From assembly GCF_032341175.1 (NCBI RefSeq), contig NZ_CP135435.1:3596001-3660000 (forward strand): a stretch of DNA of 64,000 bases, given 5' to 3'. Both the position numbers and the translations under genes were made by a program. The notes under the pieces are model-generated. The model ran no database searches. It saw only the letters and a list, made by a program, of their open reading frames with translations, and was not told the origin of the DNA. Every line of letters starts with the position of its first letter. Positions within the stretch are counted from its first letter, which is position 1. Source of the stretch: Bacillus sp. DTU_2020_1000418_1_SI_GHA_SEK_038 (GTDB taxonomy: Bacteria > Bacillota > Bacilli > Bacillales > Cytobacillaceae). Positions 1 to 64,000 of this stretch are shown here, one piece after another.

Positions 1-506
1 ACTTGAGCTACTGCCATTCAGCAATGCCTGTTGTAGATGTTGAGATCTTTCAGCAATCATTCTTGAAACTTCTTTAGCAAAGAAATGATCGGAAGCGATA
101 TCTATTTTGGCTCCTCCGCTTCTTCCATGAACTTCAATATAGTCCTTAACAAAAGATAAATTCCTGTTGACGATTTCTATCGTATTAGGATATTCAGGTA
201 ATTTGCTTTCCCACCTTCGTATGTTTTCAAAAGAGATAGTGAGCTTTTTACCAATATACATACACTTGCCGGAAATACAAACTGGTTCATTAACATTAAT
301 GCTGGTGTTATGAAGGTTTTCTAAATCAATAATAATTGTATTTGGTCCATTATCTAGTTTCTTACACGCAATCGTGAACAGCTCATCACAATCATGATTT
401 TGTATGTTGAGAGTGCTATTGAAAACACTATGAATAATACCGCGAAAACTCGAAGCTTCTACTAAGTCAACGAATTCTCCATCTCCAGATATCGCTAATT
501 TCAATA
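1..506 (-). CDS. AllH-like DUF2877 protein, partial (C-terminus outside window)
   Basis: The reading frame runs off the left edge of the window; only about the first 168 residues are present. It starts at a TTG (504-506) preceded by GAGGTG with normal spacing. The N-terminal part resembles the DUF2877/AllH family, whose members act with or as oxamate carbamoyltransferase subunits in allantoin and purine breakdown. Visible features are a segment IIHSVFNSTLNIQ, then LFTIA and a DNGPNTIIIDL stretch, the usual layout of that family. The divergent PucR-family regulator next door supports a purine/ureide context. Family assignment is by pattern only, so the specific reaction is not established. Confidence 0.6.
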
Positions 507-792
507 GAGTCACCTCTTAAGTCTAGATTATTTCCCTACAAGCTTGAAACTATGCAAAGATAAATCTTTACTACAATACCTACAATTTAAATATAGTAAT
601 CGAAAAAAATATGTTATTTTTCTAAAAATGAGTAATGTACTTCGATCTTACCTCTGTCTGGACTATTTTTAATCTGCAAAATCAGCCCCTACTCTCAGAT
701 TACTATTTGACAATGAACCGGCCTTACGAGATTATTTTATATAAAATGCCTATATGAGTCATCGTGTATAAAATCCAAAAAAAAAACATTTC

Positions 793-813
793 CCTTGTGC
801 ATCATGCACAAGG
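793..813. promoter_or_regulatory. Perfect 9-bp inverted repeat upstream of the PucR-family gene
   Basis: CCTTGTGCA and TGCACAAGG are separated by TCA. This sits 38 bp before the GTG start of the PucR-like gene in the 344-bp divergent intergenic region (507-850). It could be an operator for that regulator. On the minus strand the stem is followed by a run of T, so a terminator is also possible. The rest of the intergenic stretch is AT-rich with no other feature that could be supported. Confidence 0.45.
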
Positions 814-850
814 ACCTGTGTGTAATTTATGTCATTAGGAGCTGAGAAAA

Positions 851-2560
851 GTGCTAACAGTTAAAGATCTATTAGAAATTAAAGCGATCGATGGGATTAA
901 GGTTGTTGCTGGGGAGCAGGGAATTAATAATGTTATTTCTATCGTAAACATTATGGAAAATCCCGATGCCTTTGATTGGCTATCTTCAAATGAACTCCTC
1001 TTATCAACGGGATATATTTTCAAAGGTAATGAAAAGCTGCAAAATCGAATAATTAAGGAATTATCTGAAATTAATTGCTCAGGACTAGTAATTAAAATGA
1101 AACGTTATTTCGATAAAATCCCAGAAAATATGATTAAACAAGCAAATAAGTATGGATTGCCATTGTTGGAGCTGCCGCTTGAATACACTTTGTCCAAAGT
1201 CATTTCGATTATCAATGAAAAGGCTTCTGGCAGATACGATTTACTAAACCGTAAAACGCTCGATATGCATAATATTTTATTTAGAATAGCGTTGGAGGGT
1301 GGAGGAATTGAAAAGATTTCTTCAATGTTGACGGACACAGTAAACAATCCCATTCTTATCATGGACAAGGAATGGAGATTGCTCCACTATACAGATTATG
1401 TTGAAAACAAAGTACCTTTAGCCTACTGCCTTGATTTAGTAAAGAATCGGCCCGCTTTCAAGAAGGAGTTTACCGATTTAATTCCTCAGGATTTTAGTCT
1501 AATGAAAAAGTTGATTAAGCGCATTTATCATGTGGAAGATTTTGAGATAAGATGCCGCATTCTGCCTATCGGCGTTTCAAATGAGATTCTTGGCTTTATT
1601 GTGGTTTGGCAAACAGTTCGCGAGCTAACAGAATTTGATTACATTGCCTTAGAACAAGCCACAACCATTATTGCTCTTGAATTAATTAAAGAAAAAGAGA
1701 TAGAAGATGTTAAATTAAAAATCAGACAGGATTTTTTCGATGATTTACTAACCGGGAAGATTACATCTTCTGAAACCATTCAGACTTTGTGCAACTTACA
1801 CGGGTTGAACCCTAACTATAAATATCACTGCATCGTGATTAATATTGAATCTAATGAACTAAATGAGTACGAAGACATGATCGCGAGAAAATATAGATTG
1901 GAAGGTATACTAAAAAGATGTGTGCAGTTAGTTTACGAAAATTCGGGTAATGCAAATGGGGAAATTACATGCTTCTATCGCAACAACCGCATTATTATTT
2001 TATTTGGTCAAAACGAAGCAAAACCTTCAATAACCATTAATGAAGCTAAACAATATACTCGTGATATTCAAGAAATACTAACTAGCAATATTGTTAATAC
2101 GAATTTTTTAATGGGGATTGGCAGACAGTATAACTCAATTCATTCACTCCATAAAAGTTTCTCAGAAGCAAATGAAGCGGTTAGACTTATGCAGAAGTTT
2201 GAGGATCGGGACGGAATTGCCCATTTCGAGGATCATTCTGTCTACCATTTTTTAGACTCCAATATTAAGGACTTGGTACTAGAAGAGTTTTTCGTTAAAT
2301 GCCTTGGCAAATTATATGAGCAGGATTCCTTACATGGCACAAGCTATATTGTTACTTTAGAAAATTTCTTTATTAATAACCAGAATATCAGCGAAACTGC
2401 TAAAGCCATGTTTTTACACAGGAATACACTCATTTATCGCATTGAAAAAATTAAGGAAATCTTGAACAGCGATCTAAAGAATTCAGAAGAGCTACTTAGG
2501 ATTCAATTATCACTTAAAATCTTTAGACTATTAAATAAAAATTTGCAGCTAAATTCATAA
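851..2560 (+). CDS. PucR-family transcriptional regulator (CdaR/PucR type)
   Basis: A 569-residue regulator with the full PucR layout: an N-terminal PucR ligand-response domain (about 1-125, starting LTVKDLLEI), a central GGDEF-like domain (about 300-430) and a C-terminal PucR-type helix-turn-helix (about 505-560) with NISETAKAMFLHRNTLIYRI. The start is GTG with AGGAG upstream. In Bacillus, PucR activates purine and ureide breakdown genes; the divergent AllH-like gene fits a similar role. Other family members control amino acid or sugar-acid catabolism, so the effector is not known. It appears to be a single-gene unit. Confidence 0.85.
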   Translation: MLTVKDLLEIKAIDGIKVVAGEQGINNVISIVNIMENPDAFDWLSSNELLLSTGYIFKGNEKLQNRIIKELSEINCSGLVIKMKRYFDKIPENMIKQANKYGLPLLELPLEYTLSKVISIINEKASGRYDLLNRKTLDMHNILFRIALEGGGIEKISSMLTDTVNNPILIMDKEWRLLHYTDYVENKVPLAYCLDLVKNRPAFKKEFTDLIPQDFSLMKKLIKRIYHVEDFEIRCRILPIGVSNEILGFIVVWQTVRELTEFDYIALEQATTIIALELIKEKEIEDVKLKIRQDFFDDLLTGKITSSETIQTLCNLHGLNPNYKYHCIVINIESNELNEYEDMIARKYRLEGILKRCVQLVYENSGNANGEITCFYRNNRIIILFGQNEAKPSITINEAKQYTRDIQEILTSNIVNTNFLMGIGRQYNSIHSLHKSFSEANEAVRLMQKFEDRDGIAHFEDHSVYHFLDSNIKDLVLEEFFVKCLGKLYEQDSLHGTSYIVTLENFFINNQNISETAKAMFLHRNTLIYRIEKIKEILNSDLKNSEELLRIQLSLKIFRLLNKNLQLNS

Positions 2561-2692
2561 AGAATGGGTCACCCATAATAGTATAGCCATGTCATCTACA
2601 TAGATGGTATGACTACTTATTAGGACTTTCGCTCTAGTGACACTCCCAAATTTATGTAAAAAATGAAGTAAAATGTCTTTTTCTTAGAACCT

Positions 2693-2732
2693 TTGTCGAA
2701 TCTATTTCGAAATATGAAATATCTCCTATAAT
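2693..2732 (+). promoter_or_regulatory. Candidate Spo0A box and -10 for the Spo0E-like gene
   Basis: TTGTCGAA (2693-2700) matches the Spo0A-binding core TGTCGAA. A TATAAT -10 lies at 2727-2732, about 34 bp before the start codon; the -35 region is poor. The arrangement suggests control of the Spo0E-like phosphatase by Spo0A. This is inference from motifs. Confidence 0.4.
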
Positions 2733-2765
2733 AAAGATATACTTGAAAAACATAAGTAGGTGAAG

Positions 2766-2975
2766 ATGAAGATGAACAAGTATTCACTAGAGCAATTAGT
2801 CCTCAAGCGAATTAATGTAATGAGAAACGAAATGATCCAAATCGCACATGAAACCGGAATGAATAGTGCTGAAACGATAAATTATAGCCAGAAACTAGAC
2901 CGTTTGATCTACCTTCACCTTTTGCACTTTTCAATAAGTGAACCAGCTATCCATACTGGTCATTCAGCAAGTTAA
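2766..2975 (+). CDS. Spo0E-like aspartyl-phosphate phosphatase
   Basis: A small (69-residue) helical protein of the Spo0E family, which dephosphorylates Spo0A~P and so holds back sporulation. It shows the family pattern: an N-terminal helix (VLKRINVMRNEMIQIAHETG), a loop, then a second helix carrying YSQKLDRLI, which includes the S-x-x-L-D motif needed for phosphatase action. A GTG at 2760 overlaps the AAGTAGG ribosome site, so ATG 2766 (or 2772) is the better start. It is followed by a terminator, so it is monocistronic. Confidence 0.85.
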   Translation: MKMNKYSLEQLVLKRINVMRNEMIQIAHETGMNSAETINYSQKLDRLIYLHLLHFSISEPAIHTGHSAS

Positions 2976-3001
2976 TTGACCTTATATTCTTTTCTAAAAT
3001 T

Positions 3002-3027
3002 GAGCTAGAAGATCTAGCTCTTTTTCT
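3002..3027 (+). terminator. Terminator of the Spo0E-like gene
   Basis: GAGCTAGA / TCTAGCTC, an 8-bp stem with a 3-nt loop, followed by TTTTTCT. Confidence 0.85.
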
Positions 3028-3106
3028 ATTTTATAAGAGTTAAATTTATGAAATCCCCCTAATTCGTCCATACTGAATACAGATTCTTTTTTAGGGGTGT
3101 CATATT

Positions 3107-4099
3107 TTGTCATACAATTTATTTACTAGCTTTGCGCGTCTACCGCTAATTTTTAGAGTATTAATTATTTCACTTTTGCTGATTTTTACATTTGGAACGA
3201 TTATTCACTTACTAGAACCAGAACAATTTACAACTATTTTCGAAGGTATTTGGTGGGCTGTAGTGACAGCAGCTACAGTTGGCTATGGAGATTTTGCACC
3301 GAAGACTGTTCTCGGGAGACTTACTGGGATAGCCTTAATCATGGTCGGAGCTGGATTTTTAGCCTCCTATTTTGTCACATTGGCTACTGTTGCAGTAACA
3401 CGACAGAATGATTTAATTGAAGGGAAGCTTGCGTTCAAAGGGAAAAACCATCTGATCGTTGTTGGGTGGAATGAACGTTCACGTGAAATTCTTCAGGCAC
3501 TGTGCAAAAATTATAAAGATATGACCATCACCTTAATTGATGAATCACTTGAAAAAAATCCATTACCTAATAGGAATGTGCATTTTATTCAAGGTCGTTC
3601 TAACGTTGATGATGTGTTAATAAAAGCAAACATCCTAGAAGCTAGTAAAGTGATTATTACCGCTGACCCAAATAAGGGAGAGCTTCATGCTGACATGGGA
3701 TCCATTTTAACCCTGCTTGCAGTAAAGGGGCTTAATCCCCATGTTCCATGCATCGTTGAAATTTTAACATTAGAGCAGGTTGCCAACGCAAAAAGAGCTG
3801 GCGCAGATGAAGTAGTCCAAACAAACATTTTAACAAGCTTCGTTATGATTAATAGCATCTTCTCTCAAGAGCTCGTAACATCCTTTTTAGATCTATTACG
3901 GCAGCTGGATAACCGAAAATTAACGTTCCAGCAGGTCACTTCAGAAATATTAGACATGTCCTATATGGAGCTTAGCCAATTACTCATTAAAAACGGAACC
4001 TTATTGCTTGGAATAAAAAGAGGGGAGGAAACTATATTAAATCCTCCGAACCCCTTTATTATTCATGCTAATGACCAGTTAATTATTATTACAAATTAA
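3107..4099 (+). CDS. yugO: Two-TM potassium channel with RCK/TrkA-N domain (YugO-like)
   Basis: A 330-residue K+ channel. Two membrane helices (about 14-36 and 65-92) flank a pore loop with the selectivity filter TVGYGDF (about 57-63). A Rossmann-type RCK domain follows (HLIVVGWNERSREIL near 113) and a C-terminal TrkA-C-like segment. In B. subtilis YugO mediates K+ release used for electrical signalling in biofilms. The start is a TTG with AGGGGTG 7 nt upstream; no better ATG is near. Its 3' end overlaps the convergent yugN by 4 bp, the same neighbour as in B. subtilis. Confidence 0.92.
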   Translation: MSYNLFTSFARLPLIFRVLIISLLLIFTFGTIIHLLEPEQFTTIFEGIWWAVVTAATVGYGDFAPKTVLGRLTGIALIMVGAGFLASYFVTLATVAVTRQNDLIEGKLAFKGKNHLIVVGWNERSREILQALCKNYKDMTITLIDESLEKNPLPNRNVHFIQGRSNVDDVLIKANILEASKVIITADPNKGELHADMGSILTLLAVKGLNPHVPCIVEILTLEQVANAKRAGADEVVQTNILTSFVMINSIFSQELVTSFLDLLRQLDNRKLTFQQVTSEILDMSYMELSQLLIKNGTLLLGIKRGEETILNPPNPFIIHANDQLIIITN

Positions 4100-4503
4100 C
4101 CATTCAAGAGCACAGCCTCCAGTTCCTTGACGAGTGCTTTCCCATTATCCATGAATTTTTCCGGGAATTCAGCATCCTTTTCGGTTGGCTCCGAAAATTG
4201 ATTAAATGATCCGGATATGACCGCTGTATGTGCATGGTCGTCCAAACCATCCTCATATAGGTGTGAGAGCAGAAACGGGCGCCCTAGCTCAACAGTACAG
4301 CCTCTGGCATCAAGCTGCCCGTCTATCGCCATAAAAGGAAGCCTTAAAAACTGATAGCCCTCCTTGTTATCGATCTTATAATCAAAGAAACCTTTATCAT
4401 AGTCCCAATTGCCGCCAATTGAATAGCCAATCGGTTTTAACTTCTGTTCTAATTTATACAAATCAAAGTTTTTACCCTCTAATTCTGAAGGAATTTCAAT
4501 CAT
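4096..4503 (-). CDS. yugN: YugN-like family protein
   Basis: A 135-residue cytoplasmic protein recognised as YugN by its sequence (IPSELEGKNFDLYKLEQKL, a GNWDYDKGFFDYKID stretch) and by position next to the YugO channel. The function is unknown. It ends with a 4-bp tail-to-tail overlap with the channel gene. AAAGGAG lies 10 nt before the ATG. No catalytic motif or membrane segment is visible. Confidence 0.85.
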   Translation of the reverse strand: MIEIPSELEGKNFDLYKLEQKLKPIGYSIGGNWDYDKGFFDYKIDNKEGYQFLRLPFMAIDGQLDARGCTVELGRPFLLSHLYEDGLDDHAHTAVISGSFNQFSEPTEKDAEFPEKFMDNGKALVKELEAVLLNG

Positions 4504-4561
4504 TTATGATTCTCCTTTCCATACTTTTCATTAGTTTTCCCGAAAGTAAAGTTTTCATTAA

Positions 4562-4594
4562 AAAAGGAGTGTTCGCCGTGACGAACACTCCTTT
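4562..4594 (-). terminator. Terminator downstream of pgi
   Basis: GGAGTGTTCG (4566-4575) pairs with CGAACACTCC (4582-4591); read on the minus strand it is followed by TTTTT. It lies beyond the palindromic repeat that follows pgi. Confidence 0.75.
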
Positions 4595-4601
4595 TCCTAT
4601 T

Positions 4602-4718
4602 GTCTAGCTTCAGCGCCTACCCCCTCGAGGTCACAAGCCAATCCTCCCAGAAAGGTAAAGAACACCTTTCCGGGAGGATTGGCTTGTGCTTGTCGGGGGT
4701 GACCGAGGCGCTTCCGCT
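4602..4718. repeat. Palindromic intergenic repeat element, copy 1
   Basis: About 117 bp with a large self-complementary structure: GCCAATCCTCCC in one arm pairs with GGGAGGATTGGC in the other, and outer AGCGCCT with AGGCGCTT. It begins GTCTAGCTTCAGCGCCT and ends GGCGCTTCCGCT. A diverged copy in opposite orientation lies at 22517-22632. It sits directly after the pgi stop codon, where it would form a strong stem in the transcript. It carries no ORF. Confidence 0.85.
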
Positions 4719-4722
4719 TTTC

Positions 4723-6072
4723 TTATTTAAGCCGCTTTTCTAGCTCTGCTTTCTTATCTTCATACCCCGGTTTTCCTAAAAGAGCAAACATATTTACTTT
4801 ATAAGCCTCTACACCTGGCTGATCGAATGGGTTGACACCTAGTAAATAGCCACTCATCGCACAAGCTTTTTCAAAGAAATAAACGAGGTAGCCAAAGGTG
4901 AAGGCATCTAATTTAGGAATGGATAAAATTAGGTTTGGAACTCCTCCATCCGTATGTGCAAGCATGGCACCTTGGAAAGCTTTATCATTTACAAAATCAA
5001 TTGTTTTTCCAGCCAAATAATTTAGACCGTCTAAGTCATTATCTGCTTCTTCAATTAGTAATTCATGGCGTGGTTTTTCTACCTTTAACACCGTCTCGAA
5101 AAGGTTGCGCCGCCCATCTTGAATATATTGACCAATAGAATGCAAATCTGTTGAAAAATTGGCAGAGGCAGGGAAGATTCCTTTGAAGTCTTTCCCTTCA
5201 CTTTCCCCAAAAAGCTGCTTCCACCACTCTGAAAAGGATTGTAGCGCTGGCTCATAATTTATGAGCATTTCTGTCGTCTTTCCTTTGTGATATAAAATAT
5301 TGCGGACAGCTGCATATTGATAAGCTTGATTATCCAACAGTTCAGAGCTGCTTTGCTCTTCACGGGCGTGTGCCGCACCTTTTATCATTTCATCAATATC
5401 GGCTCCACTTACAGCAATAGGCAGAAGCCCTACAGCTGTTAATACGGAGTAACGCCCTCCTATATCATCGGGAACAACAAAGGTCGCATAGCCCCTTTCA
5501 TCGGCGAATGTTTTTAATGCACCTTTTTCTTTATCTGTTGTTGCATAAATGCGTGTGCGCGCTTCATCGACCCCATATTTTTCCTCTAATAGCTTGCGGA
5601 AAATACGAAAAGCAATGGCCGGCTCAGTCGTTGTCCCTGATTTAGAAACTACATTAATCGAAAAATCCTTATCTTCTAGAAAATCAATTACATCCTTCAT
5701 ATATGTAGAGCTTAAATGATTGCCTGCAAAAATAATTTGTGGTGTGCCTCTTTTTCCTTTTGACAAAGAATTATAGAAGCTATGATTAAGCATTTCAATA
5801 GCCGCCCGCGCTCCTAAATAGGAACCGCCAATTCCGATCACAAGTAAAACATCGGATTCACTTTTTATTTTTTCTGCTGCTTGTTTGATCCGTGTAAACT
5901 CTTCTTTATCATAATGAACTGGGTAATCCAGCCATCCTAAAAATTCATTTCCTTGACCTGTATGCTCATGTAAAGAATGATGGGCAACCTTTACAGCATC
6001 CTGTAAATAGGTGAGCTCGTGTTCACTAAAAAAAGATAGTGCTTTCGAGTAATCAAAACGAACATATGCCAT
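4723..6072 (-). CDS. pgi: Glucose-6-phosphate isomerase
   Basis: Interconverts glucose 6-phosphate and fructose 6-phosphate in glycolysis/gluconeogenesis. The 449-residue protein has the usual length for Bacillus Pgi. Sugar-phosphate binding segments are clear: [26 protein letters not shown], and the family signature region [13 protein letters not shown]. The frame stays open further upstream, but the ATG at 6072 is chosen because GGGAGGATCGGAG precedes it and the protein then starts [12 protein letters not shown] like other Bacillus Pgi proteins. It is monocistronic, with a hairpin repeat and terminator downstream. Confidence 0.96.
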
Positions 6073-6287
6073 CTCCGATCCTCCCAAATAGATAATTGTT
6101 AAAGAATACAAATCAGGAATTATTGCCAAAAAGCGTCCTATTTAAACCTGTTGCTTTATTCTCTCTATCACTTTAACGAAAAGCCTTTCTTTAATCAAGA
6201 AACATCAGACATTATTAATCGTAATATATTGACATTTTTTTCATTTATAATAAAAATCTGTCGAGTTTTTGGTTTAAATATTGACGC

Positions 6288-6323
6288 AAAAAAATCCTTG
6301 CACATACCGTACAAGGATTTTTT
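6288..6323 (-). terminator. Terminator of rocD
   Basis: AAAATCCTTG (6291-6300) and CAAGGATTTT (6312-6321) with T-rich flanks in both directions. It lies 50 bp after the rocD stop on the minus strand. The remaining ~300-bp gap between pgi and rocD shows nothing else that could be supported. Confidence 0.8.
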
Positions 6324-6373
6324 CATAACATTAGAATGGTATCATTATTTTTGCTTTCCTTTATAATAAAAGA

Positions 6374-7564
6374 TTAGCCCAAAATTTTGTTAATACGTTC
6401 AATAGCCCAATCTAACTCTTCCTCTGTAATCACAAGTGGAGGAGCGAAGCGAATGACTGTATCATGCGTCTCTTTACATAATAAGCCTTCTTCTTTTAAC
6501 GCTTCACAATATTTACGGGCAGGTTCCGTTAATTCAACACCAATAAATAAGCCACGTCCACGAACTTCTTTAATCATTGGGTTTTTGATTTCTTTTAATT
6601 TGTTTGCGAAGTATTCACCAAGCTTTAAAGAACGCTCAGCTAAGTTTTCTTCAACAAGAACCTCCATTGCAGCAATGGATACAGCACAAGCCATTGGATT
6701 TCCGCCAAATGTAGAGCCGTGAGAACCTGGATTGAATACACCTAGGACTTCTTTGTTTGCAACGACACAGGAAATTGGGAACACTCCGCCTCCCAAAGCT
6801 TTTCCTAAAATGTACATATCTGGGTTAACATCTTCCCACTCACAAGCAAACATTTTACCAGTACGAGCAAGACCAGCCTGAATTTCATCAGCAATGAATA
6901 ATACATTGTTTTCTTTACATGTTTCATAAGCCGCTTTCATGAAGCCTTCTTCAGGAATGATGATTCCAGCTTCGCCTTGGATTGGCTCAATTAAGAATGC
7001 CGCAGTATTTTCAGTGATTGCCGCTTTCAATGCTTCTAGATCTCCGTAAGGAATTAATTTAATGCCAGGAAGCATCGGTCCAAATCCGCGCTTATATTCT
7101 GCTTCTGAAGAAAGAGAAACAGCTGTCATTGTACGTCCGTGGAAGTTCCCAATACATGCAATAATCTCAGCTTGATTTTCCGCAACGCCTTTTACATCAT
7201 ATGCCCAGCGGCGAGCAGCTTTAAATGCTGTTTCAACCGCTTCAGCACCTGTATTCATTGGAAGAGCCATTTCTTTATTTGTTAGCTTACAAATCATTTC
7301 ATACCATGGTCCAAGCTGATCATTATGGAATGCGCGTGAAGTTAGTGTTACACGATCTGCTTGATCCTTTAATGCTTGAATAATTTTCGGATGTCTATGT
7401 CCTTGGTTTACTGCGGAATAAGCACTCAGCATATCCATATATTTATTGCCTTCTGGATCCTCAACCCAAACACCTTCTGCTTTTGAAATAACGATTGGAA
7501 GCGGATGGTAGTTCTTTGCGCCGTACTTATCAGTTTGTTCAATTAATGTACTTGATATAGTCAT
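6374..7564 (-). CDS. rocD: Ornithine aminotransferase
   Basis: A PLP-dependent class III aminotransferase that moves the delta-amino group of ornithine to 2-oxoglutarate, giving glutamate-5-semialdehyde, which RocA then oxidises. The 396-residue protein has the PLP lysine at about 255 ([12 protein letters not shown]), the cofactor Asp in [14 protein letters not shown] (about 223-236) and the [17 protein letters not shown] block (about 104-120). The start [22 protein letters not shown] matches Bacillus RocD. Its neighbours rocA and a RocR-like activator confirm arginine/ornithine catabolism. Unlike rocA, no sigma-54 promoter was found directly upstream. Confidence 0.95.
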
Positions 7565-7660
7565 TTAAATAAGCCTCCTATTTTCCGATTAATCCTCTTC
7601 ATTGTACATTTAAGCTGTAACACTTTAAACCCTGAAAGGGAAATTTTATTTATCAAATTC

Positions 7661-7838
7661 GCCTTGGCGTATTTGCGCCCAGATTTTTATCGAGCTGGCT
7701 CGATAAATTCCTTTAAAAATCTGAGGCATCCGCCGGAGGCTTTAACTTTATTCAGCAAGGTTTATTCCTGTTGAATTGGAACTTCGTTTACATTTTATAT
7801 ACCTTTTAGAAATTCAAGATTAATGCTGAATAAAGTTA
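7661..7838. repeat. Palindromic intergenic structures between rocD and rocA
   Basis: Two nested signals. First, 7661-7740 contains CAGATTTTT / AAAAATCTG (7680-7688/7715-7723), an inner TTTATCGAG / CTCGATAAA stem (7686-7694/7699-7707), and GCCTTGGCG near CGCCGGAGGC at the edges. Second, TAACTTTATTCAGC (7743-7756) is exactly repeated in inverse at 7825-7838, where it includes the rocA stop codon. It resembles a palindromic intergenic repeat. It may also serve as the rocA terminator, although a T run is lacking. Confidence 0.55.
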
Positions 7839-9383
7839 GAACATTTCAGATGTTGTTTTTGCTTGCATGTGAAGAAGCAGATAATCAGGTCCGCCTGCTT
7901 TAGAGTCAGTTCCTGACATATTGAATCCGCCGAATGGCTGGTAGCCTACAATAGCACCTGTACATCCACGGTTAAAGTATAGGTTTCCAACATGGAAATC
8001 TTCACGTGCTTTTTCTTGGTTCATGCGGTTATTAGTAATAACTGCACCAGTTAAACCGTATTCTGTGTTGTTAGCAATGTCAATTGCATCATCGAAATCT
8101 TTAGCCTTTGTAAAGCCTACCACTGGTCCAAAGATTTCTTCCTTCATGATGCGAGATTCTGGTGAAAGATCAGCGAATACAGTTGGTTTGATGAAGTAGC
8201 CTTTCGAATCGTCTCCTTCGCCGCCTGTCATCAGCTTGCCTTCTTGCTTGCCGATTTCAATATAGCTCATGATTTTGTTGTAGGCACTTTGGTCAATAAC
8301 CGTTGCCATGTAGTTGTTTGGATCTGTTGGATCACCTTGTGTTAATTCATTTGTTAATTCAACAACACGGTTTAATACTTGATCGTAAACATCTTCCACA
8401 ACTACTGCACGAGAACATGCAGAACATTTTTGTCCTGAGAATCCGAATGCAGAAGCAACAATAGAAGTTGCAGCTAGCTCAAGGTCTGCCTCTTTGTCGA
8501 CAACAATCGTATCTTTTCCGCCCATTTCTGCGATGAGACGCTTCATCCAAATTTGACCTTCATTGATTTTTGAAGCACGTTCGAAAATACGAAGACCTAC
8601 ATCACGAGAACCTGTGAAGCTGATGAAACGAGTGTCTTTATGGTCAACTAAGTAGTCGCCCACTTCTGCACCGCTTCCTGGAACGAAGTTAAGAACACCT
8701 GCTGGAAGTCCTGCTTCTTCCATAACTTCAACGAATTTCGCTGCAACAATTGGCGTTGTTGAAGCTGGTTTTAATAATACAGTGTTTCCTGTTACGATGG
8801 CTGCCACTGTCGTACCAGCCATAATCGCTAACGGGAAGTTCCAAGGAGAGATAATGATTCCTACTCCTAATGGAATGTAGTCATAACGGTTGAATTCGTT
8901 TGGACGGCTGTTCACTGGAACACCATCTTTAATTCGCAGCATTTGAAGAGCATAGTACTCTAAGAAATCAATTGCTTCAGCTGTATCCGCATCCGCCTCA
9001 TTCCAAGGCTTTCCTGCTTCTTTTGTTAGAAGAGCGGAGAATTCATGCTTGCGGCGGCGGATAATTGCAGCTGCTTTGAAAAGAACGTCTGCACGAATTT
9101 CCGGCTTTACTTTTTTCCATGTTTTAAACGCTTCAACTGCAGCCTGCATTGCTTTTTCAGCTAGCTCTTGACTTGCCTTGGATACACGTCCAATAACTTC
9201 TTCTTTATTAGCAGGATTATAAGAAACAATTTTTTCTTCAGTAGAAATACGCTCTCCGCCAATGACTAAATCGTAATCTTTTCCTAAATAGCTTTCAACC
9301 GTTTTTAGACCTGTTAAATAAGCCTCGCGATTTTCATCTAACTTAAAATTTGTGAATGGCTCATGTTTATAAGCTTGTACCAT
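7836..9383 (-). CDS. rocA: 1-pyrroline-5-carboxylate dehydrogenase
   Basis: An aldehyde dehydrogenase-fold enzyme that oxidises glutamate-5-semialdehyde (P5C) to glutamate with NAD+, the last step of arginine, ornithine and proline breakdown. It has 515 residues, the normal length. The catalytic Cys is at about 320 ([12 protein letters not shown]), the general-base Glu at about 286 (LIAEMGGKD), and the nucleotide-binding FTGSRDVG near 256. The start [13 protein letters not shown] matches Bacillus RocA. It is transcribed from a sigma-54 promoter 54-70 bp upstream, divergent from the RocR-like activator. Confidence 0.96.
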
Positions 9384-9436
9384 GATTCCTTCCCCCTTAA
9401 TACATTCTTATGCTTTTTCATTCCTCCATTTATGAT

Positions 9437-9453
9437 TGCAAGAAATGTGCCAA
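9437..9453 (-). promoter_or_regulatory. Sigma-54 (SigL) promoter of rocA
   Basis: Read on the minus strand the site is TTGGCACATTTCTTGCA. It has the GG of the -24 element and the GC of the -12 element in correct spacing and matches the TGGCAC-N5-TTGCW consensus exactly. It lies 54 bp upstream of the rocA start and next to a gene for a sigma-54-dependent activator. Confidence 0.93.
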
Positions 9454-9494
9454 ATATGTATACTGCGTCAAATGTTGATTTTTCTTTCGCAGCA

Positions 9495-9552
9495 GCAAAA
9501 CAATTTTGCGCTTTCAGTTATTAATCCTGGTTAAAGAGCAAAAATATATTGC
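9495..9552. promoter_or_regulatory. Paired upstream activator motifs for the RocR-like protein
   Basis: Two 15-bp GCAAAA-N5-TTGC motifs: 9495-9509, a palindrome with GCAAAA and TTTTGC around CAA, and 9538-9552, less symmetric. Their centres are 43 bp apart, about four helical turns, and they lie 42-115 bp upstream of the sigma-54 promoter, the position expected for enhancer sites. Binding is inferred. Confidence 0.6.
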
Positions 9553-9606
9553 ACCCCTCCTATTATTTTCATAAAATGAAGAGAAGAATGATGAAGGAGC
9601 AAAGTA

Positions 9607-11052
9607 ATGAATAATCAAAACCTCTCTCAATTGCAATTAATTAATAAATTTTTTCAACAGATACTTAAGGAAATAGATATTGGCGTTCACGTAATCGATC
9701 ACGAAGGCAAAACGATTATTTATAATAAAAAAATGGCTGAGATGGAGGGAATGGATTACTCAGATGTACTCGATAAAGAGCTATTAGATGTATTTTCCTT
9801 TCACAAGGACGAGGCCAGCACCCTTCTGAGAGCTTTAACCCATGGAGAAAAAATCATTAATGCTAAGCAAACCTATTTTAATAATAAAGGACAGGAGATA
9901 ACAACAATTAATAACACCTTTCCTGTTTCTGATGGAGGCGTTCGAATTGGCGCAATGGAAATTGCCCGCGATGTGACAAAACTAGAAAAACTGATTAGAG
10001 AAAATATGAATAAAAAAGGGAACACCCGCTATACATTCGATAGCATTATCGGAAGCAGTGAGGAAATTAAGAATGTGATTGAGTCAAGCAAGAGAGCGAC
10101 GCGCACCAGTTCATCTGTTCTTATCGTTGGGGATACAGGAACAGGAAAAGAGCTATTCGCACAAAGCATTCATAATGGAAGCCATCGGTCATCAAAGCCT
10201 TTCATCTCTCAAAACTGTGCCGCTTTGCCTGACAGTTTAATTGAGGGGCTGCTTTTCGGGACAAAGAAAGGTGCTTTTACAGGTGCGATTGAACGCCCTG
10301 GTCTTTTCGAGCAGGCGGAAGGCGGAACCTTGTTGCTTGACGAAATCAATTCTTTGAATCCAGCCTTGCAGGCGAAACTTTTAAGGGTTTTACAGGAAAG
10401 AATGGTTAGACGAATAGGAGACACCGTGGATCGAAAGGTTGACGTCCGAATCATTGCAACTATAAATGAGGATCCTATCGATGCAATTTCCGATGGAAGG
10501 CTGCGAAAAGATTTGTATTACCGATTGAGTGTTGTTTCTTTGTTCATCCCCCCATTGCGGGATAGAAGGAAAGACATTCAAGATCTTGTCCGCTTCTTTA
10601 TTGAAAAATACAATCACCTTTTTGGCATGAAGGTTCAAGGGATCGATGATCATGTTTTAAGCGTATTTGAACAATATGATTGGCCTGGAAATGTACGGGA
10701 GCTTGAGCATGTCATAGAAGGTGCGATGAACTTGATTGTTCATGAGGAGAAAATTGGTTATCTTCATTTGCCGATCCATTTCCGTAATAAGCCGCAATTT
10801 AAAAATGATGATTTTACTCCGAAGTTTCCTGCAGATCATCTAAAAGAATCAAGCAAGCAAATTAAGTCCTTGGACGAGTATATGGATGAAGCAGAGAAGA
10901 ACTACTTAGAAAAAGTACTGCAGCGTCATCAATATAATATTACTCAAGCCGCAAAATCTCTTTGCATGAGCCGGCAAAACCTGCAATATCGGCTTAAAAA
11001 GCATCAAATTAGGAAAGAAGAAACCATAGAAAGGGGAAATATTCATTTTTAA
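9607..11052 (+). CDS. rocR: RocR-like sigma-54-dependent activator
   Basis: A 481-residue enhancer-binding protein. An N-terminal PAS sensor domain (about 15-125, IGVHVIDHEGKTIIYNKK) is followed by the AAA+ domain (about 145-380) with Walker A GDTGTGKE (175-182), the sigma-54 contact loop GAFTGA (222-227) and Walker B LLLDEI (about 242-247). A Fis-type helix-turn-helix is at the C-terminus (NITQAAKSLCMSRQNLQYRL). It is divergent from rocA, whose promoter is of sigma-54 type, so it most likely activates rocA in response to ornithine or citrulline as B. subtilis RocR does. AAGGAG precedes the ATG. Confidence 0.88.
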   Translation: MNNQNLSQLQLINKFFQQILKEIDIGVHVIDHEGKTIIYNKKMAEMEGMDYSDVLDKELLDVFSFHKDEASTLLRALTHGEKIINAKQTYFNNKGQEITTINNTFPVSDGGVRIGAMEIARDVTKLEKLIRENMNKKGNTRYTFDSIIGSSEEIKNVIESSKRATRTSSSVLIVGDTGTGKELFAQSIHNGSHRSSKPFISQNCAALPDSLIEGLLFGTKKGAFTGAIERPGLFEQAEGGTLLLDEINSLNPALQAKLLRVLQERMVRRIGDTVDRKVDVRIIATINEDPIDAISDGRLRKDLYYRLSVVSLFIPPLRDRRKDIQDLVRFFIEKYNHLFGMKVQGIDDHVLSVFEQYDWPGNVRELEHVIEGAMNLIVHEEKIGYLHLPIHFRNKPQFKNDDFTPKFPADHLKESSKQIKSLDEYMDEAEKNYLEKVLQRHQYNITQAAKSLCMSRQNLQYRLKKHQIRKEETIERGNIHF

Positions 11053-11067
11053 ATAGGCTATCCTACA

Positions 11068-11156
11068 AGGTGCTTGGCTCCACCATAACACCAATATCTA
11101 GTTCATACTCCTTGACATTAGATATTGTATTGTGGTTCCTGGCACCTTTTCTTTTT
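11068..11156 (+). terminator. Long imperfect hairpin with T run after the rocR-like gene
   Basis: AGGTGC at 11068-11073 pairs with GCACCT at 11142-11147, and CAATATCTA pairs with TAGATATTG further in. The ~80-nt stem is followed by TTTTCTTTTT. It probably terminates the regulator gene. The length and AGGTGC...GCACCT ends suggest a repeat-derived terminator. Confidence 0.65.
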
Positions 11157-11173
11157 GGACAGCCCCATGTTCC

Positions 11174-11539
11174 TTATTGATGGAGAATATCGTCTTTAAG
11201 TGTATTTACTTTATTTAAAGCCTTGGCGATATCTTCATCAGGAACCCCAAAATGAGCGAGAGCCTCTCCTAGATGAGTGGCAATGGCATCAAAATGCCCA
11301 GGCTGCAGATTCATCCCTTTATGAGCCTTTGCCATCGAATTTCCCGAATATTGATTTGGTCCACCCAAGGCAAAGCTAATAAACTTCGTTTGATGGCTCC
11401 GCTGCTTTTCCATATCGGTATTCTCAAAAAAATGACTAACAGTTGGATCCTTTAATACTAATTCTGAATAAAAGTAATCGACAACCTTTCCAATTGCCTC
11501 TTCGCCGCCGACCTTTTCATAAAGTGTTTGTTCCGCCAT
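11174..11539 (-). CDS. Group I truncated haemoglobin
   Basis: A 121-residue haem protein of the 2-on-2 globin fold. It begins MAEQTLYEKVGGEEAIGKVV, has the FALGGPNQYSG turn at about 70-80, and the proximal His is in MAKAHKGMNL (about 86). Such proteins bind O2 or NO and are linked to NO detoxification or oxygen sensing. The ATG at 11539 is chosen over an upstream in-frame start because AAGGGGG lies just before it. It is a single gene, convergent with the rocR-like gene. Confidence 0.88.
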   Translation of the reverse strand: MAEQTLYEKVGGEEAIGKVVDYFYSELVLKDPTVSHFFENTDMEKQRSHQTKFISFALGGPNQYSGNSMAKAHKGMNLQPGHFDAIATHLGEALAHFGVPDEDIAKALNKVNTLKDDILHQ

Positions 11540-11621
11540 GTGAAATTCCCCCTTATTAATAGTAAACAAAGGTTATTATTTGACAGAAATTATGCAAATA
11601 TCCAAATCCCTATAACCAATA

Positions 11622-11650
11622 AAAGTAAAAAACCGAGCTAAGCTCGGTTT
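11622..11650 (-). terminator. Terminator of yugI
   Basis: AAACCGAGC (11630-11638) and GCTCGGTTT (11642-11650); on the minus strand it is followed by TTTACTTTT. Confidence 0.88.
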
Positions 11651-11656
11651 CCATTC

Positions 11657-12061
11657 TTATTTCTTAATTAGATCATCACGTTGAGATTGGTCAATCCACT
11701 CTTGAAGCTTATCCTTAAGTGTATTAAATCCTTGTGCAGAATCGTTCTCCACATGGATTGGAGCTGCTGGGCGAGGTTTACGAGGCTTTTTCGCCTTTAC
11801 TTCTGCTTCAACTGGCGCTTCTTGTGTAGCACGGATAGATAGTCCGATTTTTCCAGATGCTTCATCTACAGATAAAACTTTAACTTCTACTTCATCTCCA
11901 ACTTTAAGATGTTCGTTAATATCCTTTACAAAACCATGGGTAACCTCAGAAATATGAACAAGCCCTTGAGTATTCTCATTCAGTGCAACGAACGCACCAT
12001 ATGGCTGAACTCCTGTCACCTTACCTTTAATAACACTGCCTACTTCGATTTTTTCAGACAT
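11657..12061 (-). CDS. yugI: S1-domain RNA-binding protein (general stress protein 13, YugI)
   Basis: A 134-residue protein with one S1 RNA-binding domain (about 5-78): VGSVIKGKVTGVQPYGAFVAL, then GLVHISEVTHGFV and KVLSVDE. A basic Pro/Lys/Ala-rich linker (KAKKPRKPRPAAP, about 89-101) and a short helical tail follow. Homologues associate with ribosomes and are stress-induced in B. subtilis. The ATG at 12061 is chosen because AGGAGTG precedes it; upstream in-frame codons lack a ribosome site. Adjacent patB, yugF and yugE reproduce the B. subtilis neighbourhood. Confidence 0.92.
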   Translation of the reverse strand: MSEKIEVGSVIKGKVTGVQPYGAFVALNENTQGLVHISEVTHGFVKDINEHLKVGDEVEVKVLSVDEASGKIGLSIRATQEAPVEAEVKAKKPRKPRPAAPIHVENDSAQGFNTLKDKLQEWIDQSQRDDLIKK

Positions 12062-12311
12062 GGAAACACTCCTAATTTCTATTAATTTTATCGTTTTTAT
12101 TCGCAATTAAAAATTATACCACAGTTTAAGCTTTTTTTCAAAATTAATTATTTCGCAGGTGATATTCTCTATTTTGCTCGTTATTGATATTATTATTTAA
12201 TATAAAAAGCAAGTTTTTTGGGGTAAGTTTTTTTATCGTTTGATGTTTGAAAGCATGGTTTATTGGGCATGATAGTCTTAAAGACTTTCTAGTATTCCCC
12301 CTTTTTGAAGT

Positions 12312-12338
12312 GACAATCCTTTGGGTTGTCCTTTTTTT
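12312..12338 (+). terminator. Terminator-like hairpin upstream of yugF
   Basis: GACAATCC / GGGTTGTC with a 3-nt loop, followed by seven T. There is no coding gene upstream on this strand (yugI is divergent), so it is either a yugF leader attenuator or the end of a short untranslated RNA from the 12062-12310 interval. Confidence 0.6.
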
Positions 12339-12399
12339 GTTTGTTTGATTTCAATTCCTTCGGTGAAAATAAGGTATACTAACGATTGAGGGGATTTAC

Positions 12400-13233
12400 A
12401 TGGAGAAAATTATTGAAAAACAAGTCTTACATATTAATGGAAATAATATTTACTTTGAAAGCTTTCGGCAACACCCTTCCTCAAAGGAAACCATTGTCCT
12501 GTTACACGGTTTTCTATCCTCAAGCTTTAGCTTCCGGCGGCTAATCCCATATTTAATAAATGAATATAATGTCATTTCTATTGACCTGCCCCCTTTTGGG
12601 CAAAGCGGAAAATCTCGCCGTTACAAATATTCATATAAAAATCTGGCGATGACCGTTATTCAGCTCGTTGAAAAGATGCACTTGAATAAGATTATATTAC
12701 TTGGCCATTCAATGGGTGGACAAATCTCCTTATACATCGCTCATTTACGTCCAGACCTTATTGAAAAAGTGGTTCTCCTTTGCAGCTCAGGCTATTTAAA
12801 AAAATCAAAGCCCCATCTTGTTCTAGCATCTTACCTTCCATTTTCTCATTTATTTGTCAAGAGGTGGCTGGAGCGTTCAGGATTAGAAAATAATTTACGA
12901 ATTGTTGTATACAACCAATCAATAATCGATGAAGAAATGGCTGACGGATACTTGGCCCCTTTTTTAAAAGATGATATATTCTTAGCCCTAGCAAAACTGA
13001 TCCGTGACCGTGAAGGAGATTTAAGTGCGGACATCATAAACAAAATCCAGGTGCCCTGCTTACTACTATGGGGAGAACAAGATAAAATCGTTCCACTACA
13101 AACAGGCAAACAGCTGCATAAGGATTTAAATAATTCGAAGCTCATTGTTTTAAAAGAAACCGGCCACCTCCTACCAGAGGAAAGACCGGAGGAGGTTTTT
13201 TTTTATATTAAGGAATTTACTAAGAAAGGGTGA
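12400..13233 (+). CDS. yugF: Alpha/beta hydrolase (YugF-like)
   Basis: A 277-residue alpha/beta-hydrolase. The oxyanion motif is HGFLSS (about 36-41), the nucleophile elbow is GHSMGG (Ser at about 106), the acid is in LLWGEQDKIVP (about 225-235), and the catalytic His is in ETGHLLPEERPEE (about 252). It has no signal peptide, so it is cytoplasmic. The substrate is unknown; the family includes esterases and C-C hydrolases. It is followed by a convergent yugE, with a hairpin overlapping the stop codon. Confidence 0.85.
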   Translation: MEKIIEKQVLHINGNNIYFESFRQHPSSKETIVLLHGFLSSSFSFRRLIPYLINEYNVISIDLPPFGQSGKSRRYKYSYKNLAMTVIQLVEKMHLNKIILLGHSMGGQISLYIAHLRPDLIEKVVLLCSSGYLKKSKPHLVLASYLPFSHLFVKRWLERSGLENNLRIVVYNQSIIDEEMADGYLAPFLKDDIFLALAKLIRDREGDLSADIINKIQVPCLLLWGEQDKIVPLQTGKQLHKDLNNSKLIVLKETGHLLPEERPEEVFFYIKEFTKKG

Positions 13234-13251
13234 ATCTGCAATAGATTCACC
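13229..13251. terminator. Hairpin between convergent yugF and yugE
   Basis: GGTGAATCT (13229-13237) pairs with AGATTCACC (13243-13251). It overlaps the yugF stop codon. The following sequence is C-rich rather than T-rich, so termination may be weak. Confidence 0.5.
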
Positions 13252-13256
13252 CTCCC

Positions 13257-13517
13257 CTAAATTGTACACACTCCGTCATCTTTTATAGAAAGGAGTTTGG
13301 CTGCCACTTCCACACACTCCTCCAGTGGAAGAAGTTTTTCAAAAGAAAATTCAAATATAGATTGAATCATCATGGCAAGCTTATTCTGATCCTCTATATC
13401 ATGAACCGCCTGTACAATATCAGCAATTTCCGTCTCATAATTGCCGTCACCCATTCCAAAAGGATCCCACTCATTTATTGTATTGACTAGCTGTATGTTT
13501 ACCTGTTGAATTTGCAT
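13257..13517 (-). CDS. yugE: YugE-like DUF1871 protein
   Basis: An 86-residue acidic helical protein of the DUF1871 family, recognised by NEWDPFGMGDGNYETEI and by its place between yugF and patB. It starts with ATG at 13517, with a weak AGGTGATTAT ribosome site. The function is unknown and no catalytic residues are apparent. Confidence 0.85.
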   Translation of the reverse strand: MQIQQVNIQLVNTINEWDPFGMGDGNYETEIADIVQAVHDIEDQNKLAMMIQSIFEFSFEKLLPLEECVEVAAKLLSIKDDGVCTI

Positions 13518-13599
13518 ATAATCACCTAATTGTTTTTACTTTTTGTTTCCATCCCTTATTATAGAGGAAAGACTATATGATTGAAAAGGCGGGGATACA

Positions 13600-14769
13600 A
13601 TGAAGAAATTTGACTTTGATCAAATTATTAATCGGGAAAACACCTCCTCTGTTAAATGGGGATTAACAAAGGAAGTGTTTGGAACGAACGATGTATTGCC
13701 AATGTGGGTAGCTGATATGGACTTCGAGCCCCCTTCAGAAGTGAAAAATGCTCTTCTGGATCGAGTTCAACATGGCGTTTTCGGCTATACATATCCTTCA
13801 TCCTCTACTGCTGATAGCATTAAGCAATGGCTTCAGAATAGACACAGCTGGAAAGTTGAGAGTGACTGGATTCAATATAATTTGGGAGTCGTTCCTTCAA
13901 TTGCTGCCGCAATTGAGGCCTATACTGCCCCTGGAGATAAGGTGATGCTCCAATCACCTGTTTATGCTCCTTTTTTCGAAATGGTTAAGAAAAATAATCG
14001 GGAAGTAGTAAATTCTCCATTAAAATTAGTAGATAATCGATTTGAGATCGATTTTACTGATTTTGAAAATCGATTAAAAGAGGGAGTTAAATTATTCCTT
14101 TTATGTAATCCGCATAATCCTGGAGGCAGAGTATGGACAAAAGAAGAATTACAAAAAATCGGTGAGCTATGCTATCAATATAATTGTCTTATTCTTTCCG
14201 ATGAAATTCATTCTGACCTTGTTTTTAAAACAAATAAGCATATTCCAATAGCTTCATTGAATAACAAATTCAATGAGATTACGATTACTTGCATTGCGCC
14301 AACAAAAACATTTAACCTAGCAGGACTGCAGGCTTCCGCTGTTATCATATCCAACAAAGAGCTTCGGAATGATTTCCAAAAAGTTTTACAGCGTCAAGGC
14401 TTCTATTCATTGCCAACCTTTGGAGCGATCGGAATGGAAGCTGCTTATCAGCACGGGGATAGCTGGTTGAATGAGCTTCTTGAATACTTACATGAAAATA
14501 TTGCAACAGCAAAAAGCTTTATCGAAAAACACTTGCCTTCAATCAAAGTCATGGAACCTGAAGGCACCTATTTATTATGGTTAAATTGCCGTGAGCTAGA
14601 TTTAGGCGATGAAGAAATTAGAGAACGGTTATTATATAAAGGAAAGCTGGCGTTAGAACCAGGGAAAAAATACGGTCCTGGCGGCGAAGGCTTTGTTCGC
14701 ATGAATATCGCCTGTCCGCGTGAAATGCTGTTAGATGGTTTGGAGAGATTGAAAAAGGCATTTGATTAA
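13600..14769 (+). CDS. patB: PatB-type cystathionine beta-lyase / aminotransferase
   Basis: A 389-residue fold-type I PLP enzyme of the MalY/PatB class, which cleaves C-S bonds of cystathionine and related thiol amino acids. The PLP lysine is at about 236 (APTKTFNLAGLQ), the CNPHNPGGRVW block is at 169-179, and SDEIHSDL is at about 200-207. The N-terminus (RENTSSVKWG, MWVADMDFEPP) is typical of MalY/PatB. In B. subtilis patB lies beside kinB-kapB; here kapB is about 6.7 kb away and kinB is not seen. Confidence 0.92.
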   Translation: MKKFDFDQIINRENTSSVKWGLTKEVFGTNDVLPMWVADMDFEPPSEVKNALLDRVQHGVFGYTYPSSSTADSIKQWLQNRHSWKVESDWIQYNLGVVPSIAAAIEAYTAPGDKVMLQSPVYAPFFEMVKKNNREVVNSPLKLVDNRFEIDFTDFENRLKEGVKLFLLCNPHNPGGRVWTKEELQKIGELCYQYNCLILSDEIHSDLVFKTNKHIPIASLNNKFNEITITCIAPTKTFNLAGLQASAVIISNKELRNDFQKVLQRQGFYSLPTFGAIGMEAAYQHGDSWLNELLEYLHENIATAKSFIEKHLPSIKVMEPEGTYLLWLNCRELDLGDEEIRERLLYKGKLALEPGKKYGPGGEGFVRMNIACPREMLLDGLERLKKAFD

Positions 14770-14771
14770 TA

Positions 14772-14831
14772 AGTGGATAACGCTGTGGATAGTGCTCAAT
14801 TTCTGTTCCCCAAATAATACTTTGTGGATAA
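14772..14831 (+). promoter_or_regulatory. Cluster of three DnaA-box-like motifs
   Basis: AGTGGATAA (14772-14780), TGTGGATAG (14784-14792) and TGTGGATAA (14823-14831). The last is a perfect DnaA box (TTATCCACA read on the other strand) and each of the others differs at one position. All three face the same way, directly after the patB stop. Confidence 0.5.
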
Positions 14832-14902
14832 CCTTTTTGAGGTGAAATCAGCAATAAGCCTTGATATAACACTTTTTGTCTTAGTTTAATAAGTAAACAA
14901 TT

Positions 14903-14944
14903 ATTGGCGAGTTCGCTCCCTTACAAAGAAGCGAACTCGCCAAT
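14903..14944 (-). terminator. Strong hairpin after the semialdehyde dehydrogenase gene
   Basis: ATTGGCGAGTTCGCT and its complement form a perfect 15-bp stem with a 12-nt loop. On the minus strand it is followed by AATAATTGTTTAC, only moderately T-rich. It probably ends the two-gene operon at 15006-17971 and may also serve patB. Confidence 0.7.
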
Positions 14945-15005
14945 CAGACATAGACAACAAGCATGATCTTTCCCTGTTATTGATTCTGTTTAATAAAAAT
15001 ATTAT

Positions 15006-16520
15006 TTAATTATTACTTGGGAATGCAAATGATAGACTTTTATCTTCACTTGTTGAAAGCCAGCGTTCAGAAATCATCTTTGATTTTGTATAAAATTTTG
15101 CTTGATCTGGACCAAACATTTGGCCATCACCAAATCTTGAGCCCTTAAAACCAGCAAAGTTATGATAACCAACCGGAATTGGAATCGGAACGTTTACACC
15201 GACCATTCCTACATCAATTTCAGTTGTGAATTTTCTGGCTGCCAGTCCATTGTTTGTAAAAATCGTTACGCCATTTCCTAATTCATGCTGATTGATTAAT
15301 TTAATCGCTTCCTCTAAGGTGTCTACACGTACAATATTTCGAACGGGCCCGAAGACTTCTTCATCGTAAATTTCCATGCCCGGTTTTACATGATCAAGCA
15401 AAGTTGGTGCCAGGAAGAAGCCTTTGCTATTTCTTGTAACGGCTTTATCGCGTCCGTCACAAATGATTTTTGCTCCTTCTTCTTCACTGCGGTCAATGGC
15501 TTTCAAAATATTTTCTTTTGCTTGCGGAGATATTACTGGGCCGTAATCTACATTCTCTGTATAAGCCCCCACTTTTAAGCTATCAATCTTTTCTTTTAAA
15601 ATTTCTACTAACCGATCTGCCGTTTCTTGTCCTACTGGCATTAATGTAGAAATGGCCATACAACGTTGGGATGCTGCCCCATACCCTGCACTGATGAAAG
15701 CATTCGCTACTTGTTCTAAATCTGCATCTGGCATGACTACCATATTATTTTTGCCTCCGCCTAATGCAACGACACGTTTTCCATATTTAGCGCTTGTTTC
15801 GTAAATATAATGTGCTACAGGTGTGGAGCCAACAAATGAAACTGCCTGTACTGCTGGATTTTCAAGGAGTTCATTAACCGCCTCTTTATCTCCATTGATG
15901 ACTGTCCAAATACCATCCGGAAGCCCCGCTTCTTTCCATAATTCACTCATAAATAAGGCTGTCATAGGCACTCGCTCGGAAGCTTTTAAAATAACAGCAT
16001 TTCCAACTGCTACCGCCATGCATGTCTGGGCTAGCGGCACCATGATTGGAAAGTTGAATGGAGAGATTGCTGTAACTACACCTAGCGGATATTTAGCGGA
16101 ATAAGCATTGATTTGACCGCCTACATTTACAGAATATTCGCCTTTCATTAAATGAGGAGCATTTATAGCTAAATCGACAGATTCGATCCCGCGGGTGATT
16201 TCACCAATTGCGTCTTCTTCTGTTTTTCCGCTTTCCGTACAGATTAATTCAACTAATTTATCTTTATTTTCCGTTAGCAAGTGCCGGAATTTCATTACAA
16301 CTTCTGCGCGTTTAGCTACTGAGATATCACGCCATGCAGGAAAAGCGGCCTCTGCTTTTTCAATTGCATCTTTCACTTCCTCTTTGGAAGCTAATGGCAC
16401 TTTGGCAATGACCTCTCCTGTTGCAGGATTGAACACTTCTGAAAAACGGCCGCTTTTACCAGCAATCATTTTTCCCTCAATAAAATGTGTAAGTTCTTTC
16501 ACTTCTGTAATGTTTGTCAT
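15006..16520 (-). CDS. mmsA: CoA-acylating (methyl)malonate-semialdehyde dehydrogenase
   Basis: An aldehyde dehydrogenase-fold enzyme that turns malonate semialdehyde or methylmalonate semialdehyde into acetyl-CoA or propionyl-CoA with NAD+ and CoA. The 504-residue protein has the nucleophile Cys at about 287 (AASQRCMAIS). The usual ALDH general-base Glu is replaced in ALGGGKNNMVV (about 252-262), which is characteristic of the CoA-acylating group. It lies 89 bp downstream of an omega-aminotransferase in the same direction, which points to beta-alanine rather than inositol or valine as the source of the semialdehyde. GAAAGGAG precedes the ATG. Confidence 0.88.
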   Translation of the reverse strand: MTNITEVKELTHFIEGKMIAGKSGRFSEVFNPATGEVIAKVPLASKEEVKDAIEKAEAAFPAWRDISVAKRAEVVMKFRHLLTENKDKLVELICTESGKTEEDAIGEITRGIESVDLAINAPHLMKGEYSVNVGGQINAYSAKYPLGVVTAISPFNFPIMVPLAQTCMAVAVGNAVILKASERVPMTALFMSELWKEAGLPDGIWTVINGDKEAVNELLENPAVQAVSFVGSTPVAHYIYETSAKYGKRVVALGGGKNNMVVMPDADLEQVANAFISAGYGAASQRCMAISTLMPVGQETADRLVEILKEKIDSLKVGAYTENVDYGPVISPQAKENILKAIDRSEEEGAKIICDGRDKAVTRNSKGFFLAPTLLDHVKPGMEIYDEEVFGPVRNIVRVDTLEEAIKLINQHELGNGVTIFTNNGLAARKFTTEIDVGMVGVNVPIPIPVGYHNFAGFKGSRFGDGQMFGPDQAKFYTKSKMISERWLSTSEDKSLSFAFPSNN

Positions 16521-16609
16521 CTTCGTATTCTCCTTTCAATAATTAAGCAGCAAGTTTTATATAAAGAACATGACTTCATCCGCGCGTTTCTACTTTTTGG
16601 GATGAGCAC

Positions 16610-17971
16610 TTATAAAGTTTCAATGGCTTGCACTAATCTTTCAAGAATGAAATCCTTTTCTTCCAAGGTAATGTTTAATGGTGGGGAAAGTGCTAATATA
16701 TTGTTATAACCCGCAACTGTTACACCGTTTTTCCCAATAATCAGCCCTTGTTCTTTACATTTTGCGATTACTTGATTGACTTTCTCTACAGCTAAAGGAT
16801 TCTTCGTGCTCCGATCCTCTACTAGCTCGATTCCTATAAGCAATCCTTTTCCTCGAATATCTCCAACATAAGGGCAGTGTGATATTTTATCTTTTAATTC
16901 AGTAACTAAAATCTCACCCATGATTGAAGATTGTTCAAATAAATTTTCACGGTCCATAATTTCCAGGTTTTTCAATGCAACTGCACATGCCGCAGGAGAA
17001 CCCCCAAATGTATTAACATGGCGGAAAAAGTCATAGTTTCCACTTTTAGTGAACTCTTCATAAATTTCTCTCTTTACAGCTGTTGCAGAAAGTGGCATAT
17101 AAGCGCTCGTAAGCCCCTTTGCCATCGTAATAATGTCAGGCTGTACTCCATAATGCTGGTGTCCGAAGGCTTTTCCTGTACGTCCGAAGCCGCAGATTAC
17201 TTCATCAACTATTAATAAGGCGCCGTGCTTCTCACAAACTTCTTTTACACCTTTTAAATAATCATCAGGAGGCATAATGACTCCTCCGCCTGTAATAATC
17301 GGTTCCAAAATCATTGCAGCTATTGTTTCGGAGTGTTCCCATGTCATGACTTCGTCAACTGCCTTAACAGATGGCAAATCGGCGGCATTCTTATATCCAT
17401 CCTCATTGTAACGGTACTGATCCGGCGCTTTAACATGAATAAATCCAGGCGATAATGGTTCGTATTTGTATTTCCGTTCTGCTTGTCCTGTTGCCGCGAG
17501 TGCGCCCATAGAGTTACCGTGATATGCGCGATAACGCGAAACAATTTTATAGCGAGTTCCTTGCCCTTTTTGCTGGAAATATTGGCGAGCAATTTTAAAT
17601 GCTGTTTCATTAGCCTCTGAGCCGCTGTTTGAGAAAAACACGACATAATCTCCGCCTAATAATTCACTGATTTTTTCGGCAAGTAAGATCGCCGAAGGAT
17701 GACTAACACTTAAGGGAGTATAATTGTTCTCTAGAAGTTGGTCATATGCGGCTTTTGCAATTTCTTCTCTTCCATAACCAACGTTTACACACCATAATCC
17801 TGACATGGCATCTAAATAACGATTCCCTTCAATGTCCGTTAGCCAAGCTCCTTTCGCTTTTTCAATAATGGTCGTAGCTTGTGGGTTATATGGCTTCATT
17901 GCATTCCAAAGATATTTCTCATCTTTTGTGACTAAACTTTCAGTAATATGAACATTCCCCATTTGAGTCAC
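16610..17971 (-). CDS. Omega-amino acid (beta-alanine:pyruvate type) aminotransferase
   Basis: A 453-residue class III aminotransferase. The PLP lysine is at about 285 (TMAKGLTSAYMP), the cofactor Asp is in LIVDEVICGFGRTGKAFG (about 253-270), SNSGSEANETAFKIARQY is at about 114-131 and YHGNSMGA at about 150. Sequence style (LWNAMKPYNP, GLWCVNVGYGREEIA) is that of omega-amino acid:pyruvate aminotransferases. With the downstream semialdehyde dehydrogenase it would convert beta-alanine to malonate semialdehyde and then acetyl-CoA. GABA or taurine are alternative substrates. The upstream PucR-like gene probably regulates it. Confidence 0.83.
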   Translation of the reverse strand: MTQMGNVHITESLVTKDEKYLWNAMKPYNPQATTIIEKAKGAWLTDIEGNRYLDAMSGLWCVNVGYGREEIAKAAYDQLLENNYTPLSVSHPSAILLAEKISELLGGDYVVFFSNSGSEANETAFKIARQYFQQKGQGTRYKIVSRYRAYHGNSMGALAATGQAERKYKYEPLSPGFIHVKAPDQYRYNEDGYKNAADLPSVKAVDEVMTWEHSETIAAMILEPIITGGGVIMPPDDYLKGVKEVCEKHGALLIVDEVICGFGRTGKAFGHQHYGVQPDIITMAKGLTSAYMPLSATAVKREIYEEFTKSGNYDFFRHVNTFGGSPAACAVALKNLEIMDRENLFEQSSIMGEILVTELKDKISHCPYVGDIRGKGLLIGIELVEDRSTKNPLAVEKVNQVIAKCKEQGLIIGKNGVTVAGYNNILALSPPLNITLEEKDFILERLVQAIETL

Positions 17972-18032
17972 TCCTTTAGATATTTGTTAATTCTGCCTTA
18001 ATTGTGACGTTTAATAGCATGATTATCATCAG

Positions 18033-18048
18033 ACACAATGTAAAATGT
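18033..18048. promoter_or_regulatory. Shared 16-bp motif upstream of the aminotransferase operon
   Basis: ACACAATGTAAAATGT, 62 bp upstream of the aminotransferase ATG. It differs at two pyrimidine positions from the motif before the PucR-like gene (19843-19858). A candidate operator for that regulator. Confidence 0.5.
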
Positions 18049-18213
18049 TTACTAAATACCATTTCACATATTGACACTTTTTGATGAAAGCTCCGGATCA
18101 GAGCTCCTTTAAAAGAAACGAATTTAGCGAAATAAAAGGAATGAACATCTAATAAAGAATCAAACCGCAAGCAATAATCACTGAAGATTCAAAACCTTTG
18201 ATTTAAAATCCTG

Positions 18214-19797
18214 CTACTTGAGACTTTCCAAGTCTGTAGTCTGGAAGTTAGATTGAGTTGCAAGCAGCATTAATTCAACAGCAAGGCGCTTAGGTGGAAG
18301 CATATAATCACTTCCTATTAAACTTTCAATTTTGGATAAGCGATGATATAAAGTTTGGCGGACAATAAATAGCTTCTTTGCAGTCTCGTTTTTCAGACAA
18401 TTACATTGCAGATAAACTTGTAATGTTACAATTAGTTGTCCATTATTTTTTGCATCGTAATCATAGAGGGGCTTTAAATAATTTTTAGCTAAATCCATAA
18501 TTGCTTTGTTTTTTTGAATTTGAAGAACTAATTGATGTATGTAAAGATCTTCATAAAAATAAGATAGCTGAAGAGCGTTTTTGCGGATTAATAAAGTATC
18601 ACGTGCAGTTTCACAGCTTTGATGGACTAATTTATAATCATTCATAATCTGCCCAACGGCAGTAGTGACCGATAGATTTATATAATTATTATTCTTTCTA
18701 AAGTTTCTGATTTTCTCAATGCAGTCTATAATACGCTGTTTTGTATCATGTCCATATATATCTGCAATAACATAAATCAGCCTTTGATTTTCTTCTAATA
18801 AAAATAAAACGAACCCTTTATTTTCAAAAATGTTGCGGGAGTATAATTTATAATAATTTAAATCATATTCTTTTTTTGTATTCATTATTTGATCGATTAA
18901 TACAAAGTAAGAGCAATTTAATAAATTATGAAAACCCTGTTCCTGTAAGAAGTTAGTAATCACAGAATCTTCAACTGTTCCATCTAACCAAGACTCCAGT
19001 AATAGACGGGAGTGAATGTTTTGTTTCTCTTCTATATATAGACTGCGCAGCAAATATTGCGATAACGCAGTAACAGTTCGATCCAGTATTAATAATTCAA
19101 ACTCATTTATTGTTCGATTATTCGTGAAAATACAAACTTCTCCATAGCTTTCCTCTAATATATTTACTTCACATTTGGCAAATTGACTTCCTTCCCCTTT
19201 CTGTTCATATTTGTCCCTTAAGTTCTTATATACTTCATGTTTTTCATTTGGAATAAATAATGGCTGCTGCCCATTAATAATAAATGCGACGTTAATGTTT
19301 AAATATTTGTAAAGCTTCATTAAGATATGTTCATAATGTGTAATTTTCAATGTTAATTTGTTTATTTCTTGTGAATAATTTTCAAGCCGTTTGATCATTT
19401 CATACTGTTGATTTATTAACATACTATGTATTTCTTGTGTTATTTCAATAAATGGAACTATTTCATTAAACACAATAATCGGTAAATTATGTCGATTAGC
19501 CAACTCAATTACATTCTTTGGAACAGATTGAATATGTTCAACAAGTTCAATACATAAGGCAGCTGCTTCTTTTGTGATGAGCTGTTTTACAAATTTAAAT
19601 AGATTCTCTTCCGATATTAGTTGTATTCCCGTTGTTAATATTAATTCATTTCCCTTAATTAATGTCCCTATCTCTTTCGTTTCTAGTATATGAACCCACT
19701 TAATAGTATTCAACATCCCGCCATGACCAGCTACCACTTTGACATTTTGGAAATGGTTTCTATCAAATAAATCTTGAACGGTAAGCGAATAAGACAT
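18214..19797 (-). CDS. PucR-family regulator of the omega-amino acid operon
   Basis: A 527-residue PucR-type protein. The N-terminal PucR domain is at about 1-125 (LTVQDLFDRNHF, VVAGHGGMLNTIKWVHILET, GNELILTTG), with a middle region without obvious motifs and a C-terminal helix-turn-helix (about 460-510, NETAKKLFIVRQTLYHRLSKIE). Homologues beside beta-alanine or GABA genes act as activators. The ATG has GGGGAGGGG upstream. It lies directly upstream of the aminotransferase/dehydrogenase pair on the same strand, separated by 242 bp containing a shared motif. Confidence 0.83.
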   Translation of the reverse strand: MSYSLTVQDLFDRNHFQNVKVVAGHGGMLNTIKWVHILETKEIGTLIKGNELILTTGIQLISEENLFKFVKQLITKEAAALCIELVEHIQSVPKNVIELANRHNLPIIVFNEIVPFIEITQEIHSMLINQQYEMIKRLENYSQEINKLTLKITHYEHILMKLYKYLNINVAFIINGQQPLFIPNEKHEVYKNLRDKYEQKGEGSQFAKCEVNILEESYGEVCIFTNNRTINEFELLILDRTVTALSQYLLRSLYIEEKQNIHSRLLLESWLDGTVEDSVITNFLQEQGFHNLLNCSYFVLIDQIMNTKKEYDLNYYKLYSRNIFENKGFVLFLLEENQRLIYVIADIYGHDTKQRIIDCIEKIRNFRKNNNYINLSVTTAVGQIMNDYKLVHQSCETARDTLLIRKNALQLSYFYEDLYIHQLVLQIQKNKAIMDLAKNYLKPLYDYDAKNNGQLIVTLQVYLQCNCLKNETAKKLFIVRQTLYHRLSKIESLIGSDYMLPPKRLAVELMLLATQSNFQTTDLESLK

Positions 19798-19842
19798 ATT
19801 TTCCCCTCCCCGGAGTTTATCATGTTTTATACAGAGAATATA

Positions 19843-19858
19843 ACATAATGTAAAACGT
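19843..19858. promoter_or_regulatory. Shared 16-bp motif upstream of the PucR-like gene
   Basis: ACATAATGTAAAACGT, 46 bp upstream of the regulator's start. It is nearly identical to the motif at 18033-18048, which suggests autoregulation. Confidence 0.5.
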
Positions 19859-20139
19859 CAAAGGGAACTTCTTTACTTTATATTATATAAGGCTGTTAAA
19901 AAGCAATGTAATATTTTTATAGATTTATTTATGTCAGGGAGGATGAGTAAATGCCTCCGATCCTATATTAATAAACAGCTTTTTTAAAACTGCAAACATT
20001 AACGCACCTTAATTGCCAATACCCCAATTAGTTCAATTGAAGAGCCGCTACATAAATTTGATGCCACTTTTAAAAAGACTAAAGACGGACAATTTCTTTA
20101 TATTTAAATGTGCGAATTATCCATTCTTAGCTTTTGAAA
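19859..20139. other. AT-rich intergenic stretch, no feature recognised
   Basis: Between the PucR-like gene's promoter region and the sodC terminator. An open frame exists on the plus strand at 20013-20270, but it runs antisense into sodC, lacks a ribosome site and looks non-coding. Confidence 0.5.
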
Positions 20140-20169
20140 AAGACCTTTCCCATTATCCGGAAAGGTCTT
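20140..20169 (-). terminator. Terminator of sodC
   Basis: AAGACCTTTCC and GGAAAGGTCTT, an 11-bp stem with an 8-nt loop; TTTTTC follows on the minus strand. Confidence 0.88.
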
Positions 20170-20176
20170 ATTTATT

Positions 20177-20698
20177 CTATTTTTTCTTATCCTTAGAAAT
20201 AGACCCACACGCAATCCGATCACCGGAATCACCTGCCGGCTGTGTCATTCCGTCATCCTTGCCATCATGAATCACAATAGAGGTTCCGTCTTTCGTTAAT
20301 AATGATTGTTTCCCTTCCTTAAGTGAAACTTGTGGAGCCATAATCTCATCCTTTACCTTTCCATCCTCCCCTACAATAAGGTTGGGAAGGTCACCAGCAT
20401 GGGCCCCTTTAGGGTGAAGCAGACCGTGCTCCTTTTCTTCAGGATTAAAATGATTTCCCGCGGACTTGAAATCCGGGGGTTCACATTTCGAGTTTTCATG
20501 AATATGCATAGCATGCTCACCTGGAGGCAAGCCCTCCAAATTCAAAGTTAGTTTGACCCCTTTTGCCTGCTCCTCCAAGTTGATCGTTCCCAAAGAGTCT
20601 CCAACAGCATTAAACATTTCAACATCCAAATTTCTGATATTTTCTTCTCCACACCCTGTTAAAATAAAAAATGGGAGTAATAACCAAGCTTTTTTCAT
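20177..20698 (-). CDS. sodC: Cu/Zn superoxide dismutase-like lipoprotein
   Basis: A 173-residue exported protein. The signal peptide (MKKAWLLLPFFIL) ends in the lipobox LTGC with Cys16, so it is predicted to be membrane-anchored outside the cell. The SodC fold is shown by the copper-ligand motif HAMHIHENSKCE, the zinc-loop histidines in GNHFNPEEKEHGLLHPKGAHAGDLPNL (split across the loop), and a late IVIHDGKDD followed by GDRIACG. The metal ligands appear present, whereas some Bacillus YojM proteins lack one, so activity is plausible. The start at 20698 fits the signal peptide; longer frames do not. Confidence 0.88.
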   Translation of the reverse strand: MKKAWLLLPFFILTGCGEENIRNLDVEMFNAVGDSLGTINLEEQAKGVKLTLNLEGLPPGEHAMHIHENSKCEPPDFKSAGNHFNPEEKEHGLLHPKGAHAGDLPNLIVGEDGKVKDEIMAPQVSLKEGKQSLLTKDGTSIVIHDGKDDGMTQPAGDSGDRIACGSISKDKKK

Positions 20699-20804
20699 GT
20701 TAAATAAACTCCTATCAAACAAATTCTTCCACTAGTATCACCATATACGCCCTTTGATAAACAAATAAACGGCAGGTCAATCCATTTCAAATTTAATCGA
20801 AAAA

Positions 20805-20834
20805 AATAACCAAATCATAGTCGATTTGGTTATT
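20805..20834 (-). terminator. Terminator of the small membrane protein gene
   Basis: AATAACCAAATC and GATTTGGTTATT around a 6-nt loop; TTTTTT follows on the minus strand. Confidence 0.88.
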
Positions 20835-20845
20835 CCCTACTTTTA

Positions 20846-21058
20846 TTAAATTTTCTCGTCAGTGCTATTCACTTGGTTCATAATTCGATCCTCAAGTTCC
20901 TTCGCCTTGACCGCTTCACGTTTTGAAATCCGTAAAATGAATCGAAAGGTTAAAACGCATAAGATAAAGAAAATCGTAAAGCTGATGGCAGCAGGAAAAT
21001 ATTCTGATTTATCTTGAGGGAAATATAGAAACGTGGACATAACATACCATTGCAACAT
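20846..21058 (-). CDS. Small single-span membrane protein, unknown
   Basis: A 70-residue protein with one membrane helix (about 23-42, AAISFTIFFILCVLTFRFIL) followed by a basic then acidic tail (RISKREAVKAKELEDRI). The ATG at 21058 is chosen because AGAAAGGA lies 8 nt upstream; longer in-frame starts lack a ribosome site. It has its own terminator. I do not recognise the family. Confidence 0.7.
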   Translation of the reverse strand: MLQWYVMSTFLYFPQDKSEYFPAAISFTIFFILCVLTFRFILRISKREAVKAKELEDRIMNQVNSTDEKI

Positions 21059-21208
21059 ATCAACTATCCTTTCTGCAAAAATGCAGTGGTTCAATAATTA
21101 ATTATAACAACATTAACGGCATGTTCCAACATTTTTGCCATAGGAAGGAATCTCCTTATTTTTAACAAGCTTCTCACTTTCAGGAAAAATCCCCCCCCAA
21201 TTACATAA

Positions 21209-21364
21209 TTGACTCAAGCATTCACCCGAAATGTCCATAATAGCTTCGATGACGGACATTTTGACTCAAGAATACAACTGAAATGTCCGTTATAGCCTCG
21301 ATGACGGACATTTTGGCTCAAGAATACACCTGAATTGTCCGTCATAACCTGAAGGACGGACATT
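21209..21364. repeat. Three contiguous 52-bp hairpin repeats
   Basis: Units at 21209-21260, 21261-21312 and 21313-21364, each exactly 52 bp. Each begins TTGACTCAAG or TTGGCTCAAG and contains an inverted repeat of AATGTCCGT / ACGGACATT (one arm imperfect in unit 1). They lie between a divergent small gene and kapB and end 84 bp before the kapB start. There are no unique spacers. The transcript would fold into three successive hairpins without T runs. Confidence 0.9.
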
Positions 21365-21447
21365 TATCTATATCTTTTTACTTTGTTTTTCCAATGAGGT
21401 GAGCCATAATGAATATACTAAGATCTATTAGGAAAGGAGAATTTTGT

Positions 21448-21828
21448 ATGGGAGATTTAACCGTTGGTGATAAAGTAACAGCAATTTATAAAACTGGAAA
21501 ATATATTGGAGAAATTACAGACATTCGGCCGCAGCACTTTCTTGTTCGAGTTCTAGCAGTGGCTAAACACCCGATGCAGGGTGATTTACATAATCCTAAA
21601 GATGCAAATGTTCAAATGTTTCATGAACGCCGTGCTTTAGCGTATCGGGAACAAACAAATGTTCCTAAACAAATGGTTAAACCTTTTGACGGCGAAGTCC
21701 CTGAATTTACAGCTTCTTTAAGAGAAGCATTAGATAAAATGAAACAGGACCTTCTAGAAGATGCCTCCCCTTGGGCAGAGCGCAGCTTAAGCAATATTGA
21801 AGCGCTAGAGAAGGATTATTTTAAATAA
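21448..21828 (+). CDS. kapB: KapB, kinase-associated sporulation protein
   Basis: A 126-residue protein matching KapB, which in B. subtilis is needed for the KinB route into the sporulation phosphorelay. It starts MGDLTVGDKVTAIYKTGKYIGEI and contains RVLAVAKHPMQGDLHNP and FHERRALAYREQTNVPK. ATG 21448 is chosen for its GGAAAGGAG ribosome site; an in-frame start at 21409 lacks one. In B. subtilis kapB follows kinB; here the upstream gene is an unrelated divergent gene and three hairpin repeats. Confidence 0.9.
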   Translation: MGDLTVGDKVTAIYKTGKYIGEITDIRPQHFLVRVLAVAKHPMQGDLHNPKDANVQMFHERRALAYREQTNVPKQMVKPFDGEVPEFTASLREALDKMKQDLLEDASPWAERSLSNIEALEKDYFK

Positions 21829-21833
21829 AAAAC

Positions 21834-21868
21834 AAAAGCCAAATCGTTTCATATGCGATTTGGCTTTT
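21834..21868. terminator. Bidirectional terminator between kapB and kapD
   Basis: AAAAGCCAAATCG and CGATTTGGCTTTT, a 13-bp stem with A/T flanks in both directions. Confidence 0.92.
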
Positions 21869-22489
21869 TTATGCAAATTTATTTAATAGCTTGGAAAAAT
21901 CTACCCGGTCCCCGATCGTAGTCGGTTCAGGCTTTCCAAGGTATTTCTTATCTTTTTCTACTAATCTGAAAATATTATAAGTAGTCATGGCATCATCGAG
22001 AGCACGATGATGTTTTCCGGTGCCTTCCTTGCCATATTCCTGGACGGCCTTCCATAATCCTGTTTGATTCTGATCACCAAAAAAACGTTTGTATTCCATT
22101 GATAAATCCACTTCCTTCCCTTTAAAAGGAAAAGGAATGCCAACCTGTTGACAATTATTTCGAAGAACCCTCATATCCATATTCCCCCATGTAATGATAG
22201 GACATGGCTGGTTTCCACTCATTTCCTTCATCTTTTTGACCAGTTCTATAAAGGAAATCCCTTGATCTACCTGCTCTTGTGAAATATGAAGGAATGATTT
22301 ACACCGTTCTGATAACTTTGGAAAGCGAACTGGAGAAACGAAGGAAGAAAATTGATCAAGAATTTGGTCATTGGTTACTGAAACAATTCCGGCTTCAATA
22401 ATTTCTGGATAGAAGCCTTTGTATCTGCCATTCTTTTCAGGCATGGTAAATTCAAAGTCAATAAATAAATAACGACACTCTTCCCCCAT
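21869..22489 (-). CDS. kapD: KapD, DEDD-family 3'-5' exonuclease
   Basis: A 206-residue exonuclease-fold protein. The DEDDh motifs are visible: exo I LFIDFEFTMPE (about 8-18), exo II with NMDMRVLRNNC (about 102-112), and exo III HHRALDDAMTTYNIF (about 167-181). In B. subtilis KapD inhibits the KinA pathway to sporulation when overproduced. The substrate is not known. The start is ATG 22489 with GAAGGTG upstream. It is convergent with kapB. Confidence 0.92.
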   Translation of the reverse strand: MGEECRYLFIDFEFTMPEKNGRYKGFYPEIIEAGIVSVTNDQILDQFSSFVSPVRFPKLSERCKSFLHISQEQVDQGISFIELVKKMKEMSGNQPCPIITWGNMDMRVLRNNCQQVGIPFPFKGKEVDLSMEYKRFFGDQNQTGLWKAVQEYGKEGTGKHHRALDDAMTTYNIFRLVEKDKKYLGKPEPTTIGDRVDFSKLLNKFA

Positions 22490-22516
22490 GTTTACACCTT
22501 CTTTCTTAAGAAATGC

Positions 22517-22632
22517 GGAAGCGCCTTGATCAGCCCCGACAAGCATAAGACAAGCCGGCTGGAAGGTTGTTCTTTAACCTTCTTGACGGATTGGCTTATG
22601 ACCTCGAGGGGCTAGGCGCTGGAGCTAGACAG
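22517..22632. repeat. Palindromic intergenic repeat element, copy 2
   Basis: Inverted relative to copy 1 at 4602-4718. Read on the minus strand it begins GTCTAGCTCCAGCGCCTAG and ends GGCGCTTCCGC, and most of its length is similar to copy 1 by eye. It starts 28 bp upstream of the kapD start, so it is either in the kapD leader or between the divergent kapD and pbpD promoters. The remaining 22633-22814 stretch holds the pbpD promoter region, without a clear consensus. Confidence 0.85.
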
Positions 22633-22814
22633 TTCTCTAACTCGAGATAACTTTTTACCTTCCTAATTGAAATAAACGCACGTCATTTCCACTATTATAC
22701 CATGGAATTTTTTAATTTTTCTGGGTAATTTCATTTTTAAAGAATTTTTATTTGTGTGATTCTGCTGTAGAATAGAGTTGAAAATCGGTAAGTGCTTTAG
22801 GAGGGAGATGGGCA

Positions 22815-24677
22815 TTGCGTACATTAACCGGATATTTGATCATAGCTGCCTTGGTTCCTTGCTTCCTTTTGCTTATTTTTGCATCTGGTTCTGAAATAAC
22901 CAAGGTAAAAAGCTTTCACCACGTATTAGAAGAAAAAATCAATATTAAGGAGATATCCTTGTCGCAAGCCTCCTATATGAAAGCACAGAACGGCACCATT
23001 ATTTCGGAAATTCATCGACCGTATAACCGAATAAACCTGGAATTTACGGAGATTCCTCCCTTCCTAATTCAATTATTTATCGTTTCTGAGGATCAGCATT
23101 TTTACGATCATGTTGGCTTTGATTTAACATCCATTGGACGTGCCTTGGCGATTAATATGAAGTCAAATGAGATTGAACAAGGGGCAAGCACCATTACGCA
23201 GCAACTGGCAAGAAACCTTTTTCTTAACAATGAAAAATCCTATAACCGCAAACTTAGCGAGCTTCTTTACTCTTATGAGATTGAACGGAAATATACAAAG
23301 GAAGAAATTCTAAAGCTATATATAAATGCCATCTATTTTCAAAATGGAGCCTATGGCATTGAAGCTGCCTCCGAGCTTTATTTTCAAAAAAAGACGAAGG
23401 AGCTTTCGAAAGCAGAGCTTGCATTTTTGGCTGCAATCCCAAATAATCCTTCTCTTTATAATCCGGTAAATAACTTTGAGCAGACGAAAGAGAGACAGGA
23501 AAGATTAATCGATCAACTCAGCAATCACCAAGTGATCACAGCACAGGAAGGGGAGAAAATCAAAAGTGAACCTATACTATTAAGTATGAAGGAACGAACT
23601 GATTTATTTCCTGACTACGTTACATATGCAGAGGCCGAGCTAAAGGAATTGATCGGGCTGCAGGAAGGATTTACGAGTAAATTATTATCAGCTAAAACGG
23701 AGAAAGAGAAAAATGAACTGGATATAAAGCTCGATAAACGGCTGGAGGAAGTTGTAGCATCAGGCATTATTATTGAGACAGCCCTGGATACAGCTATCCA
23801 AAATCGCGCAAAAAATGCGGTCACTCGAAACTTGCCCTACCCTGAAATCCAGGGGGCTGCAGCAGTCATAGATCATGAAACCCATCAGCTTGTTGCACTT
23901 GTAGGGGGAAAGGAATACAAGAAACATGATTTTAATAGAGGATTTCAAGCCTACCGGCAGCCAGGCTCTGCGATCAAGCCACTCCTTGTCTATGCACCTT
24001 ATTTCGAAAGAACGCATGCATCATTAGGGAAAAAAATTAATGCAAATTCCTTTTGTAAAAATGGTTATTGCCCGCAAAATTATGGAGGCGGCCAATATGG
24101 CACCGTCACGTTAGAACAGGCATTTATACACTCTTATAATACTCCTGCTGTTAGAATCTTAGATACTATCGGAATTTCAAATGGATTTAAAGACCTAGCA
24201 AACTTTCATTTCCGCATGGTGTCTAAATCCGATTATACTCTAGCTGCAGCAATTGGGGGATTTTCATACGGGATGACTCCACTTGAGCTTACGTCAGCTT
24301 ATACAGTGTTTGCCAATGACGGTCAGTATCAGTCTGCAAGAGCCATTAAAAAGGTAACGAATACGAATGGCGAGCTTCTCTATAGCTGGAGTGATCCAAA
24401 GATTCAGGTGTGGAACAAGGATACGACTGACAAGGTGAGACAGCTACTGAGAAAAACGGTTCAAAACGGGACGGCACGAAAAGCCTATTTATCTACCGGA
24501 TATTCAGGTGGAAAAACAGGAACAACAAATGATTATAAAGATTATTGGTTTATCGGATTAACTGATCAATACACTGCTGGCGTATGGGTTGGAAAGGATA
24601 TGCCCGAAAATATTGCTTATCTGGAATCAGCTGCCCCTCAGCAGCATATTTGGAAGGAAATAATGTCAGAACACTGA
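22815..24677 (+). CDS. pbpD: Class A penicillin-binding protein 4
   Basis: A bifunctional peptidoglycan polymerase/cross-linker, 620 residues. An N-terminal membrane anchor (about 5-24) is followed by the GT51 glycosyltransferase domain (about 60-235) with SEDQHFYDHVGFD (catalytic Glu about 92), the QGASTITQQLARNLF block and the KEEILKLYINAIYFQNGAYGIEAA block. The transpeptidase domain carries the SxxK serine at about 385 (PGSAIKP), SYNTP and GGKTGTTNDYKDYWF. The start is TTG with AGGAGGGAG upstream; the nearby ATG at 22808 is out of frame. It lies next to kapD. Confidence 0.95.
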   Translation: MRTLTGYLIIAALVPCFLLLIFASGSEITKVKSFHHVLEEKINIKEISLSQASYMKAQNGTIISEIHRPYNRINLEFTEIPPFLIQLFIVSEDQHFYDHVGFDLTSIGRALAINMKSNEIEQGASTITQQLARNLFLNNEKSYNRKLSELLYSYEIERKYTKEEILKLYINAIYFQNGAYGIEAASELYFQKKTKELSKAELAFLAAIPNNPSLYNPVNNFEQTKERQERLIDQLSNHQVITAQEGEKIKSEPILLSMKERTDLFPDYVTYAEAELKELIGLQEGFTSKLLSAKTEKEKNELDIKLDKRLEEVVASGIIIETALDTAIQNRAKNAVTRNLPYPEIQGAAAVIDHETHQLVALVGGKEYKKHDFNRGFQAYRQPGSAIKPLLVYAPYFERTHASLGKKINANSFCKNGYCPQNYGGGQYGTVTLEQAFIHSYNTPAVRILDTIGISNGFKDLANFHFRMVSKSDYTLAAAIGGFSYGMTPLELTSAYTVFANDGQYQSARAIKKVTNTNGELLYSWSDPKIQVWNKDTTDKVRQLLRKTVQNGTARKAYLSTGYSGGKTGTTNDYKDYWFIGLTDQYTAGVWVGKDMPENIAYLESAAPQQHIWKEIMSEH

Positions 24678-24713
24678 AGAGGCCTCCTTTCTCATGAATG
24701 GGGCCCTTCTCTT

Positions 24714-25271
24714 TTATATTGGTAAGCTTGCGATAAGGCTGTTATACACCTTAACAATAAGGTAGATAACACCAGAAATAAAACTAGACCAGAAAAGCAC
24801 CTGGAAAAAGATAAGTCCGACAAGATCCAGATAAGATAAAGATGAGCTGACCTTGTAGACAAAATACAAGAAGTAAAGAGCCGTTGTAGCTGCAAAAATA
24901 ACGCCAATCCCAATAAAGCTGTTCATACTTATTAATGATAAGAAGCTTCCCACAAAGAATATTACTGCCCCGCTCCGAATTTGCTTCAAGCTATCCCCTT
25001 CTGAGTCTTTAGAAAAGAATAAAAGAGATAGCTCGTTTATTGTATCCGCAATCAGCTTCAAAGCAGAAAATACCATAAAAAATAAAAGCAAAAGAAGAAT
25101 AATCAGCGAAAGCTTAATCCCGCCATCTGAAAAAAACTCCAACATTCCTGTGTAGATTCCAGATTTCTTAAGAAATTCAATTAAAACCTTTTCAACCCTT
25201 ATCGAAAGAGAAAGACTAAACAAAATGATGGAAAGGAGCGGAAAATAGCTCATAAAGTATGTATTTCTCAT
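24714..25271 (-). CDS. yufK: YufK-like membrane protein (DUF5366)
   Basis: A 185-residue hydrophobic protein with about five membrane helices (roughly 7-25, 50-75, 98-118, 120-140, 150-178). The N-terminus MRNTYFMSYFPLLSIILFS and the nearby mrp operon fit the YufK/DUF5366 family, whose function is unknown. The family call rests on limited recognition. Confidence 0.6.
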   Translation of the reverse strand: MRNTYFMSYFPLLSIILFSLSLSIRVEKVLIEFLKKSGIYTGMLEFFSDGGIKLSLIILLLLLFFMVFSALKLIADTINELSLLFFSKDSEGDSLKQIRSGAVIFFVGSFLSLISMNSFIGIGVIFAATTALYFLYFVYKVSSSLSYLDLVGLIFFQVLFWSSFISGVIYLIVKVYNSLIASLPI

Positions 25272-25500
25272 GTATTCACCTTCGCTTAGTTCCTTCTAAA
25301 CAGACTGCACAAGGAACGATTCTTCATCCTTCATTATTACGGAACCCATGCATTTAGACAATAGCAGGAATTTTACAATATTCATAATTAAATAGATTTC
25401 CGTACATTCTTAAATTAACAGGCATCCATTTAGTACAAGATTCATTGAATCATATCATTAAGAAAGGAAGATTCACCTCAATGTATATGGAGGAATAGCT

Positions 25501-25527
25501 AGGAGGATGAGTCTATCTCATCCTCCT
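25501..25527. terminator. Inverted repeat at the end of the small secreted protein gene
   Basis: AGGAGGATGAG and CTCATCCTCCT, an 11-bp stem with a 5-nt loop. It overlaps the stop codon of the minus-strand gene at 25518. A T run is absent, so its role as terminator is uncertain. Confidence 0.5.
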
Positions 25528-25784
25528 ACTTTATCTACTGGCTTAATCCTGATATACTCCCTTGGACCAAAAGGCTTATTATTAAAATACTTTCCTGGAC
25601 CAAAAGGTTTGGTCTTATCCTCATTCACTCCATTATTGAGATTGCTAATTGGAAGTGTATTAAAATTTCCTTCTGGATATAAAAGTGGATCATTGATGTG
25701 CCGCTCTCCGTTACCATTTATTAACCATGCACTTATAAAGAGGATGATGAAGATTAAACATGAAGTGAAAATTTTTCTAGTCAA
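25518..25784 (-). CDS. Small secreted or membrane-anchored protein with KPFGP repeat, unknown
   Basis: An 88-residue product with an N-terminal hydrophobic segment (TRKIFTSCLIFIILFISAWL, about 2-21), probably an uncleaved anchor or signal peptide. The rest is Asn/Gly/Pro-rich and contains two KPFGP-x2-Y units about 12 residues apart (about 59-77). The start is TTG with AAGGTGG upstream. I do not recognise a family. It is supported by the signal-like N-terminus, the ribosome site and a flanking hairpin. Confidence 0.55.
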   Translation of the reverse strand: MTRKIFTSCLIFIILFISAWLINGNGERHINDPLLYPEGNFNTLPISNLNNGVNEDKTKPFGPGKYFNNKPFGPREYIRIKPVDKVGG

Positions 25785-26103
25785 AATTGCACACCACCTT
25801 AAAATCTAGGATGTGTATTCTTTAGGAGAATTATTCACGCAACAAAATAATGAATAAAAAACACACTGAAATCTCTTGATTTTATTTTGTTTCCGAGTAA
25901 TGAAAGAATGATTTTCAGCAGATCAATTCCAAGTTTAAACTCCCAAATACTGCTAATTTTCCCTAGGTAATTTCCCCCTGCTTAATAAAAAGCTAAGCAT
26001 TTTATTAAATTTTTTTCCTCTTTTAGACCTGTTTCTACCTATTTAATAATTTTTTAATAAAAAATAGAATATTGAAAATCCACGCAAAAAATGTCGATAT
26101 TCA
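25785..26103. other. AT-rich intergenic region upstream of the DUF1646 gene
   Basis: Very AT-rich and without a plausible ORF. A weak TGCTTA / TAAGCA stem followed by TTTTA is at about 25979-26003. The 3' end carries the promoter of the transporter leader described separately. Confidence 0.5.
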
Positions 26104-26214
26104 TGATATAATATAAAAGAAAAATGTCCATCGGCTGGTTTTAGGTATTCTCAAAAGTGGTCCCTTAGTCTATTTAATCGGATATACTATAATAGAATAG
26201 GATTGACAAACCTT
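26104..26214 (+). ncRNA. Leader RNA of the DUF1646 transporter gene, candidate Na+ riboswitch
   Basis: An extended -10 promoter TGATATAAT (26104-26112) would start a leader of about 95 nt. The leader contains ATGTCC (26124-26129), which can pair with GGATAT (26180-26185) to close a ~60-nt domain, and GGTTT, which can pair with AAACC just before the ATG. It is known that many bacterial DUF1646 genes carry the DUF1646-motif RNA, reported as a Na+ riboswitch. The match to that consensus could not be checked here, so the identification is from context. Confidence 0.4.
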
Positions 26215-27231
26215 ATGATACTAGGATTAACAATTATCTTAATATTAGTATTATTTTTGCCGTTCACGGTGAAAAAAGTAGAACATAATCTGGAAGCCTT
26301 TTTGTTTATTATGGGTTTAGCGGCAGCTGCTATTAGCCAAGTTTTAGATGGTGCTTTATTTATCAAAGCACTCGAAGATCCTATTCATATTACTTTCGCA
26401 GTTCTGATAGCTGGTTTAGTATTTAGATGGTGCCAAAGCCCTATTGAAAAAGGAATTCTCGGATTAAGCAATATGATGCCGCTTCGCTTGTTTTTAGCAT
26501 TAGTTACGGTCATACTAGGATTAATTTCAAGTGTGATTACCGCAATCATTGCAGCGATTGTTCTAGTCGTAATTGTAAGTGTCATTCGTCTGGACAGAAA
26601 ATCTGAGGTAAGACTCGTTGTACTAGCCTGCTTCTCCATTGGCCTTGGTGCTGCTTTGACCCCAATCGGTGAACCGCTTTCAACCATTGCCATCAGCAAA
26701 TTAAATGAGGAATTTTTTTATTTATTTAAACTTATTGGTGTCGATGTCATTGTAGCAATCCTTATCTTTGGCATGCTAACAGCAGTCATCATTAAGCCTC
26801 AAAAAGGGGTAAAAGGATTAAATGGCTCCCTCGAAAAAGAGAGCTATAAAGAAATTTTCATCCGTGCTCTTAAAATTTATCTTTTTGTCATGGGATTGAC
26901 CCTCCTAGGTGCCGGGTTTGAACCTTTTATTGAAAAATATTTACTAGGCCTTAACCCGCTTATCCTATATTGGATCAATATGATTTCAGCGATTCTGGAT
27001 AATGCCACACTTGCAGCTGCAGAAATTAGTCCATCCATGGACGAACCAACGATTAAGGCGATTCTGCTTGGACTTATGATTAGCGGTGGTATGTTAATTC
27101 CTGGGAACATCCCCAATATTATCTCTGCCGGAAAATTGAATATAACGAGTAAAGAATGGGCCCAATTTGGCGTTCCTGTTGGTTTAATTACAATGGTAGC
27201 TTATTTTTTTGTCATTCTTGTTATTGGCTAG
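26215..27231 (+). CDS. DUF1646 family putative cation (Na+) transporter
   Basis: A roughly 338-residue polytopic membrane protein with about 10 hydrophobic helices. Signature segments are MGLAAAAISQVLDGALF, GLGAALTPIGEPLSTIAISKL and MISAILDNATLAAAEISPSMDE, then GGMLIPGNIPNIISAGKL, as in DUF1646 proteins, relatives of the NhaD/ArsB ion transporter superfamily. The polar GEPLST and DNATLAA loops are probable ion sites. A TTG at 26203 abuts AGGA, so ATG 26215 is the likelier start. Its position directly upstream of the Mrp Na+/H+ antiporter operon supports a role in sodium export. Confidence 0.75.
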   Translation: MILGLTIILILVLFLPFTVKKVEHNLEAFLFIMGLAAAAISQVLDGALFIKALEDPIHITFAVLIAGLVFRWCQSPIEKGILGLSNMMPLRLFLALVTVILGLISSVITAIIAAIVLVVIVSVIRLDRKSEVRLVVLACFSIGLGAALTPIGEPLSTIAISKLNEEFFYLFKLIGVDVIVAILIFGMLTAVIIKPQKGVKGLNGSLEKESYKEIFIRALKIYLFVMGLTLLGAGFEPFIEKYLLGLNPLILYWINMISAILDNATLAAAEISPSMDEPTIKAILLGLMISGGMLIPGNIPNIISAGKLNITSKEWAQFGVPVGLITMVAYFFVILVIG

Positions 27232-27266
27232 GAAAAGCTTTAAACATAATATGAAAGTTAAAATGG

Positions 27267-27321
27267 GGTGACGAAATCCTCTAGCCATTATGATAAATGG
27301 TATGGATTACGTCACCTTTTT
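27267..27321 (+). terminator. Terminator or attenuator hairpin immediately before mrpA
   Basis: GGTGACG (27267-27273) pairs with CGTCACC (27310-27316), with inner stems AATCC/GGATT and GCCATT/AATGGT, then TTTTT. Only 22 bp separate it from the mrpA start. It may end the DUF1646 transcript. A possible promoter TTGGCT-17-TAATAT (27224-27252) overlapping the end of the transporter gene would make it part of an mrp leader instead. Confidence 0.75.
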
Positions 27322-27342
27322 ACAGTATAAGGGGGTTTTGTT

Positions 27343-29730
27343 TTGTCACTGCTTCATTTGGCTATACTATCACCATTTCTGCTTGCCATCCTTGTGCCTA
27401 TTCTGTACAAGTTCTTTAGGCAAGTCCATACGGGTTGGTTTGTTCTTCCGTTACCAATCCTTTTGTTCAGCTATTTCCTTTCGTTTCTATCCATTCAGGA
27501 GCCTATCGTAAAATCGGTTCCTTGGATCCCGGCTCTTGGAGTTGACTTTGTTGCGAAGCTGGATGGGCTAGGATTATTATTTGCCTTGCTTATTACAGGG
27601 ATTGGCTCATTAGTCGTTTTATATTCCGTTTATTATTTAGAGAAGGATAAAGAGAAGCTGAATACCTTCTACGTATACTTATTGCTTTTCATGGGAGCGA
27701 TGCTCGGAGTTGTTCTATCGGATAACTTAATTGTTCTGTATACGTTCTGGGAATTTACAAGCTTTTCATCCTTCTTATTAATCGGATACTGGTATCATAA
27801 AGAAAGATCTAGATATGGCGCCCAAAAATCGATGATTATCACTGTATTTGGCGGTTTGTCTATGCTTGGAGGAATTATTCTCCTCTACATTATGACTGGT
27901 ACCTTTAGTATTTCTGAAATCGCCGAATTGGCACCTGCTATTTCTGGTCATGCCCTCTTTATTCCTGCTTTGCTTTGTTTCTTATTAGGTGCATTTACAA
28001 AGTCAGCACAATTTCCTTTTCATATCTGGCTGCCAGACGCAATGGAAGCACCTACACCGGTTAGTGCTTATCTACATTCAGCAACTATGGTAAAGGCAGG
28101 GATTTATTTAGTTGCGAGAATGAGTCCAGTTTTTGCTGAACAAGGGCTTTGGCTATGGCTAGTCGCGGGCTTTGGGATTGTCACTTTATTCTGGGGTTCC
28201 TTTAATGCGGTGAAACAGACCGATCTTAAAGCGATTCTTGCTTTCTCAACGGTCAGTCAGCTAGGAATGATCATGTCCCTTCTTGGAATTGGAGCAGCTG
28301 CTCTACATTTCGATGGCAGTAATAAAGATTACTTTGCTGCAGCTACGACAGCAGCGGTGTTCCATTTAATCAACCATGCAACCTTTAAAGGAAGTCTGTT
28401 TATGGTTGCCGGTATTGTCGACCACGAAACTGGCACCCGGGATATCCGCAAACTGGGCGGTCTTATGAATTTTATGCCGATTACGTTTACATTAGCGATC
28501 ATTGGCACATTTTCAATGGCAGGACTGCCTCCATTTAACGGTTTCTTAAGTAAAGAGATGTTCTTTACAGGTATGATTCGTGTAATTGAATTAGATATTT
28601 TTAATTTAGAAACATGGGGAATTTTATTCCCGGTTATTGCCTGGATTGCAAGTGTTTTTACTTTCCTGTACAGCATGGTTTTGGTCATTAAAACCTTCAC
28701 AGGAAAATACCAGCCTGAGAAGCTTGAGAAAAAGCCGCATGAAGCCCCAATGGGAATGCTTATTTCTCCTATTGTTCTAGCTTCATTAGTAATCATCTTT
28801 GGCTTCTTCCCAAATATTTTGTCGAATAGTCTAATAGCACCAGCTATTAGTGCCATTATGCCTGGCAATAAAGCTGATGTTGAAATTTCATTCTGGCATG
28901 GTTTTACACCAGAACTATTTATGACAATAGGTGTGATTGCATTTGGAATACTTCTTTTCATCACACTTCCAAGGTGGAGAAGAATGTATGATTTCTTCCC
29001 GAAAAAGCTGACTCTAAATCGTCTTTATGACAACAGCTTAGAGGTAGCTCAAAAAGGCTCATACAGCATAACGAAAACATTCATGAACGGATCGATCCGT
29101 ACGTATCTCGTCTATATCTTTGCTTTTTTCATTATCATCCTAGCAAGTACTCTTGCGATTAAAGATGCCTTTAAGCTGGATACAAGTAATGTTTCTTCAG
29201 TTGGCTTCTATGAAGTATTGCTAGCTCTTGCAATTGTAGTTGCCGCCATTAGCATCTTATTTGCTAAGTCCCGATTAACCTCAATTATTTTGCTGGGATC
29301 AGTCGGTTATACGGTATCTCTATTCTTTGTTTTATTTAGAGCACCTGATTTAGCTTTGACTCAGCTCGTAATCGAAACGATATCTGTTGCTCTATTCCTT
29401 CTATGCTTCTACCACTTGCCGAAGAATAGCAAGAACGAGGAACGAATTGGGTTTAAGTTGACAAATGCAATTGTTTCGATTGGAGTCGGTGCCATTGTTA
29501 CCCTAATTGCCTTGTCCGCTCATAGCAATAAGGTGTTCGATTCAATCGCTCAATACTATGTAGAAAACACGTATACAGAAGCAGCTGGGAAAAATATGGT
29601 TAACGTAATCTTAGTCGATTTCCGTGGGTTTGATACGATGTTTGAAATTACGGTTTTAGCAATTGCAGCACTCGGGATTACAACGATGATTAAATTGCGG
29701 AAAGGAGGAAAGAAGAATGAAAACAAATGA
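27343..29730 (+). CDS. mrpA: Mrp Na+/H+ antiporter subunit A
   Basis: The largest subunit of the seven-protein secondary Na+/H+ antiporter used for sodium resistance and pH homeostasis; it is related to the NuoL subunit of complex I. The 795-residue protein has about 20 membrane helices. The conserved proton-path region contains LLGAFTKSAQFPFHIWLPDAMEAPTPVSAYLHSATMVKAG (seen in two adjoining parts), and the C-terminal third is the MrpA-specific MrpB-like domain. The start is TTG with AAGGGGG upstream. It overlaps mrpB by 14 bp, so it is translationally coupled. Confidence 0.96.
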   Translation: MSLLHLAILSPFLLAILVPILYKFFRQVHTGWFVLPLPILLFSYFLSFLSIQEPIVKSVPWIPALGVDFVAKLDGLGLLFALLITGIGSLVVLYSVYYLEKDKEKLNTFYVYLLLFMGAMLGVVLSDNLIVLYTFWEFTSFSSFLLIGYWYHKERSRYGAQKSMIITVFGGLSMLGGIILLYIMTGTFSISEIAELAPAISGHALFIPALLCFLLGAFTKSAQFPFHIWLPDAMEAPTPVSAYLHSATMVKAGIYLVARMSPVFAEQGLWLWLVAGFGIVTLFWGSFNAVKQTDLKAILAFSTVSQLGMIMSLLGIGAAALHFDGSNKDYFAAATTAAVFHLINHATFKGSLFMVAGIVDHETGTRDIRKLGGLMNFMPITFTLAIIGTFSMAGLPPFNGFLSKEMFFTGMIRVIELDIFNLETWGILFPVIAWIASVFTFLYSMVLVIKTFTGKYQPEKLEKKPHEAPMGMLISPIVLASLVIIFGFFPNILSNSLIAPAISAIMPGNKADVEISFWHGFTPELFMTIGVIAFGILLFITLPRWRRMYDFFPKKLTLNRLYDNSLEVAQKGSYSITKTFMNGSIRTYLVYIFAFFIIILASTLAIKDAFKLDTSNVSSVGFYEVLLALAIVVAAISILFAKSRLTSIILLGSVGYTVSLFFVLFRAPDLALTQLVIETISVALFLLCFYHLPKNSKNEERIGFKLTNAIVSIGVGAIVTLIALSAHSNKVFDSIAQYYVENTYTEAAGKNMVNVILVDFRGFDTMFEITVLAIAALGITTMIKLRKGGKKNENK

Positions 29731-30139
29731 CCTTATTCTGCAAACCACAACAAAAGTAGTATTGTTTATCATTATTCTTTTCTCAATTTTCATTTTTTTC
29801 AAAGGGCATTACACACCTGGTGGAGGCTTCGTTGGAGGGTTATTAACCTCCGGAGCGATTGTTCTGCTCCTGCTTGCTTTTGATATGAAAACAGTGGCGC
29901 AAATATTGCCGATTAATTATATGTTTATGACAGCAACTGGACTGCTTTTTGCGGGCTCTACAGGGGCTGGAGCGTTATTTTTCGATGTGCCTTTTCTTAC
30001 CCATGCATTTGGAGATGTCCACCTTCCTATCCTTGGAGAGGTAGCACTTCATACTGCAACATTATTTGATCTTGGTGTTTTCTTAGTAGTTGTCGGTGTA
30101 ACGATGACCATTATTCAAACAATAGGGGAGGATGAATAA
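29717..30139 (+). CDS. mrpB: Mrp Na+/H+ antiporter subunit B
   Basis: A 140-residue subunit with about four membrane helices; the [21 protein letters not shown] motif (about 31-51) is typical of MrpB. It starts within the end of mrpA behind AAAGGAGG and ends overlapping the mrpC start. It is required with the other six subunits for antiport activity. Confidence 0.95.
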
Positions 30140-30480
30140 TGGAAATAGTAATGTCTATTGTAATTGGTGTTTTGTTTATGTCCGCCACTTATCTAATGCT
30201 TTCGAAAAGCTTGCTGAGAATTATTGTAGGGACTGGGCTATTAAGTCATGGTGCCCATCTTCTCATTCTTACGATGGGCGGGTTAAAGCGCGGAACTGTC
30301 CCACTGCTTGGGGAAGAAGCAAGCTCCTATACTGATCCGATTCCACAGGCTTTGATTTTAACAGCGATCGTTATTAGCTTTGGGGTAACCGCCTTTTTCT
30401 TGGTGCTTGCCTACCGAGCTTATAAAGAACTAGGAACGGATAATATGGAAAGATTGAGAGGGACTGAAGGAAATGATTAA
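30139..30480 (+). CDS. mrpC: Mrp Na+/H+ antiporter subunit C
   Basis: A 113-residue NuoK-like subunit with three membrane helices. Conserved ...[20 protein letters not shown] and [17 protein letters not shown] segments are present; the latter includes the P-Q-A-L-x-L-T-A-I-V motif shared with NuoK. It overlaps mrpB by one base (TAATG) and mrpD by 8 bp. Confidence 0.95.
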
Positions 30481-31954
30481 CTTTTTGATATTACCGATAC
30501 TTATTCCATTTCTTGCAGGAATCCTATTAATCTTTGTTGCCAAGAACGTTCTGCTTCAGCGCTGGATTGCTGGTATTTTTGGCCTCATAGCCATTGTCGT
30601 TTCAGCATTACTTGTTCAGAAGGTCAGAACAGATGGAATTCAGACACTTGATGTTTCAAACTGGAAAGCGCCATTCGGAATTACACTTGTTTCGGACATG
30701 CTTTCTGCCTTACTAGTATTAACAACTAGTATTATCCTTTTTGCTTGCGTGCTATTTTCTTTCAAATCTATTGAAAAAGAGCAAGAGAGATATTATTTCT
30801 ATGCAGCAATGAATTTCTTGGCAGTTGGTGTGATTGGTGCCTTTACAACAGGTGATATTTTTAACCTTTTCGTCTTTTTCGAGGTATTGCTCATGTCTTC
30901 CTATGTGCTGCTCGTCCATGGCGGATCGAAAATCCAATTGCGTGAGTCGTTGAAATATATATTGGTAAATGTGATTTCATCAGCATTATTTGTTATTTCT
31001 GTTGCTTATTTATATTCAGTTGTGGGAACTTTGAATATGGCTCATATTTCTGCCCGTTTGGGTGAAATTGGCCAATCTGGCCTCATTACTGTAATTGCTG
31101 TTCTATTTTTAATTGTGTTTGGATTAAAGGGAGCCATTTTTCCAATGTTTTTCTGGCTGCCAGGCGCCTATAATGCACCGCCTGCACCAATTATGGCACT
31201 CTTTGGTGCACTGCTGACGAAAGTCGGTGTGTATTCGATTATGCGAACCTACACATTATTCTTTTTAGATGATCAGGGCTATACACATCAGCTTCTTAGT
31301 ATTCTTGCGATATTGACAGTTATTGTCGGTGTGATTGGTGCCATTGCCTATTCAGATATTAAGAAAATCATTATTTATAATATTATTGTGGCGGTAGGAG
31401 TCATTCTGTTCGGAGTTTCAGCCATGAATCCAGAATCATTAGCAGGCTCCGTTTTCTATCTCATTCATGACATGATTATTAAAGCAGCACTTTTCCTGCT
31501 TATCGGGATCATTATTGCCATTACAGGGACAAGCGATTTAAGGAAAATAAGCGGATTGATCAAACGTTATCCAGGCTTCGGCTGGACCTTCTTTATTGCA
31601 GCCCTAGCCCTTGCCGGCATTCCGCCATTCAGCGGATTTATCGGAAAGATTTTAATCGTTCAGGGTGGTTTTAAGGCTGAGGATTATTGGGGTTCAGGCA
31701 TTGTTTTAATGTCCAGCCTGCTCGTTTTATTTTCAATCATGAAAATCTTTATTAATGGCTTTTGGGGAACACCTAAGAGCTTTGAGGGTGAAGAGAAGGT
31801 TCCAGTGCGCAAGCTTCTCATTGCACCGGTCATTCTTGTGGCACTTTCGGTTCTTTATGGTGCGGGATCTGAATTTGTATACCCGTATATCTCACAGGCT
31901 GCTGAAACACTAAGTAATCCAAGTATCTACATTGAAGCAGTCTTAAAGGAGTAG
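30473..31954 (+). CDS. mrpD: Mrp Na+/H+ antiporter subunit D
   Basis: A 493-residue NuoM/N-like proton channel subunit with about 14 helices. Lys and Glu residues expected in the proton path are in [17 protein letters not shown] (Glu about 137), [17 protein letters not shown] (Lys about 219) and the [14 protein letters not shown] helix. It overlaps mrpC at its start, and its stop overlaps the mrpE region. Confidence 0.95.
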
Positions 31955-31959
31955 TGAGT

Positions 31960-32436
31960 ATGGCCTTTCAAATATTATTAAATGTGTTTCTAGGGTTTCT
32001 ATGGATGTTTTTCACGGTGTCCTACGAGCCGGTTACCTTCTTAAAAGGCTATCTATTCGGGATTGTGATTATTTTCTCATTCAGAAGGTTTTTCCAGTCC
32101 CGCTTCTACCTTTTAAGAGTGTATGCGGTTATCAAGCTTACTCTTATCTTTATTAGGGAGTTAATCCTTTCCAATATCTCTGTAGTTAAGCTTGTATTAA
32201 AACCAAAACTTAATATTCGTCCTGGAATTTTTGCCTTGCCAATCATTTTGGAAAAAGATTGGGAAATCACCATTCTTGCCAATTTAATTACGTTAACACC
32301 AGGTACACTAGTTGTCGATATATCAGAGGACAATAAGCTCCTTTATATTCATGCTGTTGATATTGACGATGTTGAGGATGCGATTGTCTCGATTAAGGAT
32401 TCATTCGAAAAAGCGATATTGGAGGTGAGCCGATAA
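31960..32436 (+). CDS. mrpE: Mrp Na+/H+ antiporter subunit E
   Basis: A 158-residue subunit with two or three N-terminal helices and a cytoplasmic C-terminal part. It includes LTPGTLVVDISEDNKLLYIHAVD, the characteristic MrpE motif. A GTG at 31954 overlaps the mrpD stop, but ATG 31960 lies 8 nt after AAAGGAG and gives the usual MAFQILLN start, so it is preferred. Confidence 0.94.
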   Translation: MAFQILLNVFLGFLWMFFTVSYEPVTFLKGYLFGIVIIFSFRRFFQSRFYLLRVYAVIKLTLIFIRELILSNISVVKLVLKPKLNIRPGIFALPIILEKDWEITILANLITLTPGTLVVDISEDNKLLYIHAVDIDDVEDAIVSIKDSFEKAILEVSR

Positions 32437-32720
32437 TGATTGAAACGATCGTCAAAATTGCTGTTCTTTGCATAGCGGTTGCTATCCTCGCCTTATTATA
32501 TCGAGTGATTAAAGGGCCTTCGATTCCAGACCGAATCGTTGCCCTTGATGCTATTGGCGTCAACCTTGTTGCTGTTGTTGCTTTAGCCTCTATTTTTATG
32601 AAGACAAATGCGTTTTTGGAGATTATTTTGCTCATTGGAATCCTCTCCTTTATCGGCACAGTTGCCTTCTCCAAATATTTGGAAAAGGGGGTTATCTTTG
32701 ATCGTGATCGAAATAATTAG
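32436..32720 (+). CDS. mrpF: Mrp Na+/H+ antiporter subunit F
   Basis: A 94-residue subunit with three helices; [21 protein letters not shown] (about 24-44) carries the conserved Asp of MrpF. It shares a base with the mrpE stop and overlaps mrpG by 23 bp. Confidence 0.95.
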
Positions 32721-33060
32721 AGTTCTCATCGCTTTGTTTATTATCATAGGAGCATTTTTAAGCCTTGTTGCTGCTTTCGGAGTTCTAAGGTTTCCTGATG
32801 TATACACAAGAAACCATGCAGCATCTAAGGCGGCCACTTTAGGCGTTATGTCCATTCTTCTTGGGACCTTTCTCTACTTTTATGTTGAAGAAGGTCATTT
32901 TAACTCGAGTGTGATTCTTGGAATTTTGTTCATCTTCATGACATCTCCCGTTGCTGGTCACTTAATAAGCCGAGCCTCATACAACTCAGGTGTCAAGCTA
33001 TGGGATAAGAGTGTACAGGATGATTTGAAAATGGTGGCTAAGGCGAAAGAGAAGAAATAA
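32698..33060 (+). CDS. mrpG: Mrp Na+/H+ antiporter subunit G
   Basis: A 120-residue subunit with three helices; [23 protein letters not shown] (about 26-48) is diagnostic of MrpG. The frame is open further upstream inside mrpF, but the TTG at 32698 sits 7 nt after AAAAGGGGG and gives the expected length. It is the last gene of the operon before a strong terminator. Confidence 0.94.
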
Positions 33061-33119
33061 TTTCAAATTTCACAAGCAAATTGAACTGTTTCGCAAATAA
33101 GCCATCTCGTATTACAAAT

Positions 33120-33174
33120 AAACCGCCCAGTTTCGCAATAGAATTTGCGGATGGGCGGTTTCATTTATTTTTTT
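33120..33174 (+). terminator. Terminator of the mrp operon
   Basis: AAACCGCCCA (33120-33129) and TGGGCGGTTT (33152-33161), with an inner CGCAA / TTGCG stem, then CATTTATTTTTTT. Confidence 0.92.
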
Positions 33175-33982
33175 ACATACTAGGCAGGGTAGCATCCGAT
33201 TCAATTTCTACAAACCAGGATATGATTGTTGTACTGTCACGAACATTCTTTTCTTGAATTTCCTGTAACAATTGCTTTACACCACCATCATTTGAATATA
33301 TCTCAAATGATTTTAATATTTCTTTAGGATTTTTAAAATCAGTATTTGGACATTCAATCAGCCCGTCAGTTGTAAGAAACAAATGATTTTTCCCTTTCCT
33401 CAGTTCTTTTCTACCTTCACAGTAGCAGGGAACAGGTAAATCGAATGTATTCACTCGCCCAACCCATTCATAGAAACTTCTATGATTTTGCTGATATTCG
33501 TTTAAAACAGATAATTCTGGATGAAAGAGATAAAGTACACAGTCACCAATAGATAGCCACCAAAGAAACTTCCCTTTCCTCACGGCAAACAAGCAAGCAG
33601 TCTCTCCCTGAATATTTTGACAAGCCTCTTTGAACCTTTTGCTTTTGAATATAGTTAATATTAGTTCACTTATTCTATCAAAGGATTCGTTAATAGACAG
33701 AGATAAAATGTTCTTTATGACTTCTTTCTGGGTTTCAAAAGCGGAAATAACAAATTCTGCACTCTCAGCCGTTTGATGGGCGTCTAGGAGGATAACAAAT
33801 TCCCAATCCTTTTTTTCATCCACCCAAATAACACATCCATCTTCGTTCTTAATCTGACCCGCTGCCTTATTTCCTCCAAAACGCCCTAAGACAATATGCT
33901 GGAGCTTATGAATATTTATTTTATCAATAAAATTCTCTTGGCTTCCAACCCAACTAAATTCATATACACCTGGCTTATTCAA
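33173..33982 (-). CDS. PP2C-like protein with degenerate active site
   Basis: A 269-residue protein with the layout of PP2C/SpoIIE-type serine/threonine phosphatases: FVILLDAHQTAESA (about 62-75) where DGHGG is expected, WWLSIGDCVLYLF (about 140-152), HLFLTTDGLIE (about 200-210) and RDSTTIISWF near the C-terminus where a DNxT motif is expected. Some metal ligands are therefore changed, and activity is uncertain. It starts at a TTG inside the end of the HIT gene (8-bp overlap), which implies translational coupling. I do not know a characterised homologue. Confidence 0.7.
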   Translation of the reverse strand: MNKPGVYEFSWVGSQENFIDKINIHKLQHIVLGRFGGNKAAGQIKNEDGCVIWVDEKKDWEFVILLDAHQTAESAEFVISAFETQKEVIKNILSLSINESFDRISELILTIFKSKRFKEACQNIQGETACLFAVRKGKFLWWLSIGDCVLYLFHPELSVLNEYQQNHRSFYEWVGRVNTFDLPVPCYCEGRKELRKGKNHLFLTTDGLIECPNTDFKNPKEILKSFEIYSNDGGVKQLLQEIQEKNVRDSTTIISWFVEIESDATLPSM

Positions 33983-34430
33983 AAGAATTCATCTCTAAAA
34001 AAGACTTTATTCTATTGCATACAGCTATTACCTCGCTATTATCACCCATTCGAGCATTTGGAGAATCATATACAGCAAATGGCCCCCAATATTCTTCAGG
34101 CGTGCCAGGGTAACGGGCGACAAGATGCATATGCAAATGCGGAACTGCATTACCAGAAACAACAGCGTAAATATGCTCAGCTTCTTCAGTTTCTTTAAGA
34201 GCTTTACTCACTCTCGCCATCATCATCCCAAAAGCTTTAGCTTCATCTGGATTCATTTCTGCCAGAGTAGGAACATGTCTCTTTAAATCGATCATAAGAT
34301 GTCCTAAATAATTGGGTTTCCCATCACTATCAATGTGTCCCACATATACATACTCGTCCTCATAAATCTGAACTCCGGATGATTGCAGTTCTCCCTTATG
34401 CTTTCTACAGATAAAACAAGTTTCACTCAT
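33975..34430 (-). CDS. HIT-family nucleotide hydrolase/transferase
   Basis: A 151-residue histidine-triad protein: HLHMHLVARYPG (about 108-119) carries the His-x-His-x-His motif that attacks the alpha-phosphate of nucleotide conjugates. An N-terminal CFIC (about 5-8) pairs with other residues as a possible zinc site, as in many bacterial HIT proteins. The substrate is unknown. It is transcribed with the PP2C-like gene, preceded by a promoter and a short leader ending in a terminator-like hairpin (34454-34554). Confidence 0.88.
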   Translation of the reverse strand: MSETCFICRKHKGELQSSGVQIYEDEYVYVGHIDSDGKPNYLGHLMIDLKRHVPTLAEMNPDEAKAFGMMMARVSKALKETEEAEHIYAVVSGNAVPHLHMHLVARYPGTPEEYWGPFAVYDSPNARMGDNSEVIAVCNRIKSFLEMNSFE

Positions 34431-34453
34431 TTCTATCTCTCCCTAAAAATAAT

Positions 34454-34489
34454 AAAAAAGCCCTACGCCTCATAATGAGGCGGCAGGCT
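34454..34489 (-). terminator. Terminator hairpin in the leader of the HIT gene
   Basis: On the minus strand, AGCC...GCCTCA-TTA-TGAGGC...GGCT is followed by TTTTTTATT. It lies 24 bp upstream of the HIT start and about 30-65 nt downstream of a good promoter. Confidence 0.8.
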
Positions 34490-34525
34490 GACTCTAGTGT
34501 AGTAGCTCATGGAAAACTTTAGCTT

Positions 34526-34554
34526 ATCGTATAATCATTAAAATATTCTGTCAA
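34526..34554 (-). promoter_or_regulatory. Sigma-A promoter upstream of the HIT gene leader
   Basis: On the minus strand: TTGACA (34554-34549), 17-bp spacer, TACGAT (34531-34526). Transcription would start near 34519. Confidence 0.75.
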
Positions 34555-34597
34555 CTAAAAATACATGCATGAAAAATGGAGATGATCGGATATGAAG

Positions 34598-34622
34598 GGC
34601 TGGCGGCGTTTTGCCGGCAGCC
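34598..34622. other. GC-rich hairpin between the HIT leader promoter and the GNAT gene
   Basis: GGCTGGCGGC - GTTTT - GCCGGCAGCC forms a 9-bp stem with one G-G mismatch. There is no T run on either side. It may be the 3' structure of the GNAT transcript. Confidence 0.45.
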
Positions 34623-34688
34623 TTAATACTTTGAAGAAAATAACCCATTTTTGTTGAGTTTTATGTATCGTTTCAGAGTATCTTTGTA

Positions 34689-35126
34689 TTATAACGAAAA
34701 ATAATAAAAATAATTTGTTTCTTTGATAAAGCCTAGTTTTTCATATAGCTTTTGTGCTCCAAAGTTATCTGTAGCTGTCTCAAGGAGAACACCTTTAGCA
34801 CCTGTTTCTTCTGCAAATGCAATAGCTTTCTTCATTAAATTCTCGCCTAAGCCTTTTCCGCGTACACTTTCTTTTACATACAGATCATTTAGCACCCATA
34901 ACCGTTTCATGCTTACCGATGAAAATGACGGATATAATTGAACAAAACCAACAGGATTTTCATCTTCAAAAGCTATAAAAATAACTGAATCCTCACTAGT
35001 TAATCTTTCCTTAATGAATTCTCTCGCACCTTCAATGTCTGAGTTTTGCTTATAAAAAATCCTATACAAATCAAAAAGTTCCGTTACAGATTCCAGGTCA
35101 TTTAAGGTTGCTTTTACGATACTCAT
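34689..35126 (-). CDS. GNAT-family N-acetyltransferase
   Basis: A 145-residue acetyltransferase. The acetyl-CoA loop is VRGKGLGENLMKKAIAFAEETGAKGVLLETA (about 88-118, motif A Arg-x-x-Gly-x-Gly as RGKGLG), followed by NFGAQKLYEKLGFIKETNYFYYF, the usual motif B. The substrate is unknown. The ATG has GGGGAG upstream. It is monocistronic. Confidence 0.87.
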   Translation of the reverse strand: MSIVKATLNDLESVTELFDLYRIFYKQNSDIEGAREFIKERLTSEDSVIFIAFEDENPVGFVQLYPSFSSVSMKRLWVLNDLYVKESVRGKGLGENLMKKAIAFAEETGAKGVLLETATDNFGAQKLYEKLGFIKETNYFYYFSL

Positions 35127-35190
35127 ATTTTAATATCTCCCCTTAAATTTCATAGATTATTTGTGTTTGAAAATTCAGCCCTATCGTTTT

Positions 35191-35574
35191 CTATTTCTTT
35201 TTTATAACTGCCATTGTACACCTTGATACACAAATAAGTTTGTCATTTTCATCGACAATTTTAATATCCCAAACCATTGTCGTTCTTCCTTGATGAAGAA
35301 CAGCAGCAATGGCAGTAACCTTTCCATCTCGTTTTGCTCTTATATGGTTGGCGTTTATTTCTAGCCCCGCAACTGATTCCGTTTCATGATCGACCAGTTC
35401 GTATGCACCAATGCTTGCTACAGTTTCTGCAAGGGCCACAGAGGCTCCTCCATGCAGCACGCCAAACGGCTGTCTTGTTCGCTCATCAACAGGCATGGTG
35501 GCTACAACCTTCCCTTTTTCAAGTGAGATGATTTCTATCCCCAGTGCTTCAATCAATGTATTTTTCAGATTCAT
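35191..35574 (-). CDS. yuxO: PaaI/YuxO-type hotdog-fold thioesterase
   Basis: A 127-residue acyl-CoA thioesterase of the hotdog fold. The core motif RQPFGVLHGGASVALAETVAS (about 33-53, viewed around the HGG turn) places the catalytic acid in the AETVAS helix, and the later QGRTTMVWDIKIVDEN strand is typical. The ATG at 35574 follows GGGGAG; the longer frame has no ribosome site. YuxO lies near mrp in B. subtilis as here. The natural acyl substrate is not certain. Confidence 0.85.
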   Translation of the reverse strand: MNLKNTLIEALGIEIISLEKGKVVATMPVDERTRQPFGVLHGGASVALAETVASIGAYELVDHETESVAGLEINANHIRAKRDGKVTAIAAVLHQGRTTMVWDIKIVDENDKLICVSRCTMAVIKKK

Positions 35575-35704
35575 ATATGTTCTCCCCTTTACGCCTTTTA
35601 CTATTATAAATATAACAGAGTTTTCATCCATTATCATTCTGAAAGAAACACAGGAAAAGCTTTCTTCGCATATATAGGATTAAAAAGAAAGGGGGCCATT
35701 TGGA

Positions 35705-36091
35705 ATGACTCCCTATTTTACTTATGGACAAAATTTTTATTGTACTACATCTAATCAATTTTCCTATTACCCTTTCTACGGTATGCCCAATCGGCAATAT
35801 CCAACTGTAGACCCGGCGACCTTCATGAGCTCTGCAAAGGATATGGAGAATATTATGAGAGACGTCAGCCTATTATTAACAAAGATGGCTTCTTCCAGAA
35901 CCTTTTCATTTCAATTAATGAGTGCGGCACAAGCATCACAGCAGGACAAGGTTAGTACAATAATTAAATCAACTGGAATCAAACATATCCCAAAAGTTAG
36001 ATACACACCAGATGGATTGGTCTTAGAGTTTGAATCAGCCAATCAACTTCAAAACTGCTGTAGTTTATTATTAAAGTTAAGATGGAAGTAA
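35705..36091 (+). CDS. Small Tyr/Phe-rich protein, possibly spore-associated
   Basis: A 128-residue product. The N-terminal 35 residues are aromatic and Asn/Gln-rich (YFTYGQNFYCTTSNQFSYYP), as in coat-type proteins. The rest is an ordered domain (MENIMRDVSLLLTKMASSRTF, later VRYTPDGLVLEFESANQLQNC). AAGGGGG lies 9 nt before the ATG. I do not recognise it with certainty; a spore coat or spore surface role is a guess from composition. It is monocistronic. Confidence 0.65.
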   Translation: MTPYFTYGQNFYCTTSNQFSYYPFYGMPNRQYPTVDPATFMSSAKDMENIMRDVSLLLTKMASSRTFSFQLMSAAQASQQDKVSTIIKSTGIKHIPKVRYTPDGLVLEFESANQLQNCCSLLLKLRWK

Positions 36092-36177
36092 GGGAATATT
36101 CCCAATTGAGCGGCATGGACTTGGAGAAAACAGGGGGTATTACTCATTTTTTTAGCAGTCCCTTTAGGCCATAAAGA

Positions 36178-36200
36178 AAAGCTCTCTTAATGAGAGCTTT
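36178..36200 (-). terminator. Terminator of the GPY-rich protein gene
   Basis: AAAGCTCTC and GAGAGCTTT with a 5-nt loop; TTCTTTAT follows on the minus strand. Confidence 0.82.
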
Positions 36201-36231
36201 GATTTTTAGATTATACAGGATTCCAAACATT

Positions 36232-36453
36232 TTAATAATATGGCGGGAATCCAGAACCGCCATACGGTCCATATGGTCCATAGGCTCCATAGGGTCCAGG
36301 TCCATACGGCCCATACGGTACGAACGGTGGATAAATCGGGCGCGGATAAAATAATGCACTTCCGACTAAACCACCAAGTAAGCCGCCTATAAATGGAGCA
36401 GCGAAGAAGAATCCTCTCTCCCCGCGGTACGGTCTTCCTCTATAATAATACAT
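36232..36453 (-). CDS. Small Gly/Pro/Tyr-rich protein with hydrophobic core
   Basis: A 73-residue product: a basic aromatic N-terminus (YYYRGRPYRGERG), a glycine-rich hydrophobic stretch (FFFAAPFIGGLLGGLVGSALF, seen as about 15-35), then a low-complexity tail of PYGPYG-type repeats. It has a perfect AGGAGG ribosome site and a clean terminator, so it is real. The composition suggests a self-assembling surface or spore coat protein; the function is unknown. Confidence 0.75.
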   Translation of the reverse strand: MYYYRGRPYRGERGFFFAAPFIGGLLGGLVGSALFYPRPIYPPFVPYGPYGPGPYGAYGPYGPYGGSGFPPYY

Positions 36454-36529
36454 ATTGGGTAACCTCCTAATTTTTTTACCTACACTACTTAATATGCAAT
36501 TTCTGCAACTTTGAGTGGGCTTCTATTAG

Positions 36530-36715
36530 GTTAAGGAGAAACTGAAAAGAGTAAGACACTATTCGTAACCTCGGGAAGTGGCTTAAGCTGGAATCCAATT
36601 TCACTTCTGATGACCGCGAACACTGATTTTATGCCGGAGCGGGCATCTAACTCCACTTCTGGTGACCCTCCCAGCCGAATTTTCTCAAACACGGTCAACA
36701 TGAAGCACTTTTTTA
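36530..36715. repeat. Unexplained segment with repeated ACTTCTGRTGACC motif
   Basis: TTCACTTCTGATGACC (36600-36615) and TCCACTTCTGGTGACC (36652-36667) are direct repeats 52 bp apart, and GGGAAGTGG at 36574 is a related inverted word. The segment is more GC-rich than its flanks and holds an open minus-strand frame without a ribosome site. It looks like an intergenic repeat or the remains of a gene. Confidence 0.45.
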
Positions 36716-38146
36716 TTAATAAGCCTTCGCCCAATAAACTAGCTCCTTCGCTTCACGTCCACAGCAGACGCACTCAGATGAAACAACTTCTTGTTCAAAT
36801 GGGATACATCTTGAAGTAACGCTTGTTTCTTCTTTAATTTTTTCTTCACATTCAAGCTCTCCGCACCACATTGCTTTTACGAACCCTGATTTATTAGCGA
36901 ATGTATCTTTGAATTCATCATAAGTTGTAGCAACATATGTTTTTTGTTCGCGAAGCTCTTTTGCTTTATTATATAGATTTTGTTGAATGTCATCTAAAAT
37001 CTCTGTTAGCTTTGTCTCTAATTGATCCATGCTAACAATCAATTTTTCCCCAGTATCGCGGCGAGCAAGTACGACTTGGTTATTTTCGATATCCTTCGGG
37101 CCAACCTCTAAACGAAGTGGAACACCTTTCATTTCATATTCATTAAATTTCCAGCCTGGCTTTTTATCGCTTGCATCAATGCCCACACGTGCAAGCTTAG
37201 AAAGCTTCTCTTTTAAGTCATAGGCAAAATCAAGAACGCCTTCTTTATGTTGAGCAATTGGAACAATCATCACTTGTGTTGGAGCGGCTTTTGGCGGAAT
37301 CACAAGTCCTCTGTCATCTCCATGGACCATGATCATGGCTCCAATGATGCGGGTCGTTAATCCCCATGATGTTTGATGTACATATTGCTGTTTTCCTTCT
37401 TTATCTAAATATTGAATGTCAAACGCTTTCGCAAATCCATCTCCTAAATGATGAGATGTTCCAGATTGCAGTGCCTTTCCATCATGCATTAAGCTTTCAA
37501 TTGTGTACGTAAACTTAGCTCCTGCAAACTTTTCTTTATCAGTCTTTCTGCCCCTTACCACTGGTATAGCGAGGATATTTTCGCAAAGATCCGTATATAC
37601 ATCGAGCATTTGCTTTGTTTCTTCATGTGCGTCTTCATCCGTTGCATGACAAGTATGACCTTCTTGCCACTGGAATTCCATCGTACGCAGGAACGGTCTT
37701 GTTGTTTTTTCCCATCTCACAACGTTTGCCCATTGATTGTATAACTTTGGCAGATCACGATAAGAGTGGATAATATTACTATAATGCTCACAGAAAAGAA
37801 CTTCAGATGTAGGGCGAACAACTAAACGTTCTGTCAGCTCCTCTGATCCCCCGTGCGTTACCCAAGCTACCTCTGGAGCAAATCCTTCAACATGGTCTTT
37901 CTCCTTTTGAAGCAGGCTTTCTGGAATAAATAGCGGCATATACACATTTTCATGACCTGTATCTTTAATGCGCTGATCCAGTTCATTCTTAATATTCTCC
38001 CATAATGCATAACCGTAAGGGCGCATAATCATACATCCGCGCACACTTGAATAGTCGATTAAATCTGCCTTCGTTACAACATCTGTGTACCACTGGGCAA
38101 AATCATCATCCATTGCTGTAATATCTTTAACAAATTCTTTAGCCAT
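36716..38146 (-). CDS. proS: Prolyl-tRNA synthetase, archaeal/eukaryotic type
   Basis: Class II aminoacyl-tRNA synthetase that charges tRNA-Pro. The 476-residue size, the [17 protein letters not shown] motif 1 region, [16 protein letters not shown], and [18 protein letters not shown] (motif 2 area) identify the short archaeal-type ProRS, which lacks the inserted editing domain of the ~560-residue bacterial type. The zinc-binding C-terminal domain with Cys residues ([13 protein letters not shown]...[14 protein letters not shown]) ends in the typical Tyr. Expression is under a T-box leader. Many Bacillus strains carry this type as a second, T-box controlled enzyme. Confidence 0.95.
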
Positions 38147-38178
38147 TTTTTACACCTCTTTTTAATTTTGAGAGACAA

Positions 38179-38226
38179 GGGGACGGTTCTGATGTCTCAT
38201 TTAGCTGAGACACTAGAACCGTCTCC
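38179..38226. repeat. Hairpin repeat element between the proS T-box and the proS start
   Basis: GGGGACGGTTCTGATGTCTC and, after 8 nt, GAGACACTAGAACCGTCTCC form an almost perfect ~20-bp stem. It lies downstream of the T-box terminator and 33 bp upstream of the proS start, inside the untranslated leader. The GGGGACGGTTCT/GTCTC wording resembles a common short dispersed repeat of Bacillaceae genomes, by memory only. Confidence 0.7.
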
Positions 38227-38238
38227 CTATCCCTTATT

Positions 38239-38470
38239 AAAAAAAGCTATACTTCAAATTAGGGACCAATGCATGGCGGTACCACCCTAATTTAAAGCAT
38301 AGCTTTACTCTCGAATCATGATAACGGATTTGGGCCCGCTTGTATCTTCATTAATATCCGATACAGAACTCAGAGGCAGGTTCAAGTGGCCGTTTATAGA
38401 AGCCTTTCAGCAAATGGCTTCCTCTCTAAGATAAACTAGAATCACTTTACTAATCCTCGTCAATGTATTT
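38239..38470 (-). ncRNA. T-box leader (proline) of proS
   Basis: On the minus strand the leader contains the invariant T-box AGGGTGGTACCGC (38288-38276) that pairs with the uncharged tRNA acceptor end. It is followed by a long terminator stem (AAATTAGGG/CCCTAATTT and AAAGCTATGCTT/AAGTATAGCTTT) with TTTTTTT. Stem I has the distal hairpin GAAGCC...GGCTTC, and TTGAACCTGCC places CCT (Pro) at 38380-38378 as the specifier codon. Uncharged tRNA-Pro should relieve termination. Confidence 0.93.
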
Positions 38471-38485
38471 ACTCTATTTTTGGAA

Positions 38486-38514
38486 ATTATATAAATAAAA
38501 CGATCTAATGTCAA
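38486..38514 (-). promoter_or_regulatory. Promoter of the proS T-box leader
   Basis: On the minus strand TTGACA (38514-38509), 17-bp spacer, TATAAT (38491-38486): a consensus sigma-A promoter. Confidence 0.92.
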
Positions 38515-38526
38515 ATTTAATGATGA

Positions 38527-38554
38527 ACCCCCTCAGCCACTGGGCCAAAGGGGT
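38527..38554 (-). terminator. Hairpin after ald
   Basis: ACCCC...GGGGT with an inner GGCC/GGC pairing, 23 bp after the ald stop on the minus strand. The T run is weak. Confidence 0.55.
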
Positions 38555-38576
38555 AACATTCATTTCTTAATATATC

Positions 38577-39692
38577 TTAGTTTTCGAAAGCTTGATCAAC
38601 AGACACATACTCGTAGCCAAGGTCTTTAGCAACTGCTTGGTAAGTAACATGTCCGTTAAGAACGTTAACACCAAGCTTTAACGATGCGTTGTCTTCAACT
38701 GCTTTCTTAACACCTTTGTTAGCAATTTGTAAAGCATAGTTGATTGTAACGTTTGTAAGTGCAATTGTAGAAGTTCTAGGAACAGCACCAGGCATGTTAG
38801 CAACAGCATAGTGAACAACGCCGTGCTTTTCATATGTTGGGTTGTCATGAGTTGTAATATGGTCAACTGTTTCGAAGATTCCGCCTTGGTCAACAGCCAC
38901 GTCAATAACAACTGAACCAGGAGCCATTGTCTTAACCATTTCTTCAGTTACTAATTTAGGAGCTTTAGCACCTGGAATTAGAACAGCACCAACTACAAGG
39001 TCACTTTCTTTAACTGCTTGAGCAATGTTGAATGGGTTAGACATTAATGTTTGGATACTGTTGCCGAAAATATCATCTAATTGGCGAAGACGCTCAGGGC
39101 TAAGGTCGATAATTGTAACTTGAGCACCAAGACCGATTGCCATTTTCGCAGCATTAATACCAACTACTCCACCGCCGACAATTGTAACTTTTCCGCGTGA
39201 TACGCCTGGAACTCCTGCAAGAAGGATTCCTTTTCCGCCGTTTGTCTTTTGTAAGAATTGTGCGCCAATTTGAGTTGCCATACGGCCAGCAACTTCACTC
39301 ATTGGTGTAAGCAATGGCAATGTACGATTCACTTCTACTGTTTCATATGCAATCGCAGTAACGCCTGTTTCTATTAAAGCTTTAGCTAATTCAGGCTCAG
39401 CTGCTAAGTGTAAATAAGTGAATAATACTAATCCCTTACGGAAATATGTATATTCAGACTCAAGCGGTTCTTTAACCTTCATAACCATTTCTGCAGCCCA
39501 TGCTTCAGCAGCTGTAGGAACGATTTCGGCTCCAACCTCTTTATAATCTTCGTTTGTGAAGCCGCTTCCAAGGCCTGCATCTGATTCTACTAATACTTGA
39601 TGACCCGCTTTAACAAGTGTATATACACTAGCTGGTGTTGCAGCCACACGGTTTTCATTGTTTTTTATTTCTTTTGGTACCCCAATAATCAT
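38577..39692 (-). CDS. ald: Alanine dehydrogenase
   Basis: NAD-dependent oxidative deamination of L-alanine to pyruvate and ammonia, used for alanine catabolism during growth and sporulation. The 371-residue protein has the expected length. It starts [20 protein letters not shown] with substrate-binding Arg15, and has [12 protein letters not shown] with Lys at about 75, the NAD fold [22 protein letters not shown] (viewed around 168-189), and the catalytic Asp region near [12 protein letters not shown] (about 263-274). It is divergent from racA. Confidence 0.96.
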
Positions 39693-39976
39693 AGAAAATA
39701 TTCCCCTTTCCTAACATTCAAAAAATTATAAGCACCTTAAGTATAATAACTGAATTCAGATTAATCAACATTATTCGAGCACTTGTAATTAATTCGTTAG
39801 TTTTTGCAGTATTCCGATAACTACTTACTTTAAATCACCCTTTATCCATTAATAGATAATGATAAAAATGATGTAGCATCTCCACTTTCTTTGCCGAATA
39901 TAAACTAGTTTTGTCATATGGGAAGGAGTTTATTTTTATTGGAAGAATTCATAAATTAATGAAGGAGGGGATCAGT

Positions 39977-40504
39977 GTGAATACAAGTGCTGTTGCAAAG
40001 TTGTTAGGGGTTTCGCCAAGCACAGTACAGCGTTGGGTAAGACAGCTGGGGCTCCAAATGGAACGGAACGAGCTTGGTCATTATTTGTTCAAGGAAGAAG
40101 ATATTCAAATGCTTAAACACGTTCAAGATCAGCTTAATAAAGGGATTATTCTGCAGAATGTAACTGTAAGCGAAGGGAAGCCAAGGAAAGGAAGTATAAA
40201 AACAACCGTGAATATCAGTGACAAATCTACTGAAAAGCTACTGGAGAAAGTCGAGCTGCTGGAACAAAGATTAAACGGGAAAGCGGATGATGTGGTAACC
40301 TATCAGCTGCTGCAGCACCGCCGTGAGATTGAGGATCTCCAAGGCATTATTAAGAATTTAACTGAACGGATCGAAACACTTGAAAATAAGCAGAGCAGTC
40401 TAAAAAAAGGGCTGCCCCCAGAAAGTCTATTAATATTTGATAAAGAAAAGCCCAAAGAAAAATTAAAAAGAAAAAATATTATTACATCCCTTTTTGGATT
40501 TTAG
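39977..40504 (+). CDS. racA: RacA-like chromosome anchoring protein
   Basis: A 175-residue protein with an N-terminal MerR-type winged helix (VNTSAVAKLLGVSPSTVQRWV, about 1-60, including ERNELGHYLFKEEDI) and a coiled coil at about 95-150 (STEKLLEKVELLEQRL, RREIEDLQGIIKNLTERIE). In B. subtilis RacA binds near the origin and fixes the chromosome to the cell pole via DivIVA during sporulation. GTG 39977 is chosen because GGAGGGG precedes it and it aligns with the RacA N-terminus; a longer frame begins at 39911. The C-terminus is basic and ends ITSLFGF. Confidence 0.85.
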   Translation: MNTSAVAKLLGVSPSTVQRWVRQLGLQMERNELGHYLFKEEDIQMLKHVQDQLNKGIILQNVTVSEGKPRKGSIKTTVNISDKSTEKLLEKVELLEQRLNGKADDVVTYQLLQHRREIEDLQGIIKNLTERIETLENKQSSLKKGLPPESLLIFDKEKPKEKLKRKNIITSLFGF

Positions 40505-40541
40505 GTTAAGCGAAAGAATCGCTTAACCTATTCATTAAAAA
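40502..40541 (+). terminator. Terminator of racA
   Basis: TAGGTTAAGCGA (40502-40513) and TCGCTTAACCTA (40519-40530) overlap the racA stop codon; the sequence after it, TTCATTAAAA, is only moderately T-rich. Confidence 0.7.
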
Positions 40542-40550
40542 AGGAGACTC

Positions 40551-40575
40551 GGGTCAAGGGAACATTCCTTGACCC
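40551..40575 (-). terminator. Hairpin after pepA
   Basis: GGGTCAAGG and CCTTGACCC with a 7-nt loop, 26 bp beyond the pepA stop. There is no T run on the minus strand. Confidence 0.5.
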
Positions 40576-40601
40576 ATTTCCATTCAGACTGGAGAAGTGT
40601 C

Positions 40602-42101
40602 CTATACTTCAAATCTTTCAACAAGCAGAGCCAGTGTACGTACCATTACGCCTGTTGCACCGGATGGGCCAAGATTATGTTCTTTGCGAGTCGTTGCTGT
40701 TCCAGCGATGTCAAGGTGCACCCAAGGTGTACCTTCAGCAAATTCTCCCACAAACCCTCCTCCCATAATTGCATGTCCTTCTCGTCCTGGAGAGTTATTT
40801 AAATCAGCAATCTTGCTGCTTCTTATTCTTTGTTTATCCTTTTCAAACAACGGGAGTCTCCAGATAGGCTCTCCTGCTTCATATGATGCTTCAAGTACTT
40901 GTTCCCATAGTGCTTCATTATTAGTTAAGGCACCTGTCGTTTCATTTCCGAGAGCAACAATGACTCCTCCCGTTAATGTCGCAACATCCACTAAATAGTT
41001 AGCCCCATGAAACTTCGCATACGTTACCGCGTCTGCTAAAGCAAGGCGGCCTTCAGCATCTGTATTTAGCACTTCAATCGTTTTGCCGCTCATAGAGGTG
41101 ATGACATCATCAGGCTTAAGCGCATTTCCGCTAATCATGTTGTCAGTTGAAGGGATAACCGCGACAACATTCTGTTCTGGCCTAAGCTCACCTATAATTT
41201 CCATAGCTCCAAGAACAGCAGCGGCACCGCCCATATCCGATTTCATGCCAACAATTCCATCTTTAGGCTTAATTGAATAGCCTCCTGTATCGAATGTAAT
41301 ACCTTTTCCGACTAAACCAATGACGTCCTTCCATTCTTCTTTCCCTTGATATTTGAGGACAATCATTTTAGGAGGTTCAACAGAGCCTTGGTTAACTGCT
41401 AATAAAGCTCCCATGCCGAGCTTAAGCATATCTTCCTTTTCAAGGATTTCTGCTTCAAAGTCATATTTAGCCGCTAATTCTAAAGCATAGTTGGCCATAT
41501 CTGTAGCAGTCAGCATATTGCCCGGCAGATTAACAAGAGTCCGGGCTGAATTCGTTGCTTTACCATATGTATAGCCGACCGTTAAAGCTGCTTTAATTTC
41601 CTCTTCCTCTAAAGAATCGCTATATACAGTAACGTGCTCAATGGCTTTTTCAGGCTCATTCGATTTTTGTTTATAGCCTGCGAAGGAATACGTTGATAAT
41701 GTAAGTGCTTCACCTACAGCGTGTGCTGCATCTAATGCATCTACATTCTCGTTTACTAATGATGGGAGAAGCACTGCTGCATCCAGAAGCTTATCTGCTT
41801 TTACAGCTTTAAACGTTTTCCCAAGCGCCTCACGCAAACTTTCAAAGCTATAATCAGTTTCGCGGCCAAGACCGACCACATATAATCTTTTTGCCCCGAT
41901 TTTCCCAAATGTATGTACTTTTGAAACAGCCTTCTTCTTAGCAGATAAATCACCGTTTCTGACAAGATCTGTTAATTGGCCGCCAAATTCATTGTCCAGA
42001 CTCGAAAGAACTCCATCGAATTTATTGGGCTTTTCGAAAATTCCAAGGATGAGGCATTCATGTTCTTTTGCATAATTTAATTCCTTTAATACTGTAAACA
42101 T
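40602..42101 (-). CDS. pepA: Leucyl aminopeptidase (M17)
   Basis: A two-metal cytosolic aminopeptidase that removes N-terminal residues from peptides. The 499-residue protein carries the family signature [13 protein letters not shown] (about 345-357), plus [15 protein letters not shown] (metal Asp/Lys, about 265-279) and [14 protein letters not shown] (about 286-299). The N-terminal macrodomain-like half is present, so it is full length. The ATG has GGAGGTGG upstream. It corresponds to B. subtilis yuiE by context. Confidence 0.94.
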
Positions 42102-42161
42102 ATTTCCACCTCCATATTTGATGCTCTCATTATAGCGAAAAAAGGAAATTATTTCGACTAT

Positions 42162-42539
42162 CTAATCATTTAATAACAGTATTAATTGTGGTAATTTGGG
42201 AAGAGTACCAACTTCTTCAAAGGGAACTCTATCAATATCCTGTGGAAAAAGTGCAAGACATTTCTCAATAAATGAATAGACCTGTTCAAGATCAATCCCC
42301 CAATGCATTGGGCGATAATCCTGTAAATAATCATGTGCGGCCTTCATCATAAGCCTTGCACCTTTAATATTGCCGTATTCATAATGATAAATCGCTACAC
42401 TCATTTGCAGCAGCCCTTTAAAAAATAAATTTCCCTTATCAGTCATCCACATTTCTTCAAGAAGATCATGGCAAGTATAGTAATCCCCTTCGTTAAACTT
42501 GATAAAAAACTCATAATATTCTAGTGGGTAATCCTGCAT
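42162..42539 (-). CDS. DUF309 family protein
   Basis: A 125-residue all-helical protein of the DUF309 family, recognised by EFFIKFNEGDYYTCHDLLEEMWM (about 10-32, with the conserved His and Glu-Glu-x-Trp) and FFKGLLQMSVAIYHYEYGN. The His/Glu pattern suggests a metal site, but the function is unknown. ATG 42539 follows AAGGGAG by 8 nt; a GTG at 42548 overlaps the ribosome site. Confidence 0.85.
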   Translation of the reverse strand: MQDYPLEYYEFFIKFNEGDYYTCHDLLEEMWMTDKGNLFFKGLLQMSVAIYHYEYGNIKGARLMMKAAHDYLQDYRPMHWGIDLEQVYSFIEKCLALFPQDIDRVPFEEVGTLPKLPQLILLLND

Positions 42540-42735
42540 TCGAATCACTCCCTTGTAAGAGATTTACATAAACTATACATTTCCCCTCCGCTTTTCCTTC
42601 TAAAACCATTGCACTATCAGAAAATTATTATTATCATTTTAACAAAAGGATTTAATTCTGCGCAAAGTTGTCGAAATTTTTCTAAAAAATCTGTAGAGTT
42701 AAATATGTTTCCTTTGTTTAAAAGGTGGTTAATAA

Positions 42736-43212
42736 ATGGATTTATTATTGAATTTTCCTCTTTGGTCAGCCATTGCGGCTATCTTCTTTGCTCAATTTGT
42801 TAAAGTCCCGATTCACTTTATTGCTACAAGGAAGGTTAATTGGGCATTGCTTACGAGCACAGGCGGGATGCCAAGCTCTCACTCTGCAGCCGTAACCGCA
42901 CTTTCAACTGGTGTTGCGCTAGAAACGGGTTTAGACTCACCAGTGTTTGCAATTTCTGCTGTATTTGCCATAATCACAATGTTTGATGCGACAGGAGTTC
43001 GTAGACAAGCAGGAGAACAAGCCATTGTATTAAATCAATTAATGTCAGATTTTAACCATTTTGTGGAAGAAGCAAAGGTTTGGCAAAAAAAAGGTGAACA
43101 AGAGAAAAGGAAGGAATTAAAGGAATTGCTTGGCCATAAACCAATAGAAGTTTTTTTTGGCGGCTTAACCGGCATTCTGTTAACACTTTTTCTACATTAT
43201 ATTATTTCTTAA
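42736..43212 (+). CDS. yuiD: YuiD, divergent PAP2-family membrane protein
   Basis: A 158-residue membrane protein of the DUF212/divergent PAP2 family. It has about four helices; the STGGMPSSHSAAVTAL motif (about 41-56) includes the Ser-x-Ser-His-Ser typical of PAP2 phosphatases. FDATGVRRQAGEQAIVLNQL is diagnostic of this family. A lipid phosphatase role is possible but unproven. AAAGGTGG precedes the ATG. Confidence 0.9.
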   Translation: MDLLLNFPLWSAIAAIFFAQFVKVPIHFIATRKVNWALLTSTGGMPSSHSAAVTALSTGVALETGLDSPVFAISAVFAIITMFDATGVRRQAGEQAIVLNQLMSDFNHFVEEAKVWQKKGEQEKRKELKELLGHKPIEVFFGGLTGILLTLFLHYIIS

Positions 43213-43251
43213 TAAATATCTGCTTAATGTTAATCAAAAGGTGTGAATTCA

Positions 43252-44040
43252 TTGAGAATCGTTTCTATATGTCCAAGTAATACAGAGCTAGTGGAATATT
43301 TAGGTTTAACTCATCTTCTTGTAGGGGTTGATGATTTTTCTGACTGGCCAGAACAAATTAAGCATTTGCCCCGGCTAGGGCCAGATTTATCGATTCATAT
43401 GGATAAAGTGGAAGAGTTGCAGCCAGATTTAGTTCTGGCATCTTTGAGTGTGCCTGGGATGGAAAAAAACATTGAAGAATTAGAGAAAAGAAACATCCCC
43501 CATATCATTCTAAATCCACAAAGCCTAAAAGATATTGAAAATGATTTAATTATTACCGCAAAAGCATTAGCTCAGCCTGAGGCCGGCGAAAAAGCTTCTT
43601 CGGTATTCCAATCACAAATCGAAGAATTAATAAAGATAGCAGCGAATATAGAGAAAAAGCCTTCTCTTTATTGGGAATGGTGGCCGAAGCCTGTCTTTAC
43701 CCCAGGTCAAGTCAATTGGCTAACAGAAATTAGTCAACTTGCTGGAGCAGTTAACTTATTTAAAGATGTAGAATTGGCGAGTGTTCAAACAGATTGGGAT
43801 GATGTATATCGCCGAAACCCCGATTATATTTGCCTTGCATGGGTTGGTGTTCGGAAGGAAAAAGTCAATCCTGATATAGTTAGGAAAAGACCGAAATGGG
43901 ATCAGTTGGACGCTGTTCGAAATCAGCATATACTCGTTTTGGAGGAAGAACTATACTGCAGGCCATCTCCCCGTTTGATTGAAGGAGCGATTAGGCTTGC
44001 GAAAAAAATTCATCCTGAAGCTTATGCATCTATTCAATAG
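43252..44040 (+). CDS. Cobalamin-binding-like periplasmic-binding fold protein without signal peptide
   Basis: A 262-residue protein of the BtuF/FhuD type (PF01497 fold): RIVSICPSNTELVEYLGL at the start, GPDLSIHMDKVEELQPDLVLASL, then WPKPVFTPGQVNWLTEISQLAGAVNLF and PSPRLIEGA near the end. It lacks a signal peptide or lipobox, so it is probably cytoplasmic, and there is no ABC transporter nearby. TTG 43252 is chosen because AAAGGTG lies 8 nt upstream; GTG 43243 overlaps it. Corrinoid or metal-complex binding is inferred from the family. Confidence 0.75.
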   Translation: MRIVSICPSNTELVEYLGLTHLLVGVDDFSDWPEQIKHLPRLGPDLSIHMDKVEELQPDLVLASLSVPGMEKNIEELEKRNIPHIILNPQSLKDIENDLIITAKALAQPEAGEKASSVFQSQIEELIKIAANIEKKPSLYWEWWPKPVFTPGQVNWLTEISQLAGAVNLFKDVELASVQTDWDDVYRRNPDYICLAWVGVRKEKVNPDIVRKRPKWDQLDAVRNQHILVLEEELYCRPSPRLIEGAIRLAKKIHPEAYASIQ

Positions 44041-44065
44041 ACCGCAAAAAAGGCAGTTATAAAAA

Positions 44066-44103
44066 ACAGGCAAATTCGTTTTTAATGAATTTGCCTGTAC
44101 TTT
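44066..44103. terminator. Bidirectional terminator between 44040 and yuiC
   Basis: ACAGGCAAATTC and GAATTTGCCTGT, a 12-bp stem; ACTTTTT follows on the plus strand and TTTTTTATAA on the minus strand. Confidence 0.9.
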
Positions 44104-44820
44104 TTATTTTCGCTCTGATTTAATATATTGTTGACGAAAAACCTGCATGGATTCATTTTCATTTAAAGCATGTAATTCTTCTTCTGTAAGAGTTCCGTCA
44201 CCCATCTCAACAACATAAACATCAATTGTCTTTTTTCCCCATTCATTATAAACATCATCAACTGTTTCAAAATATAGGTCAACCTTATTTCCTTTTATCG
44301 CTCCACCTTTGTCAGCAACGACTCCATACCCATAATCAGGAACAAAAATAATCGTTCCAATTGGGAATACATTCAAATCGGCTGCCACTGTTGAATACAA
44401 ATCTCTTTTCACCTTCACGCCTGAATATGTAATACCGAATCCAGGATGACCAGGATTTTTTCCTGTTGATTCATAGAAAGCGGTATAGCCCGTAGCTATT
44501 ACCTTTTTCACCGGATATTGTGACCAATCAATAGCTTCCTCTAATTTTGGCGGCGTTCCAGATACCGCTCGGCTAGAGGATATTTTTAAATCTACATTTA
44601 CAATCTGCTTTAAATATTTATAGGCGATTCCCACACTCTTAAATGTATGACTAAAAGGATGGTCATCCGAATTCTTACTTTGACGAAAATCATCACTATT
44701 AAAATAATTGACAATAGATTTAGCCTGTACTCCAGATATGGATTGAAAGGTTGTTAATAATGCTGCTAAAAACAAAGTTGACATTACTAAACGTCTTGTC
44801 CAAGTTTTAATTCTATTCAT
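44104..44820 (-). CDS. yuiC: 3D-domain cell-wall protein (YuiC-like)
   Basis: A 238-residue exported protein. An N-terminal signal/anchor (about 10-33, [23 protein letters not shown]) is followed by a C-terminal 3D domain (about 108-205) with [19 protein letters not shown] and the three conserved aspartates in [25 protein letters not shown]. The 3D domain is shared with resuscitation/stationary-phase survival muralytic enzymes related to MltA. Its likely role is cleavage of peptidoglycan glycan strands. A 24-nt leader with GGGAGGAG lies before the ATG. Confidence 0.88.
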
Positions 44821-44975
44821 TTAAATTTTCACTCCTCCCAAGAATATTCATTTCCAACTTTCATGAGAATATTCACAGAAGAGCCAAAAAAATAAATTAA
44901 ATTATCTGAAAAAAGACTTTTATGATCCAAAAAGCCTGAATTATATAGGTTTTTCTTGATTTTTTTCAAATAAAA

Positions 44976-45000
44976 AAATCCCTGCTCAATACAGAGATTT
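44976..45000 (-). terminator. Terminator of yuiB
   Basis: AAATCCCTG and CAGAGATTT (one mismatch) with a 7-nt loop; a T-rich stretch follows on the minus strand. Confidence 0.7.
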
Positions 45001-45019
45001 CCTACTCATAGAAATTAGT

Positions 45020-45343
45020 CTAAAACATTTGATACCCTTTTTTACGAAGAACTTTAATCGTAATGCCGGCAACAATGGCACCTGCCATCCCACTGCTCAA
45101 AATCAGTACATCCGCTGTGGCAAGCTGGGATAGTTCACTTCCCAGACTAGAAAACGATTCTTTAGCATTTTGAAAATACTCGATAAAACGCACCTTATCA
45201 ATTATTAGTATTGCAACAATTGGATAAATAATTGCCATGATCCATGACATTCTTAGCAGCATATTTAAAATAAATCCAATTCCAAAAAATAACACAAAGA
45301 ACAGCAGCATGGAAATTGGCAATACGAAAATAGTCATCTGCAT
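45020..45343 (-). CDS. yuiB: YuiB-like membrane protein
   Basis: A 107-residue protein with two N-terminal helices (about 4-28 and 34-48) and one near the C-terminus (about 78-97). The position next to yuiC and ndh (yumB) fits B. subtilis YuiB. The function is unknown. GGGAGG lies upstream of the ATG. Confidence 0.8.
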   Translation of the reverse strand: MQMTIFVLPISMLLFFVLFFGIGFILNMLLRMSWIMAIIYPIVAILIIDKVRFIEYFQNAKESFSSLGSELSQLATADVLILSSGMAGAIVAGITIKVLRKKGYQMF

Positions 45344-45436
45344 TGATTCCGTTCCTCCCTCAGCACATCAATAAATAGTTTACTGAATGTAGATTTGGGA
45401 GTCAATTATTATATTTAGTTAAATTGCCCTATTAGA

Positions 45437-45922
45437 TTATAAAAATAACCGATATGCTGTATAGCCAAACTGATCTCCAGGGTTCATTCCATCCATTAAT
45501 GGCTTTGCCGACGAATCCGAACGATTAGCTAAATATTTGAGTAGTATGGACGCATTTTCATCTTCAGCTAATTCTAGCGGATCGATAAACTGAACATCAT
45601 AAAGCTCTCCATCCTGCACTTGAATTGTCTGCTCAGGCAAGGCTTCAAGCACGAAAATTATCATATTATCGCTAATCTCATCTTTAATAACTCCCGTCCT
45701 TAGACCAATCATCCCTTTAACAGTGCACTTAATTCCCGTTTCCTCTTCTACTTCCCGAATGACTGCTTCATCAGCAGTTTCGCCTGGGTCCACAAAGCCA
45801 GCTGGCAAGGACCAGCTTCCCTTTAGCCCTCCATATTTCTTTTTGACTACAAGCCATTTACTATCTGGTGAAATGACAAGCCCGGAAACCGCCAGCCAAA
45901 CCTTTCCCCTTTTTTGGCTCAT
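45437..45922 (-). CDS. NUDIX hydrolase
   Basis: A 161-residue protein with the complete Nudix box GFVDPGETADEAVIREVEEETGI (about 43-65; Gly, Glu, Arg-Glu and Glu-Glu residues in place). It hydrolyses a nucleoside diphosphate derivative of unknown identity. ATG 45922 follows GGGGG by 7 nt, which is better than a TTG 6 bases further upstream. It lies downstream of ndh on the same strand but is separated by a terminator. Confidence 0.9.
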   Translation of the reverse strand: MSQKRGKVWLAVSGLVISPDSKWLVVKKKYGGLKGSWSLPAGFVDPGETADEAVIREVEEETGIKCTVKGMIGLRTGVIKDEISDNMIIFVLEALPEQTIQVQDGELYDVQFIDPLELAEDENASILLKYLANRSDSSAKPLMDGMNPGDQFGYTAYRLFL

Positions 45923-46024
45923 ATTCAATCCCCCTTTTTGATTCTAAATTGATAGTACCATAAATTTTTTTGATTATATGCACGTTAAATCTTTTTATTT
46001 GCAGGTTTACTTTTATAAAAAAAT

Positions 46025-46057
46025 AAAAAGCCTAAGAAATGTTTCCTCAGGCTTTTT
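46025..46057 (-). terminator. Terminator of ndh
   Basis: AAAAAGCCT and AGGCTTTTT, a 9-bp stem flanked by A and T runs. Confidence 0.85.
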
Positions 46058-46069
46058 ATTTTATCGATT

Positions 46070-47287
46070 TTATAATAGATTAAATTTTCCTTTTTTCATT
46101 ACTAGTGATGGGCCGCCAATCATATATAGGGCACGGTTGTCGACCATTTTCTTCATAAATGAAGCTTTCGCCCCAAACATTTTCTTCCCGAACGCAACAC
46201 CAATTGCATCGTCTTCCCCTAGTGAACATACAGTTCCTTTAATGTCTGGCTTGAACGATTCAAGCTCGGTTTTATTGCGAATAAGAGCTGTAATGTTTCT
46301 AGCACAAACCTCTCCCTGCTGCATGGCAATTTGTGCAGTTGGAGGGTAAGGACGGTTAATTTCTTCGTTAATGATAAGGGAGCAATCCCCAATAATGAAT
46401 ACATTTTCATGACCAGGTGCTCTTAAATCTGGCTGGACTTTTACACGGCCTCGCATAGCCTCAAAGCCTGATTTCTCAATTAAAGAGTTTCCGCGAACAC
46501 CCGCTGCCCAGATCACCGTACCTGCTTTAATTTCTTCTAACTCATCCTCGCCTTTGCTTACGAATATTCCTTCAGGTGTACATTCCTTAATCGCTGTGCC
46601 AATGCGGAATTCTACGCCCTTTTTCTCCAAATGTGCCACAGCATACTCCACTAGCTCTGGGTCAAACCCAGGCAGAACCATTGGTGCTGCTTCAACACAG
46701 ATGACCTTTACCTTCTGAAAATTAACGTCATACTCACTGCAAAGCTCCGGAAGGCGGTTTCCTAATTCACCAAGAAATTCGATTCCAGTGAAGCCAGCTC
46801 CCCCAACAACAATCGTTAGACGCTCATCCTTCTTCTCAGCTTCCGTATTATAAGTAGCAAATTGATATTCGATATGCTCACGGATTTGTCGTGCCGAGTT
46901 CACGTTCACAATTGAAAAGGCATACTCTTTCAAGCCCTTTATGCCAAATGTTTCAGATTCACCGCCAAGAGCAACGACTAAATAATCATAATCAATCTCG
47001 CCATTTGCAAGAATGACCTTTTTCTCTTCCGTTTTCACTTCCACTGCGGTATCTATAATAAAATCAACTTTGTTTTGATCAATAACCGTTTTAATATCAT
47101 ATCTCACTCGATCATGGTGAAGAGTACCTGCAGATGCCTCGTGCAGCCACGTTGTTTCATAATGATAATCATTTTTGTTAACTAAAACGATATCAGCTTC
47201 ATTGACTCCTATTGCCTTTTGCAACCGAGTCGCAGTCATTAAACCACCATAACCTGCACCTAATATAACAATCTTTTGCTTTCTCAA
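46070..47287 (-). CDS. ndh: Type II NADH dehydrogenase (NDH-2)
   Basis: A 405-residue FAD enzyme that passes electrons from NADH to menaquinone at the membrane without proton pumping. The FAD fold [17 protein letters not shown] is at about 5-21, and the NADH fold [16 protein letters not shown] at about 160-175. The second FAD motif IIGDCSLI is at about 302-309, and the C-terminal amphipathic membrane-anchor region is typical of NDH-2. It starts at TTG 47287 behind AAAGGTGG. A Rex-type site upstream suggests NADH-responsive control. It corresponds to yumB by context. Confidence 0.93.
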
Positions 47288-47369
47288 TGTATATCTTCCA
47301 CCTTTTAGAAAATTTTATTTATTATTATCTGTTTTCAATTACTCTTAATACATTAAGAATATCAAGAGT

Positions 47370-47387
47370 TTGTGATGTAATTCACTA
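47370..47387. promoter_or_regulatory. Rex-type operator upstream of ndh
   Basis: TTGTGATGTAATTCACTA differs at two positions from the Rex consensus TTGTGAA-N4-TTCACAA. It lies 83 bp upstream of the ndh start, just after a TTGACA on the minus strand (47396-47391), so it would overlap the promoter. The remaining 47388-47651 stretch is AT-rich up to the yumC ribosome site. Confidence 0.6.
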
Positions 47388-47651
47388 AAGATGTCAAAAA
47401 AAATTAAGAAATTTGTCACAAAAAATTAACATTCTATCTACCATCATATTATTCGTTTTTTATTTGGATTTCAAGCCTAAAAACGGCAGGGGGAAATATT
47501 CGGAAAATTCAGTTCATAATTAACAAAATGTATTGTGATAATGGTAAAATATTTGTTTATTCATAATATTTTTAACAAGGAAGTGAGCTTTGTAATATAA
47601 TATGTTATTATATACTGTGAAATTGCACTATTATAGATGGGGGGAGATAAA

Positions 47652-48647
47652 GTGAAAGAAGATAAAAAAGTGTATGATATAACGATTATTGGCGGAGGTC
47701 CTGCTGGTTTATTTACTGCTTTCTATGGCGGAATGAGACAGGCTTCTGTTAAAATTATAGAAAGCTTGCCACAGCTTGGCGGCCAATTATCAGCCCTATA
47801 TCCAGAGAAGTACATATATGATGTAGCAGGATTTCCTAAAGTTCGCGCCCAAGAATTAATTAATAATTTGAAAGAGCAAATGGCCAAATTCGAACCGGCA
47901 ACAGCACTTGAACAATCTGTAGAGAAGCTTGAGAAGCAGGAAGACGGAATTTTTAAGCTAACAACGAATAAAGAAATTCATTATACTAAAACAGTAATTA
48001 TTACGGCAGGAAACGGTGCCTTCCAACCGCGACGCCTGGAATTAGAAAGTGCTGCACAATATGAAGGGAAAAACCTTCACTATTTTATTGATGACCTAAA
48101 GCAATTTGCTGGTCAAAAGGTTGTTGTATTTGGCGGAGGGGACTCTGCAGTTGACTGGGCGCTTATGCTAGAGCCGATTGCTGAAAAGGTAACCATCGTT
48201 CACCGTCGGGATAAATTCCGTGCCCATGAGCATAGCGTTGAAAATCTTCATAATTCTAAAGTTGATATAAAAACACCATTTGTCCCAGCAGAATTAATCG
48301 GAGATGACAAGGGTATTAAGCAAGTTGTGCTAGAAGGTGTTAATGATAAGTCAAAAGAAACGATTGATGTAGACGCGGTCATCTGTAACTACGGTTTTGT
48401 TTCTTCCCTTGGTCCAATTAAAGAATGGGGCCTTGACATTGAAAAGAACTCCATCGTTGTCAATTCCAAAATGGAAACAAATATTCCAGGCATTTATGCA
48501 GCAGGAGATATTTGCACATATGAGGGGAAAGTAAAGCTAATCGCATGCGGCTTTGGTGAAGCACCAACAGCGGTCAACAATGCAAAGGCATATATTGATC
48601 CAAAAGCAAAAATCCAGCCAATGCATAGCAGCTCCATGTTTGATTAA
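47652..48647 (+). CDS. yumC: Ferredoxin/flavodoxin-NADP+ reductase, YumC type
   Basis: A 331-residue thioredoxin-reductase-like FNR that reduces ferredoxin or flavodoxin with NADPH. FAD motif [21 protein letters not shown] is at about 11-30 and the NADP fold [17 protein letters not shown] at about 158-174. The C-terminal AAGDICTY motif is also present. No CxxC redox pair is present, which separates it from thioredoxin reductase. GTG 47652 follows GGGGGGAG; an ATG at 47637 is part of the ribosome site region. Confidence 0.93.
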
Positions 48648-48653
48648 ATCATA

Positions 48654-48699
48654 CAAGGGTGCTTATAAGGCAAGGGTGCTTATAAGGCACCCTATTTTA
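48654..48699 (+). terminator. Terminator after yumC with a tandem 17-bp duplication
   Basis: CAAGGGTGCTTATAAGG occurs twice in a row (48654-48670, 48671-48687). The second copy forms AGGGTGC / GCACCCT (48673-48679/48687-48693), followed by TATTTTATT. It may serve both yumC and the convergent erpA-like gene. Confidence 0.85.
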
Positions 48700-49062
48700 T
48701 TAACATTCCTCTGGCGTACCAGCTGCTGTTGCCGTACGGAATGATGACCCGCACCCGCATGATGCAATCGCATTCGGGTTATCAATCGTGAACCCGCCAC
48801 CCATCATCGATTGCTTATAATCAATTTTCGTTCCATTCAGGATCGGTGCGTCCTCTTTGCTAACAACAATCTTGATCCCATGCTGCTCAAATTGGCTATC
48901 ATTTTCTTCTACTTCATGGGCAAAACCCATTCCATAAGATAATCCGCTGCATCCCCCGCCTTTTACAGAAACCCTTAATAAGGCATTTTCCTCTTCATTA
49001 GCCTTCATCATTTCCTTAATTTGCGAAGCAGCAGCATCTGTCAAAATAACAACATCACTCAT
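48700..49062 (-). CDS. erpA: A-type Fe-S carrier (ErpA/IscA-like, YutM)
   Basis: A 120-residue HesB/IscA-family protein that carries Fe-S clusters to target proteins. The three conserved cysteines are in KGGGCSGLSYGM (about 34) and CGCGSSF (about 101-107). The GGGFTIDNPNA segment before the last motif is typical. It is part of the Suf-linked set with yutI and yuzD nearby. AAGGAAG precedes the ATG. Confidence 0.92.
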   Translation of the reverse strand: MSDVVILTDAAASQIKEMMKANEEENALLRVSVKGGGCSGLSYGMGFAHEVEENDSQFEQHGIKIVVSKEDAPILNGTKIDYKQSMMGGGFTIDNPNAIASCGCGSSFRTATAAGTPEEC

Positions 49063-49329
49063 TTATCTTCACTTCCTTAATTCATTTATTGTTGAAATCT
49101 TATTTTAAACTTTTTCACGGTATAAACTATGAAAACTCCCTCTTTCTATAATAGTATATACACTACAGTTCGTGACCTCAACTAATCAGTTTTATTCAAA
49201 TTTCATTTCAATTGATGTACCAAGGTTAGATGAATTAGTGCTTTTATCATGCAACGGAGGATATTTTTAGTTATAATGGTATATATATCTTGCAGCACAC
49301 CTAATTCATTTTTCCTAGGAGCGATCATG

Positions 49330-50028
49330 ATGACTGAAATTGAACCCATCTTCGACAAAAAGTGCGAATGTAGAATGTGCAAAAAATCGTTTACTAGTAA
49401 AAAGCTGCGTTCCAGGTTTACAAAGGTAAAGGACTATGATACTGATTTCTGCCCTAATTATACCTCTGAGGAAGCAAATCCGATTCTTTATCACGTTGAG
49501 GTATGCCCTCATTGCGGATATTCTTCAACAAGCGATTTTTCTCCTTATTTTCCACCCGGAACCATTGAAGTCATACAAGCTAAGGTCTGCGACCAATGGA
49601 ATCCCCATGATCTTGGACAGAAGCGAAAATTAGGAGATGCTATCAAAACATATAAATTAGCCGTCTATTGCGGCTTGCTGAAAAAAGAGAAGTATATCAC
49701 TATTGCTGGCATGTACATGAGGTTAGCGTGGATTTATCGGAGCCTGCAGAATGAGGAACAGGAGCAAAGATTTTTGAAGCTGGCTTCAAAAACATATGTA
49801 GACTCTTATATGGCAGATGATTTTAGAGGAACACAAGTATCTGAAGTTAAGCTTATGTATTTAATAGGCGAGCTTTCTAGACGCACCCATCAAAATGATC
49901 AGGCTGTTAAATTCTTTTCCAAGGTGATTGAGCAGCAAAACCGGTCCATCGAATCGGGTATTATCGAAATGGCTAGAGAAAGATGGTATGAAATGCGTGA
50001 CAGCCAGAAGACAGCGAACCAAGCATAA
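49330..50028 (+). CDS. DUF2225 protein with zinc-ribbon and TPR-like region
   Basis: About 232 residues. The N-terminus has two CxxC pairs (CECRMCKKSF about 12-21, and CPHCGYSS about 62-69), which probably bind zinc. The C-terminal two-thirds are helical and TPR-like (AIKTYKLAVYCGLL, GMYMRLAWIYRSL, DQAVKFFSKVI). It matches the DUF2225 family of Firmicutes; the function is unknown. Of several in-frame starts, ATG 49327 or 49330 follows AGGAG with 5 or 8 nt; the latter is preferred. Confidence 0.82.
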   Translation: MTEIEPIFDKKCECRMCKKSFTSKKLRSRFTKVKDYDTDFCPNYTSEEANPILYHVEVCPHCGYSSTSDFSPYFPPGTIEVIQAKVCDQWNPHDLGQKRKLGDAIKTYKLAVYCGLLKKEKYITIAGMYMRLAWIYRSLQNEEQEQRFLKLASKTYVDSYMADDFRGTQVSEVKLMYLIGELSRRTHQNDQAVKFFSKVIEQQNRSIESGIIEMARERWYEMRDSQKTANQA

Positions 50029-50033
50029 AAAAA

Positions 50034-50099
50034 GGGGGATAAGAAGAAATGCCAACCTTTTCATGACATAATGAAAAGGCAAAATCTTCTTTTCTCCCT
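50034..50099. terminator. Long hairpin between the DUF2225 gene and yuzB
   Basis: An inner CCTTTTCAT / ATGAAAAGG stem (50056-50064/50071-50079) sits inside imperfect arms ending in AGGGGGATAAGAAGA and TCTTCTTTTCTCCC. It lies between convergent genes. Confidence 0.75.
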
Positions 50100-50113
50100 A
50101 TTTGTTTAATATA

Positions 50114-50353
50114 TTAAAACATTGGATTTCCCTCTAAATATTGATAGATATTTTGAACTAGCTCATCAGGAGTCTCTCCTGTAACGACCTCGCCATTTAC
50201 GAGAGCAAATAAAGTAGATGCACATTTCCCGCAGTAGCCTAAACATCCATATTCAATAACATCAAGGTCATAATCCTTCTCTAGTATTTCCAGCGCCTTT
50301 TGAGATCCACTTGCTAAATTGCTGACACAAAACTCAATGATGGGCTTTATCAC
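50114..50353 (-). CDS. yuzB: YuzB-like DUF1450 protein
   Basis: A 79-residue thioredoxin-like fold protein with Cys pairs: [10 protein letters not shown] near the start and [22 protein letters not shown] (about 34-54, giving CLGYCGKC). The family may bind a metal or Fe-S cluster. GTG 50353 is chosen because it lies 6 nt after GAGGTG and gives the length of B. subtilis YuzB; the GTG at 50362 is inside that ribosome site. Confidence 0.88.
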
Positions 50354-50648
50354 TACGATCACCTCAGTCTGAAGCTATCAATTCGAATACTTCTTTTTAA
50401 TCATGAACCCTTTTCCATGCTACCTTTTTTCATCGATTTCTGCAATATTTTCACTTTAATAATGGTTAACCGCCATCTGCTCACATATTCTAGAATGTTT
50501 TTGTCCCGAATAAAATCCGTTCCCATGTATGTATAGGGCTAGAAATCAATAGTATTGCTGATATAGCCTTTAATAAAGAAGGAACAATATAAAGATTTTC
50601 ATCAATACATCATATGGCTATTATTGTCAAGCTACAATGTTATTAAGG

Positions 50649-50677
50649 TTGTGATTTTATGACATTTTAGATATACT
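50649..50677 (+). promoter_or_regulatory. Candidate sigma-A promoter of yutJ
   Basis: TTGTGA, 17-bp spacer, TATACT; transcription would start about 70 bp before the yutJ ATG. The rest of the 400-bp gap (50354-50754) is AT-rich and shows no other supported feature. Confidence 0.55.
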
Positions 50678-50754
50678 TTCTATGGGATAAGCGATTTATA
50701 TATACTATTTCAGCACAGTTTTTTTTACAGAGCGGACATAAAAGGGGATACAAT

Positions 50755-51822
50755 ATGAAAAAACTTGTAATACTTGGCGGTGGCTATGGGGGAATGAGGG
50801 CACTTGAACGTCTTCTTCCTAATCAGCTGCCAGATGATGTTTCCATTACTTTAATCGATCGGGTTCCTTATCATTGTTTAAAAACAGAGTATTACGCATT
50901 AGCAGCTGGGACCATCTCTGATCAACAAGTACGGGTGGCCTATCCCGAGCACCCAAGACTCGAAATAAAATTTGGCGAAATCACCGGCATTGATCTTGAA
51001 AACAAAAAGGTTACCTTGCTTGACAACACATCGGTTCGTTATGATGATTTAATTATCGGTTTAGGCTGTGAAGATAAATATCATAATGTACCTGGTGCAA
51101 ATGAATTCACACTAAGTATTCAAACCATTGAAAAGTCTCGTGCAACATACCAAGCTTTAAATAACTTATCTCCAGGGTCCGTTGTTGGTATTGTCGGTGC
51201 TGGATTAAGCGGGGTTGAGATTGCATCAGAACTTTACGAAAGCCGTCCGGATTTAAACATTAAATTATTTGATAGAGGGAATCATATCCTTTCTGCCTTC
51301 CCTGAAAGATTAAGCATGTATGTTGAAAACTGGTTTAACAGCAATGGGATAGAAATTATTAGTCATTCAAATATTACCCGTGTAGAAGAAAATGTTCTTT
51401 TTAATCATGATGAGCCGATTCCATGTAATGCAATCGTTTGGACCGCTGGCATTCAGCCTAATAAGATCGTTCGTGATATGGATGTGGAAAAAGATCCACA
51501 AGGGCGGGTTGTGCTTACTAAGTATCATAACCTCCCCTCAGATGAACATGTGTATGTTGTTGGGGACTGTGCAAGCCTTCCACATGCACCAAGCGCCCAG
51601 CTGGCTGAAGGACAGGCTGAGCAAATTGTTCAAGTCCTATTGAAACGATGGAAAAGTGAAGAACTTCCAGAATCACTGCCAACGATAAAGCTAAAAGGGG
51701 TACTTGGCTCCCTTGGCAGTAAGCACGGATTCGGAGTCGTAGCCGATCGAGCCATTACAGGCCGAGTAGCAAGACTTCTGAAATCAGGAATTCTTTGGAT
51801 GTATAAATTTCACCGGGGATAA
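50755..51822 (+). CDS. yutJ: NADH dehydrogenase-like flavoprotein YutJ
   Basis: A 355-residue two-dinucleotide-binding flavoprotein related to NDH-2. FAD motif VILGGGYGGMRALERL is at about 4-19, the NAD(P) fold VGIVGAGLSGVEIASELYE at about 144-162, and VVGDCASLPHAPSAQLAEGQAEQI at about 263-286. It is shorter than classical NDH-2 at the C-terminus, so membrane attachment and quinone use are not certain. It has AAAGGGG before the ATG and is monocistronic. Confidence 0.88.
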   Translation: MKKLVILGGGYGGMRALERLLPNQLPDDVSITLIDRVPYHCLKTEYYALAAGTISDQQVRVAYPEHPRLEIKFGEITGIDLENKKVTLLDNTSVRYDDLIIGLGCEDKYHNVPGANEFTLSIQTIEKSRATYQALNNLSPGSVVGIVGAGLSGVEIASELYESRPDLNIKLFDRGNHILSAFPERLSMYVENWFNSNGIEIISHSNITRVEENVLFNHDEPIPCNAIVWTAGIQPNKIVRDMDVEKDPQGRVVLTKYHNLPSDEHVYVVGDCASLPHAPSAQLAEGQAEQIVQVLLKRWKSEELPESLPTIKLKGVLGSLGSKHGFGVVADRAITGRVARLLKSGILWMYKFHRG

Positions 51823-51902
51823 GACCATAGAATCACATTCGGGATATCTTGTATAATTGATACTTTTTTTAAAAAAAAAGGTGGATACGCCTTGAAAAAA
51901 AT

Positions 51903-51933
51903 GAGCATCTCCCTCGGGAAATGCTCTTTTTTT
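51903..51933. terminator. Bidirectional terminator between yutJ and yuzD
   Basis: GAGCAT (51903-51908) and ATGCTC (51921-51926) with an inner TCCC/GGGA pairing; TTTTTTT follows on the plus strand and ATTTTTTT on the minus strand. Confidence 0.85.
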
Positions 51934-52257
51934 CTACTCTGCTTTATATCCGTGTTTTTCCATTACTGAATAAATGGTTTTTAGCTTTGGATTGCCTTCC
52001 CCAACTACCTCATCTTCAATTAGGACGACCGGGTAAAACATATCCTCTTCAATTACCCTTTGAGCAAATTCCTGTTTCTCAGCTTCTTCAGGTGGATTGT
52101 GGATGTCCACATACGTAATTTTGAAAGGCTGGTCTGGATACTTTCGGCTTAGCGCAGCTTGAAGCCACTCATATGTTTCCTTTGAGGAAGGAAGGTTTAC
52201 ACAGCTTGGACATAATACCTCTGCTCCATAAACAGTTAATTCCACTTCTCTTTGCAT
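51934..52257 (-). CDS. yuzD: YuzD-like DUF1462 protein
   Basis: A 107-residue thioredoxin-fold protein with CPSC at about 16-19 (AEVLCPSCVNLPSS), a possible redox or metal motif, followed by KYPDQPFKITYVDIHNPPEE and a cis-Pro loop region YPVVLIEDEVVGEGNP. It corresponds to YuzD beside yutI in B. subtilis, which suggests a link to Fe-S cluster assembly. The precise function is unknown. Confidence 0.88.
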   Translation of the reverse strand: MQREVELTVYGAEVLCPSCVNLPSSKETYEWLQAALSRKYPDQPFKITYVDIHNPPEEAEKQEFAQRVIEEDMFYPVVLIEDEVVGEGNPKLKTIYSVMEKHGYKAE

Positions 52258-52413
52258 TCCCTTTTCCCCCTTTAAATGAATCTTATATTCATTTTACATG
52301 ATAATGACGTTAGAAACCTTACTAAATTTCGATTTGAGCGGAAATCCATTTCTTTAAATAGATTTTTCAACTCATAATGATTATAATAAATATAAAGAAA
52401 GGAGTAGATTTAA

Positions 52414-52653
52414 ATGGCTGAACAAACAACAATGATTGAGCAAGTTCAAGAAGTATTAGATAAATTGCGTCCATTCCTTCTACGCGATGGAGGAGACTGC
52501 GAACTAGTTGATGTAGAGGATGGAATCGTAAAGCTGCGCTTACTGGGCGCATGCGGTACTTGCCCAAGTTCAACGATCACACTAAAAGCAGGTATCGAAC
52601 GTGCATTATTAGAAGAAGTACCTGGTGTTGTAGAGGTTGAACAAGTATTCTGA
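52414..52653 (+). CDS. yutI: NifU-like C-terminal domain scaffold protein (YutI)
   Basis: A 79-residue Nfu-type protein that can hold and transfer an Fe-S cluster. It is almost entirely the NifU C-terminal domain: [22 protein letters not shown] and [22 protein letters not shown] with the cluster-binding CxxC (CGTC, about 52-55). AAAGGAG precedes the ATG. It is divergent from yuzD. Confidence 0.93.
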
Positions 52654-52666
52654 TGCTTGATATGGT

Positions 52667-52698
52667 AAAAGCGATGTCTCGTCTGACATCGCTTTTTT
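52667..52698. terminator. Bidirectional terminator between yutI and thrB
   Basis: AAAAGCGATGTC and GACATCGCTTTT around a 6-nt loop, with T and A runs. Confidence 0.92.
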
Positions 52699-52699
52699 A

Positions 52700-53626
52700 T
52701 TATTTACATAGAAGACCGTTTCGTGATTCAGTATAGACCTGACTGCCGACCTGATCAATTTTCAAGCTGCGGCAATCCATTTCTGGAAACAGCTTAGATA
52801 ATCCTTCTGCAACAGCTTTCCCTTTGCCTTCCTCCGCCAAACATAGCACGGTTGGACCCGCACCACTCAAAGCTACCCCAAAAGCGCCAAGTTCAATTGC
52901 ATTTTCCTCAATAATGGCCATATGAGGAACTAGCTCTTTCCGGTAAGGATGATGATATAAATCTGCCTTCATCATTTTTCCAGCAAGCTCAAAATTGCTG
53001 CTGAATAGAGCTGCAATGAGAACATTCCCGATGGCCCCTGCTTGTACCGCTTCACTATAGGAAAGGCTGCTAGGCAAAACGCCCCGGGACTCCTTCGTTA
53101 AAAGCTCATCTTTAGGAACAACGGCAATTACATCAAGTGCTAAATGATTAAAGACTTCAGCACTTACATCTTCTCCTCTTTGACAGCCGACTACTAATCC
53201 CCCTAAAAGGGAGGCGCCGACATTATCAGGATGACCTTCGATTCGAGAAGCCAATTCCAATTTCTCCTGCTCTGATAAATGAAGATTGCAGAGGGCATCC
53301 GCTAATTCAATTCCAGCGACAATAGCTGCAGCACTAGAGCCTAAACCTCTTGCGAGAGGAATATCGCTGCTTACGCTAATTTTACAGCTAGGCAGCTTTT
53401 GATTATATGTTTCTGCTGTCTTCATAGCAATTTGAATTATATAATTTGTTTCATCATTTGGAAATACATTCAAGTGCTCAGATAAAGGGACAACCTCCCA
53501 ATGATCTGCTCCTTCAACCTCAAGAGTTAAATATACATTTAGTGCAAGCCCAATTGAATCAAATCCAGGTCCTAAGTTTGCGGAGCTTCCCGGGACTTTA
53601 ATGATGAGCATTTCCCCTTCGCTCAT
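52700..53626 (-). CDS. thrB: Homoserine kinase
   Basis: A GHMP kinase that phosphorylates L-homoserine with ATP. The 308-residue protein has the ATP-binding loop [16 protein letters not shown] (about 89-104), the substrate motif [16 protein letters not shown] (about 14-29) and [17 protein letters not shown] (about 253-269). It overlaps thrC by 4 bp (ATGA) and is the last gene of hom-thrC-thrB. Confidence 0.96.
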
Positions 53627-54687
53627 ACATGGACAACTCCCTTAATATGTTCAGCCACCGCAACCTCATCATTTGGAAGCACAATAGGCTTAATAGGGCT
53701 GCATTCGATCGCCACATTCGGATCCTTCAGGCCATTTCCTGTAAGAATGGCAACCACTCTAGAATGCTGCGGAATTTCTCCATTTCGCAGCTGTTTATAA
53801 ATACCCGCTAATGAGGCACATGATGCCGGCTCAGCAAAAATTCCTTCAGTAGAAGCAAGCTTTCTATACATATAGAGAATTTCTTCATCACTTACTTCAT
53901 CAATCTTTCCATTGGATTCTTCTAAAGCTGCATTAGCTAAGCTCCAGCTTGCAGGATTGCCGATTCGAATTGCAGTCGCAATGGTTTCAGGATCTTCAAA
54001 TACTTTATTATGAACGATCGCAGCTGCACCTTCTGCTTCAAATCCATGCATTTTTGGCAGCCCTGTTTGCTTCGCTTCATTGTATTCCTTAAAGCCCTTC
54101 CAGTACGCACTAATGTTGCCTGCATTTCCGACAGGAAGTGCAAGAATATCCGGTGCTTTGCCGCCAAGCTGATCACAAATTTCAAAGGCGCCTGTTTTCT
54201 GGCCTTCAAGGCGGTATGGGTTCACAGAGTTTACGAGAGTAATAGGCTCTGTTTCACTGATTTTTCTAACCATCGCCAATGCTTGGTCGAAGTTTCCTTC
54301 AATTGAGATAATCTCTGCACCATACATAACAGCCTGCGCTAGCTTGCCCATCGCAATTTTCCCCTCTGGAATAACAACAATGCAACGAAGCCCAGCTCGT
54401 GCCGCATATGCTGCTGCAGCTGCCGATGTATTCCCTGTGGAAGCACAAATGACGGTTTCACTCCCCTCTTCCTTCGCTTTTGCTACAGCCATAACCATCC
54501 CACGGTCTTTAAAGGAACCAGTCGGATTTGTGCCTTCTGTTTTCACATATAGGTCAATTCCCCATTCATCAGAAAGCTTATCAAGTCTAATTAATGGTGT
54601 ATTACCTTCATTCAATGTTAGTAGTGGTGTGTTTTCGTTAATTGGCAAATACTCTTTATATGCTTTTAGTAATCCTTCCCATCTCAT
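53623..54687 (-). CDS. thrC: Threonine synthase
   Basis: A PLP enzyme (fold type II) that converts O-phosphohomoserine to threonine. The 354-residue protein has the PLP lysine in [12 protein letters not shown] (about 53-64), GNAGN in the phosphate-binding loop, and [18 protein letters not shown] at about 83-100. Its start overlaps the hom stop by 4 bp. Confidence 0.96.
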
Positions 54688-55982
54688 ACACTTGCGCTCC
54701 CCTCAACTCGATACGAGCTTTCGATTGTTTGTACAGCCTGTAAATCTCTTAATTTAACTAAAATATCTTGATAATCTTGTAATGAAGCCTGATGAGTAAC
54801 CAGAACGATCTCTGCAAGCTCTTTATTTTTCAGCGGCATTTGAAGGATTTTTTCAAAGCTCACATGGTGTTCTGAGAAAATCGAAGTAATATTCGCGAAA
54901 ACGCCTACTTCATCTTTTACATGCAAGCGTAAGAAATACTTCGAGAAAATTTCATTTGGACCCATCAGCTGCTTTTCGAATTGCGGAGTAACAGCGCTTT
55001 TTCCAGTTACACCTAAACGCATATTTTTCATCACAGCAACTAAATCTGAAACTACAGCTGTAGCTGTTGGCAAGCTTCCAGCTCCTGGTCCATAAAACAT
55101 TGTTTCGCCTACAGCTTCTCCATGAACATAAACAGCATTGAATTCATCATGAACAGATGCAAGTGGATGTGTGTCAGCTAACAAAGTCGGCTGAACACTT
55201 ACCGCCACTTTATCCCCATCTCTTTCAGCCATCCCGATAAGCTTCATCGTATAGCCAAGCTGGCGGCCATACTGCAAGTCTTCCTCTGTGACGTTAGAAA
55301 TCCCCTCAGCCTTAACATCATCTAAATCTATTTCCATGGAAAAACCAAGCGTTGCCAGTATAGCCATTTTTCTTGCGGCATCTAGTCCCTCAACATCAGA
55401 AGTCGGGTCAGCCTCTGCATAGCCAAGCTCTTGTGCTTCTTTTAGAACATCTTCGTAGGCACTGCCGTTCTTGCTCATCTTTGTTAAAATAAAGTTCGTT
55501 GTTCCGTTTACAATTCCCATCATTTTCGTAATTCTATCTGAAGCCAAACCATCCACAAGGCTTCTTAAAATCGGGATTCCCCCGCCAACACTCGCCTCGT
55601 AAAATAGATCACAGTCATGCTCTGAAGCAATCTTTAAAAGCTCTGAGCCATGTACAGCCATTAAATCCTTGTTTGCCGTTACGACATGCTTTCGATTTTT
55701 CAAAGCCTTCATAATATAATCCTTCGTTTCACCAACGCCGCCCATTACTTCAATAACGACATCAATTTCAGGATCATTAATGATATCTTCCGGATCTATC
55801 GTTAACTTTTCTGCAGATATTTCTACTGATCTTGCTTTATTTAAATCCTTAACAAGGATCTTCTTCACTTTTACGGGACAGCCTATTTGGTGCATAAGCT
55901 TATCCTGATGATTTTCAATAATCGTGACGACACCTGAACCAACTGTTCCTAACCCTAATAATCCGATCGAGATTGCGTTCAC
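54684..55982 (-). CDS. hom: Homoserine dehydrogenase
   Basis: Reduces aspartate semialdehyde to homoserine with NAD(P)H. The roughly 432-residue protein starts with the Rossmann motif [14 protein letters not shown] and has VVEVMGG..., [11 protein letters not shown] and [18 protein letters not shown]-terminal ACT domain (about 350-425, [22 protein letters not shown]) should mediate threonine feedback. GTG 55982 lies 7 nt after GAGGGG and gives the usual length; ATG 55988 is too close to the ribosome site. It is first in the operon. Confidence 0.95.
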
Positions 55983-56143
55983 TTTCATTCCCCTCTCAAG
56001 TTGTTCTTTCTGTATGTACATTTGTATTTGTATAGTAGACATTATAGAGGGAAATATCCATTTTTACAATAGTTATTTTCAGACTAATATGGATGTAATC
56101 GCTTACTACTGCGGATTTACAGAAAAAATTTTTTATAAAAAAA

Positions 56144-56166
56144 AAGCGACTCAAATGAAGTCGCTT
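56144..56166 (-). terminator. Terminator of yutH
   Basis: AAGCGACT and AGTCGCTT with a 7-nt loop; TTTTTTTTTATAAA follows on the minus strand. It also separates yutH from the downstream hom operon. Confidence 0.9.
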
Positions 56167-56207
56167 AGAAAATTGGCATTGGGACAATGAACAGTTCCCT
56201 TATCACA

Positions 56208-57212
56208 TTATTTTTTCAGCCAGCCGATCAGGGGTATTCTAAACTTTTGTACAGGCACTTCGGCAAAATCATAGAAGCTTCCTAAAAAGCGCTCATGCTC
56301 ATCGGATTGCTGGAGAAACTTATGCAGTCTTTCTTCGAGTGTGTTTTTCTCTTGCTCTGAGCTAGATCCATAATACGTTTCAATGCAATAAAAATAATGA
56401 AGCGGAAACAAAAGACGGGCAAAATATAGTCTCCAAGAGAAAGGGGTTAATGGAACGATACTTTGATAATCCTTCATAAACTGCCGGAGCACTGGCTCGT
56501 ACGTTTTAATATTGCGGAAATATTTCTCTCTCGTCCATTCTGCAAGATCTCTTGACGAATGATCAAAGACCCAATCAAATGGATTTTTCATATAATAAGT
56601 GTGGTCCCATATTTTTTCCGTGAATCGTATATGGCAAATCGTGCCACTATCCGTTGCGCCCGGGTTATCATCAATTTCTGTGTCCACAATATATTGAATG
56701 GCATTTTCAGCAATCCCCCTATAATAAGGAAATGATTCTAAAAACATCTGGTCAAATTCATGTTCTGGCTGTTGAAAGAGCATTTCATTCCATACTTTTT
56801 CCATTTGATCTAATCTTGTTTCCCACAATTGCTTCCACTGACCAATCCTGCTAACCTTTTTTACTGGAAACGAAACCGACCTGCCCCTGAAATGAAACTT
56901 CGCTAGCTTTCTTCCGCTTCGCTGTAATTTTCGATTTTGCACCTGTTTATTCATAAGAACACAATATCTTCCGTTTTCCCATTCACTAAATTGTTTTCCT
57001 TCCTTTGTCTTAATGATAGTACCGCAATATTTTTCACCGCTCTTAACTAGATGATCTGTGAGCATATTTAATTCACTAAGCTCGTCTTCCGTCATACCGC
57101 CAATTGGGACAAGAATATAAATTTGTTCCTGACTCCTGTATGCTTTGTACTTTCCAATTCTGACTTCATCATCAGCCTGTAGTCCGTATTGCGATTTAAG
57201 CAGTTTTAACAT
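56208..57212 (-). CDS. yutH: Spore coat-associated kinase-like protein YutH
   Basis: A 334-residue protein of the CotS/YutH family, which has the fold of aminoglycoside phosphotransferases. Visible markers are IYILVPIGGMTEDELSELNMLTDHL, a GRKLAKFHFRGR segment, and CHIRFTEKIWDHTYYMKNPFDWVFDHSSRDLAEW where the kinase catalytic loop would be. Classical catalytic residues are not well conserved, so enzyme activity is doubtful. In B. subtilis YutH is a coat protein. It should be expressed in the mother cell, though no SigE/SigK promoter was verified. Confidence 0.88.
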   Translation of the reverse strand: MLKLLKSQYGLQADDEVRIGKYKAYRSQEQIYILVPIGGMTEDELSELNMLTDHLVKSGEKYCGTIIKTKEGKQFSEWENGRYCVLMNKQVQNRKLQRSGRKLAKFHFRGRSVSFPVKKVSRIGQWKQLWETRLDQMEKVWNEMLFQQPEHEFDQMFLESFPYYRGIAENAIQYIVDTEIDDNPGATDSGTICHIRFTEKIWDHTYYMKNPFDWVFDHSSRDLAEWTREKYFRNIKTYEPVLRQFMKDYQSIVPLTPFSWRLYFARLLFPLHYFYCIETYYGSSSEQEKNTLEERLHKFLQQSDEHERFLGSFYDFAEVPVQKFRIPLIGWLKK

Positions 57213-57419
57213 TTCACACCGCCTTATAAAGGTAATGAACTCCTTAACGAAATATATGTATAGAAATAGCAGAACTTGTGCTTTTCTTGAATAACTAGTT
57301 GTATGAAGGCAAAAATGAGAAGGATGTCCATTTTTCGACTCCTAAACATAAGGACGATGGAATAATTTCTATAAATAGGTTATATATATATTGAAACTAA
57401 CAGGAAAAAGGTGGAGCCG

Positions 57420-57920
57420 ATGAACGAAGAAAAAAGTGTAGATTTGATTGAGCAAACAGCGCGCAAATGGCTGCAGGAACGGGGAGTATCAATTCAGGAT
57501 ATTGCAGAATTAGTCTTTTTCCTCCAAGAAAAATATCACCCAGATTTACAAATGTCAGTTTGCATTGAAAATGTGGAACGTGTCCTATCCAAAAGGGAAG
57601 TCCAAAACGCAGTCTTAACTGGCATCCAGCTAGATGTCCTTGCTGAAAAGAAACAACTGTCAGAACCGCTTCAGCATGTAGTTGAAATTGATGAAGGTCT
57701 GTATGGTGTGGACGAGGTACTAGCCTTATCTATTGTGAATGTATATGGATCGATTGGCTTTACTAATTTTGGCTATATTGATAAGTTAAAACCCGGAATA
57801 TTAAAAGATCTGAATGATAAATCCTCTGGAAAAGTCCATACCTTTTTAGATGATATTGTTGGAGCGATTGCAGCGGCTGCATCTAGCCGGTTGGCACATA
57901 GGGCGCATGGGGCAAAGTAA
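57420..57920 (+). CDS. yutG: YutG, phosphatidylglycerophosphatase A-like
   Basis: A 166-residue protein of the PgpA-like family. NIFU-unrelated markers are DIAELVFFLQEKYHPDL (about 19-35), VQNAVLTGIQLDVLAEK and GSIGFTNFGYIDKLKPGILKDL, then FLDDIVGAIAAAASSRLAHR, the conserved C-terminal block. The proposed role is dephosphorylation of phosphatidylglycerophosphate. GTG 57411 is part of the AAGGTGGAG ribosome site, so ATG 57420 is preferred. Confidence 0.88.
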   Translation: MNEEKSVDLIEQTARKWLQERGVSIQDIAELVFFLQEKYHPDLQMSVCIENVERVLSKREVQNAVLTGIQLDVLAEKKQLSEPLQHVVEIDEGLYGVDEVLALSIVNVYGSIGFTNFGYIDKLKPGILKDLNDKSSGKVHTFLDDIVGAIAAAASSRLAHRAHGAK

Positions 57921-57952
57921 AAAAGATGGAGAGCAAGCTCTCCATCTTTTTT
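57920..57952. terminator. Bidirectional terminator between yutG and the sugar cluster
   Basis: AAAAAGATGGAGAG and CTCTCCATCTTTTT around CAAG; A and T runs on both sides. It marks the 3' end of the sugar gene cluster. Confidence 0.92.
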
Positions 57953-57976
57953 ACTGATTCATTTGTTTTTTTCACT

Positions 57977-58645
57977 TTATCTAATCTCTCTAACGAGCAT
58001 AAACGCTTCTGCTGCTTCCACACCAATATGGCTTCCCCAATAATTAGCATGAATTTTAATAGCTTCAAGGGATCTTGGATGTGGGTACTTTCTCATTTCA
58101 CTCTTGTATTCATTAAGTGCCTTCAGCTTTTTTTCTAAGAAACTAGTAATATCTACATACATATTAGGCATAAAAGCCGTATGTCCCTGCTGAACATTCC
58201 ATTCTGTTGAAGAAGGAGTATTATAGCAGATTACTTTCTTAACGGCAAAATCTGCTGATGGGCGAACAGCAACCATTGTAGAGTCAAAAATGACTCGATG
58301 GTCTTTGTTAACATCACCATAGAAGTGTGTGTATACCACTTCGGGCTGAAGCTTATGAATCGCTTTTGTTATTGGATTATTGACTTCAATATGTGCCAGT
58401 GTATCCAGCCTCATGTCAGGGAAATTGACGAAATGTATGTTCCCAATATTCAAAATATCTTTAACCTTTGACATTTCCTTTTTCTTTTGTTTAATCATTT
58501 CTGGCCGATCTTTATATTGAGTAGAAGAGCCTTCTGTTACCATTAAAATGTGCACTTCATCGCCTTGGCTTGTATGCTTGGCAATCGTTCCGCCGAGACC
58601 GAGTATTTCATCATCCGGATGTGCCGCAATCACTAAGACTCTCAT
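57977..58645 (-). CDS. PIG-L/LmbE-family deacetylase
   Basis: A 222-residue zinc-dependent N-deacetylase of the PIG-L family. The AHPDDEILGLGGT motif (about 8-20) supplies His and Asp ligands, and HFYGDVNKDHRVIFDS (about 107-122) supplies the later His. Members remove acetyl groups from N-acetylglucosamine derivatives in surface glycans or small thiols. It overlaps the formyltransferase-like gene by 4 bp (ATGA) and is last in the sugar cluster, so a sugar substrate is likely. Confidence 0.87.
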   Translation of the reverse strand: MRVLVIAAHPDDEILGLGGTIAKHTSQGDEVHILMVTEGSSTQYKDRPEMIKQKKKEMSKVKDILNIGNIHFVNFPDMRLDTLAHIEVNNPITKAIHKLQPEVVYTHFYGDVNKDHRVIFDSTMVAVRPSADFAVKKVICYNTPSSTEWNVQQGHTAFMPNMYVDITSFLEKKLKALNEYKSEMRKYPHPRSLEAIKIHANYWGSHIGVEAAEAFMLVREIR

Positions 58646-59607
58646 GATAACAACTCCTCAATTAATTCTGCCAGATTAATTCCTAGCTTATATCCAATTA
58701 AACTAATGAAATCACCACTTATTCCATTATTGCCTTCATATGATACTTCCTTAAGTTCAAGGACGCCATCAATTGTCTTTATCCACACTGTCTGACTCTC
58801 TGTAACTTTTAGAATTTGTCCTGGAATGGCAATAAATTCAGTTGATTTCACTATAGATGCTTCCCAAATGATAAGCTTTTTCTTCTTATAATAAGTATAA
58901 GCTCCCGGATACGGGTATGTTGTCGCTCGGATTAGCCTGTCAATTTCATGTGTACTCATTGTCTCCCAATTAATAAAGCCGTCAGTCGGAATACGTTTTG
59001 TCGTGTAAGTCGCCAGATTCTCACTTTGAGGAGTGGCACTGACTGTTCCTTTTTTTACATGTGGGGCAATTTCTTTTAATATGTCTCTAAGACTGCAAAC
59101 AGCCTTATTATAGAGAGTCTTGGATGTTTCATTAGGATGTATAGTAAATTGCCTTTGAGATATAATGGCTCCTGAGTCTGCACCTTCCTCCAAGTAGAAA
59201 ACACTCATGCCACTTATTTTATCTTCATTTATGATTGCCCACGGTAACGAGGCTCTTCCGCGGCCTTTTGGAAGTAATGATGGATGAGCGCCAATACACC
59301 CTAAAGGTGGAAGGTCCAAGATTTCTCGCTTTACTAGTTGAGAGAGGCCAATAACAAAAATATAATCTGGAGCCATTATTCTTAGTTTATGAATGACATG
59401 CTCATCGTTTACATTTCTGAAGGTGTAATATGGCACGAAGAACCTTTCACAAAGAGGCTTTAAATCTGCATAATCTGAAACACCTTTCGAATAGGCCTTA
59501 TCCAGCGTAAAAACACCTGTTATACCTACCTGATTCTCCAATAATTCTTCCAAAGCTTCATAGCTAGACATAACCGTCCCAATAAATGCTGCCTTCTTTA
59601 TTGTCAT
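58642..59607 (-). CDS. Formyltransferase-fold enzyme with altered catalytic motif
   Basis: About 321 residues: an N-terminal formyltransferase domain (about 5-190) and a C-terminal OB-like domain (about 210-300), as in methionyl-tRNA and sugar N-formyltransferases. The catalytic His (about 109) and Asp (about 145, EEGADSG) are present in GAHPSLLPKGRGRASLPWAI, but the Asn expected two residues before the His is Gly. The gene neighbours indicate an amino-sugar substrate, the amine made by the adjacent DegT aminotransferase. The start is ATG 59607 (or GTG 59610); the ribosome site is weak. Confidence 0.8.
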   Translation of the reverse strand: MTIKKAAFIGTVMSSYEALEELLENQVGITGVFTLDKAYSKGVSDYADLKPLCERFFVPYYTFRNVNDEHVIHKLRIMAPDYIFVIGLSQLVKREILDLPPLGCIGAHPSLLPKGRGRASLPWAIINEDKISGMSVFYLEEGADSGAIISQRQFTIHPNETSKTLYNKAVCSLRDILKEIAPHVKKGTVSATPQSENLATYTTKRIPTDGFINWETMSTHEIDRLIRATTYPYPGAYTYYKKKKLIIWEASIVKSTEFIAIPGQILKVTESQTVWIKTIDGVLELKEVSYEGNNGISGDFISLIGYKLGINLAELIEELLS

Positions 59608-59635
59608 CACCTGCTTTTATGATGATGGGCCCCAT

Positions 59636-60781
59636 TCATAAACCTAATTCTAGGGCTATTTTAAAATTTTCAATCACTCGATACTGATCCTCTAAAGTTA
59701 GATTCGATCCTGAAGGAATGCAAATCCCACGATTAAATAAGTCGATAGAAAAGTTTTTATTTTCAAAATGATTATAGCAATGATAATCCTTGAATACTGG
59801 CTGCAGATGTAATGGTTTCCAAATGGGTCTAGCCTCGATATTTTTTTCACTTAAAAATTTTATCAATTTATTTGGGCTAATTTTGATTATTTTGCTATCC
59901 ATTGTAAGAGCAGTTAACCATCTATTTGACTTTGTCTCCTTTAATTCAGGCATAAATTCTATACCTGGTATATTTCCTAATTCCGACATGTATCTTTCGA
60001 ATACTTTCCTTCTTAAATGTATTCGCTCTTCCAGCCCTTCAAGCTGTGCTCTGCCTACCCCTGCTAATAAATTACTCATTCGATAATTATAACCAACATA
60101 TTTATGTTCATAATGAATTTCCGGTTCTCTTGCCTGTGCCGCTAAAAACCTTGCTCTTTTTAATTCATCGAGATTGTCTGAAACGAGTGCCCCTCCACCT
60201 GATGTGGTAATGATTTTATTGCCATTAAAAGAATAAATTCCAAATTCACCAAAGGTTCCAGTTTGCTTTCCTTTATATAAACTTCCCATTGATTCTGCAG
60301 CATCTTCAATGATCGGAATGCTATAATAGCCGCATATATTTAGGATTTCGTCTAATTTAGCAGGCTGGCCAAATAAATGAACAACAATTACCGCTTTAGG
60401 TAATTTATTATTTTTCTTTGCATCATCCAAAGCTTTTTCTAACGCTGCAGGAGAAATATTCCATGTATCTGGTTCGGAATCTATAAAAATAGGAGTAGCA
60501 CCTTGATATACAATTGGATTGGCACTTGCAATAAAAGTTAGAGTCGAACAAAAGACGGTATCCCCTTTACCTACCCCGAGTAAATTAAGTGCCAAATGTA
60601 TGGCAGCTGTGCCAGAACTTAATGCTACTGCGTCCTTAGAACCAACATACTGAGTGATTTCCTTTTCAAAGTGATCAACATTTGGTCCGAGTGGAGCTAC
60701 CCAATTAGATTCAAAAGATTGATTAATATACTCTTTCTCCTTCCCAGTCATATGCGGAGTGGAAAGATAGATTTTTTTCAT
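59636..60781 (-). CDS. DegT/DnrJ/EryC1/StrS-family sugar aminotransferase
   Basis: A 381-residue PLP enzyme that installs an amino group on a nucleotide-linked keto sugar, using glutamate as donor. The PLP lysine is in YSFNGNKIITTSGGGAL (about 180-196), with VEDAAESMGSLYKGKQTGTFG just before it (about 160-176 split around GSLYKG). The CSTLTFIASANPIVYQGATPIFID segment is at about 79-101. It follows a 4,6-dehydratase-like gene, so the product is probably a UDP-4-amino-4,6-dideoxy sugar, as with Campylobacter PglE. AGAGGTG precedes the ATG. Confidence 0.9.
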   Translation of the reverse strand: MKKIYLSTPHMTGKEKEYINQSFESNWVAPLGPNVDHFEKEITQYVGSKDAVALSSGTAAIHLALNLLGVGKGDTVFCSTLTFIASANPIVYQGATPIFIDSEPDTWNISPAALEKALDDAKKNNKLPKAVIVVHLFGQPAKLDEILNICGYYSIPIIEDAAESMGSLYKGKQTGTFGEFGIYSFNGNKIITTSGGGALVSDNLDELKRARFLAAQAREPEIHYEHKYVGYNYRMSNLLAGVGRAQLEGLEERIHLRRKVFERYMSELGNIPGIEFMPELKETKSNRWLTALTMDSKIIKISPNKLIKFLSEKNIEARPIWKPLHLQPVFKDYHCYNHFENKNFSIDLFNRGICIPSGSNLTLEDQYRVIENFKIALELGL

Positions 60782-60808
60782 CTATTTACACCTCTTATAT
60801 CTATAAAT

Positions 60809-62440
60809 TCATATCACACTTCGATAAGGCGGAAAGTAATTAGGATTATAGGAATCTTGTTTCTTGGCCAGCTCATTTAATTGTTGGAAAATATTCTCAT
60901 TATATATTTTTGTTCCTAAATAGTAAGAATAGTATGGGATATTAGAAAAGGATGATTTAAATCGAAATAACCCGTCATCTCCTCCGTATCCTCCACCGAG
61001 ATGAAGCAGTTTTGCTCCTCTTTCCTGAGAAAATTTAATCATAAAATCAAATAGGTAATTATTCGGTCTTAAGTGCAAATAATCGCTATCAGAAGCTCCA
61101 AATTGATAGTGGGCAAATTCCTTACCAATTAATAAAACCACTGCTGCAATTACTCGTTCTTGATAGTGTACGAATAAAAGATATGACTTATATAATGGAT
61201 CTTCTGCTAACAATTCACTAAAAAAGTCTCTAGAAAAATAGTAGTTTGCATTTGCATTATTTCTCTTCATCGTTTGTTCATATAATTGATGAAAGATAGC
61301 CATATTATCTGGTGTTTTAGGAACTGAATTTGCACTCATCCCCATTTTTTGTGCTCTTTTAATATTTCGCTGATTATTAGTAGAATATGCTTTCCATATA
61401 TCCCAATATGGTTTTTGAAGATCAACGGCAGCAGTATTCATAAGGAACCGAATGTTTGCCACGTTTTTAACATATTCCTGATTGTCGTTTAAAGGATGTA
61501 GCCGGATTGTCTCTGTAACAATATGATATTTATTGCAATATTGAGAGAATAAAGAGTAAAAGTCATCAATCTCCTGAATATCTCCTTCCATAATAGGACC
61601 TCCGTACCCATATGGAGTAACTATATCTTTATATTGATTATCTAAAAACGGAATATCTCGCAAAATGAACGGGTATAACATTTTTGTATGATGACTCTCG
61701 TAAAATGCAGCTTTCGCTTTTCCTTTTTCAATCTTGGCAAAAGCTTGAGCGTACTTTGGAGAATAAAATATATCTAAATCATTAAACTTGGCTATTGCTT
61801 CCTTCCATTCTGCCTCCGACTCTAAAATTCTAAATTTGCTCACGTCTGGAGTCTCTGTTCCTGTAAAATAGTACATAGTCGCATGGCCTTCATAGTTAAT
61901 GCCCTCTTTCTTTAGGACTTTCTTTAAGGTAAGAAATAGAATCTTTAAATCTAACAAAAGACTTTGATTTTCCACATACCATACATCTAGTTTAAACCTT
62001 TCGTCCCATGGTACATTATTTCTGCCATTTACTTGTGCCCACCCAGTAATGCCTGGACGGACTAGATGCCTTTTTGCCTGTTCGGAATTATAGAGTGGGA
62101 GGTATTCCATTAGTAAAGGTCTTGGACCAACTAAACTAAGGTCTCCCTTTATGACGTTAATGAGCTGTGGCAATTCGTCCAAACTATATTTCCTTATCCA
62201 TTGGCCAAAAGGGGTTATCCGCTCTTCATCAGGCAATAAGTTGCCATTTTCATCCTTCAAGTCTGTCATGGATCGAAATTTATATAAATAAAATGGCTTT
62301 TCCAGATAACCCGGCCGAAGCTGTTTAAAGATGATCGGAGACCCTAATTTAACATAAACCATCATAGATAGAATCATTAATATGGGGGAAAGGATGATGA
62401 ATAAGAAGACAGCCATTAGAAGATCTATACATCTTTTCAT
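60809..62440 (-). CDS. Fusion: phosphoglycosyltransferase (PglC type) + FemAB/GNAT-like domain
   Basis: A 543-residue protein. Residues 1 to ~195 form a bacterial sugar transferase: an N-terminal membrane hairpin (LLMAVFLFIILSPILMI), KFRSMTD, SLDELPQLINVIKGDLSLVGPRP and RPGITGWAQVNGRN. It transfers a sugar-1-phosphate to undecaprenyl phosphate. Residues ~200-543 match a FemAB/GNAT-like acyl/aminoacyl transferase: YAQAFAKIEKGKAKAAFY, NNQRNIKRAQKMGM, YYFSRDFFSELL, and GGGYGGDDGLFRFKSSFS near the end. ATG 62440 is preferred because GGAG lies 9 nt upstream. The fusion is unusual; the two halves probably act on one lipid-linked sugar. Confidence 0.85.
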   Translation of the reverse strand: MKRCIDLLMAVFLFIILSPILMILSMMVYVKLGSPIIFKQLRPGYLEKPFYLYKFRSMTDLKDENGNLLPDEERITPFGQWIRKYSLDELPQLINVIKGDLSLVGPRPLLMEYLPLYNSEQAKRHLVRPGITGWAQVNGRNNVPWDERFKLDVWYVENQSLLLDLKILFLTLKKVLKKEGINYEGHATMYYFTGTETPDVSKFRILESEAEWKEAIAKFNDLDIFYSPKYAQAFAKIEKGKAKAAFYESHHTKMLYPFILRDIPFLDNQYKDIVTPYGYGGPIMEGDIQEIDDFYSLFSQYCNKYHIVTETIRLHPLNDNQEYVKNVANIRFLMNTAAVDLQKPYWDIWKAYSTNNQRNIKRAQKMGMSANSVPKTPDNMAIFHQLYEQTMKRNNANANYYFSRDFFSELLAEDPLYKSYLLFVHYQERVIAAVVLLIGKEFAHYQFGASDSDYLHLRPNNYLFDFMIKFSQERGAKLLHLGGGYGGDDGLFRFKSSFSNIPYYSYYLGTKIYNENIFQQLNELAKKQDSYNPNYFPPYRSVI

Positions 62441-62488
62441 AATTTCAATCTCCATTATAATTAAAATTCAATGGGCAGAGCTCAGGCC

Positions 62489-64000
62489 TTAGCCTTTACT
62501 TGATTTCTGCCTAACGATTCTTAATAATTGCTTTCTAATTTCCTCTTTTGTCATATGTTTATATTCTAATATTAGCTTTTCAATCGGTTTAACATTGAAG
62601 AAACTGCCTTTGCCAATATAAATATTCGAATGTACCTGTCTATCAATTATTTCATCTGATGCGAGAAGTTCCTCAAATAATTTTTCACCCGGGCGTATCC
62701 CTGTAAAAGTAATTTCGATATCTTCTGTCTTATAGCCTGATAACCGGATTAAATTGTGAACAAGGTCAACAATTTTCACCGGATGGCCCATATCAAGAAT
62801 AAAAATTTCTCCGCCCTTTGCTATCGCACCTGCTTGAATGACTAATCTTGCAGCTTCTGGGATAGTCATGAAATACCGCACCATATCGGGATGAGTCACG
62901 GTTATTGGACCGCCATTTTTGATTTGCTTGATAAAAAGCGGAATCGCACTTCCTCTGCTTCCTAAAACATTGCCAAATCTCACTGCCACAAATTTCGTCT
63001 CGCTTTTTGCATTAAAATCTTGAACAATCATTTCCGCCAGCCTCTTTGAGGCGCCCATTACTCCTGTTGGATTCACCGCTTTATCTGTTGAGATCATAAC
63101 GAAAATACCAACCTTATGAACATGAGAGGCTTCAGCTACATTCTTTGTACCAATCACGTTATTTTTCAAAGCTTCATCAGGATTCCTTTCCATTAGGTGG
63201 ACATGTTTATGTGCTGCAGCATGGTAAATAATATCAGGGTGATATTTACCAATAATTTCAAATATCTTTTCGCGGTTCTGAATATCAGCTATTTCAGCAA
63301 TACAAGTTAACTGGTCCCCAAACTTTTCCTTCATTTCTAAGTCAATGTTATAAATGCTATTCTCCCCGTGCCCTAACAGAATCATTTTTCCTGGTTTAAA
63401 CTTTGCAACTTGCCTGCAAATTTCTGATCCAATAGACCCCCCTGCACCCGTTACTAAAATCACTTTCCCAAATATTGAATCACTAATACTCAAATCATCT
63501 AGAATAACAGGGTCTCTTCCTAATAAATCTTCGAACTGGATATCATGGACATCATTAAATGACCGTTTTCCTTCAATGATATCTTCAAGCATAGGCATTT
63601 TTTGTGTTTTGATATTTGTTTTTACACATTTAGTAAGAATTTCATTTAACTGATGTTTCTTTAAAGAAGGAATCGCAATAACAATCCGATCTATATTGAA
63701 CTTAGACACGACTGTTTCAATATCATTCGTTGTCCCTACTACCGGGACGCCATAAATATCAAGCTTTTGTTTATCAGGATCATCATCAATAAAAGCAACA
63801 GGGTGAAATCTGATGGAACTTGTTGTAATTAAATGTCTAACTAACATCGTCCCAGCTGAACCAGCACCGATAATGAGCGTTCTTTTATAATTTAAATGAT
63901 CCCAATCAATTGGGGTTAACGATACTTTCCAAAGAAATCGAACTCCGCTATTGAACAATGAAAACACAATTGAAAATATGAAAAGCAAACGAAAACTAAT
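62489..64000 (-). CDS. Nucleoside-diphosphate-sugar 4,6-dehydratase (PglF/CapD type), 5' end outside window
   Basis: The frame is open to the right edge, so the N-terminal membrane helices are only partly included (about the last 503 residues are visible). A first Rossmann-like domain has TLIIGAGSAGTMLVRHL. The catalytic SDR domain has VTGAGGSIGSEICRQV, HAAAHKHVHLMERNPDEALKNN in its active-site region, and STDKAVNPTGVMGASKRLAEM, where Met replaces the classical Tyr before the Lys, as in PglF. It makes the UDP-4-keto-6-deoxy sugar for the downstream aminotransferase. Confidence 0.9.
   Translation of the reverse strand: MSFRLLFIFSIVFSLFNSGVRFLWKVSLTPIDWDHLNYKRTLIIGAGSAGTMLVRHLITTSSIRFHPVAFIDDDPDKQKLDIYGVPVVGTTNDIETVVSKFNIDRIVIAIPSLKKHQLNEILTKCVKTNIKTQKMPMLEDIIEGKRSFNDVHDIQFEDLLGRDPVILDDLSISDSIFGKVILVTGAGGSIGSEICRQVAKFKPGKMILLGHGENSIYNIDLEMKEKFGDQLTCIAEIADIQNREKIFEIIGKYHPDIIYHAAAHKHVHLMERNPDEALKNNVIGTKNVAEASHVHKVGIFVMISTDKAVNPTGVMGASKRLAEMIVQDFNAKSETKFVAVRFGNVLGSRGSAIPLFIKQIKNGGPITVTHPDMVRYFMTIPEAARLVIQAGAIAKGGEIFILDMGHPVKIVDLVHNLIRLSGYKTEDIEITFTGIRPGEKLFEELLASDEIIDRQVHSNIYIGKGSFFNVKPIEKLILEYKHMTKEEIRKQLLRIVRQKSSKG

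Follow-up and report, generated by a model that had tools for sequence, protein, structure and literature searches.

Among the described systems closest to the locus analyzed here is PglB of Neisseria, a phosphoglycosyltransferase (PGT) with an acetyltransferase domain, which is described as a single chain that N-acylates UDP-4-amino-trideoxy-GlcNAc and passes the phosphosugar to undecaprenyl phosphate (Und-P), together with PglB2, a PGT with a distinct C-terminal domain linked to a 4-glyceramido sugar (PMC6959607). In Bacillus subtilis, EpsC, EpsN and EpsM are assigned to the synthesis of UDP-diNAcBac, and EpsL is described as moving that sugar to Und-P (PMC10653937); QuiNAc4NAc is reported to be present in the B. 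subtilis exopolysaccharide (EPS) polymer (PMC11447030). FemAB-like enzymes with described substrates include Weissella FemX, whose Lys305 is given as catalytic, and Orf11, which uses Gly-tRNA to convert streptothrisamine into glycylthricin, as well as Sba18 and Sbb17, for which structures with streptothrisamine are reported (PMC12945691). Caulobacter HfsK is a FemAB-like proposed acyltransferase of polysaccharide synthesis, membrane-associated when active (PMC5362036).

Fusions of PGTs to acyltransferases are already known. A PGT–FemAB fusion, a FemX-type module within a PGT–acyltransferase fusion, and a FemAB-like protein standing in for EpsM were not found in the CC-licensed literature searched (mostly titles and the beginnings of abstracts); PGT–FemAB fusions may be in print in a paper on networks of PGTs that appeared in PNAS in 2021. 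The acyl module is presumably a left-handed beta-helix (LbH) domain in PglB and an ATP-grasp domain in PglB2, and streptothrisamine is taken here to be an aminosugar-bearing acceptor. The Bacillus locus described below resembles the Neisseria enzymes in joining a PGT to an acyltransferase-family domain in one chain, but differs from them in that its acyl module is a FemX-type double GNAT rather than LbH or ATP-grasp. It shares with B. subtilis EpsL and EpsM an eps operon type with an epsC RNA, an EpsC/EpsN pair and the same PGT family, but no full-length EpsM match was found in its genome, and the EpsM slot is filled by the fused FemAB domain. HfsK, in contrast, is a stand-alone, c-di-GMP-controlled holdfast protein, and the passages describing it show no tie to an EpsM slot (PMC5362036).

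The window, a stretch of 64,000 nucleotides from Bacillus sp. DTU_2020_1000418_1_SI_GHA_SEK_038, contains on its minus strand a single open reading frame (ORF) of 548 codons (60809..62455; ATG at 62455, stop at 60809-60811), confirmed to combine a PglC/EpsL-type PGT and a complete FemAB-like domain of the double-GNAT type, with a short linker in between. A sequence-only reading had named no strand; read on the plus strand, 60809-62440 is interrupted by many stops, and position 62440, where that reading had placed the end of the gene, is the in-frame Met6 codon. Pfam places Bac_transf (PF02397) at residues 7-182 (1.8e-62), Acetyltransf_6 (PF13480) at residues 362-490 (9.5e-14) and FemAB (PF02388; 6.1e-13) with its best stretch at 432-504. 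The AlphaFold model has a pLDDT of 92.6; residues 191-204, within the linker (residues 191-205, 61841..61885, minus strand), are the sole stretch with values below 50. A genome of the same genus (G002) carries the same fusion, open over its whole length and 69% identical (L144:9570-11219). The sequence-only reading had held that a full PglC-type PGT continues without interruption into a FemAB-like half, and both parts of that claim are borne out; a frame error joining two genes, which it had named as a refuting outcome, is unlikely because of the uninterrupted G002 gene and the further fusions described below.

The PGT domain (residues 1-190, 61886..62455, minus strand) is assigned by Pfam and by the first half of the predicted structure, which matches the PglC fold. 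Asp93-Glu94 (62174..62179, minus strand), which we take to be the equivalent of the PglC catalytic dyad, is invariant in all eight fusions compared. This half is predicted to move a sugar-1-phosphate to Und-P.

The second half (residues 206-548, 60812..61840, minus strand) is a FemAB-like double-GNAT domain by Pfam, profile comparison and predicted structure, so that the FemAB/GNAT fold that had been proposed for it was indeed found. Its model matches FemX and other aminoacyl-tRNA-dependent enzymes, which are its closest structural neighbors, and it differs from FemX and FemA of peptidoglycan synthesis, and from Orf11, Sba18 and Sbb17 of the streptothricin type, in its low identity (12-17% to FemX and FemA) and in being fused to a PGT in an EPS operon. 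A profile of 31 FemAB sequences, including that of the window, aligns with FemX (1ne9) at 1.4e-8, placing FemX Lys305 on a lysine invariant in 31/31, which is Lys500 in the window (60956..60958, minus strand; numbered by count along the HMM alignment). Lysine occupies this position in 67 of 69 FemAB domains, again including the window, the other two showing a Glu and a gap. The position of FemX Arg211, presumably a UDP-MurNAc-pentapeptide-binding residue, is apparently not kept, since it falls, by count and next to a gap in a weak, low-identity alignment, on a Phe in the FemAB-like family. The [QR]xxGx[GA] loop after strand 4, which we take to be the acetyl-CoA motif of GNAT enzymes, has no match in the FemAB half of the window protein. 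It occurs in 3/31 relatives, near the N-terminus only, and in 7/36 FemAB genes of the fetched loci (five only at 36-43, two, L173 and L175, also at 242), as well as in six of eight small genes neighboring FemAB genes (GNATs or candidates, two of the eight Pfam-confirmed). The structural neighbors and the missing CoA loop are an indirect hint that the FemAB half may use aminoacyl-tRNA. At E 0.01, Pfam detects none of the EpsM/PglD features (PglD_N and left-handed beta-helix) in the fusion. TIGR03019, the XrtA/PEP-CTERM FemAB family and likewise a FemAB-like family of a polysaccharide-linked system, matches only weakly, at 9e-8 and 31.5 bits, below its cut-off of 260.35, so that the fusion is not a member.

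Across 193 genomes of the bacterial family, 39 FemAB matches were obtained in 36 genomes, and only the matches in the window genome (G000) and in G002 belong to open frames of more than 407 aa; because two of the 39 are fused, the fusion is rare. A database of 5.8 billion proteins yielded at least seven further PGT–FemAB fusions among 197 retrieved proteins, a minimum count, as each search covered the 120 highest-ranking matches out of more than 7000; in one of these proteins (P0121) the FemAB domain comes first. In a tree of 69 FemAB domains (FastTree, midpoint rooted, without support values) the fusions are spread over four distinct positions (window and G002; P0005 and P0006; P0049; P0030, P0009, P0015 and P0121), of which several independent fusion events would be the simplest reading, and loss of the fusion an alternative. 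Precomputed Pfam domains place several acyl-type classes in one chain with a PGT, namely LbH (P0037), formyltransferase (P0066), ATP-grasp (P0056) and FemAB (P0005), and the earlier statement that such transferases are normally paired with an acetyltransferase or kinase proves too narrow.

Some apparent fusions were rejected. Matches over 4-546 or 6-546 in Neobacillus/Bacillus loci (L005-L008, L076) represent two adjacent genes, and P0003, P0004 and P0035 score high against the fusion profile but contain two PGT copies per chain and no FemAB match. Other architectures were also seen: in P0032 an acyl-carrier domain accompanies the PGT, P0035 is likewise named for such a domain and shows an acyl-carrier end, and seven proteins (P0079, P0118, P0151, P0155, P0183, P0186, P0196) combine a PGT with PF04266, presumably ASCH.

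The fusion gene lies in an eps-type operon, recognized by an EpsC/EpsN-type pair and an epsC RNA. In order, all on the minus strand, the window holds an EpsC/PglF-like UDP-GlcNAc 4,6-dehydratase that continues beyond the window end (62489..64000; PF02719 2.9e-118, PF13727 1.3e-10), the fusion, an EpsN/PglE-like DegT aminotransferase (59636..60781; PF01041 3.7e-99), an ArnA-N/Fmt-type formyltransferase (58642..59610; PF00551, PF02911; best NCBIfam PRK08125, below cut-off) and, as last gene, a PIG-L family de-N-acetylase (57977..58645; PF02585 6.9e-30). A terminator-like inverted repeat of 18 pairs follows (57916..57955), which has the longest stem of six such sites found, against 4.4 expected in shuffles. 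In the G002 cluster (L144), a PIG-L homolog 81% identical to that of the window lies just upstream of the dehydratase. The upstream part of the operon (L003), by our reading of its ORFs, encodes glycosyltransferases, a Wzx flippase, a WbpA/WecB/WbpE/WbpD-type set and tyrosine-kinase genes. Within it, the epsC RNA (EAR, RF01735) lies at L003:13302-13411 (minus strand; 106.8 bits), a WbpD-like LbH gene, so read by us and with a weak EpsM match (5.7e-7), at L003:3024-3731, and Pfam identifies a WbqC-family gene beside a second PIG-L deacetylase (L003:1678-2990), a DUF7033 gene (L003:7120-8493) and a second FemAB-like gene (PF13480; L003:8472-9452), the last without the FemX FK motif by eye.

The content of the slot between PGT and aminotransferase was compared across the bacterial family, where 129 PGT places occur in 114 of the 193 genomes: the window itself, 21 low-identity places that were left out, and 107 fetched places, of which ORF picking kept 103 (lost: L152, L215, L218, L244). 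In 78 cases an aminotransferase at least 55% identical to that of the window follows within three genes. These slots hold an LbH gene (EpsM/PglD-type acetyltransferase) in 42 cases, LbH fused to the aminotransferase in one, FemAB in six, an unknown or GNAT gene plus FemAB in five, the fused FemAB in one, ATP-grasp plus HAD in two, formyltransferase in one and another gene in one; 19 are empty, so that a slot acyltransferase is not obligatory. FemAB-type slots thus make up 12/78, or 7/73 without seven low-identity places (five being the GNAT plus FemAB slots) that were taken in only because FemAB was present, which makes the sampling uneven at the low-identity end. LbH and FemAB occur together in none of the 78 slots; we give no probability for this pattern because the slots are not independent by descent. 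Outside the 78, in Neobacillus drentensis (L177), a PGT is followed in turn by a FemAB gene and by an LbH gene that is 30% like PglD, with no aminotransferase within three genes, so FemAB and LbH can stand side by side; this FemAB–LbH row (L177:10580 region, also L076) is the one such pair seen beside a PGT.

A second set of 80 loci, kept from 162 in a scan of named genomes and counting any DegT match as aminotransferase, contained 79 with a PGT (L050 being without): LbH in 45, LbH plus an unknown gene in two, no aminotransferase in 12, an empty slot in 10, FemAB in four, ATP-grasp with HAD in four, ATP-grasp alone in one and WbpD-like LbH in one. All four FemAB loci repeat genomes of the first set. 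An ATP-grasp gene, mostly with a HAD hydrolase, was seen in the EpsM slot of L009 (PylC-like), L014, L036, L064, L071, L190 and L199, and could be another possible acyl cassette. In the FemAB, formyltransferase and ATP-grasp families, many known members make amide or formamide bonds. When the EpsM of G007 was used as query, which G007 itself matches at 7.3e-136 and G020 at 9.9e-124, the window genome and G002 gave no full-length match, only partial ones (query 111-209, E 4e-9 to 5e-9); the window genome additionally gave the WbpD-like gene (5.7e-7). Among eight FemAB-slot genomes (window, G002 and the six with plain FemAB slots, leaving out the five with GNAT plus FemAB), a full-length EpsM match was found in G115 only, 36% identical and on another contig.

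The explanation we favor, at about even confidence, is a PglB-like bifunctional enzyme of the first EPS step in which a FemX-type N-acyltransferase takes the acetyltransferase's place, most likely aminoacylating the 4-amine of the first sugar. The EpsC-like and EpsN-like neighbors would make UDP-2-acetamido-4-amino-2,4,6-trideoxyglucose, the FemAB half would N-acylate its 4-amine, most likely from aminoacyl-tRNA, and the PGT half would then move the acyl-amino sugar 1-phosphate to Und-P, both steps being held on one membrane-anchored chain. We infer the 4-amine as acceptor, aminoacyl-tRNA as donor and acylation before lipid transfer; by analogy, PglB and PglB2 would be precedents for the one-chain acylase–PGT, Orf11 and Sba18/Sbb17 for FemX-type aminoacylation of an acceptor that bears an aminosugar, and HfsK for a polysaccharide FemAB. 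It had been suggested that the lipid-linked first sugar is aminoacylated or acylated; that the first sugar receives an acyl or aminoacyl group stands as the best reading, whereas for the acceptor the operon logic (EpsC–EpsN pair, EpsM slot) points at least equally to the UDP-4-amino sugar, modified ahead of lipid transfer, as described for Neisseria PglB (PMC6959607). Against the favored explanation count the empty slots, the FemAB–LbH row in L177, the finding that only 15 of 36 FemAB genes in L144-L177 directly precede the aminotransferase, the choice of the five GNAT plus FemAB slots for their FemAB while 21 other low-identity places were left out, the operon's formyltransferase, which could cap the 4-amine, its WbpD-like LbH gene, and the low identity to FemX and FemA, the fold not proving the donor.

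An EpsM-like activity that acetylates or otherwise acylates the 4-amine with acyl-CoA or acyl-ACP as donor, a plain non-orthologous replacement without tRNA, is the strongest competitor, though we consider it unlikely. FemAB never shares the slot with EpsM in the 78 slots, GNAT enzymes as a group are described as moving acyl groups from acyl-CoA (PMC4964394), and the donor of HfsK is given as not known (PMC5362036); yet the canonical acetyl-CoA loop is not seen where expected, the FemX lysine is kept, and the nearest structural neighbors depend on aminoacyl-tRNA. We judge it improbable that the FemAB half acts instead on a 2-amine exposed by the operon PIG-L while the formyltransferase caps the 4-amine. 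Both fused loci carry the PIG-L gene, no BLAST match to it turned up in what was fetched of the 33 remaining FemAB loci, and acylation of deacetylase-freed amines has been suggested for HfsK/HfsH (PMC5362036), but there are just two fused loci (n = 2), G002 shows no formyltransferase match, and the family's shared job does not need either enzyme, because unfused slot relatives carry FemAB with no PIG-L or formyltransferase match nearby. The idea that PIG-L regularly accompanies FemAB-family genes was rejected, since among the fetched FemAB loci only the two fused ones have a match.

Quite improbable, in our view, is modification of another acceptor, a later repeat sugar or lipid II, with the PGT fusion serving only for membrane location: some peptidoglycan FemAB enzymes do act on lipid II, and in several loci (L162, L163, L168, L173) a more distant FemAB gene stands apart from PGT and aminotransferase genes, but the slot position, the missing EpsM and the Phe at the Arg211 position, counted along a weak alignment, speak against this. 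Very remote is a fusion that is not functional as such, with FemAB made from an internal start after a lost stop or sequencing error. The proteins listed for both genomes do comprise the FemAB half only (P0001, 355 aa from Met194, for the window genome; P0002, 345 aa, for G002; both beginning within the ORF), in a search whose length filter would hide any separate PGT-half entry, and in G002 a Shine-Dalgarno-like GAAGGA is retained 8 nt ahead of the internal ATG; it may be left over from a ribosome site between two genes, and FemAB protein on its own may be produced there in addition to the fusion. In the window no clear site of this kind was seen, and in six unfused relatives 5 to 60 nt separate the PGT and FemAB genes. 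However, two genomes 31% apart keep both the open frame and the motifs, other fusions exist, and a ribosome that begins at the PGT start must produce the fusion because no stop lies between the halves.

Returning to the aminoacylating PglB-like enzyme, a broader reading, offered tentatively and at less than even confidence, is tRNA-fed initiation of EPS synthesis, in which an amino acid would be placed on the 4-amine of a bacillosamine-type first sugar, partner enzymes may cap the new alpha-amine, and the EpsM slot would be a swappable acyl cassette (LbH, FemAB, ATP-grasp or formyl), each type also being found fused to a PGT. Capping could, speculatively, fall to the formyltransferase in the window and to the GNAT of the five GNAT plus FemAB slots, a gene examined with Pfam in one of them and for the CoA motif in four.

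If this is true, a biofilm exopolysaccharide draws on the cell's charged tRNA at its first committed step, and exchanging a single gene in the slot from PGT to aminotransferase can alter how the first sugar is decorated. The proposal gives a testable function to a FemAB-like family now named 'lipid II:glycine glycyltransferase FemX' in the sources, and the fusion offers a single polypeptide for assaying the two steps. In place of acetate, the first EPS sugar may carry a tRNA-derived amino acid, where many relatives keep a sugar N-acetyltransferase in the same slot.
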